From contig JAAYLR010000237.1 in assembly GCA_012521815.1 (NCBI GenBank), forward strand, positions 1 through 52,401: DNA of 52,401 bases, read 5' to 3'. The notes under the pieces were generated by a model that worked only from the letters and a program-made list of their open reading frames with translations, searched no databases and was not told the DNA's origin. The stretch comes from Acidobacteriota bacterium. GTDB lineage: Bacteria; Acidobacteriota; Thermoanaerobaculia; Multivoradales; JAGPDF01. Below are positions 1 to 52,401 of the stretch, piece by piece. The stretch's first letter is position 1. Each line of letters starts with the position of its first letter. A program made the translations under genes and the position numbers.

Positions 1-4
1 CCTC

Positions 5-2965
5 TCAGGGCGCCGTCGTGGTCTTCTCCGGCGGCCATCCGAGGCCGAGATGGCCGGCGTTCAGGATGGCGTTGAAGACGAGCGCGAAGTTCCCCTGCGT
101 CCCCTGCCGCCACATCGGGTTGTTCGCGAAGAGGAGGATGTGCCCCCGGCCGCGCGGGCAGTCGATGACCACCGGCGCGCCGGCGAGCTGCGCCGCGCCC
201 TTGAGCATGCCGGAGAGCAGCAGCTGGTCGGGTTTCTCGGGGAAGGCGAGCACGACGCGCGGCCGGTCCTCGGGCTGCGGGATGCGAGGCGCGATCCAGA
301 AGGCCATCTCCTCGGGCAGCTGGAAGCCCTTCTCGCCGCGGGCGGCCTCGGGCCGCGGCGGGGTCGCGACGAATCGCCGCCCCTGCGGCACGTCGGGATC
401 GCTCAGCGAGCCGCGGCCGCTCGGACGCCGGTCGTCGCCGGAGAACGGTGCCCGACCCACGCGGAAGAGCGGCGAGCCGGCGAAGTGGACCGGCACGCTT
501 TCTCCGTAACCCCAGGCGACCGGGCTCGCGGGGTCGGTCACCTCGGCCCGCAGGATCGTGCCGGGGCGCCATTCGTTGCCCGGTTCGATCGTGACGTGCC
601 GGGCGAGGCCGTACTGGACGGCGAACTCGGCGGCCGAGCGCACCGCGATCAGCAGCCCGCCCTCCTCGACGAAGCGCTGGAGGTTCGCGACGCCCGCGAG
701 GCCGAGGCCGGGGCGCATGTCGTCGGTCTCGTCGACGCCGAGGTTCGGGGTGAGCGCGGTCTTCTTCCAGGGCAGCGGCGGCCCGGCGGGCAGGCCGTTG
801 ACGATCTCCTGCGGCGTGCCGCCGGCGGGCGGGAAGACGATCACGTCCCAGCGGTCGCGGAGGTCACCGATCGCCGCGACCTGCTGCGTCGAGAGGTAGT
901 CGTAGGGAACCCCGAGGCTTTCGAAGGCGAGCCGGAACCAGCCTTCGTCCTGGGTGTTGAGCCAGGTGTGGAGGAGTGCGATCCGGGGCAGCGGCAGGTC
1001 GTGCTGGCGGGCCGTGGGCCAGGAGGCGAGCGCGCGGCTCTCGAAGCTGCCGAGCTCGGCGAGCGCCCGGCGCACCTCCTCGCTCGCTTCGACCAGCACG
1101 GTGCCCGGCGGCAAGGTGGCGCCGCCCGCTTTCAGCTCCTCTTCGAGCACCGCGAAGCGGGCGCCGGGGACGAGGTAGCGGAGGCGCACGAGATCGGTGT
1201 CGGCATGGTTGGCGATCGCGAAGGCGGCCGCCGTTCCGGCCGGCGCGGTGCCGCCGAGCTTCCCGGCCCACGCCCGCATCGGCACCTTCAGGATCTCCGG
1301 GTTGACGATCCGCGCCACGTCGACGTTCTTCGTGTAGCCGAACGTCCAGCCGGTGTCGTCGTAGACCCGGTCTTCGGGCGCCACGTACTGGGTGTCGAGG
1401 AAGGTGTCGGCGAGCCGGCTGTACGGCTGGTCCATCCGGATCACGAAGCTGCCGGCGGGGAAGGTCAGCTTTCCGGGGGCCTCCTTGCCAGCCGCCGGGC
1501 GCTCCCCGGCGGGGGCCGGGGCGGCCGGTGGCCAGCCGGGTGCGAGCGTCACCGCGGCCTCGGTCTCGTGCACCTCGACGCCCATCTCTCCGAGCAAGGT
1601 GAGCAGGTCGCGCAGCTGCCCGCGCCGCGGCTGATCGGCGCGCAGGACGTAGGCCGCCGGGCCCTCGGTCGTCGCCTTGGCGATCGCTCGCCGGCCGAGG
1701 TCCCAGAAGGTGCGCAGCATCTGTTCGCGGTGGTCGGCGGCGTACTTCAGCGCCACCAGCGCGCCGCTCTGCTGGTAGTTCACGTTGTTGCGCAGCGACC
1801 ACCTCACCTGCGGGTAGGGCGGGTTCGGCCGGAACCACTCCCGCTGGCTCGCCCCCCGCACCACGCGATCCATGGTGGCGGGGACGAGGTTGCCGTACGT
1901 CTCGTAGAAGCGGCCGATCGAGTTGTGCCCGAACGCGACCCAGAAGAGGTAGTTCGGTGCCCAGCCGTCGTAGAAGCCGTGGGTCCAGACGCCGACGAGA
2001 CCCTTGCCGGTGAGCGTCTGCGTCTCGTTGTAGGCCAGCCGGTGGAGCTCGTCGAGGGCGAGGGGGTCGAGCGCCGGGTTGAACGGACCGGTGCCGGTGG
2101 AGATGTAGAGGAACGGGACCGACTCGTGGAAGTCGTGCAGCACCTGCGGGTGCCAGTCGAAGTACGCCTGCTGCACGTGGCGGGTGAGAGCGAGCGCGAG
2201 GCTCATCGTGTCCCGGTTGTTGTCGTGGACGACGTACTTGCCCCAGTAGACGAGCGGGGTCAGCGGGGCATCAGGGTTCGCCTGCTGGAGGCGCACGATG
2301 TCGACCATCCGTTCGCGGCCGTCGACCTCGAGCACCGGGGTGATGAGCGTGATCACGTTCTCGCGGATCGCGCGGATGAACGGCGACTCGTCGACCGCCA
2401 GCCGGTAGGCGAGCTCCATGAACATCTCCGGCGAGCCGGTCTCGGGGGAGTGGAGCGCCCCGGTCATGTGGTAGATCGGCTTGCCCGTCGCGATCAGCCG
2501 CTCGGCCTCTTCCGCATCGAGCCGCCGCGGGTCGGCGAGCCGGCGGGTGATCTCCCGGTACTCGTCGAGGCGGCCGATCGTCGCCTCGTCGGCGATCGCG
2601 ACGAGGATCAGCTCCCGCCCCTCCTCCGACTCGCCGAGCGAGAAGACCTCGACGCGCGGGGAGGCGGCGGCGAGGGCGCGCAGGTAGCGGTGGACGTCGG
2701 CGGCGTAGGTGAGCCGGTCGGGCGCACCGGCGATGTAGCCGAGCAACCGCTCTGGCGTCGGTACGGTGTCGGAGGCCGGGAGGTGATCCACGAGGTCGGT
2801 CAGGAACTCGGGACCGGTGGTGTACTCCCGGATCTTCGCCGTGTACCCCGGATCCCACTCCGGAGCGGTGGCGGCGGGTGCCGCGAGGGCGGCCGCCGCC
2901 CCGGCCAGCAGGAGCAGCAGCGATACGGCAACAGGACGGCGGGTCGCGGCGGATCGGCGCAGCAT
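5..2965 (-). CDS. Secreted M14-family zinc carboxypeptidase-like protein
   Basis: 986 residues, complete. The N-terminus has a basic stretch followed by a long Leu/Ala core (about residues 11-30), a Sec signal peptide, so the protein is exported. The M14 zinc site is visible: HSPE at 172-175 supplies His172 and Glu175, DNNRD at 248-252 matches the family's substrate-carboxylate binding motif, and HDFHE at 277-281 supplies the distal His (probably His280). The catalytic domain is about residues 75-400; the remaining roughly 580 residues are an unassigned C-terminal region, as in large acidobacterial and Bacteroidota M14 proteins. It probably trims peptides outside the cytoplasm. It lies 40 bases downstream of arginase on the same strand with an SD-like GGAGG before the ATG, so the two may be co-transcribed. 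Exact substrate cannot be told. Confidence 0.85.
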   Translation of the reverse strand: MLRRSAATRRPVAVSLLLLLAGAAAALAAPAATAPEWDPGYTAKIREYTTGPEFLTDLVDHLPASDTVPTPERLLGYIAGAPDRLTYAADVHRYLRALAAASPRVEVFSLGESEEGRELILVAIADEATIGRLDEYREITRRLADPRRLDAEEAERLIATGKPIYHMTGALHSPETGSPEMFMELAYRLAVDESPFIRAIRENVITLITPVLEVDGRERMVDIVRLQQANPDAPLTPLVYWGKYVVHDNNRDTMSLALALTRHVQQAYFDWHPQVLHDFHESVPFLYISTGTGPFNPALDPLALDELHRLAYNETQTLTGKGLVGVWTHGFYDGWAPNYLFWVAFGHNSIGRFYETYGNLVPATMDRVVRGASQREWFRPNPPYPQVRWSLRNNVNYQQSGALVALKYAADHREQMLRTFWDLGRRAIAKATTEGPAAYVLRADQPRRGQLRDLLTLLGEMGVEVHETEAAVTLAPGWPPAAPAPAGERPAAGKEAPGKLTFPAGSFVIRMDQPYSRLADTFLDTQYVAPEDRVYDDTGWTFGYTKNVDVARIVNPEILKVPMRAWAGKLGGTAPAGTAAAFAIANHADTDLVRLRYLVPGARFAVLEEELKAGGATLPPGTVLVEASEEVRRALAELGSFESRALASWPTARQHDLPLPRIALLHTWLNTQDEGWFRLAFESLGVPYDYLSTQQVAAIGDLRDRWDVIVFPPAGGTPQEIVNGLPAGPPLPWKKTALTPNLGVDETDDMRPGLGLAGVANLQRFVEEGGLLIAVRSAAEFAVQYGLARHVTIEPGNEWRPGTILRAEVTDPASPVAWGYGESVPVHFAGSPLFRVGRAPFSGDDRRPSGRGSLSDPDVPQGRRFVATPPRPEAARGEKGFQLPEEMAFWIAPRIPQPEDRPRVVLAFPEKPDQLLLSGMLKGAAQLAGAPVVIDCPRGRGHILLFANNPMWRQGTQGNFALVFNAILNAGHLGLGWPPEKTTTAP

Positions 2966-3005
2966 CGGTACCTCCGGGGTGGTCTGCCCTCGCTCCGAGG
3001 GCCGG

Positions 3006-3908
3006 TCAGAAGATCGTCTTGCCGAGCAGACTGGCGGCCAGCTCGACCATCACGCGGCAGGTGTGGTTCTCGCGGTCGAGGATCGGGTTGACCTCGACGA
3101 GATCGAGGCTCGTCACCCGGCGCGAGTCGGCGAGCAGCTCCATGAGCAGGTGGGCCTCGCGGTAGGTGAGCCCCCCCTGAACCGGGGTGCCGACGCCGGG
3201 GGCGACCTCCGGATCGAGGGCGTCGGCGTCGAGCGAGACATGGAGGCGCGGCACGTTCGCGAGCTTGCGCAACACCTCTTCGGCGATCCGCACGAGGCCG
3301 AACCGGTCGACCTCGCTCATCGTGTAGACCATGACGCCGTGCCGGCGCAGGAGGAGACCCTCCTCGCGGTCGAGATCGCGGGCGCCGATCACCACCACGT
3401 CCTCGGGACGGATCTTCGCGCCCTCCCAGCCGAGGTTCACGAGGCGGGGATCACCGAAGCCGCAGAGCGCCGCGAGCGGCATGCCGTGGATGTTGCCGCT
3501 GGGGGAGGTCTCGGGGAGGTTGAAGTCGCCGTGGGCGTCGACCCAGATCAGCCCGGTGCGTTCTCCGCGGCTGCAGCCGGCGACCGAGCCCATGGCGATC
3601 GAATGGTCGCCGCCAAGGACGACGGGGACGACCTCGGGATCGAGCTCGCCGAGGCGGCGGATCGTCTCCTCGCAGGCCTGCACGATCGTCTCGAGGTAGA
3701 CCATGCCGCCCGGCGCGTGGCGGGCGTCGAGATGGAGCGACTCGACCACCGGCACCTCCACGTCGCCGAGGTCGTGGACTTCGTGCCCGATCGCCGCGAT
3801 CGCCTCCTGGAGGCGGCTGTAGCGCATGGCGCTCGGGCCCATGTCGACGCCGCGCCGCCCCTGCCCAAGGTCCATCGGCACACCGAGGATCGCGATCGTC
3901 CGGGACAT
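3006..3908 (-). CDS. rocF: Arginase
   Basis: 300 residues, the normal length. Arginase hydrolyses L-arginine to L-ornithine and urea with a binuclear manganese centre. All metal ligands are visible: GGDHS (His102), DAHGDFN (Asp124, His126, Asp128) and SLDADALDP (Asp227, Asp229), with Glu272 in LVEVNP near the substrate. The N-terminal stretch GVPMDLGQGRRGVDMGP is typical of the RocF type and argues against agmatinase or formiminoglutamase. The ATG is the most upstream start in the frame. No Shine-Dalgarno precedes it; instead TGATAGGAT, an extended -10, ends 8 bases before the ATG, so the mRNA may be leaderless. The M14 peptidase follows on the same strand, fitting use of peptides and arginine as nutrients. 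Confidence 0.93.
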   Translation of the reverse strand: MSRTIAILGVPMDLGQGRRGVDMGPSAMRYSRLQEAIAAIGHEVHDLGDVEVPVVESLHLDARHAPGGMVYLETIVQACEETIRRLGELDPEVVPVVLGGDHSIAMGSVAGCSRGERTGLIWVDAHGDFNLPETSPSGNIHGMPLAALCGFGDPRLVNLGWEGAKIRPEDVVVIGARDLDREEGLLLRRHGVMVYTMSEVDRFGLVRIAEEVLRKLANVPRLHVSLDADALDPEVAPGVGTPVQGGLTYREAHLLMELLADSRRVTSLDLVEVNPILDRENHTCRVMVELAASLLGKTIF

Positions 3909-3916
3909 GAGACGGC

Positions 3917-3925
3917 ATCCTATCA
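3917..3925 (-). promoter_or_regulatory. Extended -10 promoter of arginase, near-leaderless
   Basis: Minus-strand TGATAGGAT combines the TGn extension with hexamer TAGGAT, the same hexamer that fits the tRNA-Ala promoter in this window. Only 8 bases separate it from the ATG, placing the expected transcription start within about 2 bases of the start codon. No clear -35 was found. Confidence 0.5.
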
Positions 3926-3965
3926 GCGGCCCTCGCCGCCGGAGCGCGGAGGGCGGGCGCAGGGA

Positions 3966-4223
3966 TTACCGGCGGCGGCCGGAGCCGATGCCGAAGACGA
4001 CCAGCAGCAGCAGCGCCCCGGCGGTGGCGATCGCCAGGCTGCGCAGGTCGAAGCCGGAGATGCCGCCGAAGCCGAGCAGGGTGGCGAGGAAGCCGCCGAG
4101 CAGACCGCCGAGCACCCCGACTGCGGTCGTGGCGAAGCAGCCCATCCGCTGCTTGCCGGGGAGCAGGAAGCGGGCGAGCGCGCCAGCCAGGAGACCGATC
4201 ACGAGCCAGGAGAGAATGCCCAT
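3966..4223 (-). CDS. GlsB/YeaQ/YmgE-family small membrane protein
   Basis: 85 residues with three hydrophobic segments (about 2-21, 28-50 and 58-79) rich in Gly and Leu, and the family pattern of GLLAGALARFLLPG near the start followed by GCFATTAVGVLGGLLGG. This is the transglycosylase-associated / GlsB-YeaQ family of small inner-membrane proteins often linked to general stress; the biochemical role is unknown. An SD-like GCGAGG precedes the ATG, and a TGTTACGCT extended -10-like sequence lies at 4254-4262. It sits between the SpoIIE-type phosphatase upstream and arginase downstream, all on the minus strand. If the phosphatase governs a stress partner switch, this gene would be a reasonable target, but that is conjecture. 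Confidence 0.85.
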   Translation of the reverse strand: MGILSWLVIGLLAGALARFLLPGKQRMGCFATTAVGVLGGLLGGFLATLLGFGGISGFDLRSLAIATAGALLLLVVFGIGSGRRR

Positions 4224-4296
4224 CTTCGAACCTCGCTTTCGTCGTCGTCCGGGAGCGTAACAGGTGTCGTGGTCCGGTGCCGCGGAACGGCGGAGG

Positions 4297-5580
4297 TCAG
4301 CTGCGGCGCACGAGCAGCAGAGTCTGGTCGTCGAGCGGCGGGTTGCCGCCGGCGAAGGCGTCGATCTCCGCGAAGAGGAGGTCGGCGAGCTGGGTGAGCG
4401 GTTCGCTGGCGTGGCGCCGCAAGAAACGCTGGAGCCTCTCGGTACCGTATTCCTCGTCGTCCGGGCTGTGAACCTCGGTGATGCCGTCGGTGTAGAGCAC
4501 GAGCAGGTCGCCGGGCGCGAGGCGTTCGAAGACCCGTACCCAGGGACGGGCGGTTCTGCGGTCGAGGCCGAGGATCGGGCCCGAGGTGCGCAGCCGTTCG
4601 TGCCGCCGCCGCTCCCGGCCGATCAGCAGCGGCGGCGGATGGCCGGCGTTGAGGTAGATCAGGTGGCCGTCGCCGTCGATCTCGGCGAAGAAGAACGAGA
4701 CGTAGCGGCCGACCGGCGAGGAGTCGGCCAGCACCCGGGAGAGCCGATCGACGATGGCGACCATCTTGAGCTGCAGGGCCATTCCCATGCGCAGCCCGAC
4801 GATCACGTCCCGGGCCTGGAGCGCCGCCGGCAGGCCGTGGCCGGTGGCGTCGGCGATGCAAACGGCGAGCGCGTCGTCGCCCACCCGGATGAGGTCGTAG
4901 ACGTCGCCGCCGACGATCTCCGCGGGGCGCTGGCGCACCGCGAGTTCGAAGCCCGGGATCGCGGGCAGGGAGCGGGGAAGCAGGGACGTCTGCACCTCGC
5001 GCGCCTGTTCGAGCACGTGCTGGAACCGTTGGCGCGCGCGGGCGGAGTCGGCCAGCGAGCCGAGCGCCGTGAGTGCGTTGGCCACCTCGGCGGTGGCGAT
5101 CGGCTCCCGCAACGTGAAGGAGAGGAGCAGGTTGCGCGCCGGTCCGAGCAGGAGCTTGGCGACGGCGTGGTCGCCGCCGGTGCGGGCGACCCACTCGTCG
5201 TAGCGGCTGTCCCCTCGCCGCACCAGGGCCCAACCGTCGTGCAGGCTCTGGACGATCACGGGATGCGTGGCCGGAACCCGGTAACCGGGGGTCACCTCGC
5301 CCGCGTCGCCGTTGCGATCGAGCAGGACGAAATCGTCCCCTTCGCGTAGGTAGAGCCGTACGCCACGAATCGGCGAAGCGGTCGGGATCTCCTCGACGAG
5401 CGCCTGGAAGAGGAGGCGGGCGAGGCCCTCGTCGTCGGTGGCCTCGGGGGCGCCGAAGGCGAGGTTGCGGAAGCGGCGGTAGACGCCGTAGAGGGGCAGC
5501 GAGCGGGGGTCACGATGGCGGCGGCGAGCCGGTCGCGGCGCGCCGGTCTTGTCTGCGGAATCGGAACGATCTCTGGACAT
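4297..5580 (-). CDS. PP2C-type SpoIIE/RsbU phosphatase with GAF-like sensor domain
   Basis: 427 residues using the ATG at 5580; the open frame runs further upstream but enters the divergent polA gene, so this start is preferred. Residues about 55-190 look like a GAF-type sensor; a short helix and VQTSLLP (196-202) form the linker usual in this family; 207-427 are the PP2C phosphatase domain. Metal-binding acidic residues are present in EIVGGDVYD (Asp226), ADATGHG (Asp244), LYTDGITE (Asp365) and DDQT (Asp417/418). Such enzymes dephosphorylate Ser/Thr-phosphorylated anti-sigma antagonists in partner-switching pathways. No anti-sigma factor or STAS antagonist is encoded nearby, so the partner is elsewhere. 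A TAGACT -10 on the minus strand lies at 5616-5621. Confidence 0.88.
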   Translation of the reverse strand: MSRDRSDSADKTGAPRPARRRHRDPRSLPLYGVYRRFRNLAFGAPEATDDEGLARLLFQALVEEIPTASPIRGVRLYLREGDDFVLLDRNGDAGEVTPGYRVPATHPVIVQSLHDGWALVRRGDSRYDEWVARTGGDHAVAKLLLGPARNLLLSFTLREPIATAEVANALTALGSLADSARARQRFQHVLEQAREVQTSLLPRSLPAIPGFELAVRQRPAEIVGGDVYDLIRVGDDALAVCIADATGHGLPAALQARDVIVGLRMGMALQLKMVAIVDRLSRVLADSSPVGRYVSFFFAEIDGDGHLIYLNAGHPPPLLIGRERRRHERLRTSGPILGLDRRTARPWVRVFERLAPGDLLVLYTDGITEVHSPDDEEYGTERLQRFLRRHASEPLTQLADLLFAEIDAFAGGNPPLDDQTLLLVRRS

Positions 5581-5615
5581 GTCAGGGAGGAGCCGGGGGA
5601 GTGTCCCGTAGCCGG

Positions 5616-5646
5616 AGTCTACCCCGGCCGCCGGGGCGCATAGACT
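5616..5646. promoter_or_regulatory. Back-to-back divergent -10 elements between the SpoIIE-type gene and polA
   Basis: TAGACT occurs on the minus strand at 5616-5621, pointing to the phosphatase gene, and on the plus strand at 5641-5646, pointing to polA. The polA hexamer ends 6 bases before its ATG, so the predicted transcription start coincides with the start codon. Neither has a recognisable -35 at 16-18 bases. Confidence 0.45.
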
Positions 5647-5652
5647 CGGTGC

Positions 5653-8289
5653 ATGTCCTCCCGCCCCCGCCTCTACCTGATCGACGGTCTCTCCAACGCC
5701 TTCCGCGCCTTCTATGCGATCCGGGAGCTCTCGACGTCGCAGGGAGAGCCGACGAACGCCGTCTACGGCTTCGTGCAGATGCTCCGCAAGCTGCTGCGCG
5801 AGGAGAACCCGGAGCTCGTCGGCGTGGCGTGGGACGTCTCCGACGTCACCGTCCGCACCGAGCGGTACGCCGACTACAAGGCCAACCGGGCGCCGATGCC
5901 CGAGGGGTTGCGGGCGCAGCTGCCCCGGATCCGCGAGGCGCTCGGCGCGTTCCGGATCCCGGTGGTCGAGCTCGCGGGGTACGAGGCCGACGACGTGCTC
6001 GGCACGCTCGCCCGGCAGGGAGCGGCGCAGGGGTACGACGTGGTGCTCGTCTCGGCCGACAAGGACCTGATGCAGCTCGTCGCCCCCGGCATCGCGGTCT
6101 TCCACACCGGCCGCAACCGCCTCTACGACGAGGCGGCGGTGGAGGCGGAGTGGGGGGTCCCGCCGGCGCGGGTGGCGGACGTGCTGGCGCTGCAGGGCGA
6201 CAGCGTGGACAACGTCCCCGGGGTGCCCGGGATCGGCGAGAAGGGAGCACGCCAGCTCATCGCCGAGCACGGTTCGCTCGAAGCGCTGCTCGCCAACGCC
6301 GCCGCCGTCAAGCGCAAGGCGTATCGCGAGGGGCTCGAGCAGCACCGGGAGCAGGCGCTCCTCTCGAAGGAGCTGGTGACGATCCACACCGAGCTGCCGC
6401 TCACCCTCGACGTCGCGGCCCTGCGCCACGAGCCGCCCGACACGGCGGCCCTGCGCGCCCTCTACGGCGCGCTCGAGTTCGAAACCCTGCTCGCCGAGCT
6501 GGGACCGGAAGCGACAGTCGAAAGCGAGGCGATCCCCGCGGCCCGCGAGCTCACCTCCCCCGACGAGCTCGCGACCCTCCTCGCCGCCGCAGGCGCCGAG
6601 CTCGCGGTGGCGCGGCTCGGGGAGGAGGAGCCGGTGGCGCTCGCCTTCGCGGTGCCCGGCGAGGAGCCGCGCTACGTCGATCTCCGCCGCGACGAGATGC
6701 GGGAGGCGGCGGCCGCACGGCTCGGCACGCTCGCCGCCGACCCGGATGGCTCCCTCGTCGGTCACGATCTGAAGGAGGTGCTGCGCCTCCTGCCGCCGGA
6801 GAGCGAGCGGCCCGCAGCGGCGCTCTGGGACACGATGCTCGTCTCCTACCTGCTGCGGGCGTCGGTGCACGGCCACGGGCTCTCGGAGCTGGCCCGGGAG
6901 CGGCTCGGATACGAGCCCCTCTCGGCGCGGGAGGCGGGCTGGGAGCGGGGGGCGCAGCCGCCGGTGGGGGACGAACGTCTCGCCCGGGCGGCGGGCGAGG
7001 CGGCGGTGCTGCCGCTGCGCCTCCTCGAGCCCCTGCGCGACGAGCTCGGCACGGGGGCGCTCGCCCGGGTCTACCGGGAGATCGAAGCGCCGCTGCTGCC
7101 GGTGCTGCTCGCGATGGAGAACGCCGGCATCGCTCTCGACGGCGAGCTCCTGCGGACGATGTCGGGCGAGATGGAGGGCGAGCTCGGCGCGCTCGAGCGC
7201 GAGGCCCATGCGCTCGCCGGCGAGCCGTTCAACCTCAACTCTCCCCGGCAGCTCGGAGAGATCCTCTTCGAGAAGCTCGGCTACCCCGCCGGCCGCCGCA
7301 CCCAGAAGACGAAGCGCTGGTCGACCGATGCCGACACGCTCGCGGCGCTCGCGGCGAAAGGCTTCCCGCTGCCGGAGGTGCTGCTGCGCTACCGCGAGCT
7401 CGCCAAGCTGAAATCGACCTACGTCGATGCGCTGCCGGCGCTCTGCGACGCCGAAGGGCGGGTGCACACCCGCTTCCAGCAGGCGGTCGCCGCCACCGGG
7501 CGGCTCTCCTCGACGAACCCGAACCTGCAGAACATCCCCGTCCGGACCGAGCTCGGCCGCCGGATCCGGCGGGCGTTCCGGGCCGCGCCCGGGGCGGTGC
7601 TGGTGGCGGCCGACTACAGCCAGATCGAGCTGCGCGTGCTCGCCCACATCGCCGCCGAGCCGGAGCTGATCGCGGCGTTCCAGCGCGGCGAGGACATCCA
7701 CCGCACCACCGCGGCGAGCGTCTTCGGGGTGGCACCGGAGCTGGTGACGAGCGATCAGCGCCGCGCCGCCAAGACGATCAACTTCGGCCTCATCTACGGG
7801 ATGAGCGCCTTCGGCCTGGCGCAGAACCTCGGGGTCGAGACCCGCGAGGCCGAGCGGTTCATCGCGGCCTACTTCGCCCGTTTCTCCCGGGTCCAGGAGT
7901 ACATGCGCGAGACCCTCGCCACGGCCGAGCGGGAGGGGCGCGTCGAGACCCTCGCCGGCCGGATCCGCTGGCTGCCCGAGATCCATTCGAAGAGCTGGAA
8001 CCTGCGGGAGAACGCGCGGCGGATGGCGATCAACGCCCGCATCCAGGGGACCGCCGCGGACATCCTCAAGCGGGCGATGATCGCGGTGGATCGCCGCCTG
8101 CGAACCGAGCAGCCGGAGGCCCGGCTGCTGCTCACCGTGCACGACGAGCTGGTGCTGGAGGCACCTGCGGCGGCGGCAGCGGCGACCGCGGCGCTCGTGC
8201 GGACCGAGATGGAGGGGGCCGAACGGCTCGCGGTGCCGCTCGTGGCCGAGACCGGCTGGGGCGACAACTGGATGGCGGCGAAGGACTGA
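5653..8289 (+). CDS. polA: DNA polymerase I, 3'-5' exonuclease domain degenerate
   Basis: 878 residues. Residues 1 to about 290 are the 5'-3' flap nuclease (YLIDGLSNAFRAFYA at the start, then VSADKDLMQLV). The polymerase domain has motif A ADYSQIELR (Asp654), motif B RRAAKTINFGLIYG and motif C TVHDELVLE (Asp831), with the Phe of NFG at the sugar-selectivity position. The middle domain keeps the proofreading fold (VGHDLKEVLRLL, WDTMLVSYLL) but the catalytic carboxylates are gone: no FDTET motif, the Asp of the second motif is Val, and the YxxED motif reads RAAGEAAV. It should therefore fill gaps and remove RNA primers without proofreading, like Taq or Bacillus Pol I. No Shine-Dalgarno; a TAGACT -10 ends 6 bases before the ATG. 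Confidence 0.96.
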   Translation: MSSRPRLYLIDGLSNAFRAFYAIRELSTSQGEPTNAVYGFVQMLRKLLREENPELVGVAWDVSDVTVRTERYADYKANRAPMPEGLRAQLPRIREALGAFRIPVVELAGYEADDVLGTLARQGAAQGYDVVLVSADKDLMQLVAPGIAVFHTGRNRLYDEAAVEAEWGVPPARVADVLALQGDSVDNVPGVPGIGEKGARQLIAEHGSLEALLANAAAVKRKAYREGLEQHREQALLSKELVTIHTELPLTLDVAALRHEPPDTAALRALYGALEFETLLAELGPEATVESEAIPAARELTSPDELATLLAAAGAELAVARLGEEEPVALAFAVPGEEPRYVDLRRDEMREAAAARLGTLAADPDGSLVGHDLKEVLRLLPPESERPAAALWDTMLVSYLLRASVHGHGLSELARERLGYEPLSAREAGWERGAQPPVGDERLARAAGEAAVLPLRLLEPLRDELGTGALARVYREIEAPLLPVLLAMENAGIALDGELLRTMSGEMEGELGALEREAHALAGEPFNLNSPRQLGEILFEKLGYPAGRRTQKTKRWSTDADTLAALAAKGFPLPEVLLRYRELAKLKSTYVDALPALCDAEGRVHTRFQQAVAATGRLSSTNPNLQNIPVRTELGRRIRRAFRAAPGAVLVAADYSQIELRVLAHIAAEPELIAAFQRGEDIHRTTAASVFGVAPELVTSDQRRAAKTINFGLIYGMSAFGLAQNLGVETREAERFIAAYFARFSRVQEYMRETLATAEREGRVETLAGRIRWLPEIHSKSWNLRENARRMAINARIQGTAADILKRAMIAVDRRLRTEQPEARLLLTVHDELVLEAPAAAAAATAALVRTEMEGAERLAVPLVAETGWGDNWMAAKD

Positions 8290-8338
8290 AGCCGGGAGAA
8301 ACCCGGACGCCGCGGGGGCGTAGAGATAGACAGGACGG

Positions 8339-8360
8339 ACGGCCGCGTTCCGCGGGCCGT
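8339..8360 (+). terminator. Hairpin after polA, possible terminator
   Basis: A 9-bp GC-rich stem (ACGGCCGCG, loop TTC, CGCGGGCCGT with one bulged G) lies between polA and the S9 peptidase gene. There is no run of T after it, so termination strength is uncertain. Confidence 0.35.
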
Positions 8361-8393
8361 TCGAGACTCCGGATCGGAAGAGGAGAGGTGCAG

Positions 8394-10418
8394 ATGATGC
8401 GACTCATGATGCTCAGCCTGGCGTGTTGCGCGCTCTTTTCACTCGTGCTGACGTCCACGGCCCGCGCGGCGGACGTCCCGCTCATCCCCCGGGAGGTGCT
8501 CTTCGGCAACCCGGAGCGGGTCGGGCTCACGATCAGCCCCGACGGCAAGCAGCTCGCCTGGCGGGCCCCGGTCGACGGGGTGATGAACGTCTGGGTAGCT
8601 CCGGTGGGCGATCTCGCGGCCGCGAAGCCGGTGACCAACGACCGCAGCCGGGGGATCCGGATCTACTTCTGGGCGTACAACAGCGCGCAGATCCTCTATC
8701 TGCAGGACAAGGGGGGAGACGAAAACTGGCGGGTCTACGCGGTGGACCTGGCGACCGGCAAGGAGCGGGACCTCACGCCGTTCGACGACGTCCATGCGCA
8801 GATCGCGGGGGTCTCGCCCCGGCACCCGAACGAGATCCTCGTCGGGCTCAACAACCGCGTGCCGCAGCTCCACGATCTCTACCGGCTCGACCTCGCCAGC
8901 GGGGAGCTGAAGCTCGTGCTGGAGAACGAGGGGTTCATCGGCTTCTACTGCGACGAGGATTATCAGGTGCGGCTCGCGGCCCGCTTCCAGCCCGACGGGA
9001 GCCTCGAGGTCCTCAAGGCCGGTGAAGAAGGGTTCGTCCCCTTCGCGCAGGTGCCGGCGGAGGATTCGCTGACCACCAACGTGCTCGGCTTCGATCGCAG
9101 CGGCAAGATCCTCTACATGCTCGACAGCCGGGGCCGCAACACCGCGGCGCTCACCACGACCGATCTCGAGAGCGGCAAGAGCGAGGTCGTCTTCACCGAC
9201 CCCCGGGCCGACGTCTCGGACGTGATGGTGCACCCGACCGAGCGAACTCTCCAGGCGGTCGCCTCCACCTATCTGCGCACCGAGTGGAAGGTGCTCGACC
9301 CGGCGATTCGGGAGGACTTCGCGCGGCTCACGGGCGTCGCCCGGGGCGAGATGGAGATCATCTCGCGGTCGCTCGACGACCGGTTCTGGACGGTGGCGTA
9401 CGTCCAGGACGCGGGTCCGGTGGCCTACTACCTCTACGACCGGCCGGCGAAGAAGACGACCTATCTCTTCTCGAACCGGCCCGCGCTCGACGGGCTGCCG
9501 CTCCAGCCGATGCACGCGCGCGAGATCCGGGCCCGCGACGGCCTCACCCTCGTCTCCTACCTCACCCTGCCGGCCGGGAGCGATCCGGACGGCGTCGGCC
9601 GGCCGAAGGCGCCGGTGCCGATGGTGCTCTTCGTCCACGGCGGTCCGTGGGCCCGTGACGACTGGGGTTTCAACTCGTATCACCAGTGGCTCGCCAACCG
9701 CGGCTACGCGGTGCTGGCGGTCAACTTCCGGGGCTCGACCGGCTTCGGCAAGAGCTTCCTCAACGCCGGCAACCGGGAGTGGGCCGCGAAGATGCACGAC
9801 GACCTGCTCGACGCCGTCGACTGGGCGATCGCCGAGAAGATCGCGGATCCGAAGCGGGTGGCGATCATGGGCGGCAGCTATGGCGGCTACGCGACCCTCG
9901 TCGGCCTGACCTTCACTCCGGAGCGGTTCGCCGCCGGGGTGGACATCGTCGGTCCCTCGAACCTCGTGACCCTGCTCGAGTCGGTGCCGCCGTACTGGGC
10001 GCCGATGATCGCCGTCTTCGAGCAGCGGATGGGTGAGATGAAGACCGAGGAGGGGCGGGCGTTTCTCCACTCCCGTTCGCCGCTGTTCAAGGTCGACGCG
10101 ATCCGCCGGCCGCTGCTCATCGGGCAGGGAGCGAACGACCCCCGCGTCAAGCAGGCGGAGTCGGACCAGATCGTCACCGCGATGAAGGAGAAGAAGATCC
10201 CGGTGACCTACGTCCTCTTCCCCGACGAGGGGCACGGCTTCGCGCGGCCGGAGAACAACAAGGCGTTCAACGCGATCACCGAGGCGTTCCTCGCCGAGCA
10301 CCTGGGCGGGCGGTTCGAACCGGTGGACCGCGATTTCGCGGGCTCGTCGGTGACGGTGCCCGAAGGGGCGGCGGCGGTGCCGGGCCTCGCGGCCGCCCTG
10401 AAGGAGATGGCGAAGTAG
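8394..10418 (+). CDS. S9-family prolyl oligopeptidase / acyl-aminoacyl peptidase, secreted
   Basis: 674 residues from the ATG at 8394, which follows AGGAGAGG at 8381-8388; the frame is open far upstream but that part overlaps polA and is discarded. A signal peptide covers about residues 1-23 and ends TARAADVP. Residues about 30-390 form a propeller with repeats such as GLTISPDGKQLAW. The C-terminal alpha/beta hydrolase has the S9 triad: Ser495 in GGSYGGY, Asp582 in GANDPR and His614 in DEGHGF; the oxyanion region is VHGGPWARDDW. It cleaves short peptides, probably in the periplasm, and complements the M14 and M16 peptidases of this window. Subfamily S9C is likely; exact specificity is open. 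Confidence 0.92.
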   Translation: MMRLMMLSLACCALFSLVLTSTARAADVPLIPREVLFGNPERVGLTISPDGKQLAWRAPVDGVMNVWVAPVGDLAAAKPVTNDRSRGIRIYFWAYNSAQILYLQDKGGDENWRVYAVDLATGKERDLTPFDDVHAQIAGVSPRHPNEILVGLNNRVPQLHDLYRLDLASGELKLVLENEGFIGFYCDEDYQVRLAARFQPDGSLEVLKAGEEGFVPFAQVPAEDSLTTNVLGFDRSGKILYMLDSRGRNTAALTTTDLESGKSEVVFTDPRADVSDVMVHPTERTLQAVASTYLRTEWKVLDPAIREDFARLTGVARGEMEIISRSLDDRFWTVAYVQDAGPVAYYLYDRPAKKTTYLFSNRPALDGLPLQPMHAREIRARDGLTLVSYLTLPAGSDPDGVGRPKAPVPMVLFVHGGPWARDDWGFNSYHQWLANRGYAVLAVNFRGSTGFGKSFLNAGNREWAAKMHDDLLDAVDWAIAEKIADPKRVAIMGGSYGGYATLVGLTFTPERFAAGVDIVGPSNLVTLLESVPPYWAPMIAVFEQRMGEMKTEEGRAFLHSRSPLFKVDAIRRPLLIGQGANDPRVKQAESDQIVTAMKEKKIPVTYVLFPDEGHGFARPENNKAFNAITEAFLAEHLGGRFEPVDRDFAGSSVTVPEGAAAVPGLAAALKEMAK

Positions 10419-10441
10419 CGCCTCGCGAGCGAGCGATCCAG

Positions 10442-10482
10442 GCGGCCGGCCGGGGGGCGATGGCGCCTGCCCGGCCGGCCGC
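10442..10482. terminator. Bidirectional terminator-like hairpin
   Basis: A perfect 13-bp inverted repeat (GCGGCCGGCCGGG at 10442-10454 and its complement at 10470-10482) with a 15-base loop lies between the convergent S9 peptidase and GNAT genes. Only a short TTT follows on the plus side, typical of GC-rich genomes. Confidence 0.6.
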
Positions 10483-10490
10483 GCAACGTT

Positions 10491-11903
10491 TCAGAACAGA
10501 TCGCTGTCGCCGCGCGTGAGGTAGAAATCGGCGCCGAGCCGCGCCGCCGGCACCGGCTCGCACCCCGCGACGGCGGTGAAGACGAGCCCCTGCGGGTCGG
10601 GAGCCTCCCGGAAGCCGGTCTCGGCGAGTGCCCGCTGCCACCAGCCGGCCGCCGGCGAGAACCACCCCTCGACCGTCGTCACGCTCTCGCCCGTCCTGAG
10701 CGCGGAGGCGAGCAGGAGCGGCGCCGCCGCGGCGGCCTCGGGCGCCACGAGGGCATCTCCCCAGACGAGCCGCCCGTCCTCCCGGTGGAAGATCGCCCAG
10801 CCGAGCAGCTCCTCGCCCCGTTCGGCGAGATGGAGCTCGTACCTCCGGCCGGGGCGGGAGAAGTACCGCCAGGCGAGGTAGCGCCGGTCGCGGCGGGCGA
10901 GGAGCCGGTAGCCGTGCCGGGCGCGCTCGTGGAAGGCGTCGAAGCGGGCGTCGGGAGCCGCAACCCGGCGCGCTCGCCAGCCGGCGAGCCGCAGCGCTCG
11001 CGTCCGGCGCGCGAGCGCCGGGCCATGCGCGCTCGGCTCGTACACCCACAATGGCGCCGGCAGGAACGGAACGGCGCCGGCGAAGCGTACGGAGAAGGCA
11101 CGGCTGGTGCCGGTGTGCACGCCGTAGCTGAAGGCGACGCCGTCGCGACGGCGCGCCGCGTAGAAGTGGTCGCCGGTACGAGCGAAGAGGCTCGTCCCAC
11201 CGCGCCCTGTACCCCTGAGGTCGGGAGCGCTCATGAGGTCGCCCACCTGCGCGGCGACGAGCGTCCGGAACCGCTCCCCCTCCCGCCGTTCGAGCCGCAC
11301 CGGGTAGGCGCCGTAATGGGCGACGATCTCGCCGTCGCCGGCGACGGCGATGCTGCTCCAGGGGCCGCCATGCGGGTGGTCCCGGTAGCGCCATCGCCAC
11401 TCTTCACCGGCTCGTGAAACGTGGAAACAGCGGGTGAAGAGGGCGCCCAGACGAACCTCTTCACCGGGGGCGAGCGCCCGGATCCGGAACGGATCCCGGC
11501 GGGCGAGCCAGAGCGCCGGTCCGGAGCCCGCTGCGGAGCGGGTATCCAGGAGCACGCAGCCCGCTTCGTGGAGCGCGAGGCGGATCCGGTCGGTGGTCGC
11601 GGTCGTCGCGTCCGGGGGGAGCAGAAGCACGAGCCTGCCCTCCGCCGTGAGCGCTGCCGCCGCGGCCGCGATCCGGGCCGCCGCGCTGGCGGGCGTGGCG
11701 CCGTCGAGAGCGAGCAGGGCGAACGCGAGCGGTCCGGCGGCAGCATCGGCTGCCCGTTGCCAGGCGATGGCGGAGAGCGGGGGTGTGGCCAGCGCGGCGT
11801 CGAGGTCCGGACCGTGCGGAGGAAGGATCGTTCCCTGCCTTCCGGCGATGCTGCGCCAGCGCGAGGAGAGTGCCGGCTCGGTCTGTTCCTCGGGTGGACA
11901 CAT
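10491..11903 (-). CDS. GNAT-type acetyltransferase with partial methyltransferase-like N-terminal region
   Basis: 470 residues from the ATG at 11903, chosen because GGGAGG lies upstream and because the longer frame would run into the divergent glycosyltransferase gene. Residues about 130-320 look GNAT-like: FRIRALAPGEEVRLGALFTRCF, IVAHYGAYPVRL, then VGDLMSAPDLRGTGRGG, which resembles the acetyl-CoA phosphate-binding RGxGxG/A loop. Residues about 60-125 (ARIAAAAAALTAEGRLVLLLPP) resemble the C-terminal strands of a class I methyltransferase but lack the SAM-binding GxGxG strand. The C-terminal 150 residues may be a second GNAT half. Divergent to the glycan operon, it may acetylate an amino sugar made there, which is inference from position. 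Confidence 0.55.
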   Translation of the reverse strand: MCPPEEQTEPALSSRWRSIAGRQGTILPPHGPDLDAALATPPLSAIAWQRAADAAAGPLAFALLALDGATPASAAARIAAAAAALTAEGRLVLLLPPDATTATTDRIRLALHEAGCVLLDTRSAAGSGPALWLARRDPFRIRALAPGEEVRLGALFTRCFHVSRAGEEWRWRYRDHPHGGPWSSIAVAGDGEIVAHYGAYPVRLERREGERFRTLVAAQVGDLMSAPDLRGTGRGGTSLFARTGDHFYAARRRDGVAFSYGVHTGTSRAFSVRFAGAVPFLPAPLWVYEPSAHGPALARRTRALRLAGWRARRVAAPDARFDAFHERARHGYRLLARRDRRYLAWRYFSRPGRRYELHLAERGEELLGWAIFHREDGRLVWGDALVAPEAAAAAPLLLASALRTGESVTTVEGWFSPAAGWWQRALAETGFREAPDPQGLVFTAVAGCEPVPAARLGADFYLTRGDSDLF

Positions 11904-11949
11904 CGGGGTCGGCGACCTCCCGCGGCCCGGAGAAGGCCGCGTCAGCACG

Positions 11950-11956
11950 TAGAATA
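11950..11956. promoter_or_regulatory. Symmetric TAGAATA: overlapping divergent -10 elements
   Basis: TAGAATA reads TAGAAT on the plus strand (11950-11955), 9 bases before the GTG of the first glycosyltransferase, and TATTCT on the minus strand (11951-11956), about 47 bases before the GNAT start. One AT-rich island could thus start transcription in both directions. No good -35 on either side. Confidence 0.5.
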
Positions 11957-11964
11957 CCCCGCAC

Positions 11965-12729
11965 GTGAAGCTCTCCGTGGTGATACCCGCCTTCAACGAA
12001 GGAGCGCGCCTGGGGCCGAGCCTGGAGAGGGTGCTGGCCTATCTGGCCACCCGTGCGGAGCCGTCGGAGGTCATCGTCGTCGACGACGGGAGCGGGGACG
12101 ATACCGCCGCCGTGGCCGCAGCCTTCGCGGAGCGCGGGGTCCGCCTCGTCCGCCTTCCCGAGAATCGCGGCAAGGGGGCGGCGCTCGGGGCCGGCGTGGC
12201 GGTGAGCCGGGGAGCGCGGGTGCTGCTCTGCGACGCCGATCTCTCCACCCCGATCGAAGAGGTCGAGCGGCTCGAAGAGCAGCTCGCCGGGAGCGAGATC
12301 GTCATCGGCAGCCGCAGCATCGCGGCCTCCGAGATCACGGTGCGGCAGCCCCGCTTCCGGGAATGGATGGGGCGGGTCTTCAACCGCATCCTGCGCCTCG
12401 TCGGCCTCGCGAGCTTTCGCGACACGCAGTGCGGCTTCAAGCTGCTGCGGGGAGAGGTGGCGCGCGAGCTGTTCGCCGCGCTGCGGATCGAGCGCTTCGC
12501 CTTCGACGTCGAGCTGCTCTGGCTGGCGCAGCGCCGCGGCCTCCGGATCGCCGAGGTCGGGGTGCGCTGGGCGGACTCGGCGGGCTCGCGCGTCCATCCG
12601 GTTCGCGACAGCCTGAACATGCTCCTCGACGTGCTCGCGTTGCGCTGGCGCGCCTGGCGAGAGGAGGGTCGGCGCCGGCCGCGCGCCGTCCCGCCCGGTG
12701 TGGAGACTCCGAACGGAACGGGCGACTGA
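11965..12729 (+). CDS. GT2 glycosyltransferase, dolichyl/polyprenyl-phosphate glucose synthase-like
   Basis: 254 residues. The GTG start is supported because MKLSVVIPAFNE is the usual N-terminus of this family. GT-A motifs: VIVVDDGSGDDT (DDGS at 40-43), NRGKGAALGAG (68-77), the DxD-like CDADLSTP (90-92), IGSRS (114-118) and DTQCGFKL (153-160), the last being characteristic of the ALG5/DPM1 group that moves a sugar from a nucleotide donor onto a polyprenyl phosphate. No membrane anchor is present, so it is a soluble or peripheral enzyme. It is followed 57 bases later by a YfhO-type membrane protein. No SD; a TAGAAT -10 lies 9 bases before the start. Confidence 0.85.
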   Translation: MKLSVVIPAFNEGARLGPSLERVLAYLATRAEPSEVIVVDDGSGDDTAAVAAAFAERGVRLVRLPENRGKGAALGAGVAVSRGARVLLCDADLSTPIEEVERLEEQLAGSEIVIGSRSIAASEITVRQPRFREWMGRVFNRILRLVGLASFRDTQCGFKLLRGEVARELFAALRIERFAFDVELLWLAQRRGLRIAEVGVRWADSAGSRVHPVRDSLNMLLDVLALRWRAWREEGRRRPRAVPPGVETPNGTGD

Positions 12730-12786
12730 CGGCACGTCGCCGTTCGTCCGGTTCCGGAAAGGGAACGAGATCGTCGAGAGACAGAC

Positions 12787-15057
12787 GTGCCGGCCGTGAA
12801 CCCGCTGCTCCTGCTCCTGCTCGTCCTCGCTCTCGGGGCGCCACCCCTCCTGCGGCGGCGCGATGGTGCCTGGGGCTGGCTCGCCGCCGGGCTCGCGGGG
12901 ATCGCCCTGCTCGCGCCGGCGCTCACTCTACCCGACGGCGTGCCGAGTCCGGCGGCGAGCCTCGGCGCGAGCGCACCCTGGCAGGGGGTGCTCGATCCGG
13001 CCAGCGGCAACGAGAACCTCCGCGACGTCACGCACCAGATCGAGCCGTGGCTCCTCTTCCAGCGCCGGGAGTGGCGGCACGGCCGGTTCCCCTTCTGGAA
13101 CCCGCACCAGTTCGCGGGGGCGCCGTACTGGAGCAACGGACAGGGGGCGCCGCTCTTTCCGCTCCACCTCCTCTTCGCCGTCCTGCCGCTGCGGCTCGGG
13201 CTCCTGCTTCTCCCCTGGCTGCGGGTGGCGATCGGCGGCAGCGGGGCGTACCTCCTCGCCCGCGCCCTCGGTACCCGGCGGGGTGCGGCGGCGCTTGCCG
13301 CGGTGGTCTTTCCTCTCTCCGGGATGCCCGCGGGTTTCCTCCTCTTCCCGATGGGCAACGCCCTCATGCTCGTGCCGTGGGCGCTGCTCGCCACCGAGCG
13401 GCTCGCCGCGCGGCACGGCGGCTGGCGTCCGCTCGCGGTGGTGGCCGGGCTCATGCTCCTCTCCGGGCATCCGGAGACGGCGGTCTTCACGGGGCTGCTC
13501 GCCACGCTCTACCTGCTCGGGCGTCGCGTCGAGCCGGGGCAGGCCGCCCGCACCTGGGCCGAGTTCCTCGGGGGTTGGGCGGCAGGGGCGCTGCTCGCAG
13601 CGGTCGCCATCCTGCCCCTCTTCCTCACCCTGCGCGAGAGCGGCAAGTGGCTCGTGCGGCTCTCCTCGCCGCCGCCGGGGTTCGGCACCCTGCTCCTCCT
13701 CTGGTCGCGTTTCGTGCTTCCCGACGGGCTGGGAGACGCCGGGATGGGGACCTGGTGGGGGCCGTACAACGACATCGCGACCGGGGTCTACGTGGGGGCG
13801 ATCCCGCTCCTGCTCGCGCTCGCCGCGCTCCCCGTGGCACGGCGCGACCGGCGGCTCCGGGCGTTCGCGCTCGTCGGGCTGGCGGCGCTGGCGGGGGCGT
13901 ATCACCTGCCGGGCGCGCGGCAGCTCCTCCTCGCCCTGCCGCTCATCGGCCGCGGGATCCATCACTACCTGAAGTTCGGCGTCGAGCTGGTCCTGGCGCT
14001 GCTCGCCGTGCGCGGGGCGACGGAGTGGGCTGAACGCCGCCCGGGCCGCTCGCTCGGAATCGCCACCGCAACGGTTGGGCTCGCGCTCGCGGCGAGCTGG
14101 CTCGCCTTCGGCAGGGAGTGGACGCAGCGGGGGCTGGTGAGGAGCCAGCTCGCCTGGACGGTGGCGTTCGGCCTCGGGGTGGCGCTCCTGTTCGCGGGGC
14201 GGTGGCTGGAGCGGGCTCAGCGGCGCCGGCTGCTCCCGCTCCTCGCGCTCTTCGCGGCGATCGATCTCGCCTTCGCCCACGCGCCGATCGCTCCCGCGCT
14301 GCCGGCACACGCGCTCTACCCGGAGACGCCGGCAGTCGCCTTCCTCGCCGGGCAGGAGGGGCGGCTCGTGGGCGCCGGCAGCGCGTTCCACCCGAACGCC
14401 GCGATGGTCTACGGCCTCGCCGACCTGCGGGGTGACGATCCGGTCAAGCTGCGACGGTTCGAACGGGTCTACGCGGAGCTCGCCGGCGCCGACGATCCCG
14501 TCTACCACCTGCCGGTGCGCGACTGGGACTCCCCCTGGCTCGACCGCCTCGGGATCCGCTGGGTGGTCGCCGAGCCCGGCGCGGCGGCGCTCCGGCCGGA
14601 GTGGCGGCTGGCTTTCGACGGCGAGGACGCCCGGGTCTGGGAGCGGCCGGGCGCGTTGCCGCTCGTCCGCTGGGAGGATGGCGAGGCCGCGGAAGTGCGC
14701 CAGCGTGAGCCCGGCCACTGGGAGATCGGCGCGGCCGCCTCGGCTCCGGCCCGCCGGCTCGTCGTCGCGGAGTGCTGGGACCGAGGCTGGCGCGCCCGGG
14801 TGGACGGGCGGGAGGTGCCGGTCGAACGCGAAGGGGAGCTGTTGCTCGGCGTCGACGTGCCGGCGGGTGCCGGGCGGGTCGAGCTCCGCTACCGCCCGCA
14901 CGGCATCGGTGCCGGGCTCGCGCTGAGCGCCGCCGGGCTCCTCCTCCTTCTCGGACCGTGGCTCTGCGGAATCGCGGCTAGAATCGGCGGCGTGAGCCCC
15001 GCTGCAGAGAGATCCGCACGCGTCGGCCGAACGAAAACGGGTCGTCGAGGGGAGTGA
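12787..15057 (+). CDS. YfhO-family multi-spanning membrane protein, probable glycan transferase
   Basis: 756 residues, GTG start. At least ten hydrophobic segments spread over residues 5-490. The loop after the second segment has NLRDVTHQIEPWL and GRFPFWNPHQFAGAPYW, the acidic/aromatic first-loop pattern of YfhO and related GT-C-like proteins. The C-terminal part has a globular domain (ECWDRGWRARVDGREVPV, then GVDVPAGAGRVELRYRP) and a final membrane span, the YfhO hallmark. In Firmicutes YfhO acts outside the membrane and uses a polyprenyl-phosphate sugar made by a GT2 partner; the gene just upstream is such a GT2. Acceptor unknown here. The 3' end carries an internal TAGAAT -10 (14979-14984) that may serve the next genes. 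Confidence 0.8.
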   Translation: MPAVNPLLLLLLVLALGAPPLLRRRDGAWGWLAAGLAGIALLAPALTLPDGVPSPAASLGASAPWQGVLDPASGNENLRDVTHQIEPWLLFQRREWRHGRFPFWNPHQFAGAPYWSNGQGAPLFPLHLLFAVLPLRLGLLLLPWLRVAIGGSGAYLLARALGTRRGAAALAAVVFPLSGMPAGFLLFPMGNALMLVPWALLATERLAARHGGWRPLAVVAGLMLLSGHPETAVFTGLLATLYLLGRRVEPGQAARTWAEFLGGWAAGALLAAVAILPLFLTLRESGKWLVRLSSPPPGFGTLLLLWSRFVLPDGLGDAGMGTWWGPYNDIATGVYVGAIPLLLALAALPVARRDRRLRAFALVGLAALAGAYHLPGARQLLLALPLIGRGIHHYLKFGVELVLALLAVRGATEWAERRPGRSLGIATATVGLALAASWLAFGREWTQRGLVRSQLAWTVAFGLGVALLFAGRWLERAQRRRLLPLLALFAAIDLAFAHAPIAPALPAHALYPETPAVAFLAGQEGRLVGAGSAFHPNAAMVYGLADLRGDDPVKLRRFERVYAELAGADDPVYHLPVRDWDSPWLDRLGIRWVVAEPGAAALRPEWRLAFDGEDARVWERPGALPLVRWEDGEAAEVRQREPGHWEIGAAASAPARRLVVAECWDRGWRARVDGREVPVEREGELLLGVDVPAGAGRVELRYRPHGIGAGLALSAAGLLLLLGPWLCGIAARIGGVSPAAERSARVGRTKTGRRGE
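14979..14984 (+). promoter_or_regulatory. Possible internal -10 for the downstream glycan genes
   Basis: TAGAAT inside the last codons of the YfhO gene, about 80 bases before the PIG-L/GT2 start. Same hexamer as at 11950. No -35 seen, so it may be chance. Confidence 0.3.
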
Positions 15058-15063
15058 TCCGGG

Positions 15064-16911
15064 ATGCGCTCCGTCGACACGCCGCCGGGAGTCCCCGCCG
15101 AGATCGCGAGCGAGCGAACGCTCGTCCTCGCGCCGCACCCCGACGACGAAGCGCTCGGCTGTGGCGGCCTGCTCGCCCGCCTGCGCGCGGCTGGCCGCAC
15201 GCAGGTGCGGGTCGCCTTCCTCACCGATGGCAGCGGGGGTGTCGAACCGGTCGACGACCGGCGGGCCTACGCCGCGCGGCGGCGCGCCGAGGCGGCTCGC
15301 GCGGCGGTGCCGCTCGGCATCGAGGAGATCACCCACCTCGACTTTCCCGACGGGCACCTCGAGGCGTACCTGTCCGAGCTCTCCGAAGCGCTGCGGGAGC
15401 TGCTCGCGGCCGCGCCGCCGGATCTGCTGCTCGTGCCCTCGCCGGCGGAGCTCTCCGCCGATCACCGGGCGGCGTTCGCCGCGCTCCACCGGCTGCTCGC
15501 ATCGCTGCCGGAGGGGGATCCGCTCCTCGCGAGCCTGCGCGCCACCCGCATCCTCGCCTACGAGGTCAACGGCCCGCTGGTGCCCGACCTGCTCGTCGAC
15601 GTCAGCGGTGAGCTCGGCGCGATCGAGGAGGCGATGGCGGCCTACGCCAGTCAGGAAGCGCGCCACCCGTACCTCGATGCGGCCTTGGGGCTGCGGCGCT
15701 TCCGGACCCTCACGCTCGCGCCGGAGATCGTGGCCGCCGAGGCGTACCGGGAGCTCGAGGTCGCCGACTTCCGCACCCGTGGACCCCGGGCGCTCGCCGC
15801 CGCGCTCGGCGCGGAGCGCGAGCCGGCCGCAGTGCGGGAGTGGCCGGCGATCTCGGTGGTCGTGCGCACCGTGGATCGCCCCGCGCTGCTCGCCGAAGCG
15901 CTCGCGAGCCTCGCGGCAAGCCGGTATCCGCGGCTCGAGCTGGTGCTGGTCAACGACGGCGGCCCCCCGCCCGAGCTGCCGGGCGATCTCCCGTTCCCGG
16001 TGCGGCGGCGCGACCTCGCCGCGCGCCGCGGCCGGGGCGGGGCGGCGAACGAGGGGATCGCGGCGGCTACCGGGAGCCATGTCGCCTTCCTCGACGACGA
16101 CGACCTCGTCGAGCCCGAGCATTACGAGGTGCTGGCCGGGCTCCATGCCGGCACGGGCGTCCGCGTCGCCTACACCGACGCGGCGGTCGGCGTCTACGAG
16201 CTCGCGCCCGCCGGGGGCTGGCGGCAGGTCGAGCGGCGGGTGCCGTACAGCCGGGAGTTCGATCCCGATCTCCTGCTCCTCGACAACTACATCCCGTTCA
16301 ACACCCTCCTCACCGAGCGGGAGCTCCTCCGCGCCGCCGGACCGATCGACGAGGAGCTGCCGTTCTTCGAGGATTGGGAGCTGCTCATCCGGCTGAGCGG
16401 GCTGGCCCGCTTCCACCATCTCGCCCGCGTCACCTGCGAATACCGGCATTTCCGGGGCAGCGGGCAGATCTTCGGCGAGAGCCCCGCCGCGCGGGCCGAC
16501 TTCCTCGCGGTCAAGGAGCGGGTGATCGCCCGCCACCGGGAGCGGCTAACCCCGGCTCTCCTGGCGCGGCTGATTGCACGCCTCCGCGCCGAGACGGTGG
16601 CGCTTGCCGGGGAACGGGACGCGGCGCGGGCAGGCGAGTGCGATCTCGCCCGCGAGGCCGGCGAGGCGCGGGCCGCGGAGCACCGTCTCCACGGCGAGGT
16701 GGTGGCGCTGCGCGCGGAGCAGGAACGGTTCGCGACGGCGGCGGCGGAGCGCGGCAGCGAGCTCGAGCGGCTCTGGGCCGAGGAGAAGGCGCTCCACACG
16801 GCGCTCGCGCGCACCTACGCCGAGATCGAGCGGCTCAACGGCCTCATCGCGAGCATGGAGGCGACGCGGGCCTGGCGCGTGCACCGCTGGCTGACGCGGC
16901 GCGGGCGGTGA
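15064..16911 (+). CDS. Fusion: PIG-L/LmbE deacetylase + GT2 glycosyltransferase + C-terminal coiled coil
   Basis: 615 residues; ATG preceded by GAGGGG. Residues about 17-225 are a PIG-L zinc deacetylase: APHPDDEALGCGG gives His25 and Asp28, and SADH gives His134. Residues about 262-480 are a GT2 domain: SVVVRTVDRP, LVNDGG (295-300), AANEGIAAATG, FLDDDDLVEP (343-351) and FEDWELLIRL. Residues about 500-600 are Ala/Glu/Arg-rich heptads, a likely coiled coil. PIG-L enzymes remove acetyl from N-acetylglucosaminyl groups; with a transferase in the same chain, the protein could transfer and then de-acetylate a hexosamine. The stop overlaps the next gene's GTG (GTGA), implying translational coupling. 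Both halves look catalytically intact. Confidence 0.87.
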   Translation: MRSVDTPPGVPAEIASERTLVLAPHPDDEALGCGGLLARLRAAGRTQVRVAFLTDGSGGVEPVDDRRAYAARRRAEAARAAVPLGIEEITHLDFPDGHLEAYLSELSEALRELLAAAPPDLLLVPSPAELSADHRAAFAALHRLLASLPEGDPLLASLRATRILAYEVNGPLVPDLLVDVSGELGAIEEAMAAYASQEARHPYLDAALGLRRFRTLTLAPEIVAAEAYRELEVADFRTRGPRALAAALGAEREPAAVREWPAISVVVRTVDRPALLAEALASLAASRYPRLELVLVNDGGPPPELPGDLPFPVRRRDLAARRGRGGAANEGIAAATGSHVAFLDDDDLVEPEHYEVLAGLHAGTGVRVAYTDAAVGVYELAPAGGWRQVERRVPYSREFDPDLLLLDNYIPFNTLLTERELLRAAGPIDEELPFFEDWELLIRLSGLARFHHLARVTCEYRHFRGSGQIFGESPAARADFLAVKERVIARHRERLTPALLARLIARLRAETVALAGERDAARAGECDLAREAGEARAAEHRLHGEVVALRAEQERFATAAAERGSELERLWAEEKALHTALARTYAEIERLNGLIASMEATRAWRVHRWLTRRGR

Positions 16912-18176
16912 GCCGGATCGCGCTGCTTTCGAGCGAGCCGGTGCGCCCGCGCATGGCGGGGATCGGCATCCGCTACCTGGAGCTCGCCCGGCGCCTGCCC
17001 GCCGCGGGTTTCGAGACGGTCCTGATCTCGCCGGCGAGCCGGGAGGAGAGCGCCGCGGCGGGGCTCGCTCCGGAGGCCGTCCGGCCGTTCGGCAGCGCGC
17101 CGCTCCCCGAGCTGGTGCGCGACTGCGCCGCGGCGGTGGCGCAGGGGCAGCTCGCCAACGACCTCCTGCTGGCCGCGCCGGCGCTGCCGGTGGCGATCGA
17201 CCTCTACGACCCGTGGCTCGTGGAGAACCTCCACTACACGGCGACCCTCGGTCTCGACCCGTACCGCAACGACCACACCACCTGGGTCCTCCAGATGGCT
17301 CGCGGCGACTTCTTCCTCTGCTCCTCGGAAGAGCAGCGGCTCTACTACCTCGGCTTTCTCACCGCGCTCGGCCGGGTGAACCCCGAGCGGCTCGGAGCCG
17401 ACTCCGATCTGCGCGCGCTCGTCGACACGGTGCCGTTCGGCCTCCCCGCGACGCTGCCTGCTCATCGTCCGGTGCTCCCTGCGTGCCGGCCGGGGGAGCG
17501 GCATCTCCTCTTCGGGGGGCTCTACGACTGGTACGACCCGTTCACCCTGATGGCGGCGCTCGCCCGGCTGGAGGGGCACGACTGGACGCTCTGGCTGGTG
17601 CGCAACCCCAACCCGGAAGGGACCCCGCAGCGGCTCTTCGCCGAGGTCGAGGCCGACTGCCGGCGGCGCGGCTGGTGGGGGGGGCGGGTCCGGATGCTCG
17701 ACTGGATCGCCGCCGAGCGGCGCTACGACCTGCTCCGCGACGCCGACCTCCTGGTCGCTCCGCACCACCCGACGCTCGAGACCCGGCTCGCGCTCCGCAC
17801 CCGTTTCCTCGAAGCGCTCGCCGTCGGCTGCCCGGTCGTGGTGAGCGAGGGCGGCGCGATCGCCCGGATGGTGAGCGAGGCGCGGGCGGGGTGGGTGGTG
17901 CCGTGCGGAGACGAAGCGACGCTCGCCGCGGCGCTCGCCGAGGTGCTCGCGGGCGGGCCGGAGGTGGCGGCCCGGCGCGAGCGCGGGGAGCGGCTCGCGG
18001 CGGCGTTCGGCTGGGAACGCGCGCTCGCCCCGCTCGTCCGGTTCCTCCGCTCGCCGCGGAGCGATCCGACGAAGGAGCGGTTCGCCTTCCGGCCGCCCAC
18101 CGGGGCTCCCGCCGACCGCTTCGGCTTCCGCCTCCGGCGCTGGCTCGACCGACTCCGTACGGAGATGGGGGGATGA
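16908..18176 (+). CDS. GT-B (GT4-like) glycosyltransferase
   Basis: 422 residues; the GTG start overlaps the preceding stop in GTGA. The N-terminus IALLSSEPVRPRMAGIGIRYLELARRLPAAG is the usual first strand-loop-helix of GT4 enzymes. LLFGGLYDWYDPFTLMAAL begins the donor domain, and ETRLALRTRFLEALAVGCPVVV followed by SEGGAIARMV is the nucleotide-sugar binding region, with Glu residues in place of the classic EX7E pair. The central region includes LLAAPALPVAIDLYDPW and QMARGDFFLCSSEEQRLYYLG, seen in transferases of large glycan clusters. Donor and acceptor unknown. It overlaps the next gene by four bases (ATGA). Confidence 0.82.
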   Translation: MSRIALLSSEPVRPRMAGIGIRYLELARRLPAAGFETVLISPASREESAAAGLAPEAVRPFGSAPLPELVRDCAAAVAQGQLANDLLLAAPALPVAIDLYDPWLVENLHYTATLGLDPYRNDHTTWVLQMARGDFFLCSSEEQRLYYLGFLTALGRVNPERLGADSDLRALVDTVPFGLPATLPAHRPVLPACRPGERHLLFGGLYDWYDPFTLMAALARLEGHDWTLWLVRNPNPEGTPQRLFAEVEADCRRRGWWGGRVRMLDWIAAERRYDLLRDADLLVAPHHPTLETRLALRTRFLEALAVGCPVVVSEGGAIARMVSEARAGWVVPCGDEATLAAALAEVLAGGPEVAARRERGERLAAAFGWERALAPLVRFLRSPRSDPTKERFAFRPPTGAPADRFGFRLRRWLDRLRTEMGG

Positions 18177-19498
18177 GCCGGCTCGACGGCGTCTCCGTCC
18201 TGCTCCTCTCGTGGAACGGGCGCGAGCACCTCGCGACCTGCCTCGAGGCGCTCGCCGCGCAGGAGCCCCCCGGGGTGCCGTGGGAGATCCTCGTGCTCGA
18301 CAACGGCTCGCGCGACGGGACCGCCGACTGGCTCCGGCGCGAGCACCCCGGGGTGCGGCTCCACGAGAGCCCGGAGAACGTCGGCTTCTGCCGCGGCAAC
18401 CTCCGGCTCGCCGGCGCGGCCCGGTACGGCGCCCTCGCGCTGCTCAACAACGACATGCGGCCGCGGCCCGGCTGGCTGGGTACCCTCGTCGAGAGCCTCG
18501 GCACGGCGCCGGCCGACGTCGCCGCGGTCTCGGGGCTGATCGTCGACTGGGAGGGGGAGCGGCTCGATTTCGGGCGCGGGCTGCTCACCTTCGACGGGCA
18601 CGCCTTCCAGCTCGACTTCCGCCGCCCGCTCGGGGCCGCCCGCATCCCGGCGCCGGGCGAGGAGCTGCCGTTCGCCTGCGGCGGCAACATGCTGGTGCGC
18701 CGGGAGGCGTTCTTCGCCGCCGGCGCCTTCGACCCCGACTACTTCGCCTACTTCGAGGACGTGGACCTCGGCTGGCGGCTCTGGTCGGGAGGCGAACGGG
18801 TGCTGGCGGCGCCGGGAGCGGTCGCCCATCATCGCGCGAGCGCCACGAGCGATCGCCTCGGCAACTACAACCGGGGGCTCCTCTTCGAGCGCAACGCGCT
18901 CCTGACCGTCTACAAGAACCTCGAGCCGGAGTGGTGGGAGCGGCTCCTGCCGGCGATCCTCCTCACCTTCCTCTCCCGCACGCAGACCCTGCTGGTGGAG
19001 GGGAACGCCGGCGGCGAGACGCTCACGATCGATCCGTATGCCCCCGGCGGCGCGGTCGCCGTCGCGGCCGGCCCTCCGGCCGGAGCTGGCGCGAGCGCAC
19101 CGCGCCGGCTCGCCCGTCGCGGCCGGGCGTGGCTGCGGCGCCGGGCGCTGCACCTCCTCGGGAGGGCCGGCGGGCTGCCCCCGCCGGTGCGGGCGCTCCT
19201 CGCCGGGGAGGGGGATGGGGGCGCGGGCCTCTGGCTCGGCGAGCCGCGGAGCGTCGCCCAGCTCCGGGCACTCTCGTTCTTCCTCGCGCAGCTCGACGCC
19301 ACCGCCGAGAAGCGCCGGCAGATCCAGGCGCGCCGCCGCCGCAGCGACGCCGACTACTTCGCCCGCTTCCCCCTCTACCTCGTGCCGACCTATCCGGGCG
19401 ATGCCGAGCTCTTCGCCCGGCCCGGCTTCCGGGCCGCGCTGCCCGCGGGGCTCCCCCTGGTCGAGGCCCGGCTCGAGGAGATCATGGAGTGCAGGTGA
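18173..19498 (+). CDS. GT2 glycosyltransferase, rhamnosyltransferase-like
   Basis: 441 residues; ATG start overlapping the preceding stop (ATGA). GT-A motifs: SVLLLSWNGREHL (8-20), ILVLDNGSRDGTADWL, ENVGFCRGN, LLNNDMRPRPGW as the DxD region, ACGGNMLVRREAFFAAGAFD and FAYFEDVDLGWRLW, the pattern of WbbL/rhamnosyltransferase-type enzymes. The catalytic part ends near residue 265. The remaining 175 residues hold a hydrophobic stretch (LLPAILLTFLSRTQTLL, about 260-276) and an Arg/Ala-rich tail that probably attaches to the membrane or to partner enzymes. Sugar specificity cannot be assigned from motifs. Confidence 0.85.
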   Translation: MSRLDGVSVLLLSWNGREHLATCLEALAAQEPPGVPWEILVLDNGSRDGTADWLRREHPGVRLHESPENVGFCRGNLRLAGAARYGALALLNNDMRPRPGWLGTLVESLGTAPADVAAVSGLIVDWEGERLDFGRGLLTFDGHAFQLDFRRPLGAARIPAPGEELPFACGGNMLVRREAFFAAGAFDPDYFAYFEDVDLGWRLWSGGERVLAAPGAVAHHRASATSDRLGNYNRGLLFERNALLTVYKNLEPEWWERLLPAILLTFLSRTQTLLVEGNAGGETLTIDPYAPGGAVAVAAGPPAGAGASAPRRLARRGRAWLRRRALHLLGRAGGLPPPVRALLAGEGDGGAGLWLGEPRSVAQLRALSFFLAQLDATAEKRRQIQARRRRSDADYFARFPLYLVPTYPGDAELFARPGFRAALPAGLPLVEARLEEIMECR

Positions 19499-20484
19499 GC
19501 GGCGCCGGCGGGGAGGAGCCCCCGCTCTTTTCGATCGTCATCCCGACCTTCGACCGGCTCGAGGTGCTGCGGGAGGTGCTCGCGGCGCTCGGCGCCCAGG
19601 CGAACCCGCCGCCGTTCGAGGTGGTGGTGGTCGACGACGGGTCGAGTGACGGCACCGCCGAGTGGCTCGCCGGTTTTCAGCCCCCCTACCCCCTCACCCG
19701 CCTCCGCCAGCCGAACCGGGGGCCGGCGGCGGCGCGGAACGCCGGGGTGGCGGCGGCCCGGGGGGAGCGGGTGGCCTTTCTGGGGGACGACACCGTCCCC
19801 GACGCGGACTGGCTCGCCTGGCACGAGCGGGCGTGGCGGGCGCGCGGGGCCGCTCCCGAGCTCGCGGTGATCGGGCGCACCGACTGGCACCCCCGCCTCC
19901 GGCGCACCCCGCTGCTCGACTACCTCAACGAACAGGGGCTGCAGTTCGGGTTCGGGCTCATCTCCGACCCCGAGCAGGTGCCGTTCAACTTCTTCTACAC
20001 CTCGAACCTCTCGCTCTCCCGGGCGCTGCTCCTCGCCGAGCCGTTCGACCTGCGCTTCCCCTATGCGGCGTGGGAGGACATCGAGGTCGCGTGGCGGCTC
20101 ACGCGGCATGGTCTGCGGATCGTCTACGAGGCGCGGGCGCGGGTGGCGCACGACCACCCGACCGACCTCGACCGCTTCGCCCGGCGGCAGGAGCGGGCCG
20201 GCTACTGCGCGGTCGTCTTCCGGCGGCTCCATCCGGAGCTCGGCGGGTTCGTCGGTCTGGGGGAAGGGGGGCCACCGCCGCTCCCGTCACGGCGGGCACA
20301 CCGGCTGCGCGAACGGTTGGCCCGGGCCTTGCAATTTCTCCCGGTGAGCACGCCCCGGCTCTGGGAATCGGTTTTCCGGTTCCATTACATCGAGGGGCTC
20401 CAGCGCGGTTGGCGCGAGCTCGGAGCGGGGCGGGAAGAGGAGGGCAGCGATGAAGACGAGAGGACTTTCCTGGGGTTGGACTGA
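19495..20484 (+). CDS. GT2 glycosyltransferase
   Basis: 329 residues from the GTG that overlaps the preceding stop (GTGA). Motifs: FSIVIPTFDRLEVLREVL, VVVVDDGSSDGTAEWL, PNRGPAAARNAGVAAARG, VAFLGDDTVPDADW and WEDIEVAWRL, giving a complete GT-A fold with acidic metal and base residues. The C-terminus (after about 240) is basic and amphipathic, fitting membrane association. It is the last transferase of the coupled run and overlaps the PEGA-protein gene by 35 bases. Acceptor and donor unknown. Confidence 0.85.
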   Translation: MSGAGGEEPPLFSIVIPTFDRLEVLREVLAALGAQANPPPFEVVVVDDGSSDGTAEWLAGFQPPYPLTRLRQPNRGPAAARNAGVAAARGERVAFLGDDTVPDADWLAWHERAWRARGAAPELAVIGRTDWHPRLRRTPLLDYLNEQGLQFGFGLISDPEQVPFNFFYTSNLSLSRALLLAEPFDLRFPYAAWEDIEVAWRLTRHGLRIVYEARARVAHDHPTDLDRFARRQERAGYCAVVFRRLHPELGGFVGLGEGGPPPLPSRRAHRLRERLARALQFLPVSTPRLWESVFRFHYIEGLQRGWRELGAGREEEGSDEDERTFLGLD

Positions 20485-21562
20485 GTGGCGTCCCATCCTG
20501 TTCGCGCTCCTGCTTGGAGCGGGGCTGGCGACGGCCGCCGCTGCCGAGACCCGCACGGCACCGGGAGGTAGCCGGGAGGGTGGGCGCGGGGCGTCCGCCA
20601 CGGCGCGCTCGGCGACCCGGGTGCCGCCGTCCGGACCGAGCGAAGCCGCCGTCACGCACCGCTCCTCTTCGCGGGGAGGGGGAGACACGGTTTCCTCGTC
20701 GCGCCCTCGCGGGGATTCCCGCCACTACCGGGATTCGCGGTATCGCCGGCCGGGCTACCGGCCGCATCCCCGTCCTGGCGTTCGCTTCTCGTACTCGGCC
20801 TACTGGCCCCTCTGGCACTACGGTGTCTACCTGGGCTGGCCGTACTTCAACTACTGGAACGACTGGTTTCTCTATCCCACGGGGGTGCAGCAGGCGCAGG
20901 CGCTGGGACTCGGAGCGCTCGACCTCGATGTCAGCCCCGAGCGGGCGCACGTCTACCTCGACGGCCAGTACCTCGGGGTGTGCGACGACTACGACGGCTT
21001 CCCGGACTACCTCTGGCTCGAACCGGGAACCTACGACCTCGTCTTCTATCTCGACGGGTACAGGACGGTCGCTCATCAGGTGACCGTGCGGTCGGGGGTG
21101 AAGCTCGACTTCAACGACCGGATGGTCCCGGGTGAATCGGTCCGGCCGGAAGATCTCCCGTCGAAATCCGTGGAGCGCCGGGAGGAGCGGCTTCGCCGGG
21201 ATCGGGAAGCCGCGACGGCGGCCGGCGCGGTGCAGGGAGAGCGTGAGGAGGCGTGGCGCACGCGACGCGAGTCGGGCTACGAGCCCGGGGCGGAGCCGGC
21301 GACCCCTTCCGAGGTTCTCGACGCCCGCGGCGAGCCGGGTCGCCTGCAGCTGCGGGTCGTGCCTCCGGACGCCTCGGTCTATCTCGACGGCCGTTTCCTC
21401 GGCACCGGCGAAGATCTCGCACGCCTCCACTCGAGCCTGCTCGTCGACGCCGGCAGGCACCGGCTCGAGATCGTCCGGCCGGGGTACGAGAGCCTCAGGA
21501 AGGAGTTCACCGCCGCTCCGGGCGAGGCGGTCGTCCTGGATCTGCAGCTCGAAGAGGAGTGA
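20450..21562 (+). CDS. Exported protein with two PEGA domains
   Basis: 370 residues; ATG preceded by GAGGAGG at a good distance, inside the end of the upstream transferase gene. A signal peptide is likely (core about 15-32, ending AAAAE). Residues 33-150 are a low-complexity Ser/Arg/Gly region and then an aromatic stretch (YWPLWHYGVYLGWPYFNYWN). PEGA domains: about 157-225 (LDVSPERAHVYLDGQYLG ... EPGTYDLVFYLDGY) and about 300-368 (RVVPPDASVYLDGRFLG ... DAGRHRLEIVRPGY), separated by a charged helix. PEGA domains are beta-sandwich modules of surface proteins. Its overlap with the glycan operon suggests it is an acceptor or envelope partner, which is inference. Confidence 0.8.
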   Translation: MKTRGLSWGWTEWRPILFALLLGAGLATAAAAETRTAPGGSREGGRGASATARSATRVPPSGPSEAAVTHRSSSRGGGDTVSSSRPRGDSRHYRDSRYRRPGYRPHPRPGVRFSYSAYWPLWHYGVYLGWPYFNYWNDWFLYPTGVQQAQALGLGALDLDVSPERAHVYLDGQYLGVCDDYDGFPDYLWLEPGTYDLVFYLDGYRTVAHQVTVRSGVKLDFNDRMVPGESVRPEDLPSKSVERREERLRRDREAATAAGAVQGEREEAWRTRRESGYEPGAEPATPSEVLDARGEPGRLQLRVVPPDASVYLDGRFLGTGEDLARLHSSLLVDAGRHRLEIVRPGYESLRKEFTAAPGEAVVLDLQLEEE

Positions 21563-21584
21563 AACGGCGCGTGAACGCGCTGGC

Positions 21585-22163
21585 TCAGGCGGCCGGGGGC
21601 TGGTAGTTGCGCTCGAGCCGCAGGAGCCAGCGCTTCTTCGCCTCGCCGCCGACGTAGCCGCCGATTCCGGCCTTGCCGGGGATCACCCGGTGACAGGGAA
21701 GCACGATTGGGAGCGGGTTGGCGAGCAGGATCGCGACCACCTGCCGGTAGGCCGTCGGGCGGCCGACGGCGGTGGCGACCTCCTTGTAGGTGCGGGTCCG
21801 GCCGAACGGGATCCGCGTCGTCTCCCGGAGCACCCGGCGCGCGAAGGCGTCGACCCCGGAAGGGCCGAGGTCGTACTCCAGCTCGAGCTGGGTGCGGACG
21901 CCCGCAAGGTACTCCGAAAGCCGCCCGATCACCTCGTCGAGGAGCTCGCTCTCCTCCATCTTCGCCAGCGGTACGTACTGCCGGCGCTCGCGTGGCGCGG
22001 GGGAGAGCGCGATCCGCGTGAGCGCGGAGCCGCGCAACTCGATCCCGAGGTTGCCGATCGGCGATGGCAGGAGGATGCGAGCCGGCTTCACCTCGTTCGC
22101 GGTGGCCGGGTCCGTTGCGGTCGGGACCTCATCCGGCGGGAGCACCGCGCGCGAACGTATCAC
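21585..22163 (-). CDS. ogt: Methylated-DNA--[protein]-cysteine S-methyltransferase (Ogt type)
   Basis: 192 residues from a GTG at 22163 that overlaps the stop of the transglycosylase gene (GTGA). The suicide enzyme transfers O6-alkyl groups from guanine to its own cysteine. The active site PCHRVI is present (Cys157), preceded by LLANPLPIVL, with the DNA-binding helix FGRTRTYKEVATAVGRPTAYRQV (written in two parts: 120-131 and 132-142). The usual RAVG of that helix reads RQVV, a small deviation. Residues 30-115 are the N-terminal ribonuclease-H-like domain, SPIGNLGIELRG being typical. It is the last gene of the rpmE-to-ogt operon. Confidence 0.92.
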   Translation of the reverse strand: MIRSRAVLPPDEVPTATDPATANEVKPARILLPSPIGNLGIELRGSALTRIALSPAPRERRQYVPLAKMEESELLDEVIGRLSEYLAGVRTQLELEYDLGPSGVDAFARRVLRETTRIPFGRTRTYKEVATAVGRPTAYRQVVAILLANPLPIVLPCHRVIPGKAGIGGYVGGEAKKRWLLRLERNYQPPAA

Positions 22164-24400
22164 GTCCCCGGGGAGCCGCGCCAGTCCCGGGGTGGGGGCG
22201 GTCCGGGAGCCGGCTCGGGGGCGCTTTCCCGGTACCGCTGCAGCGAGGTGAGGACCCGGGCCACGTAGGCGCGCGTCTCCCGGAAACCGATGCGCGTGAG
22301 CAGCTCGGGTACGTCGTGGCCGCGGAGCCCGGCGAGCCACCGGTCGGCCTGCGCCTCGCCGGCGTTGTAGGCGGCCGCGACAGCGCCCAGGTTGCCGTCG
22401 TAGCGCCGGGCGAGGTCGGCCAGGTGCGCGGCGGCGAGGTCGAGCGCGACTTCGGGCCGGTCGAGCTCCGCGGCGCGCAGCGGGGGGCGCCCGAGCCCGG
22501 CCGCGACCCGCCGCGCGGTGGGGAGCACGAACTGCGCGAGGCCCCGGGCGCCGGCGGGGGAGAACGCCTCCGCGTCGAAACGGCTCTCCTCGCGCACGAT
22601 CGCGAGGAGAAAGGCGGCCTCGATGCCGTGGCGGGCCGCGGCGGCAGCCACGATCTCGGGGTACGGGTTCGGAGCGAGGGCCCGCCGCAGCGCCGGTTCC
22701 CAGAGCGGTTCGTTCAGGCCGCGACCGGCGGCGACTCCCTCGGCGAGCGCGAGCGCCTGACGGTTCGCCCCGGCCGTCGCGAGCCGTGCGATCGCCGTGA
22801 GCGCGAGGCCGGGATCGCGGGCGGGGAAGTGGGCCGCGGCGGCGTTCGCGCCCTCGCGCCAGAAGCCGAGGCCGAGCAGGAGGGTGGTGGCATCCCGCCG
22901 CGGCGAGCGCCAGAGCGGCCAGGAGGCCACCGGACGCAGCGGGGTGTCGCGAGGGGGGCTGGCGCCGAGGCGCCGGGCGGCGTGCGCCGATTCCGCCTCG
23001 TCGCCGAGCCCTCGGGCCAGCGCCCACGCCCGCCTGGCCTCGGCGCGCGACAGCGCCCGCCGGGCGGCGACCGTGAGCCGGGGGGCACCCCGGAGCCGCT
23101 CGCCGGCGGCGAGAGCGAGCGGGTGGAGCGGCGCCGACCAGATCGCCTCGGCGTAGGCACCGGCGGCCTCGGGCCAGCGGCCGGCTGCCTCTCGCTGGCG
23201 GCCGGTCCAGTAGGAGATCTCCACGGGGGCGAGCCAGCGGGTGGCCCGGGCTCGTTCGAGCCAGCCGGCCGCTCGGTCGGCGCGGCCAGCGGCGAGGTCG
23301 GCGGCGGCGAGGAAGAGGAGGGCGCGCGCCCGGGTGCTCGCCGGTGGATGGTTGCGCTCGAGCTCGGCGAGGGTGGCGAGCGCTTCGCGCTCCCGGCCGG
23401 CGTCCCACTCGAGGCGCAGGAGTGAGAACCGGGCCGCCGCCGCCCAGCTGCTGCGCGGCGCGGCGGCGGCAGCACGCCGGAAGGCCTGCCGGGCACCCTC
23501 CTCGTCCCCGGCGAGCTCTCGCGCCCTCGCTTCGAGGTGGCGGGCTTCCGCCTGCCGTTCCGCCGGGAGGCCGGGAGGATTCCAGCCGGCGAGAGCCTCG
23601 GCGGCTGCCGCGTAGTCGCCTTTCCAGAAACGGGCGCGCGCCAGGGACCAGGCGAGCTCGCCCGAGGGGTCGCCTGCGGCGAGGGCGCGCTCGAGCCGGG
23701 GGAGCGCCCGATCGAAATCGCGGTGGCGGGCGAACGCCTCGCCGGCGAGACGATCCGGCAGCACGGGCAGGGCGCGGCCACGTTCCTCGAGCTCGACCCA
23801 GCGGTCGACGATTTCGTTCGCGATCCGGTCCCCGGAGTCGGCGGCGAGGAGCTCCTGCCAGCGGACACCCGCCTCCGGCAGGCGCCCGGCGGCGCGCAGG
23901 CAGTCGGTGGCGAGGAGCGCGACCGCCCGCCGCGCGGCGCCCTCGGGAGGGTTCGAAGGGGCCCGGATCACCGGTCCGCATCCCCCGGGCCGCTGCGCGG
24001 CGCGGCGGAGGAGCCCTTCTGCTTCCCGGCGCAGCGGACGGGGCAACGGCTCGGGGGCGAGCAGGAGGTCGACGAGGGTGGAAGCCGCGCCTCCGGCGTC
24101 GCCGGCGTCGAGAGCGAGGGCGGCGAGGCGCAGGTCGACGGTTGGGGCGAGCGCCGGGGTTTCGGTGCGCACCAGGGTGAACGCTGCGATCGCAGCCGCG
24201 GTCTCACCCTGCCGAGCGAGCAGGTGGCCTTCGGCGAAGCGGATCCCGAGATCGGCGGCGGCGGCCGGATCCGCGGCGCGGGCCGCGTGGGTGAGGCGAA
24301 GGGCCACCTCGGCCTCGCCGTGCCAGAGGGCTTCGGCGAGCGGTGGCCGGGGATCCGCCGGCGGCGCGGCGATCGCCAGCGCGGCGAGCAGCCAGATCAT
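22160..24400 (-). CDS. slt: Soluble lytic murein transglycosylase (Slt type)
   Basis: 746 residues; the ATG overlaps the HIT gene's stop (ATGA). The N-terminus (IWLLAALAIAAPPA) is a short signal peptide. Residues about 20-570 are Ala-rich helical repeats, many TPR-like, forming the superhelical ring known from Slt70. The C-terminal GEWL domain (about 585-735) carries the catalytic Glu in IVREESRFD (probably Glu605), then SPAGARGLAQFVLPTA and AVAAAYNAGEAQADRW. It cleaves the MurNAc-GlcNAc bond of peptidoglycan to make 1,6-anhydro ends in the periplasm. It shares an operon with murA, linking synthesis and turnover of peptidoglycan. Confidence 0.9.
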   Translation of the reverse strand: MIWLLAALAIAAPPADPRPPLAEALWHGEAEVALRLTHAARAADPAAAADLGIRFAEGHLLARQGETAAAIAAFTLVRTETPALAPTVDLRLAALALDAGDAGGAASTLVDLLLAPEPLPRPLRREAEGLLRRAAQRPGGCGPVIRAPSNPPEGAARRAVALLATDCLRAAGRLPEAGVRWQELLAADSGDRIANEIVDRWVELEERGRALPVLPDRLAGEAFARHRDFDRALPRLERALAAGDPSGELAWSLARARFWKGDYAAAAEALAGWNPPGLPAERQAEARHLEARARELAGDEEGARQAFRRAAAAAPRSSWAAAARFSLLRLEWDAGREREALATLAELERNHPPASTRARALLFLAAADLAAGRADRAAGWLERARATRWLAPVEISYWTGRQREAAGRWPEAAGAYAEAIWSAPLHPLALAAGERLRGAPRLTVAARRALSRAEARRAWALARGLGDEAESAHAARRLGASPPRDTPLRPVASWPLWRSPRRDATTLLLGLGFWREGANAAAAHFPARDPGLALTAIARLATAGANRQALALAEGVAAGRGLNEPLWEPALRRALAPNPYPEIVAAAAARHGIEAAFLLAIVREESRFDAEAFSPAGARGLAQFVLPTARRVAAGLGRPPLRAAELDRPEVALDLAAAHLADLARRYDGNLGAVAAAYNAGEAQADRWLAGLRGHDVPELLTRIGFRETRAYVARVLTSLQRYRESAPEPAPGPPPPRDWRGSPGT

Positions 24401-24744
24401 CCCGGCGGCCAGCCGAGGAGGCGGCCTCCGAGGAGGTGGACGTGGAGGTGGAAGACGGTCTGTCCCGCCCCGGCGAGGCAGTTGGTGACCAGTCGGAAGC
24501 CGTCGCGGTCGAGGCCGAGCTTTTCGGCGGTCGCCACCGCGGCGCGCTGGAGGCGGCCGAGGAGCTCGACGTCGCCGGGTCCGGTCTCCAGGAGCGTCGC
24601 GACGTGACGGCGGGGGATCAGGAGCACGTGGACGGGCGCCTGCGGAGCGAGGTCGTGGAAGCCGATCACCTCGTCGTCTTCGTAGACGAGGCTGGCGGGG
24701 ATCTCGCCCCGGGCGATCCGGCAGAAGACGCAGCTTTCGCTCAT
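24397..24744 (-). CDS. HIT-family nucleotide hydrolase (Hint/HinT-like)
   Basis: 115 residues, normal length. The zinc Cys pair CVFC (5-8), RGEIPASLVYEDDEVIGFHD, then the histidine triad FHLHVHLLGG (His99, His101, His103) with AGQTVF just before it. These enzymes hydrolyse AMP-lysine or AMP-phosphoramidates and act as dimers in the cytoplasm. The ATG overlaps the murA stop and its own stop overlaps the transglycosylase start, so all three are translationally coupled. Confidence 0.93.
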   Translation of the reverse strand: MSESCVFCRIARGEIPASLVYEDDEVIGFHDLAPQAPVHVLLIPRRHVATLLETGPGDVELLGRLQRAAVATAEKLGLDRDGFRLVTNCLAGAGQTVFHLHVHLLGGRLLGWPPG

Positions 24745-26048
24745 CGGATGCCTCCTCCTCCCGGGGCGCTGCCGCCCGGGCTCTTCTCGTCGTCGCCGAG
24801 CCGTTCGACCGTGGCGCCGAGCGTGCGGAGCTTCTCCTCCATCCGTTCGTAGCCGCGGTCGAGGTGATAGATCCTCTCGACCTGGGTGACGCCCTCGGCC
24901 ACGAGCGCGGCGAGCACGAGGCTCGCCGAGGCGCGCAGGTCCGTGGCCATGACCGTGGTTCCGGAAAGCGGGCGCGGGCCGCGGACGTGGGCGACCGCCC
25001 CTTCGAGCCGGATCTCCGCTCCCATCCGTCCGAGCTCGGCGGCGTGCTGGAAGCGGTTCTCGAAGATCGTCTCGCGGATCGTGGAGTCGCCCGCAGCCTG
25101 GGTCATGAGCGCCATGAACTGGGCTTGCAGGTCGGTCGGAAAGCCGGGGAACGGCGCCGTCGCGAGATCGCAGGGGAGCAGCTCGCCGGAGCGTCGCACC
25201 CGCACGCCCCCCTCCTCGGCGCCGACCTCGCTGCCGGTGGCCGCGAGCGCTTCGAGGAGGGCGCCGAGATCGCCGGGCGCGAGGTCGGCGACCGTCACGT
25301 CACCGCCGGTGAGCGCGGCGCCGACGAGGTAGGTCCCGGCTTCGATCCGGTCGGCGATCACCGCGTGTTCGGCACCGTGCAGCCCGGCGACCCCTTCCAC
25401 GACGAGGGTCGAGGAGCCGATCCCTTCGATCCTGGCCCCCATGGCGACGAGCAGCCGGGCGAGGTCGCTCACCTCGGGCTCGCGGGCGCAGTTCTCCAGC
25501 ACCGTGGTGCCGCGGGCGAGCACCGCGGCCATGAGCAGGTTCTCGGTGCCGGTGACCGTGACGGTCGCGAAGCGGAACCGGGTGCCGGTGAGGCGGGGAG
25601 CGGCGACGTCGACGTAGCCGTGATCGAGCGCGACGCGGGCGCCGAGCGCCTCGAGTCCGGCGAGGTGCTGATCGATCGGCCGCACCCCGATCGCGCAGCC
25701 GCCCGGCAGCGAGACCCGAGCGTGTCCCCGCCGGGCGAGCAGCGGCCCGAGCACGAGGACGCTGGCGCGCATCGTCTTGACCAGCTCGTAGGGGGCATCG
25801 CCGGGGCTCGCGTTGCCCTCGGGTGCGAAGCGGAGCCGATCCCCAGCCTCTTCGCTCGAGCCCTGCCCGAGGTGAGCGAGCAGTCGCCGCAGGGTGGTGA
25901 TGTCCCGTACCCGGGGTACCCGCTGCAGCAGGACCGGCTCATCGGTGAGCAGGGTCGCGGCGAGGGCCGGGAGGGCGGCGTTCTTCGCCCCGCTCGCGCG
26001 AACCGTGCCGCGCAGGGTGGAGGGGCCGACGATACGGAATCTGTCCAT
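24741..26048 (-). CDS. murA: UDP-N-acetylglucosamine 1-carboxyvinyltransferase
   Basis: 435 residues from the ATG at 26048, 19 bases after the prmC stop; the frame is open further upstream but lies inside prmC. It transfers enolpyruvate from PEP to UDP-GlcNAc, the first committed step of peptidoglycan synthesis. Lys22/Asn23 in SGAKNA bind substrate, Arg94 is in TMRASVLVLGP, and the catalytic loop LPGGCAIGVRPID has Cys118, so the enzyme should be fosfomycin-sensitive (family knowledge). The C-terminus has extra Gly/Ser/Pro residues that overlap the HIT gene start. Confidence 0.95.
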   Translation of the reverse strand: MDRFRIVGPSTLRGTVRASGAKNAALPALAATLLTDEPVLLQRVPRVRDITTLRRLLAHLGQGSSEEAGDRLRFAPEGNASPGDAPYELVKTMRASVLVLGPLLARRGHARVSLPGGCAIGVRPIDQHLAGLEALGARVALDHGYVDVAAPRLTGTRFRFATVTVTGTENLLMAAVLARGTTVLENCAREPEVSDLARLLVAMGARIEGIGSSTLVVEGVAGLHGAEHAVIADRIEAGTYLVGAALTGGDVTVADLAPGDLGALLEALAATGSEVGAEEGGVRVRRSGELLPCDLATAPFPGFPTDLQAQFMALMTQAAGDSTIRETIFENRFQHAAELGRMGAEIRLEGAVAHVRGPRPLSGTTVMATDLRASASLVLAALVAEGVTQVERIYHLDRGYERMEEKLRTLGATVERLGDDEKSPGGSAPGGGGIR

Positions 26049-26067
26049 TCTTCTCTCTCGGGCGGCC

Positions 26068-26937
26068 CTACGGCTGCCGCCGCCTGAATACCACAACTCG
26101 CGGGATCCCGGCCAAATCGTCGACGGTGCGCACGAGGTCGAGCGGCGAGCGCGCGGCCGCCGCGGCGAGGGCCGGGAGCTGCCCGGCTCCGATCTCGCCT
26201 GCGACCCAGGCGCCGGGAGCGAGCCGTGGGCCGGTCTCGGAGAGGAGCCGCAGCCAGAGCGCGAGCCCATGGCCGGGGGCGAGCAGCGCCGACCGGGGTT
26301 CGAAGTCGCGCACCGTGGCCGGAAGGTCGTCCCACTCGGCGGGGTCGATGTAGGGCGGGTTCGCGACGACGAGCGCGAACGGGGCGAGGGCGATCGGCGC
26401 GGCGAGATCGGCCGCCACGAACCGGATCCGCGCCGCGACCTGGTGGCGCCGGGCGTTGCGGCAGGCCACCGCGAGCGCCGCGGGGGAGCGGTCGGTGGCG
26501 AGCAGGCGGGCCGCGGGCAGCTCGGCGGCGAGCGTCACCGCGAGGCAGCCCGAGCCGGTGCCGATGTCGAGGATGCCCGGCCGGGGCGGCAGCGGCAGCC
26601 CGAGAGCGGTCTCGACGAGCAGCTCGGTCTCGGGCCGCGGCACGAGCACCCGCGAGTCGACCGCGAACGGCCGCCCGTAGAACTCGCGCTCGCCGAACAG
26701 ATAGGCGACCGGTTCGCCCCCGGCGCGCCGGGCGAGCCACTCCCGGTAGCGGGCCACGAGGGCGGCGGGAGCGGGTTCCTGGTCGCGGGCGAGGAGCTGG
26801 GCTTCGCCGGTCGCGAGCAGGCGGGCGAGCAGGAGCGCGGCCTCGCGGCGGGGGAGGCCGGCCGCGGCGAGCCGCGCCTGGCCTTCGCGGAGGAGGTCGC
26901 CGACGCGGAGGGTTGCCGGGTGGCGGGTGGCGGCCAC
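26068..26937 (-). CDS. prmC: Peptide chain release factor N5-glutamine methyltransferase
   Basis: 289 residues. N-terminal helical domain 1-85, with GEPVAYLFGEREFYGRPF leading to VLVPRPETE (98-105); SAM-binding DIGTGSGC (124-131); catalytic NPPY (193-196) that holds the target glutamine. It methylates the Gln of the GGQ motif in release factors. It sits 25 bases downstream of prfA, its substrate, the classical prfA-prmC order. Confidence 0.95.
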   Translation of the reverse strand: MAATRHPATLRVGDLLREGQARLAAAGLPRREAALLLARLLATGEAQLLARDQEPAPAALVARYREWLARRAGGEPVAYLFGEREFYGRPFAVDSRVLVPRPETELLVETALGLPLPPRPGILDIGTGSGCLAVTLAAELPAARLLATDRSPAALAVACRNARRHQVAARIRFVAADLAAPIALAPFALVVANPPYIDPAEWDDLPATVRDFEPRSALLAPGHGLALWLRLLSETGPRLAPGAWVAGEIGAGQLPALAAAAARSPLDLVRTVDDLAGIPRVVVFRRRQP

Positions 26938-26962
26938 GGCCCAGCGGCGCGGCGCCGGGCGG

Positions 26963-28048
<1,086 letters not shown>

Positions 28049-28098
28049 CTTGGGGGGAGCGCGGGCGGCGTCCGGCGGGGGGGCCGCCGCGCGGCGGC

Positions 28099-28305
28099 TC
28101 AGGCCGTGGTGCGGTTGTAGCGGCGGTTGAAGCGCTCGACGCGGCCCGCGGTGTCGATCAGCTTCTGCTTGCCGGTGAAATACGGGTGGCAGGCGCTGCA
28201 GATCTCGAGGCGCAGATCCTTCTTCGTAGAGTGGGTCTGGAAGGTGTTGCCGCAGGCGCAGACGGCCGTGACGAGGTGGAGCTGGGGATGGATGTTCTTC
28301 TTCAT
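28099..28305 (-). CDS. rpmE: 50S ribosomal protein L31, zinc-binding type
   Basis: 68 residues from the ATG at 28305 (MKKNIHPQ), preceded by GAGGA; a longer in-frame reading is possible but lacks homology. Zinc ligands: CACG (two Cys) and CSAC (two Cys), the C+ form, followed by the conserved HPYFTGKQK. First gene of the rpmE-prfA-prmC-murA-HIT-slt-ogt run, with a good sigma-70 promoter upstream (28357-28385). Confidence 0.95.
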
Positions 28306-28356
28306 CGGAATCCTCGGGGAGCGCGGTGCCGGGTTCAGGTTCCCGGCGGACCGCCA

Positions 28357-28385
28357 AGGATAGCCCATCCGCGGGCGGCGTTCAA
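28357..28385 (-). promoter_or_regulatory. Sigma-70-type promoter of the rpmE operon
   Basis: Minus strand: TTGAAC (28380-28385), 17-base spacer, TATCCT (28357-28362). The predicted start is near 28350, giving a leader of about 45 bases with an SD-like GAGGA. Confidence 0.6.
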
Positions 28386-28389
28386 TCCG

Positions 28390-28404
28390 GGCGGCGCTGC
28401 CGCC
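28390..28404 (-). terminator. Small GC hairpin after the response-regulator gene
   Basis: Minus-strand GGCGGC-AGC-GCCGCC, 6-bp stem, in the 106-base gap between rpmE and the response regulator. It lies next to the rpmE -35 and has no T run; weak support. Confidence 0.2.
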
Positions 28405-28411
28405 GGGGGCT

Positions 28412-29805
<1,394 letters not shown>

Positions 29806-29809
<4 letters not shown>

Positions 29810-32556
29810 CGGGTGCCGGCCACCGCCTCCGCGGGCAGGTCGACGGTGAAGCGGGCGCCTTCGCCGGGCCGGCTGGCGACCTCGATCCGGCCGCCGTGCC
29901 GGAGCACGATCTGCTGCGAGATCGCGAGGCCGAGGCCGGTGCCGCCCTGGCCGGCACGGGTGGTGAAGAGCGGGTCGAAGACCCGGCCGAGGTGCTCGGG
30001 CAGGATGCCCGGGCCGGTGTCGGTGACCACGAGCCGCGCCCGGTCGCCGGCGCGGTGGACGGCGACGGTGATCGTGCCCCCCTCGGCGAGCGCGTCGACG
30101 GCGTTGAGCAGCAGGTTGGTCGCGACCTGCTGGAGCTCGCCTTCGTCACCGATCATCCGCACCGGCTCCGGATCGAGCTCGGTGACCACCCGGATCGCGC
30201 GCCGGGAGAAGCGTTCGCGCAGCAGATCGAGGCACTCCTCGGCGAGCCGGCGCAGATCGAGCTCCCGGCGCTCGTGCGTGCGCTGCCGGGCGAAGTCGAG
30301 CAGCCCGTTGACGATGTGCGCGGCGCGGAAGGTCTGCCGCTCGACCTTCTGGAGCAGGGCGTGGCGCGGATCGTCCTCGGGGGTGTCGGCGAGCAGCATC
30401 TGGGCGTAGCTCGAGATGCCGGTCAGCGGCGTGTTCACCTCGTGCGCCACGCCGGCGGCGAGCAGGCCGAGCGAGGCGAGCCGATCCTGCTCCTGGAGTG
30501 CCTGTTCGAGCCGGGTCCGCTCGGTCAGATCCTGCACCACGAGGATCCGGCCCCCCGGCTCCGGTCCCCGGCGCAGCGCGGCCACACTGACCTGGAGCTG
30601 GCGTTCGTCATCGTCGCTGCGGCGCCAGGGCACGATCGCCGGCGGGGTCCCGGGCAGCGGCAGCTCGCCGATCGGCAGCAGGGACGCGAGCGGCCGCCCC
30701 GTCAGGCTCTCGCGCCGCACGCCGAGGAGCTCGGCGAAGGCGAGGTTGGCCTGGCGGACGACGCCCGCCTCGTCGAGCACGGCGATCCCCGCGGGCGAGG
30801 ACTCGATGATCCCTTCGTTGCGCCGCTTCAGGTCGGTGACCTGCTGGAGCTGGCCCTGCACCTGCTCGAGGAGGCGGGCGTTCTCGATGGCGAGCGCCGC
30901 CTGGTCGAGCAGCGAGCGGGTGATCTCGAGGTCCTCGCTGTTGAGCGGTTCGCCGTCCGCCTTCGGGCCGGCGAGCAGGAGACCGATCGGGCGCCGCCGC
31001 ACCGAGAGCGGGAAGGCGTAGCGGAACCCCGCCTCCGCGAGCGCGAGGAGCGTCGTCCCTTCGCCCTCGAACCCGGAGAGGGGCAGGGGCAGCACCGGCT
31101 CCCCCCAGATCCGCTCCGGCAGCTCCCAGAGCGAGCAGATCGCGCTCTGGCCACCGCTGAGGGCCGGCATGAGCCGGTCGTCGGCGACGAGGAGGAGATC
31201 GGCGTGGGTGAGCTCGAAGGCGTCGGTGAGCTCGGCCACGAGCACCCGCGAGAGCCGGTCGAGATCGCGCTCGTGCAACAGCTCGCGCCCGAGCTCGGCG
31301 AGGGCGCGCCGCCGGCGCCAGGTGGGGCCGTAGTGCAGGCGCTCGAAGAGCGAGCTCACGCGCCGCTGCGTCGGCACGACGAGCGCCGCGATCCCGAGAG
31401 CGACGGCGAACGAGCCGACGTCGTGCGACAGCGGCCAGCCGGGGGGCAGGGCTCGCCGGATCAGCAGGTCGAGCAGCGCGAAGAGCCCGAGGCCGCCGGT
31501 GATCGTCACGCCGTAGGCGAGCCCCTGCCGGAAGAGCACGCCCACGTCCCAGAGGCGGTAGCGCAGGAGCGCCCAGGCGAACGCCACCGGCACGAAGCCG
31601 AGCGGCAGGATCGTGAGCAAGTCGACGAGCGGCGGCCAGGTGATGCCGGCGGCTTTCGGCAAGGCGTAGAGGAGCGCGAACGGCAGGTAGCCGGTGGTGG
31701 CACCGATCGCCAGCCACTGCAGGACCCGGCGCTCTTCCCAGGGCAGCCGCTGCCGCCGCAGGCCCCACCAGAGCGCCGCGGCGGCCAGCGCCGAGCAGAA
31801 GCCGAGGTGCCCGAGCTCGAACCGGTCGAGGAGCGCGATCGCCCGGGCGATCGAGGTCACGGCGAGATGCCGCCCCCCGGCGAGCGCGAGATCGAGCTGG
31901 GCGACGAAGAGCAGCGCCGCGGGCAGGTAGAGGAAGGGGCGCAGCCGGCGCATCCGGGCGCGCGCCTGGAGGAGGCCCGAGAGCGCGAGGAACAGATGCA
32001 GGGTCAGCGGTGGCAGGAGGACCCGGGCCAGCCCTTCGAGCAGGTAGAGCGCCCGGCCCGTGCCGTCGAGAGGGAAGACCGGGGAGAGGAGGTAGACCGC
32101 GGCCGATGCCGCGCACCAGAGCGCGAAGAGAGTGCTCCGGGCCGGGCGCCAGAGCGCGAAGAGCGCGATCCCGAGGTAGAGGAGCCCGACGAGCGCGAGG
32201 AGGAGGTAGCCGAAGTCGAGCGCGAGCGGCGGCGGGAGGTAGGCGACCGTGACGAGCTCCTCGCCGCGGGCGACGACGAGATGGTGCTCGCCGCCCGCGC
32301 GAAGGAGTCTGGGCAGATCACGGCCGGCGGTGGTCCCGTCGACGAGGAGGATCTGGTCGCCGGCGACCAGGCCGGTGGCGGGTTCTGCGACCGCTTCGAC
32401 CCGCCAGTGGCTGGCACCCTCCTCGCCTCGAAAACCGAGAGGCTGGAAAGAGGCGAGCTTGCGACTGAAGCCGACGGCTCCCGTGGCCATGACCAGCGCG
32501 AGCACGACGAGGCAGAGAAGAAGCTGCGCGCGGCGCTCGGTGGTCGGAGTCGTCAT
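29806..32556 (-). CDS. Membrane histidine kinase: TM, PDZ-like, multi-TM, GAF, PAS, HisKA-HATPase
   Basis: 916 residues. TM1 at about 10-30; residues 50-108 contain GLVAGDQILLVDG (62-74), the carboxylate-binding signature of a PDZ domain, on the outer side; about nine further hydrophobic spans between 113 and 396; GAF-like 415-560; PAS 578-680 (IIESSPAGIAVLDEAG); dimerisation helix with VAHEVNTPLTGISSY (phospho-His705); HATPase with NLLLNAVDAL (N box), DTGPGI and GTGLGL. It senses an envelope or membrane signal and phosphorylates the sigma-54 regulator translated directly after it. Multi-TM/GAF kinases paired with sigma-54 regulators (PrsK/PrsR type) are the nearest known arrangement I recall; the outer PDZ is an added element. 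Confidence 0.9.
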
Positions 32557-32595
32557 GATCGCAGACGGCCTCGAGAGTCGTCACCGAGGGGGAGA

Positions 32596-32611
32596 AGCAC
32601 GCTCCATGCCA
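32596..32611 (-). promoter_or_regulatory. Sigma-54 (-24/-12) promoter of the kinase-regulator operon
   Basis: Minus strand TGGCATGGAGCGTGCT fits TGGCAYRNNNNNTGCW with the obligatory GG-N10-GC spacing. The predicted transcription start is near 32586, about 30 bases before the kinase ATG at 32556. Confidence 0.65.
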
Positions 32612-32648
32612 CCGGATCAAGCAGATGAAGCCGCAGTTTACCCAATCG

Positions 32649-32661
32649 AATCAGCAGTTTG
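32649..32661 (+). promoter_or_regulatory. IHF-like site upstream of the sigma-54 promoter
   Basis: AATCAGCAGTTTG differs by one base from WATCAANNNNTTR. It lies between the putative activator palindrome and the -24/-12 element, where IHF bends DNA in many sigma-54 promoters. The motif is degenerate, so moderate support. Confidence 0.35.
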
Positions 32662-32686
32662 TGAAACCGGTATTCAAAAATATGGA

Positions 32687-32710
32687 CAATTCCCGGGAAA
32701 TTGGATCCAA
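32687..32710. promoter_or_regulatory. Overlapping palindromes, candidate activator (UAS) site
   Basis: CAATTCCCGGGAAATTG (32687-32703) has 5-bp arms CAATT/AATTG and the inner perfect palindrome TTCCCGGGAA; it runs into a second perfect palindrome, TTGGATCCAA (32701-32710). Centre about 110 bases upstream of the predicted sigma-54 start, the usual distance for an enhancer. The surrounding 32629-32712 is unusually AT-rich. Confidence 0.5.
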
Positions 32711-32772
32711 GCGGATCGATTCCCGCATCGCAGGCGCGTGCCGGGACGCCGGGCGATCCCGCGGCCCGGGGC

Positions 32773-34680
32773 TCAGAAACGGACCGAGAGACCGGTGGTG
32801 ATGCGACGGCGGAACCCCTCGAAGGGGTGCTGGTCGCCATAGGCGGTAGTGCCGCGGGCGAGCTCCATGTTCACCCGCATCGCCCACTCCGTGCTGAGGT
32901 CGAAGAAGACGTTGAGGTCCTGCACCAGGGTGAGCTGCAGCCGTTCGGCGTCGAGCGAGGAGAGCCCGGGGCGCCGGGAATCGAGCGGCTCGAGATCCTG
33001 GGAGAGGCGCTGGAAGGCGAGCAGCACGCCCGTGCCGAGGTTGAGGAAGCGGGTGTCGAGCGAGGTGACGAGGTAGGTGACGCCGTTGCGGTAGGCGTTC
33101 TGATCCGCCGCGAGGAAGGTGCCGCCACCACCGAGGGCCGCGATCGACTCCCAGCGCGCGACGAGGAAGCCACCGAACTGCCGCGACAGCGTCACCCGCA
33201 CCTCCGGCACCCGGTCGCCCGGCACCAGGAAGAGGCTCTCGAACTGATCGAAGAAGTCGCGGCTGAAGTAGAGCCGAACGGTGCGATCGTAGTCGCGGCT
33301 CGCGAGCTCCACCGCGAAGAGGTTCTCCTCGTTGCCCCGGCGCACGCCGAGCTGGTAGCAGGAGAGCCCGGCCATCTCGCAGGGATCCTCCTCGACGACC
33401 AGCAGCGGCAGGAACTCCCGCTGCCCCCAGCGGTCGTCGTTTTCCATCTCGAAGCGATGGGAGACGAGCGCCTCGCCGCGCCAGGAGCCGCCGAGGCCGA
33501 CACCGACGCCGGCCCGGGGCGTCACCGCGACCCCGTTCTCGTGCAGCCCGCCGGCGAGTCCGTACTCGAGCTCGACCCGCTCGCCGAGCAGGAGATCACC
33601 GCCGCCGAACGCTTCGAGCTGACGGGTGCTCAGCCGCCCTCCGGACGCCGAGAGGAGCTCGTCGAGATACGAACCGGTGCGCTGGCGGAAGCGCAGACCG
33701 GCGCGCAGGCCGGCATCCCGGGTCAGCGGGCGTGCGTACGTGCCCTCGAGGCGGACGGAACGCGAGGCGATCGGAATCGCCGCCGGCGCCACCGGCCCCT
33801 GGGCATGGAGGCCGTTCTCCTCGGTGTACCAGGCGCTGAGCGCCGACTCGCCCGTGCTGCCGATCGAACCGCTCCAGCGCACGCCGTACTGCTGGAAGTC
33901 GACCGGCACCAGCTCGTCGCCGACGAAGGTGTTCAGGCGGTTGACCCGGGAACGCAGGTCGAGCTCGCCGTGGCTCCCGTGCGCGAGGCGAACCGCCAGG
34001 GAAGAGGCCTCTCCGCCCTGTCCGGCCATGCCCCCGGCGAAGCTCTCCGGCGCCAGCTGGCGGTAGTCGCCGTCGAGGCGCAGCAGCAGTCCCCTGAGCT
34101 GTCCTTCGAGGCGCACCTCGCCGCCGGTCATCGCCGCCTCGGCGCCGTCGGGCAGATCGAGGGTGCCGGTCTCGGCGCTCATCGCCGCGGCGAAGCCGGG
34201 CCGGGGTGTCCCGGGGGGTTCGTGAGCGGCGAGGAGGGTCTCCGTGCCGCCGGTCTCGAGCTCGCGCAGCACGTCGGCAGGAACCTGCTCGCGCAGGCTC
34301 CAGAACTCCTCGCCGGGGCGTCCCGGTTCGGCCTGCCCGGCGGCCGGGGCGAGCTGCAGCTCGACCCACTGCGCCGCGTCCCGCGACGCGCGCGTGAGCA
34401 TCACCACCGCGGGGAGGAACCCCCGCTTGAAGGCCACGAGCTTGTAGAGCCCCGCCGGCAGCGCATCGAAGAGGAATTCGCCGCCGCCGCCGGTGGTCGC
34501 GAGGCGCAGGGTGCGGTCGACGAGCTGGTAGGCGTAGACCTGCACCGACGCGAGCGGGATTCCCCCCTCGAGCACCTGACCGGAGACCGCCCCGCGCCCC
34601 GGATCGGCGCCGGCGCCGATTGCCGGGGCCGCCCCCAGGAGGGCGAGGAGGAGGAGCGGAAGGTAGACGCTTCGCTTCAC
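32773..34680 (-). CDS. Outer-membrane protein with carboxypeptidase-regulatory-like N-terminal domain
   Basis: 635 residues from a GTG at 34680 (VKRSVYLPLLLLALLGAAPA, a signal peptide); the open frame extends to 36063 but that part overlaps comF and another gene. Residues about 29-100 are a CarboxypepD_reg-like beta sandwich (GAVSGQVLEGGIPLASVQVYAY ... FDALPAGLYKLVAFKRGF). From about 180 the sequence alternates polar and hydrophobic residues in amphipathic strands and ends in TTGLSVRF, the C-terminal Phe of outer-membrane barrels. No plug domain or TonB box was seen, so a TonB-dependent role is not supported. One Cys pair (DPCEMAGLSCY) lies in a probable loop. Family common in Acidobacteriota; substrate unknown. 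Confidence 0.72.
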   Translation of the reverse strand: MKRSVYLPLLLLALLGAAPAIGAGADPGRGAVSGQVLEGGIPLASVQVYAYQLVDRTLRLATTGGGGEFLFDALPAGLYKLVAFKRGFLPAVVMLTRASRDAAQWVELQLAPAAGQAEPGRPGEEFWSLREQVPADVLRELETGGTETLLAAHEPPGTPRPGFAAAMSAETGTLDLPDGAEAAMTGGEVRLEGQLRGLLLRLDGDYRQLAPESFAGGMAGQGGEASSLAVRLAHGSHGELDLRSRVNRLNTFVGDELVPVDFQQYGVRWSGSIGSTGESALSAWYTEENGLHAQGPVAPAAIPIASRSVRLEGTYARPLTRDAGLRAGLRFRQRTGSYLDELLSASGGRLSTRQLEAFGGGDLLLGERVELEYGLAGGLHENGVAVTPRAGVGVGLGGSWRGEALVSHRFEMENDDRWGQREFLPLLVVEEDPCEMAGLSCYQLGVRRGNEENLFAVELASRDYDRTVRLYFSRDFFDQFESLFLVPGDRVPEVRVTLSRQFGGFLVARWESIAALGGGGTFLAADQNAYRNGVTYLVTSLDTRFLNLGTGVLLAFQRLSQDLEPLDSRRPGLSSLDAERLQLTLVQDLNVFFDLSTEWAMRVNMELARGTTAYGDQHPFEGFRRRITTGLSVRF

Positions 34681-34703
34681 GGGATGACCGCCCTGACGAT
34701 CAC

Positions 34704-34732
34704 ACTTTAGACCAATGGGCAAGGGGGTGCAA
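34704..34732 (-). promoter_or_regulatory. Sigma-70-type promoter of the outer-membrane protein gene
   Basis: Minus strand TTGCAC (34727-34732), 17-base spacer, TAAAGT (34704-34709), in the gap after the comF stop. The start would be near 34697, about 17 bases before the GTG. Confidence 0.5.
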
Positions 34733-34736
34733 TGGT

Positions 34737-35486
34737 TCACTCCCGCCGGGCGGAGGCCTGCTCGGGAGTGGCGGCCAGGGCGAACGCCTCGACCGTGGCT
34801 CCGCCGCCGCACAGGGCCCGGGCCGCGGCGGCGAGAGTCGAGCCGGTGGTGAAGACGTCGTCGACGAGCAGTACCCGGAGGCCGCCGACCTGCGCGCGCT
34901 GCCGCAGCGAGAAGGCTGCCCGGGGGCCCCGCAGGCGCTCGTCGCGGGGCAGGCTGACCTGCGGCCGGGTCGGGCGGCGCCGACGCAGAGGGGTGGCGAA
35001 CGGTACCCCGAGACGTGCTGCCAGCGGACTGGCGATCCGCTCCGCCTGGTTGAAGCCGCGGGCGAGCCGCCGGCGCCAGTGGAGGGGAACCGGCGCCACG
35101 AGGTCCCAGCGCGCCGCCTCGCCGGCGAGGTGGGCAGCGGCCGCCGCCGCGAGCTCGGCGCCGAGGTAGTCGAGACGCTCGAACTTCAGTCCGGCGATCA
35201 CGGCGTCGAGGGGCGGCTGGTAGTACCAGAGCACCCGGAGTCGCGCGAACGGCGGCGGCGTGACGAGGCAGCGGCCGCACCGGCGGGGAGCCGGGCCGGC
35301 GTCCCCGGTGAGTGGCCGGGCACAGGTTGCGCAGCTCGCCGCCGGCACGGCCACGACCCTCCCGTGGCAGGCCCGGCAGAGGCCGAAAGGAGCGGCGAGC
35401 CCGTGCCGCGGCCGGCGGCAGGCGAGGCAGGTATCGGGCACGAACCAGTCGAAGAGGCGGGCGGACCACCGCGAGAAACCGGACAT
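34737..35486 (-). CDS. comF: ComF-family phosphoribosyltransferase-like protein
   Basis: 249 residues from the ATG at 35486. The N-terminus has four Cys pairs (Cys20/23, 37/40, 52/55, 70/73), the zinc-ribbon of the ComF family, then WYYQPPLDAVIAGLKFERL, PLHWRRRLARGFNQAERIA and the PRPP-binding loop VLLVDDVFTTGSTL. ComF proteins are needed for DNA uptake in competent bacteria and have a PRT fold; no other competence gene is in the window. An outer-membrane gene is divergent upstream. Confidence 0.9.
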   Translation of the reverse strand: MSGFSRWSARLFDWFVPDTCLACRRPRHGLAAPFGLCRACHGRVVAVPAASCATCARPLTGDAGPAPRRCGRCLVTPPPFARLRVLWYYQPPLDAVIAGLKFERLDYLGAELAAAAAAHLAGEAARWDLVAPVPLHWRRRLARGFNQAERIASPLAARLGVPFATPLRRRRPTRPQVSLPRDERLRGPRAAFSLRQRAQVGGLRVLLVDDVFTTGSTLAAAARALCGGGATVEAFALAATPEQASARRE

Positions 35487-35577
35487 GGCGAGTACCGGTG
35501 ACGGACGCGAAGCCGCCGGTGATACTGTCGGCCCGTTCTTCCGGCTCTGCGGACGGACCGTCACGGAGATCAGTTCG

Positions 35578-36129
35578 ATGCGTAAGACCGTTCCCCTGCT
35601 CCTCGCGCTGCTCGTTCTGTTCGGGCTCGCCGCGGAGGCTTCGGCGCACAGCCTGGAGAGCTCGCTCTTCTCGATCGGGGTGCTCGGCGGGAGCGGCGGC
35701 GCCTTCGACGTCGATCCCGATCCCGGTCTCTCCAACCGGACCTGGATGGCCGTCGGCCGGATGACCACCGATCTCTCGACCCAGGTCGGGCTGCGGGTCG
35801 GCCGGTTCGAGTTCGACAGAGAGGCCGGCTTCGGTGATCTCCAGAAGGCGAACCTCGATTTCGCGCTGCTCGCCGGCGAGTACCGCTTCCCGAAGAACTA
35901 CTACGACGTGGGCGTCTACCTCGGCTTGGGCGGCTACCGGCTCGACGGGTACGACGCCGCCGGCGAGCGGGACGATCACTCGGCGCTCGGCCTCGCCTTC
36001 GGCATCACCGGCGACTACCGGCTCTGGCGGAACCTCTTCCTCTCCGCCGAGATCACCGGCCACTACGTCTTCCTCGACCGCACCAACCTCTTCGGGGCCG
36101 CGTTCGCGGGGCTCAGCCTCCGCTTCTAG
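35578..36129 (+). CDS. Small outer-membrane beta-barrel protein
   Basis: 183 residues; signal peptide 1-23 (KTVPLLLALLVLFGLAAEASA). The mature part alternates hydrophobic and polar residues in about eight strands (for example TQVGLRVGRFEFD, YYDVGVYLGLGGYRLDGYD, LGLAFGITGDYRLW, LFLSAEITGHYVFL) and ends in GLSLRF, the C-terminal barrel signature. Likely an eight-stranded OmpW/OmpA-like barrel; function unknown. A TGATACTGT extended -10-like element ends at 35528, about 50 bases before the ATG. Confidence 0.72.
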   Translation: MRKTVPLLLALLVLFGLAAEASAHSLESSLFSIGVLGGSGGAFDVDPDPGLSNRTWMAVGRMTTDLSTQVGLRVGRFEFDREAGFGDLQKANLDFALLAGEYRFPKNYYDVGVYLGLGGYRLDGYDAAGERDDHSALGLAFGITGDYRLWRNLFLSAEITGHYVFLDRTNLFGAAFAGLSLRF

Positions 36130-36146
36130 GTGGGATCCGCCCGGCT

Positions 36147-36175
36147 CACCGCGGCGGCTCGAGCCGGCCGCGGTG
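36147..36175. terminator. Bidirectional palindrome between convergent genes
   Basis: CACCGCGGC (36147-36155) pairs with GCCGCGGTG (36167-36175), around an inner GGCTCGAGCC palindrome with one bulged G. It lies between the barrel gene and the TlpA-like gene and has no T run. Confidence 0.5.
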
Positions 36176-36207
36176 GCGATGCGACGAGCCTCTTTCCGGG
36201 CCGGAGC

Positions 36208-36762
36208 TCAGCGGGCGTCGGCGATCGCCGACCGGAGCAGGATGCGCAGATCGGCGCGGTCCCAGTCGGTCGCGCCCTCGTACTTCTCGATCACCTTGCC
36301 GTTGACGAGCAGGTAGGTCTCGGGGATCTGCGACGTCCCCCAGCGCTTGGCGACCCCCCAGGTCGGATCGTAGAGGTTCTCCGCCGCGAGCTCGCCCAGG
36401 AAGTCGGGGACGCGAGCCGGATCGTCGCGCACCGCGACGAAGACGAGGGCGAAGCCGGGCTCGTCGCGGAAATCGGCGGCGAGGCGGCGCAGCACCGGGA
36501 TCTCCGTGACGCAGGGCGGACACCAGGTCGCCCAGAAGTGGAGGAGGGTGACCGGGGCGAAGTGCTCGGCGAGGACGACGCGCTGGCCGGCGCCGTCGAC
36601 CGGTTCCGGCTGCGGCGCGAGGGAGAGACGCTCGCCGCGCGGCCAGAAGAGGGCCGCGAGCGCCGCCAGCACGAGGGCGACGAGCAGCCAGCGCGGCGGG
36701 CTCGGCGAGCGGCCGGCAGGTGCCGGATCGGGGGCGGGAATGAGGGACGAAGGTTCGCTCAT
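36208..36762 (-). CDS. Membrane-anchored TlpA/ResA-like thioredoxin
   Basis: 184 residues from the ATG at 36762. A single hydrophobic segment (about 24-40) anchors it; residues 60-184 are a thioredoxin fold with WCPPC (Cys81, Cys84), preceded by VTLLHFWAT, and the cis-Pro region TSQIPETYLLVNG. TlpA/ResA proteins reduce disulfides in periplasmic proteins, for example apocytochromes c. A CxxCH haem-type protein is encoded 3 kb away. Divergent from hflX; the symmetric TAGACTA at 36805-36811 may be its promoter. Confidence 0.88.
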   Translation of the reverse strand: MSEPSSLIPAPDPAPAGRSPSPPRWLLVALVLAALAALFWPRGERLSLAPQPEPVDGAGQRVVLAEHFAPVTLLHFWATWCPPCVTEIPVLRRLAADFRDEPGFALVFVAVRDDPARVPDFLGELAAENLYDPTWGVAKRWGTSQIPETYLLVNGKVIEKYEGATDWDRADLRILLRSAIADAR

Positions 36763-36804
36763 CGGATGGGCGCCGGGGGTGGTCTCCCGCGCCGCCGAAT
36801 CGCC

Positions 36805-36811
36805 TAGACTA
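36805..36811. promoter_or_regulatory. Symmetric TAGACTA: overlapping divergent -10 elements
   Basis: Plus-strand TAGACT (36805-36810) lies 15 bases before the hflX TTG start; minus-strand TAGTCT (36806-36811) lies about 43 bases before the TlpA-like start. Same arrangement as at 11950. Confidence 0.42.
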
Positions 36812-36825
36812 CGCGGGGCTCGCCA

Positions 36826-37989
36826 TTGTATCCCGTCGAAACCACCCCGTCCGCCCAGCCGCGCGTCGCGCTCCTGGTCGGTGTCTCCCTGCCGGGCCAG
36901 AGCCCGGCCGTGGTCGCGGAGCACCTCGACGAGCTCGCGGCGCTCGCCGAGAGCGCCGGTCTGCGGGTCGCGGGCCGGAACCAGCAGGCGCGGCGGGCTC
37001 CGGACGCCGGCACCTTCGTGGGTCGGGGCAAGGCCGAAGAGATCGGTCAGGAGGCGGCGGCGCTCGGCGCCGACCTCGTCCTCTTCGACGACGACCTGAG
37101 CGGTGGGCAGGTGAAGAACCTCGAGGAGCTCGTGGACCGCCAGGTGATGGACCGCAGCGGGCTGATCCTCGAGCTCTTCCACCAGCGGGCCCGCAGCCGC
37201 GAGGCGCGCACCCAGGTCGAGCTCGCCCGCCTTTCCTACCTGCTGCCGCGCCTCACGCGGCGGTGGCGACACCTCTCGCGGCAGGCCGGGGGCGTCGGGG
37301 TGCGGGGCGGGGAGGGCGAGACGCAGCTCGAGGCCGACCGCCGGATGCTGCGCCATCGCCTCCAGCGGCTCAAGCGCGAGCTCGCCGAGATCGAACGCAC
37401 GCGCCTCCAGCAGCGGCGCGGGCGGCGGGGGATGGCGATCGTCGCGCTCGCCGGCTACACCAACGCCGGCAAGTCGACGCTCTTCAACCGCCTCACCCGC
37501 GCCGGCGTCCTCGCCGAGGACCGTCTCTTCGCGACCCTCGATCCGCGTCTGCGCCAGGCGCATCTCGGCCCGCGGGGCGGGGTGGTGCTGCTGGCCGACA
37601 CGGTGGGGTTCATCCGCAAACTGCCGCACCACCTCGTGGCGTCGTTCCGCAGCACGCTCGCCGAGGTGGCCGACGCCGATCTCGTGCTCCACCTCGTGGA
37701 CGGCAGCCATCCGGCGTGGCACGAACAGCGCGACATCGCCAACGAGGTGCTGCGCGAGCTCGGCGTCGATCCCGACCGCGTGCTCCTGGTCTTCAACCAG
37801 CGGGACCGGATCACCGACCCGGCGCTGGTGGCTCCCGACGGCCTCTGGATCTCGGCGGCGACGGGTCTCGGGATCGACGATCTGAAAGCCGCCATCGCGG
37901 CCCGTCTGGGCAGCCGGCGGCCGGCGGCGGCCGGCGGTGAAGACCGCGACCAGCCGCCCCCGGTTGCCCCCCGCCCGTCCTTCGGCTAG
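36826..37989 (+). CDS. hflX: GTPase HflX
   Basis: 387 residues. The start is TTG at 36826; no ATG or GTG fits before the conserved PRVALLVGVSLP. N-terminal domain with AGTFVGRGKAEEI and DDDLSGGQVKNLE, then LSRQAGGVGVRGGEGETQLE, the HflX linker. GTPase motifs: G1 GYTNAGKST (210-218), G3 DTVGF (258-262) and G4 NQRD, where the usual NKxD Lys is Gln. HflX splits stalled 70S ribosomes under stress. Its stop codon lies inside the -10 of the tRNA-Ala promoter. Confidence 0.93.
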   Translation: MYPVETTPSAQPRVALLVGVSLPGQSPAVVAEHLDELAALAESAGLRVAGRNQQARRAPDAGTFVGRGKAEEIGQEAAALGADLVLFDDDLSGGQVKNLEELVDRQVMDRSGLILELFHQRARSREARTQVELARLSYLLPRLTRRWRHLSRQAGGVGVRGGEGETQLEADRRMLRHRLQRLKRELAEIERTRLQQRRGRRGMAIVALAGYTNAGKSTLFNRLTRAGVLAEDRLFATLDPRLRQAHLGPRGGVVLLADTVGFIRKLPHHLVASFRSTLAEVADADLVLHLVDGSHPAWHEQRDIANEVLRELGVDPDRVLLVFNQRDRITDPALVAPDGLWISAATGLGIDDLKAAIAARLGSRRPAAAGGEDRDQPPPVAPRPSFG

Positions 37990-37992
37990 GAT
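37964..37992 (+). promoter_or_regulatory. Promoter of tRNA-Ala
   Basis: TTGCCC (37964-37969), 17-base spacer, TAGGAT (37987-37992). The start would be near 37999, about 11 bases before the mature tRNA. It lies within the 3' end of hflX. Confidence 0.65.
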
Positions 37993-38009
37993 GCCGTCCT
38001 CCCACGGGT

Positions 38010-38085
<76 letters not shown>

Positions 38086-38394
38086 ATCTTTTCAACCAGT
38101 TGCGCCGACGGGCCGGGGAAGACTCCCGGCCCGTTTCGCTTCGGGTCGCCTTTCCGGTCGCCTGCGAGCGCCTCGCTGGGCGCAAGCAGCGGCGGGCCGG
38201 GACGGACACCATCTGCGATATAGTCGGCAGCGCTGAGCTCCCGCAGCGCGGGGAGTCGCGCGCCCCCTCCAGAGCTGGGCGCGCAGATCTGGATCCCTCG
38301 GGAGCAATGTCCAGGTGAGCGCACGTCGGTCGATCGTTTCGGCCTGGCTCCACGGGTGTCCGAAACGGCGGCGGCGGCGAGATTGCGAGGTGCC
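38086..38394. other. Intergenic region between tRNA-Ala and ctlX
   Basis: 309 bases. It holds the tRNA terminator hairpin and a TATAGT (38219-38224) that could be the ctlX -10 although no -35 matches. I see no open frame with a homologue, no repeat of the tRNA 3' end and no mobile-element remnant. Confidence 0.6.
38108..38134 (+). terminator. Intrinsic terminator of tRNA-Ala
   Basis: Perfect 10-bp stem ACGGGCCGGG (38108-38117) / CCCGGCCCGT (38125-38134) with a 7-base loop, then TTTCGCTT. Starts 23 bases after the tRNA. Confidence 0.7.
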
Positions 38395-39357
38395 ATGCCG
38401 ATTCAAGCGCCATCCGCGGTCGTGATGATCCGGCCGCATTTCTTCCGCGCGAACGAAGCGACCGCGGCGGACAACAGCTTCCAGTCCGAGCCCGGCGAGA
38501 ACCATGACGGCGACGCCGTCGCCACCGCCGCCTACCGCGAGGTGACCGTCGCGGTCGAGAGGCTGCGCGCCGAAGGCGTCACGGTGCTCCTTTTCGAGGA
38601 CATGTCCAGGGAGACGCCGGACAGCGTCTTTCCGAACAACTGGTTCTCGACCCATGCCGGCGGTCGCATCGCGGTCTTCCCGATGTTCGTTCCCAATCGC
38701 CGGATCGAACGGCGATGGGACATCATCGAAACGCTCAAGGCGCAGTATCGGGTCCAGGAGGTCGTCGACTACTCCGGGCTCGAGGTCGACGACATCTTCC
38801 TGGAAGGCACGGGCGCCATGGTGCTCGATTACGGCGCGCATCTGGCCTACGTGGCGCGGTCGAACCGGGCGAACCCGATCGCCCTGGAGCGCTTCTGCAC
38901 GCAGTTCGGATTCGAGCCGATGGCGTTCGACGCCCATGACGAGAACGGCGACGCGATCTACCACACCAACGTGATGATGTGCATCGGCACCGACGTGGCG
39001 CTGATCGGTCTCGAGACGATCGCCGATCAGGACCGGCGGGACGAGGTCGCCGAACGGCTCTCCCGGCGAGGCCGGCGGACGGTGATCCCGCTGACGCATC
39101 GCCAGCTGCGGGGCTTCGCCGGCAACGCGATGGAGCTCAGCTCGCCGAAGGGCCGCCTGATGGCGATGTCCACCACGGCGCTCGCGACGCTCACGGACGA
39201 GCAGTGCGCCACCATCGAGCGCACGACGCGGATCGTGCCGATCGACATCCCGACGATCGAGACGGCCGGGGGCTCCGTGCGGTGCATGCTGGCCGGGATC
39301 CTCCTCGAGCGCCGGCGCCGCACGGCGGGCGGCAAGGCCGCTGCGACCAGGCCGTAG
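38395..39357 (+). CDS. ctlX: Citrulline ureidase-like amidinotransferase-fold hydrolase
   Basis: 320 residues from the ATG at 38395, preceded by GCGAGG; a GTG 39 bases upstream is less likely. Guanidino-group hydrolase fold: RPHFFRANEATAADNSFQ, SRETPDSVFPNNWFSTH (Asp75 region), EGTGAMVLD, IYHTNVMMCIG (His190) and the catalytic Cys in ETAGGSVRCMLAGI (Cys297). This is the CtlX family, known in Francisella to convert citrulline to ornithine, CO2 and ammonia. With arginase in the same window, both would feed ornithine. By eye its codon use is a little less GC-rich than its neighbours. Confidence 0.85.
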   Translation: MPIQAPSAVVMIRPHFFRANEATAADNSFQSEPGENHDGDAVATAAYREVTVAVERLRAEGVTVLLFEDMSRETPDSVFPNNWFSTHAGGRIAVFPMFVPNRRIERRWDIIETLKAQYRVQEVVDYSGLEVDDIFLEGTGAMVLDYGAHLAYVARSNRANPIALERFCTQFGFEPMAFDAHDENGDAIYHTNVMMCIGTDVALIGLETIADQDRRDEVAERLSRRGRRTVIPLTHRQLRGFAGNAMELSSPKGRLMAMSTTALATLTDEQCATIERTTRIVPIDIPTIETAGGSVRCMLAGILLERRRRTAGGKAAATRP

Positions 39358-39370
39358 GCCGCTCCGGGAC

Positions 39371-39385
39371 GCGGCCCCGGGCCGC
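39371..39385. terminator. Small palindrome between convergent ctlX and ACBP genes
   Basis: GCGGCCCCGGGCCGC, effectively a 5-bp stem with a 5-base loop; no T run. Confidence 0.3.
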
Positions 39386-39397
39386 GGCGGGGCCCGC

Positions 39398-39655
39398 TCA
39401 GCCTGCCAGCAGGCGGTCGACGAGGGCGATGTACCGGCGCATCGCTTCGTCCCGGGGCAGGCCGGCGAGGTCGTCCCAGGCGGCGTGCTTGGCGCGCGCC
39501 ACCGGATCGAAGAGGCTCGGTGGATCGGTCGTGAGATCCCCTTCGGTCCCCTGCTTGTAGAGCGCGTAGAGGTCGAGGAGCTCGCGGTCGGACGGGCGTC
39601 TGGTGAGCTGTTTGACCCGCAGCTGGGCGTCGGCGAAGGCGGCTTCGAGATCCAT
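39398..39655 (-). CDS. Acyl-CoA-binding protein
   Basis: 85 residues from the ATG at 39655, with GGGGAG upstream. The ACBP signature is clear: LYALYKQGTEGD (29-40, Tyr30 and Lys34 binding acyl-CoA), PSLFDPVARAKHAAWDDLAG with Trp60, and DEAMRRYIALVDRLL. Four-helix bundle that binds acyl-CoA esters in the cytoplasm. ACBPs are common in eukaryotes and patchy in bacteria. No fatty-acid gene lies next to it. Divergent from the haem protein gene. Confidence 0.9.
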   Translation of the reverse strand: MDLEAAFADAQLRVKQLTRRPSDRELLDLYALYKQGTEGDLTTDPPSLFDPVARAKHAAWDDLAGLPRDEAMRRYIALVDRLLAG

Positions 39656-39692
39656 GTCGTCTCCCCGGCTCCCCCCTCGTGGAGCGCGGCGA

Positions 39693-39699
39693 TAACCTA
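39693..39699. promoter_or_regulatory. Symmetric TAACCTA: possible divergent -10 elements
   Basis: Plus-strand TAACCT (39693-39698) faces the haem protein gene; minus-strand TGC-TAGGTT, an extended -10 form, faces the ACBP gene. Third TANNNTA in a divergent gap of this window. Confidence 0.38.
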
Positions 39700-39754
39700 G
39701 CACGGGACGGCCTCGCGCCAGCGCGCGAGAGCGTGGCTGAAGAGGAGAACGGGG

Positions 39755-40375
39755 ATGCGAGTCGGGATCGTCGGAGTGCTGGTCGTGGCGCTGGCCGGAG
39801 TCGCGGCGCCGTTCGCGGCGCAGAACGAGGCGCCGGCAACGCTCACGGCCGCGGCGCCGGAAGCCACCGTGGCGCTCGACCGGGCGCGGGAGGCGGCGGC
39901 GGGGCTCGGCCGGGACCTCCTTGCGCGGCTCAGCGCCGAGCTCGCCGCCGGCGGGCCGGTTTCGGCGACGCGGGTCTGCGCGGAGGTCGCGCCGGCCCTC
40001 GCCGCGGCGCATTCGCGGGATGGGCTGACCGTCTACCGGGTGAGCGCGCGGCCCCGCAATCCGGCCGGGCGGCCCGATCCGTGGGAGGCCGCCGAGCTGG
40101 AGCGGCTGGCGGCCCAGCTCCGCGCGGGCGAGATGCCCGCGGAGGTGAGCGCCGTGGTGACCACCGAGGACGGACCGGTTCTGCGTTACCTCAAGCCGCT
40201 GCGCATCGTCACCCCCTGCCTGCGCTGCCATGGCGATCCGGCGACCTTCTCCCCCGAGCTCACGGCCGCGCTCGCCGAGCGGTATCCGGCCGACGAGGGG
40301 GTGGGCTACCGGGAGGGGGATCTGCGCGGTGCGATCTCGGTGACCGTGCCGCTCACCGCCGCCACCGCGCCGTAG
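39755..40375 (+). CDS. Exported DUF3365/Tll0287-like protein with CxxCH haem motif
   Basis: 206 residues; ATG preceded by GAGGAG. Signal peptide 1-21. The body has the Tll0287-like pattern (VCAEVAPALAAAHSRDGLTVYRVSARPRNPAGRPDPWE) in two runs, ending in PCLRCHGDP with Cys155, Cys158 and His159, a c-type haem attachment motif, and GDLRGAISVTVPL near the end. It is a probable periplasmic haem-binding sensor-like domain without a fused kinase. The stop is 5 bases from the convergent Omp85 gene. Confidence 0.85.
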   Translation: MRVGIVGVLVVALAGVAAPFAAQNEAPATLTAAAPEATVALDRAREAAAGLGRDLLARLSAELAAGGPVSATRVCAEVAPALAAAHSRDGLTVYRVSARPRNPAGRPDPWEAAELERLAAQLRAGEMPAEVSAVVTTEDGPVLRYLKPLRIVTPCLRCHGDPATFSPELTAALAERYPADEGVGYREGDLRGAISVTVPLTAATAP

Positions 40376-40380
40376 GCACC

Positions 40381-42111
40381 TCAGAAGGTCTCGCGGGTGC
40401 TGACGAGCCACTGCACGCGGCGGATGCCGCGAGGGCCGTCGAGCGGCCAGGCGACATCGAGGTGGACCACCGCGGCCTCGGCCGAGCGGCTCGATCCGAG
40501 CCGCAGGCCGAACCCGACGTCGCGCAGCAGTCCGAGGCTCGGCGGCCCCGGCTCGCCCGCCGTCCACGCCTTGCCGAGATCGGCGAAAAGGGCGGCGCCC
40601 ACCCGCACCAGGTGGAAGAGCTCGCGGTCGTGGAAGAAGCGCTGTTCGAGGATGAGCAGCGCCCGGCGGTTCCCTTCCTGATAGCGCAACGGGTAGCCGC
40701 GCAGGCCGTTGTCGCCGCCGAGCAGGAGCTGGGTGTCGGCATCGAGGCGGTGGCCCGCGTCGAGGTGGAGGGCGGCGTGGAAGAGGTGCTCGCCGAGGAG
40801 ACGCCGGTAGTAGCGCAGCTGCAGGGAGCCGAGGCCGTGGCGTAGTCCCGGCGGTTCGATCCGGCCGGAGAACGAGGCGCCGGCGAGGAGCAGGCCACCG
40901 CGCCCCGAGAACCCTTCCCCCCAGCTCGCGCCGAAGAGGGCGGCGTCGCGATCCGAGCCGGCGTGCCGGGAGGCGAGGCCGAGCCAGGCGTTGGCCCGGC
41001 GGCCGAGGTTGAGGTCCTCCACCCGGTGGATCCGGTCGAGATTGGCGAGCTCGACGAACTCCTCCTCGATCCACTCGCCGGCGATCCAGGGGTAGAGCAG
41101 CTCCCGGTCGGCGGGCAGCGGGCGGACGAGCGGCTGCTGCGGGAGCGCCGCGAAACGCCGCCGGTCCCAGGAGGCGCCGAAGCGCAGGCGCCGGGTATGG
41201 CCGTCGACGAGGCCGGTCGCGCGACCGCCGCCGAGCTCGGCATACCAGTGCTCGACCTGGTACTGATCGACGATCCTCCCGAGGTGGTACCGGCTCTCGT
41301 GGCGGCGGGCGTCCCACCAGCGTCCGCCCCAGCTCCGGCGGCCGTCGAGCGCGTAGAACGGGCGGGCGAGGTCGAGCCGGTAGAAGCGCCCGTCGCTGTT
41401 CTCCGACCAGGCGGCCTCGAGGTCGAGGCGGCGGGCGAAGAGGTCGCGGTCGCGGTAGCGCAGGAGCGTCGAGGTGCGGTCGACGTCGTGCGCATGGGAG
41501 AGGGTCAGGTCCTTGCCGCGGCCGAGGAAGTTCGACTCCTGGGCGGTGAGATGCCAGTCGTTCTCTCCCCCTTTGCGGTTGAAGCCGCCCGAGAGCTTGA
41601 GCGACCAGACGTCACGGGTGGTCACCTCCACGTCCACCCGGCCGCCGCAGTAGGCGACCGGGCGGATCGTCACCTCATAAAAAAACCGTTCGGCCCGCAG
41701 CAGCCGCTCTGATTCCGCGAGCAGGCGGGCTTCGTACGGCTCTCCCGGCGCGAAGAGGAGGCGGCGGCGGATCGTCTCCTCGCGGGTGGTCAGATGGAGC
41801 CGGTTGACGAGGCGAAAGCCCCAGAAGTCCTCCCCCGGCTGGTCGGGATCGAAGATGTTCCTCTGGCGCAGCTCGATCCGGCCGATCCGCGCCCCGGCGG
41901 CCTCGAGCTCGGCGTCGGAGGGGAGCGCCTCGCCGGTGAGCCAAGGCTCGCAGGGACGTTCCGGGGCCGCCTCCCCGCCGGACGCCCCGGCGGGTCCGGC
42001 GGTGGCGAGCAGCAGGAGCGCGGCGCAGACCCGCCCCCAGGTTCGCAACCGGGGGGCACGAAGGCGCCCGGGGCATGAGCGGAGAGCGGCGGCGCTCGCG
42101 CAGTTGGGCAT
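40381..42111 (-). CDS. Omp85-superfamily outer-membrane protein with one POTRA-like domain
   Basis: 576 residues. Long basic n-region then VCAALLLLATAGPAGASG as signal core (28-45). Residues about 75-165 resemble one POTRA domain (IRRRLLFAPGEPYEARLLAESERLLR in two parts, then RVDVEVTTRDVW). A 16-strand-type barrel follows with GGDNGLRGYPLRYQEGNRR, the conserved RGY loop of BamA/TamA-type barrels, and a final Phe (STRETF). One POTRA only, so it is not BamA itself. A run of seven T on its coding strand (41679-41685) encodes Phe-Phe in an otherwise GC-rich gene. TAGGAT at 42121-42126 ends 9 bases before the ATG. Confidence 0.85.
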   Translation of the reverse strand: MPNCASAAALRSCPGRLRAPRLRTWGRVCAALLLLATAGPAGASGGEAAPERPCEPWLTGEALPSDAELEAAGARIGRIELRQRNIFDPDQPGEDFWGFRLVNRLHLTTREETIRRRLLFAPGEPYEARLLAESERLLRAERFFYEVTIRPVAYCGGRVDVEVTTRDVWSLKLSGGFNRKGGENDWHLTAQESNFLGRGKDLTLSHAHDVDRTSTLLRYRDRDLFARRLDLEAAWSENSDGRFYRLDLARPFYALDGRRSWGGRWWDARRHESRYHLGRIVDQYQVEHWYAELGGGRATGLVDGHTRRLRFGASWDRRRFAALPQQPLVRPLPADRELLYPWIAGEWIEEEFVELANLDRIHRVEDLNLGRRANAWLGLASRHAGSDRDAALFGASWGEGFSGRGGLLLAGASFSGRIEPPGLRHGLGSLQLRYYRRLLGEHLFHAALHLDAGHRLDADTQLLLGGDNGLRGYPLRYQEGNRRALLILEQRFFHDRELFHLVRVGAALFADLGKAWTAGEPGPPSLGLLRDVGFGLRLGSSRSAEAAVVHLDVAWPLDGPRGIRRVQWLVSTRETF

Positions 42112-42120
42112 CGGGTGGGG

Positions 42121-42126
42121 ATCCTA
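42121..42126 (-). promoter_or_regulatory. -10 element of the Omp85 gene, near-leaderless
   Basis: Minus-strand TAGGAT, 9 bases before the ATG at 42111. No SD fits in the gap. Same hexamer as the tRNA and arginase promoters. Confidence 0.45.
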
Positions 42127-42154
42127 TCCGCCGGCAGGTACGCGCATACCCCTG

Positions 42155-42163
42155 TGTTACGCT
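42155..42163 (+). promoter_or_regulatory. Extended -10-like element of the M16 operon
   Basis: TGTTACGCT, with the start expected near 42170 and a leader of about 36 bases carrying AAGGAG. The same nine bases lie before the GlsB/YeaQ gene at 4254-4262 on the minus strand. Confidence 0.35.
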
Positions 42164-42205
42164 CGCGGCCAGCACCGCGTCACGGTGCCGCAAGGAGAGA
42201 ACCCG

Positions 42206-44011
42206 ATGCAGATCCCGTTGCTCCCGAACCGGAGCTGCGCCGTGGCGGTCGTGGTCGCCGCCGCCTGGCTCGCTCTGGCGGGCGCGGTGTGCGCCGACAC
42301 CACCGCGCACCGCGCCGAGGTGCCGGTCGAGCAGTTCACGCTCGACAACGGCATGACCTTCCTGCTCGTCCAGCGTCCGCAGATGACCACCGTCGCCGCC
42401 GGCTGGGTGGCGAAGGTCGGCTCCGCCAACGAACGGCCGGGGATCACCGGCCTGTCGCACTTCTTCGAGCACATGATGTTCAAGGGCTCGCGGGTGATCG
42501 GCACCACCGACATCACCCGGGATCTCGCCATCCAGGCCGAGCAGGAGGCGGTGCAGGAGCGGATGCGGGAGATCTACGCCGAACAGCGGCTCCGCTGGCG
42601 CCGGGGGCAGATCGCCGATCCGTACGCCCCCGAGAACCGCACCGAGGAGCTCAAGGAGCTCGCGCAGCGGTTCGCGAAGCTGGTCGAAGAGCAGCGGGCG
42701 CTGATGGTCAAGGAGGAGTTCTCGAAGCTCTACACCGAGGCCGGAGGCACGGGGCTCAACGCCGGCACCGACTACGACATGACCTTCTACTTCATCACCG
42801 TGCCGGCCAACAAGCTCGAGCTCTGGTTCTGGCTGGAGTCCGACCGGCTGGCGAGCCCCGTCTTCCGTGATTTCTACGCCGAGCGCGACGTGGTCCACGA
42901 GGAGCGCCGGCTGCGCACCGAGTCGACCCCCACGGGCAAGTTCGAGGAGCTCTTCGACTCCCTCTTCTGGCAGTCGCACCCGTACGGCTGGCCGGTGGTC
43001 GGCTGGCCGTCCGATCTCCAGGTGATCAGCCAGGCCGATGCCGACGCTTACTATGCGACCTATTACGCGCCGAACAACCTGACGGTGGCGCTGGTCGGCA
43101 ACTTCGAGCCGGCGGTGGTGCGCCGGCTCGCCGAGCGCTACTTCGGCCGGCTGCAGCGCGGCAAGGTGCCGCCGCCCGAGGTGGTCACGCTCGAGATGCC
43201 GCAGCTGGCCGAGAAGCGGATGCTCGCGGAGTGCGACTGTCAGCCGCAGGTCGAGGTGCGCTACCACACGGTGCCGTTCGAGCACGCCGACAGCTACGCC
43301 CTCGACGTCCTCTCGGCGCTGCTCAACGGGCGCACCGGCCGCCTCTACAAGTCGCTGGTGCTCGGCGAGCAGGTGGCGGTCTCGGCGATGGCCTACCAGG
43401 AGTCGCGCAAGTGGGCCGGCTACTTCTCCTTCCAGGCCGAGGCGAAGGGAGAGGCGACGCCCGCGCGGCTCGAGGAGGCCTGGTACGCCGAGCTCGCGAA
43501 GCTCCAGAACGAACCGGTGCAGGCACTCGAGCTCGAGAAGGTGAAGAACCAGATCGCGGCCGGCGCCTTCCGCCGCCTCGACTCGAACTTCTTCCTCATG
43601 CTCCAGCTCCTCCTCTACGAGGGGTACGGCGACTGGACCTACCTCAACACCTGGGCGGAGAAGACGCTCGCCGTCACCGCCGAGGACGTGCAGCGGGTGG
43701 CGAAGCAGTACTTCGCGCCGGAGAACCGGTCGGTCGCCCTCTATCGCCGCAAGGCGGGGGCGCCGCCGGCCGCGCCGATGCCGCCCGGTTTCGACGAGCT
43801 CTCGCCGAACCTCCAGCAGATGGTGCGGGCGCAGCTGCGCCAGCTCGCGGCGGTGAACGATCCGGAGGTGCTGCGCGCCTCGGCCACCGCGATCGGTAGC
43901 CAGGTGGCGAGCGCCCCGCCGGAGCTGCGTCCCGCCATGCAGGTGATCCTCACGGCCATCGAGCTGCGCCTCGCCGAGCTCCTGGCCGCCGCGCCGGGAG
44001 GTGAGAAGTGA
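42206..44011 (+). CDS. M16-family zinc metallopeptidase, catalytic subunit
   Basis: 601 residues from the ATG at 42206 after AAGGAGAG; the frame is open upstream but that part overlaps the divergent gene. Signal peptide about 1-30. Inverted zinc motif HFFEH (His85, Glu88, His89) in GLSHFFEHMMFKG; third ligand near HEER (231-234). Between them lies a charged helical insertion of about 80 residues (about 101-180), before the conserved GGTGLNAGTDYDMTFYF. Second half-domain 260-480. It forms a pair with the next gene, which lacks the motif. Role: degradation of periplasmic peptides. Confidence 0.9.
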   Translation: MQIPLLPNRSCAVAVVVAAAWLALAGAVCADTTAHRAEVPVEQFTLDNGMTFLLVQRPQMTTVAAGWVAKVGSANERPGITGLSHFFEHMMFKGSRVIGTTDITRDLAIQAEQEAVQERMREIYAEQRLRWRRGQIADPYAPENRTEELKELAQRFAKLVEEQRALMVKEEFSKLYTEAGGTGLNAGTDYDMTFYFITVPANKLELWFWLESDRLASPVFRDFYAERDVVHEERRLRTESTPTGKFEELFDSLFWQSHPYGWPVVGWPSDLQVISQADADAYYATYYAPNNLTVALVGNFEPAVVRRLAERYFGRLQRGKVPPPEVVTLEMPQLAEKRMLAECDCQPQVEVRYHTVPFEHADSYALDVLSALLNGRTGRLYKSLVLGEQVAVSAMAYQESRKWAGYFSFQAEAKGEATPARLEEAWYAELAKLQNEPVQALELEKVKNQIAAGAFRRLDSNFFLMLQLLLYEGYGDWTYLNTWAEKTLAVTAEDVQRVAKQYFAPENRSVALYRRKAGAPPAAPMPPGFDELSPNLQQMVRAQLRQLAAVNDPEVLRASATAIGSQVASAPPELRPAMQVILTAIELRLAELLAAAPGGEK

Positions 44012-45498
44012 ACCGTTTCCGCCCGTTCGTCGCCGCCCTCCTCCTGCTCGTCGTCGCCGGTGCCGCGAGCGCTGCCGAGCGGATCCCCGCCCATCCGCGC
44101 GACCTCACCTTCGGTCCGCTCGCCTTCGAGGTGCCGGATCCGGCCGCCTACCGCCATGACCTGCCCGGCGGCGGAACCGCCTTCGTCGTCGAAGACCACG
44201 CCCTGCCGCTGGTCCGCATCGCCCTCACGCTGCGCACCGGCGGGTTCCTCGAAGCTCCGGGCGAAGAGGGCCTCGCCGGCCTCACCGCCACGATGCTCCG
44301 CCGGGGCGGGGCGGGAGAGCTCTCGGCCGAGGCGTTCGACGAGCGGCTCGACTTCCTCGCCACGAACCTGAGCGTCATGGCCGGCCCGACCAGCACCACG
44401 GTCATGCTCGACTGCCTCTCCCCCCGCCTCGACGAGTCGCTCGACCTGCTCTTCGCGATGCTCACCGCGCCACGCTTCGACGCCGAACGGCTCGCGGTGG
44501 AGAAGGGGAACGTGCGTGAGCAGCTCGCCCGGCGCAACGACGATGCCGCCGAGATCCTCCAGCGGGAGTGGAGCTGGCTGCTCTACGGCCCCGCGCACCC
44601 GGCCGCGCGGCAGATGACCGCCGCCGGACTCGAGGCGCTCGGCCGCGACGCGCTCGTGCGCTTCCACCGCGCGACCTACCGCCCCGCCCACCTGATCGCG
44701 GCGGTGGCCGGTGACGTCGAGGCTGCGAGTGTGCTCGCGAGCCTCGCGCGGCGCCTCGCCGCCTGGAAGGCCGACGGGCCCGAGATCCCCTGGCCCCCCG
44801 CCGCGCCCGAACCGCGGGCGGAGCCCGGTCTCTACCGGGTCGAGAAGGAGATCCCGCAGGGGAAGGTCGTCATCGGCCAGCTCGGGGTGCGCTGGGAGCG
44901 CTGGGACGATCCCGGCAGGTACGCGCTCATGGTCATGAACGAGATCCTGGGGGGCGACTTCACCTCGCGCATCACCCAGCGGGTCCGCTCCGACGAAGGG
45001 CTCGCCTACTCGGCGGGTTCGAGCTACGACATCGGCATCTTCTGGCCCGGCTCGTTCACCATCTCCTACGAGTCGAAGAGCGCCACCGTGGCGCTGGCGG
45101 CGAAGATCTCGCTCGAGGAGATCGCCCGCATCCGGACCGAGGAGGTCTCGGAGGCGGAGCTGCGGCAGGCGAAGAGCTCGTTCATCGACTCGTTCCCCCG
45201 GCGTTTCGAGACCCCGTTCCTGATCGCGCGCACTTTCGCCAACGATGTCCTCATCGACCGGCCGCATACCTACTGGCGCGACTACCGGGACCGGATCCGG
45301 GCGGTGGACGCCGCGGCGGTGCGGGAGGCGGCGGCCCGCCATCTCGATCCGGAGCGGATGCTGATGCTCGTGGTCGGTGACTGGGCAGCCATCGCTCCCG
45401 GTGACGCCGACGGCCGCGCCAGCATGGGCGAGCTGTTCGGAGGCGCCGCTCGCGAGCTGCCGCTGCGCGACCCGCTCACCCTCGAGCCGCGGCCGTAG
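44008..45498 (+). CDS. M16-family peptidase, non-catalytic partner
   Basis: 496 residues; GTG start overlapping the previous stop (GTGA). Signal peptide 1-22. Where HxxEH would be, the sequence reads GLAGLTATMLRRGG, so no zinc site. The C-terminal half keeps SDEGLAYSAGSSYD, the Arg/Tyr substrate-binding motif of non-catalytic M16B subunits. Heterodimer with the upstream subunit is expected, as in mitochondrial processing peptidase and bacterial M16B pairs. Confidence 0.9.
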   Translation: MNRFRPFVAALLLLVVAGAASAAERIPAHPRDLTFGPLAFEVPDPAAYRHDLPGGGTAFVVEDHALPLVRIALTLRTGGFLEAPGEEGLAGLTATMLRRGGAGELSAEAFDERLDFLATNLSVMAGPTSTTVMLDCLSPRLDESLDLLFAMLTAPRFDAERLAVEKGNVREQLARRNDDAAEILQREWSWLLYGPAHPAARQMTAAGLEALGRDALVRFHRATYRPAHLIAAVAGDVEAASVLASLARRLAAWKADGPEIPWPPAAPEPRAEPGLYRVEKEIPQGKVVIGQLGVRWERWDDPGRYALMVMNEILGGDFTSRITQRVRSDEGLAYSAGSSYDIGIFWPGSFTISYESKSATVALAAKISLEEIARIRTEEVSEAELRQAKSSFIDSFPRRFETPFLIARTFANDVLIDRPHTYWRDYRDRIRAVDAAAVREAAARHLDPERMLMLVVGDWAAIAPGDADGRASMGELFGGAARELPLRDPLTLEPRP

Positions 45499-45510
45499 TA
45501 GGAGGGCACC

Positions 45511-47136
45511 ATGACGATTCCACGCTGGCGTCTGCTCGCCGCCCTGCCGCTGCTCGGCGCCCTTTTCGCCTGCAGCAGCCTGCCTTCCCCTTCGCCGCCC
45601 CCGGCTGTCGAGGTGGGGGGCGGTCCGCGGCTCGCGCTGCTGATCGTGGTCGATCAGCTCGCAGCGGACACCCTGGAGCGGGCCCGTCCGGCCCTGCGCC
45701 ACGGGCTCGCCCGCCTCCTCGCGGAGGGGGCGGTCTTCGACGCCCTGCACGCGCACGGCCGGCCGGAGACGGCGCCGGGGCACGCCACCCTCGCCACGGG
45801 GCGGCACCCGGCGCAGCACGGGATCGTCGAGAACGCCTGGTGGGATCGTGCCCACGCCCGGCGGGCCCGCGCGGTGATCGGCTCCGACGGCGAGGTATCC
45901 CCGGTACACCTCCTGACCGACGCCATCGGCGACTGGCTGCAGCGCGCCCAGCCGGCCGCGGTGGTGGTCACCGCCTCGGCCAAGGATCGGGCGGCGGTCC
46001 TGCTCGGCGGGCAGCGGCCGGATGCGGCCTTCTGGCTCGACGAGAAGAGCGGGCGTTTCCGCACGAGCCGTTACTACCTGCAAGCGACTCCGGCCTGGCT
46101 CACGGCGTGGGAGCGCGAGCACGGGCTCGCCCGGCGATTCGGCGAGGCGTGGGAGCCGTTGCCCCTGCCCGACGGACTCGACGCCGCCGCGCTCGGCTTC
46201 GCGCCGGTGGCCGGCGATCCGTTCACGCGGCCCCTGCCGCGCTCCGTGGGGAGGCTCGACCCGGCGCTCGGCGAGGGGTTCCTCACCGCCGCCTACCGCA
46301 CCCCCTGGCCCGACGAGCAGGTCGCCCTGCTCGCCTACGAGCTCCTCGACCGGTACGCGCTCGGCGCCGACGGCGTTCCCGATCTGCTCGCGCTCTCCTT
46401 CTCGACCCTCGATTTCATCGGTCACGAATACGGCCCGCACAGCCCGGAGAGCCTCGACGTGGTGCTGCGGATCGACCGGCTGGTGGGCGATCTGCTCGCC
46501 GAGCTCGACCGCCGATTCGGTCCGGATGGCTACGTGCTCGCCTTCAGCGCCGACCACGGCGTGACGCCTTTGCCCGAGCGCGTGGGTTCCCCCTTCCGCC
46601 GGGTGGGCAGCGAGCAGGTGCGCTGCCTCCAGGGGGTGGAGCGGGAGCTCGCGGCGCGCCACGGGCAGCGCGGCTGGTTCATCGACGGCTTCACGCTCGA
46701 TCCGGCGCTCCTCGCGAAGGCCGGTCTGGAGGCCGAGGCGGTCGCCGCGGAGGCGGCCACGCTCATCGCCGCCTGCCCCGGGGTGGCGCGGGTGCTGACC
46801 GCGGCCGAGCTCGCCCGCGGTCCCGGGGAGGACGATCCGGTGGCGCTCGCCATCTCCCGTTCTTTCCGCCCCGAGCGGAGCCCGGACCTCTTCGTGCACT
46901 GGGAGGAGGGCCTGCTCCCGCTCCTCGGCCGGGGAACCACCCACGCGACGGCCTGGCAGTACGACCGGCGGGTGCCCCTGGTGGTGCTCGGGCCGGGGGT
47001 GGTACCGGGGCGGCGCGCGGAGCCGGCCGCGACCGTCGATCTCGCGCCGACCCTCGCGGCGCTGCTCGGCGTTCCGGTTCCCGCCGACGTCGCCGGCCGG
47101 CCGCTGCCGGTCGGCGAGCCGCCGAACGGCGGCTGA
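45511..47136 (+). CDS. PafA-like alkaline phosphatase, lipoprotein
   Basis: 541 residues; ATG after AGGAGGG. Lipobox LFAC with Cys21, so lipid-anchored. Zinc and nucleophile residues match the PafA pattern: Asp48 (VVDQL), Thr93 (PGHATLATG), Asp301 and His305 (LDFIGHEYG), Asp348/His349 (SADHGVT) and His478 (TTHATAW). Lys158 and Arg160 in SAKDRAA match the phosphate-monoester-specific pair of PafA. It thus probably removes phosphate from organic monoesters in the periplasm. A hairpin (47117-47134, 7-bp stem) overlaps its stop. Located 13 bases downstream of the M16 pair, same strand, so probably one operon. Confidence 0.88.
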   Translation: MTIPRWRLLAALPLLGALFACSSLPSPSPPPAVEVGGGPRLALLIVVDQLAADTLERARPALRHGLARLLAEGAVFDALHAHGRPETAPGHATLATGRHPAQHGIVENAWWDRAHARRARAVIGSDGEVSPVHLLTDAIGDWLQRAQPAAVVVTASAKDRAAVLLGGQRPDAAFWLDEKSGRFRTSRYYLQATPAWLTAWEREHGLARRFGEAWEPLPLPDGLDAAALGFAPVAGDPFTRPLPRSVGRLDPALGEGFLTAAYRTPWPDEQVALLAYELLDRYALGADGVPDLLALSFSTLDFIGHEYGPHSPESLDVVLRIDRLVGDLLAELDRRFGPDGYVLAFSADHGVTPLPERVGSPFRRVGSEQVRCLQGVERELAARHGQRGWFIDGFTLDPALLAKAGLEAEAVAAEAATLIAACPGVARVLTAAELARGPGEDDPVALAISRSFRPERSPDLFVHWEEGLLPLLGRGTTHATAWQYDRRVPLVVLGPGVVPGRRAEPAATVDLAPTLAALLGVPVPADVAGRPLPVGEPPNGG

Positions 47137-47221
47137 CTGCTCATGCCGGGCGCCGGGGCGCGGACGAAGAGGGTATGATGCTCTCCGTCCCGAGCAGCTG
47201 GCACCACCCTGGCGACACCCG

Positions 47222-48631
47222 ATGCGCGAGCTGATCCTCGTCACCGACGACGACCCCGCCCAGCGCTCCCTGTTGCGGGAGATCCTGGAAGGGGAGGGGT
47301 ATCGCGTGGAGCTGGCCGCGGATGGCCCGGCCTGCCTGGCGGTGCTCGAGCGCGAGCGGCCGGCTGCCGTCTGCCTCGACCAGCGGATGCCGGGGCCGAG
47401 CGGGCTCGAGATCCTGCCGCGAATCCACGAGCGGTACCGGGATCTGCCGGTGATCCTGCTCACCGGGGTGTCCGACGTCGACATGGTGGTGCAGGCGATG
47501 CAGCTCGGGGCGTTCGACTACCTCGCCAAGCCGGTCGAGCTCGCCCGGCTCCTCACCGTGATCCGTCACGCGGTGGAACGCTCCCGGATGGCCGAACGGC
47601 TCGCGGAGCTCGAAGCCGGTCCAGCGGTGGCGGGCCAGCCGAACCTCGTCGGCCGCTCGCCGGCGATGCTGGAGGTGCTGCGACAGATCGCCCGCGTCGC
47701 CGCGACCGACATCACCGTCCTCGTGATCGGCGAGAGCGGTACCGGCAAGGAGCTGGCCGCGCGGGCGATCCACGCGGCGAGCGCGCGCGCCGCCGGCCCG
47801 CTGGTGACGGTCAACTGCGCGGCGATCCCGGAAAGCCTGCAGGAGTCCGCGCTCTTCGGCCACGAACGGGGCTCGTTCACCGGTGCCGTCGCCCAGCGCA
47901 AGGGGCATTTCGAGCTCGCCGACGGCGGCACCCTCTTCCTCGACGAGGTGGCCGAGCTCTCGCCGAGCGCCCAGGCCAAGCTGCTGCGGGTGCTCCAGGA
48001 TCGCAGCTTCACGCGGGTCGGCGGCACGAGCGAGCTGCGCTCGGACTTCCGCCTGGTGGCTGCTACCCATCGCGATCTCGCGAGCCTCGTCGCCGAGAAG
48101 CGCTTCCGGGAGGATCTCTACTTCCGGGTCGCGGTCTTCGAGATCCACCTGCCGCCGCTGCGCGAGCGGGGCGACGACGTCCTGCTGCTCGCCTCCCGCT
48201 TCCTCGGCGAGCTCGGTCAGGCGGCCGGCCGGACGGGGCTGCGTCTCGCTCCCGAGAGCGCCGATCTCCTGCGGGCCTACTCCTGGCCGGGGAACGTCCG
48301 GGAGCTGGAGAACGCCCTCCAGCGCGCGGTGGTGGTCTCCGAAGGGGAGGTCATCACCCCCGCGGACCTGCCCGAACGGATCCGCACCGCCGGTGCCCGG
48401 CGCGCCAACGGGCTCGCGGAGACCGGCGCCGCCGCGCCGCCACCGCTCACGCTCGCCGAGATCGAACACCGGGCGATTCGCGCCGCGGTCGAGCGGCACG
48501 GCGGCAACCTGACCGAGGCGGCCGACGAGCTCGGGATCGGCCGCTCGACGCTCTACCGCAAGCTGCGCGAACAGCAGGCCGGGGCCTCCGCGCGGGCCGT
48601 GGCCCGCGAGCTGCTCGCCGAACGGCGCTGA
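47222..48631 (+). CDS. Orphan sigma-54-dependent response regulator
   Basis: 469 residues. Receiver: Asp53 (CLDQRMPGPSG), DDD pocket, Lys103 (AKPV). AAA+: Walker A GESGTGKE (170-177), sigma-54 loop GSFTGA (217-222), a permitted variant of GAFTGA, and FLDEVAEL as Walker B. C-terminal Fis helix-turn-helix (NLTEAADELGIGRSTLYRKL). No kinase gene adjoins it. TATGAT at 47174-47179 is a plausible -10 without a clear -35. It precedes nifJ on the same strand, but a hairpin separates them. Confidence 0.93.
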   Translation: MRELILVTDDDPAQRSLLREILEGEGYRVELAADGPACLAVLERERPAAVCLDQRMPGPSGLEILPRIHERYRDLPVILLTGVSDVDMVVQAMQLGAFDYLAKPVELARLLTVIRHAVERSRMAERLAELEAGPAVAGQPNLVGRSPAMLEVLRQIARVAATDITVLVIGESGTGKELAARAIHAASARAAGPLVTVNCAAIPESLQESALFGHERGSFTGAVAQRKGHFELADGGTLFLDEVAELSPSAQAKLLRVLQDRSFTRVGGTSELRSDFRLVAATHRDLASLVAEKRFREDLYFRVAVFEIHLPPLRERGDDVLLLASRFLGELGQAAGRTGLRLAPESADLLRAYSWPGNVRELENALQRAVVVSEGEVITPADLPERIRTAGARRANGLAETGAAAPPPLTLAEIEHRAIRAAVERHGGNLTEAADELGIGRSTLYRKLREQQAGASARAVARELLAERR

Positions 48632-48632
48632 G

Positions 48633-48678
48633 CCCGGCGGGCGCCCATCCGCCTTTGCGCCGGCTCCTGCCCGCCGGG
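48633..48678 (+). terminator. Terminator-like hairpin between the response regulator and nifJ
   Basis: Perfect 10-bp inverted repeat CCCGGCGGGC (48633-48642) / GCCCGCCGGG (48669-48678), 26-base loop, no T run. Confidence 0.4.
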
Positions 48679-48704
48679 GTGGGGGGCGGTTCCGTGGCGC
48701 GTGC

Positions 48705-48740
48705 TATCAAGACAGGCAGACTTAAGGAGCCGTGGGCTCC
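48705..48740 (+). promoter_or_regulatory. Possible nifJ promoter and 5' leader hairpin
   Basis: TGC-TATCAA (hexamer 48705-48710) is an extended -10 candidate without a -35. In the leader, GGAGCC-GTG-GGCTCC (48726-48740) forms a 6-bp stem just before the GGGGGAAG ribosome-binding site (48742-48749). A stem so close to the site could slow or regulate initiation. Confidence 0.3.
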
Positions 48741-48754
48741 CGGGGGAAGAGCGC

Positions 48755-52363
<3,609 letters not shown>

Positions 52364-52373
52364 GGAGAGAGCG

Positions 52374-52401
52374 ATGGACCTCAGAACCAAGTACCTGGGC
52401 C
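52374..52401 (+). CDS. Start of a probable dihydroorotate-dehydrogenase-like protein (cut by window end)
   Basis: Only nine codons are in view (MDLRTKYLG), after AAGGAGAG at 52362-52369. The sequence fits the start of DHODH-like flavoproteins (MDLxTxYLGL) that often follow nifJ in bacteria. Identification rests on this short match and on position. Confidence 0.55.

Follow-up and report, generated by a model that had tools for sequence, protein, structure and literature searches.

Two neighbouring genes in a stretch of 52,401 nucleotides (the window) from an Acidobacteriota bacterium, a phylum of diderm architecture, encode a GT2 glycosyltransferase with a DTQCGFK motif and, directly behind it, a YfhO-type membrane protein. 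This raises the question of what such a pair glycosylates here, and by what route a lipid-linked sugar would reach the second enzyme. Both open reading frames lie where the preliminary description had placed them, on the same strand and 57 nt apart, and match PF00535 and PF09586 above cut-off. The genome measures 2.95 Mb and is 98.6% complete. Downstream of the YfhO-like gene follow genes for a PIG-L/GT2 fusion, a GT4, two GT2s and a PEGA-domain protein, separated by 6 nt or overlapping:

10491..11996, minus strand: GNAT-like gene, divergent from the GT2 gene (PF13527, 24.9 bits, just missing the cut-off of 25)
11965..12729, plus strand: GT2 of 254 aa, DPM-type and without TM helices, a putative polyprenyl-phosphate-sugar synthase (PF00535, 97.8 bits)
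12787..15057, plus strand: YfhO-like putative GT-C glycosyltransferase, 756 aa (PF09586, 66 bits; predicted GT-C fold)
13024..13026, plus strand: codon of Asp80, presumed catalytic, in the presumed first periplasmic loop (computed from the start at 12787 as 12787 + 79 × 3)
14659..14904, plus strand: YfhO-like protein, C-terminal beta-sandwich domain at about residues 625-706 (secondary structure of the model)
15064..16911, plus strand: PIG-L deacetylase fused to GT2 (PF02585, 91.4 bits; PF00535, 57.5 bits)
16908..18176, plus strand: GT4 glycosyltransferase (PF13692, 54 bits)
18173..19498, plus strand: GT2 glycosyltransferase, GT2b (PF00535, 68 bits)
19489..20484, plus strand: GT2 glycosyltransferase, GT2c (PF00535, 89.4 bits)
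20450..21562, plus strand: PEGA-domain protein with a signal-like N-terminus and an S/T/G/R-rich stretch (PF08308, 59.1 bits)

The YfhO-like gene probably starts at the GTG at 12796 rather than at 12787, because the alignment of its orthologues begins there. The GNAT-like gene is the divergent neighbour of the GT2 gene in 6 of 33 genomes, counting this one.

Structural modelling supports the assignment of the 11965..12729 product as a GT2 of the polyprenyl-phosphate-sugar-synthase type. Compared with the PDB, the model was closest to DPMS (5mlz, Z 27.0), ArnC (24.3) and GtrB (22.9), the best ten rows all being one of these three and the tenth tying with the next kind; this GT-A fold is accompanied by a DXD motif, the other feature tested for the DPM type. 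A sequence search of the PDB gave matches from 4.2e-12, and D40, D41, S43, D90, D92, R117, R132 and D153 are invariant across the 33 genomes with this GT2. Eighteen NCBIfam models matched, all below cut-off and with PpgS, ArnC and AglJ at the top, so that no equivalog cut-off was reached (best PpgS, 64.6 bits vs 370). DTQCGFK is, we presume, similar to the eukaryotic ALG5 motif. No segment of the protein rises above the hydropathy threshold, and the last helix of the model ends at residue 236 of 254.

The second protein appears from its sequence to be only a remote YfhO. Its PF09586 match (cut-off 28.5 bits) falls into two partial stretches and is not full-length as in Listeria YfhO (403.5 bits across residues 2-833 of 835). 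The same family is matched by 31 of 34 relatives (E<=0.01); other proteins named 'YfhO family' also score low (Bacteroides 33.7, Bernardetia 46.2, Microvirga 46.6 bits), and the Solidesulfovibrio one gives no PF09586 match. A plasmid search with the protein itself found no match; with the relative L092 it returned 11 records, six stretches of which served as YfhO yardsticks, a Limosilactobacillus one being dropped as it had no ORF >400 aa at the match. Trees were used only for a 12-member orthologue clade (support 1.0), their deep branches being unreliable.

A GT-C fold is nonetheless supported by the AF2 model (pLDDT 92.5, pTM 0.92), whose nearest structures were STT3 (Z 17.9, 436 residues aligned at 4.5 Å, about 10% identity), PglB (17.3), AftD (16.4, 535 aligned), Pmt4 (15.5) and ArnT (13.9), the last three of which use lipid-phosphate monosaccharides. 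Foldseek returned AftD (E 2.3e-8) and ArnT (E 3.1e-5), and the five matches in a PDB sequence search (best E 0.18) were of no use. Besides this predicted fold, the other GT-C superfamily feature sought, a conserved Asp in the presumed first extracytoplasmic loop, was also found: Asp80 is the sole invariant acidic residue, D in 34/34 relatives, and its column holds D in 48 of 49 sequences, including Listeria YfhO, the remaining one having a gap. The C-terminal beta domain resembles those of agarase, dextranase and fucosidase at a Z of about 6, a likeness that may reflect a mere common arrangement.

The initial interpretation is supported in part, but not in its naming of the pair as CsbB/YfhO. 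In the CsbB-GtcA-YfhO system, which adds GlcNAc to teichoic acids in Bacillus and Listeria, a GT-A enzyme making a polyprenyl-phosphate sugar likewise acts with a PF09586 GT-C, and csbB and yfhO are neighbours in B. subtilis (PMC5836110, PMC8035078, PMC7389260). CsbB, however, is described with two C-terminal TM helices (PMC5836110), whereas the present GT2 has none, its partner is distant from YfhO (66 vs 403.5 bits), and no GtcA-type gene was found. Nor is a teichoic acid to be expected; the genes lie in a surface-glycan locus that in relatives includes ABC exporter genes. By description, the protein fits a separate 'YfhO-like' family, Component 27 of Durairaj et al. (2023, PMC10584680): that family is annotated YfhO yet far from the reference (ours being one Listeria YfhO, not YFHO_BACSU), its GT-C fold finds STT3/PglB among its nearest structures, and its length of 665 ± 169 residues includes 756. 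Section 7 of that account gives no partner gene or substrate (PMC10584680), and among the open-licence papers listed we found no functional study of the YfhO-like clade and none on YfhO in Acidobacteria. A family of a kind called functionally dark in 2023 gains here a plausible donor supplier and a locus in diderms.

The pair resembles a known kind of system without the usual helper thought to flip the lipid. The preliminary description had seen no GtcA gene in the window, and a genome-wide search confirmed this, with no GtrA (PF04138) match in the genome although a control search did find B. subtilis, nor in any of the 13 genomes carrying the YfhO orthologue clade (by genome, p 0.10). GtrA does occur in G059, one of six pair genomes not titled Acidobacteria, and in two of three further genomes searched (L081, L093, L101). 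An apparent anti-association of GT2 and GtrA (1/33 vs 9/26 genomes, p 0.003) was rejected, being lost by genus (p 0.29) because a single genus (g6) gives 7 of the 10 GtrA genomes; all these association p-values are uncorrected for kinship. The search for flippase and helper families covered GtrA, SMR, Wzx and DUF2304. Wzx (PF01943) is present in 59/59 genomes and is therefore uninformative, and SMR (PF00893) exceeded the cut-off in 2 of the 13 orthologue genomes, namely G023 (4.1e-29) and G029 (8.5e-5, the frame being 296 aa long); G022 gave a match below cut-off. GacI/GacJ-type systems combine a soluble GT-A with a helper membrane protein, GacJ being, we assume, a member of DUF2304 (PF10066); the pair differs from them in that no DUF2304 gene was found in the 13 orthologue genomes, this one among them. 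Since the pair points to genomes without a GtrA match, the flipping step becomes testable.

As to the acceptor, the GT2 gene sits within a conserved glycan cluster, its most constant neighbours being glycosyltransferase genes. Among the 33 genomes, the GT2 locus includes a Wzt-type ATPase (>300 bits) in 13 and a Wzm permease in 3; these counts come from flanks of unequal length, include the query loci (G026 and G002), and were checked with Pfam on one of each. No exporter gene, Wzm and Wzt included, was recognised within the window, and the genome holds three Wzm homologues on other contigs and a Wzt_C on contig C29. To our knowledge, surface glycans of the Acidobacteriota type are little known. 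The locus context points to the cluster's own surface glycan as acceptor, and not to the PEGA protein that had been suggested earlier. The latter was rejected as the main acceptor because every one of the 8 genomes in family f1, to which the window belongs, has a PEGA match in its GT2 locus, including two in which no YfhO-like gene was found (G004, 84% complete; G007, 92%), while only 2 of the 8 show linkage of the YfhO-like gene with GT2. Conversely, three YfhO-containing loci (G012, G014, G022) showed no PEGA match within 0.4-1 kb past GT2b, a farther-off gene being possible.

We consider it probable that the two genes form a GtrA-free module that adds a sugar, in the periplasm, to the glycan of the same cluster. 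The soluble GT2 would transfer sugar from a nucleotide donor to polyprenyl phosphate on the cytoplasmic side of the inner membrane; a transporter, which might for example be a flippase of the Wzx/MATE type or else the YfhO-like protein, would carry the product to the periplasmic face; and the YfhO-like GT-C would use Asp80 to move the sugar onto the glycan made by the operon's PIG-L/GT2-GT4-GT2-GT2 genes, its C-terminal beta domain perhaps holding the acceptor. The reactions, the flipping step and the acceptor are what we infer; the fold, the catalytic-type residues, the co-occurrence of the genes, the locus context and the lack of a GtrA match are computational results.

Decoration of secreted proteins, such as the PEGA protein or large PKD-domain proteins, by a Pgf-like O-glycosylation seems improbable to us. 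In Streptococcus mutans the pgfS-M1-E-M2 genes, coding for a GT-A and large membrane proteins, modify surface proteins (PMC5856776), and PgfM1 and PgfM2 are the only NCBIfam matches of the YfhO-like protein (also seen in 17 and 21 of the 34 relatives); furthermore, the PEGA protein is 29% S+T across residues 25-90, and PKD-domain secreted proteins are encoded near the Wzt gene in relatives. The PgfM1/PgfM2 matches, however, cover 58-60 C-terminal residues at 26-29 bits, far under cut-offs of 1400-1500, the occurrence of PEGA does not track that of YfhO, and the constant neighbours are glycosyltransferase genes. PgfS is, moreover, described as membrane-bound and its operon as including an epimerase (PMC5856776).

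The preferred reading of a two-gene module draws on the co-occurrence of its genes, which goes beyond chance: GT2 is present in 13/13 genomes with the YfhO orthologue clade vs 20/46 others (kinship uncorrected), and, counted by genus across the order, GT2 and any YfhO-like gene occur together in 18, each without the other in 1, and neither in 6. GT2 lies immediately 5' of the YfhO-like gene in G000, G014 and G022, is its neighbour at a distance of 0.9-1 kb in G001, and is separated from it by a GNAT-like gene and an opposite-strand methyltransferase in G012 and G033. The pair also recurs in six loci from records not titled Acidobacteria, where GT2 precedes the YfhO-like gene by some 120 nt at most (L092, L123, L126, L127, L141) or by about 1 kb (L083); the titles read Dadabacteria (L083), Chloroflexi (L123) and, for the remaining four, just 'bacterium', and may be wrong. 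Against this reading, the two genes are on separate contigs in 7 of the 13 orthologue genomes, and 67 of 80 named YfhO-like loci had no GT2 of at least 50 bits in the DNA examined. GT2 was found and a YfhO-like gene not in G004, G007, G017, G024, G028 and G034, and the reverse in G016, G037, G043, G046 and G048. Membrane ORFs beside GT2 in G015 and G027 (a similar one in G039), candidate alternative GT-Cs, did not match the YfhO-like alignment profile, and those of G015 and G027 gave no Pfam match at 0.01.

GT2 might be a general supplier of polyprenyl-phosphate sugar to several GT-Cs, its adjacency being a mere convenience of a shared locus. We judge this improbable, since the close order of GT2 followed by a YfhO-like gene recurs in distant genomes, yet it is compatible with the two-gene module. 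A single GT2 of this type occurs in 30 of the 33 GT2 genomes (E<=1e-30), many genomes have several YfhO-like genes, including this one with two more on contig C105, and nine genomes have GT2 in a PIG-L cluster with no adjoining YfhO-like gene (G002-G005, G008, G011, G023, G026, G027). With several YfhO-like genes sharing one GT2 in a genome, this GT2 is no private partner of a single such enzyme, which also counts against the two-gene module. Finally, it is very unlikely that the YfhO-like protein transfers a whole PP-linked oligosaccharide in the style of STT3/PglB, without the GT2 product: these two top the structural list, so that such a donor is compatible with the fold, and Durairaj et al. 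connect the YfhO-like family with them (PMC10584680), but AftD, Pmt4 and ArnT follow 1.5, 2.4 and 4.0 Z behind STT3, the genomic partner resembles a polyprenyl-phosphate-sugar synthase, and the grouping with oligosaccharyl-type enzymes, which the preliminary description had held against its own reading, holds by half, at the level of fold and with only about 10% identity.

The module as we propose it has precedents. In Klebsiella, an O antigen exported by an ABC transporter receives side sugars, and the GT-C of a GtrA-less three-component system bears a glycan-binding domain (PMC11127046, PMC7556023). The gmlABC/GtrABC O-antigen modification of diderms pairs a polyprenyl-phosphate-sugar synthase with a periplasm-acting GT-C, but Gtr systems include a GtrA-type flippase (PMC7556023, PMC11127046), none of which was found here. 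In the GT136 three-component pentofuranose system of Citrobacter youngae O1/O2, a GT-C with a beta-rich glycan-binding domain attaches the side sugars of an O antigen that has Wzt in its locus; the system's flippase is not named GtrA and is called MATE-family by the authors, but its lipid donor is made by a phosphoribose synthase, not a GT2, and the locus carries its own small flippase gene (PMC11127046). More tentatively, a YfhO-like GT-C family of diderms might, together with a soluble DPM-type synthase, decorate ABC-exported polysaccharides without GtrA, the YfhO-like protein or an unrecognised transporter doing the flipping.

By eye, no GT-C neighbour was recognised for another GT2 of this genome, on contig C174, which has two C-terminal hydrophobic segments and the related motif DFNCGFK.

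The GT2 gene and the YfhO-like gene were both confirmed as open reading frames on the same strand, 57 nt apart, where the preliminary description had placed them:

11965-12729, plus strand: GT2 gene, 254 aa
12787-15057, plus strand: YfhO-like GT-C gene, 756 aa

The operon continues with genes for PIG-L/GT2, GT4, GT2, GT2 and a PEGA protein, at junctions that overlap or leave 6 nt gaps, and the source assembly has 2.95 Mb in 243 contigs with a completeness of 98.6%. The GT2 scored 97.8 bits against PF00535 and, among polyprenyl-phosphate-sugar synthases, 64.6 (PpgS), 59.1 (ArnC) and 57.4 bits (AglJ), all far under the cut-offs. Its AlphaFold model (pLDDT 84.7, ten-row alignment) was matched to DPMS with a Z of 27.0 (237 aligned, 3.0 A), to ArnC with 24.3 and to GtrB with 22.9, soluble glucosyl-3-phosphoglycerate synthases ranking next (20.9). 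Residues D40, D41, S43, D90, D92, R117, R132 and D153 are invariant across 33 genomes, and no membrane helix was detected in sequence or model. From sequence and model, the GT2 is predicted to be of the polyprenyl-phosphate-sugar synthase type.

The general mechanism proposed earlier for the pair was judged right; the name YfhO needs to be changed. PF09586 (YfhO) matched the window's protein with 66 bits in two partial stretches, whereas a Listeria YfhO reached 403.5 bits along the whole model; "YfhO family" proteins from three other diderms scored 34-47 bits, and a fifth such yardstick protein gave no match. Judged by sequence, the protein is no ordinary YfhO. Structural comparison of its model (pLDDT 92.5, pTM 0.92, 34-row alignment) revealed a GT-C fold, with VIA Z scores of 17.9 for STT3 (436 aligned, 4.5 A), 17.3 for PglB, 16.4 for AftD (535 aligned), 15.5 for Pmt4 and 13.9 for ArnT, and Foldseek E-values of 2.3e-8 for AftD and 3.1e-5 for ArnT. 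Asp80, presumably in the first extracytoplasmic loop, is the sole invariant acidic residue among 34 relatives (22-70% identity; 70% in G001, of the same genus) and is conserved in 48 of 49 alignment rows, Listeria YfhO also having Asp. At the C-terminus of the protein, a beta domain (about residues 625-706) bears a weak resemblance (Z about 6) to beta domains of glycan-acting enzymes. Durairaj et al. (PMC10584680) describe a YfhO-like "component 27" set apart from reference YfhO and linked to STT3/PglB; the window's protein shares both traits and may belong to this component.

Among 59 genomes up to order level, own included, a YfhO-like gene was found in 32 and the GT2 (E<=1e-30) in 33: both in 27, YfhO-like only in 5, GT2 only in 6 and neither in 21 (by genus, 18 both, 1 and 1 single, 6 neither). 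The GT2 is present in all 13 genomes with a close YfhO-like orthologue. The YfhO-like gene directly follows it in G000, G014 and G022; in G001 the two are neighbours 0.9-1 kb apart, and in G012 and G033 a GNAT-like gene lies between them together with a methyltransferase gene on the opposite strand. The remaining seven carry the genes on separate contigs, linkage being unreadable in G020, where the GT2 contig stops 0.5 kb past the gene. In a survey of 80 named YfhO-like loci, six from records not titled Acidobacteria have a GT2 (>=50 bits) upstream on the same strand, within about 120 nt in L092, L123, L126, L127 and L141 and at about 1 kb in L083. An exclusive pairing is disfavoured, since 67 of the 80 loci lacked such a GT2 in the flanking DNA examined, some stretches being short, and six relatives have the GT2 with no YfhO-like gene found. 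Polytopic ORFs lie near the GT2 in relatives whose locus lacks the YfhO-like gene (L065:803-2773, L060:6225-8090, L073:8400-10304; no Pfam match for the first two) and may be GT-Cs or polymerases not recognised as such.

In relatives a conserved cluster often surrounds the GT2, with genes for a Wzt ATPase, Wzm (three genomes), GT4, GT2 and a GNAT-like protein upstream and, from this GT2 on, an optional YfhO-like gene, an optional sulfatase-family gene, PIG-L/GT2, GT4, GT2b, GT2c and PEGA. Membership differs from genome to genome, and no other member was matched in G009, G013, G017, G021, G032, G034, G042 and G045. Wzt exceeds 300 bits in 13 of 33 GT2 loci. In five of the six YfhO-linked loci the contig continues past the YfhO-like gene and carries PIG-L/GT2, GT4 and GT2b after it, in G014 and G022 behind one GNAT-like gene and one of the sulfatase family; in the sixth (G033) the contig ends inside the YfhO-like gene. 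No exporter gene was recognised within the window; the genome has three permease homologues of the Wzm kind on contigs C29, C187 and C98, the first confirmed by Pfam ABC2_membrane. Because the GT2 locus is a glycan cluster with Wzt in relatives and the genome has its own permease homologues, the acceptor would most simply be the glycan made by the same locus. The PEGA protein, earlier suggested as a possible acceptor, should be replaced in this role, its distribution tracking the window's family f1 and not the YfhO-like gene. The proposed acceptor would resemble Klebsiella O antigens, for which a side sugar added to an ABC-exported galactan is reported (PMC7556023, PMC11127046). Near the Wzt gene of relatives we also observed a radical SAM/SPASM protein (L060:3003-4151; PF04055, PF13186, tested on L060), with further matches in GT2 loci of G012, G014, G020 and G033 and on G001 contig C501 (L193), and two types of large protein, one with PKD domains (L066:3-2201) and one without Pfam match (L067:4757-6202), along with counterparts.

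GtcA is reported to be required in Bacillus and Listeria (PMC7389260). Profile searches for PF04138 (GtrA/GtcA) came back empty for the own genome and for all 13 orthologue genomes. The family was detected in 10 of 59 relatives and 7 of 14 controls, B. subtilis among them, as well as in one (G059, L083) of the six pair genomes with records not titled Acidobacteria, for which completeness is not stated. If the scheme is right, the lipid-linked sugar would therefore have to be flipped by another transporter or by the GT-C itself. DUF2304 had no match in the 13 orthologue genomes, PF00893 passed the cut-off in two (G023 strongly, G029 weakly in a longer frame), and Wzx-type PF01943 occurs in all 59 genomes; in the three-component Citrobacter GT136 system the authors term the flippase MATE-family (PMC11127046). 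The interest is moderate and lies mainly in a plausible donor partner for a dark kind of GT-C and in a flipping step that becomes testable.

A second YfhO-like locus on contig C105 of the own genome (L038, 7063-13660) holds two divergent YfhO-like genes, and L054 in G003 two on the same strand; no GT2 of the window's type was matched at this locus. Beside them in both lies an ORF with 8-9 TM segments, the own copy being without Pfam match. Order relatives including G012 are rich in YfhO-like genes, with up to 16 matching stretches per genome.
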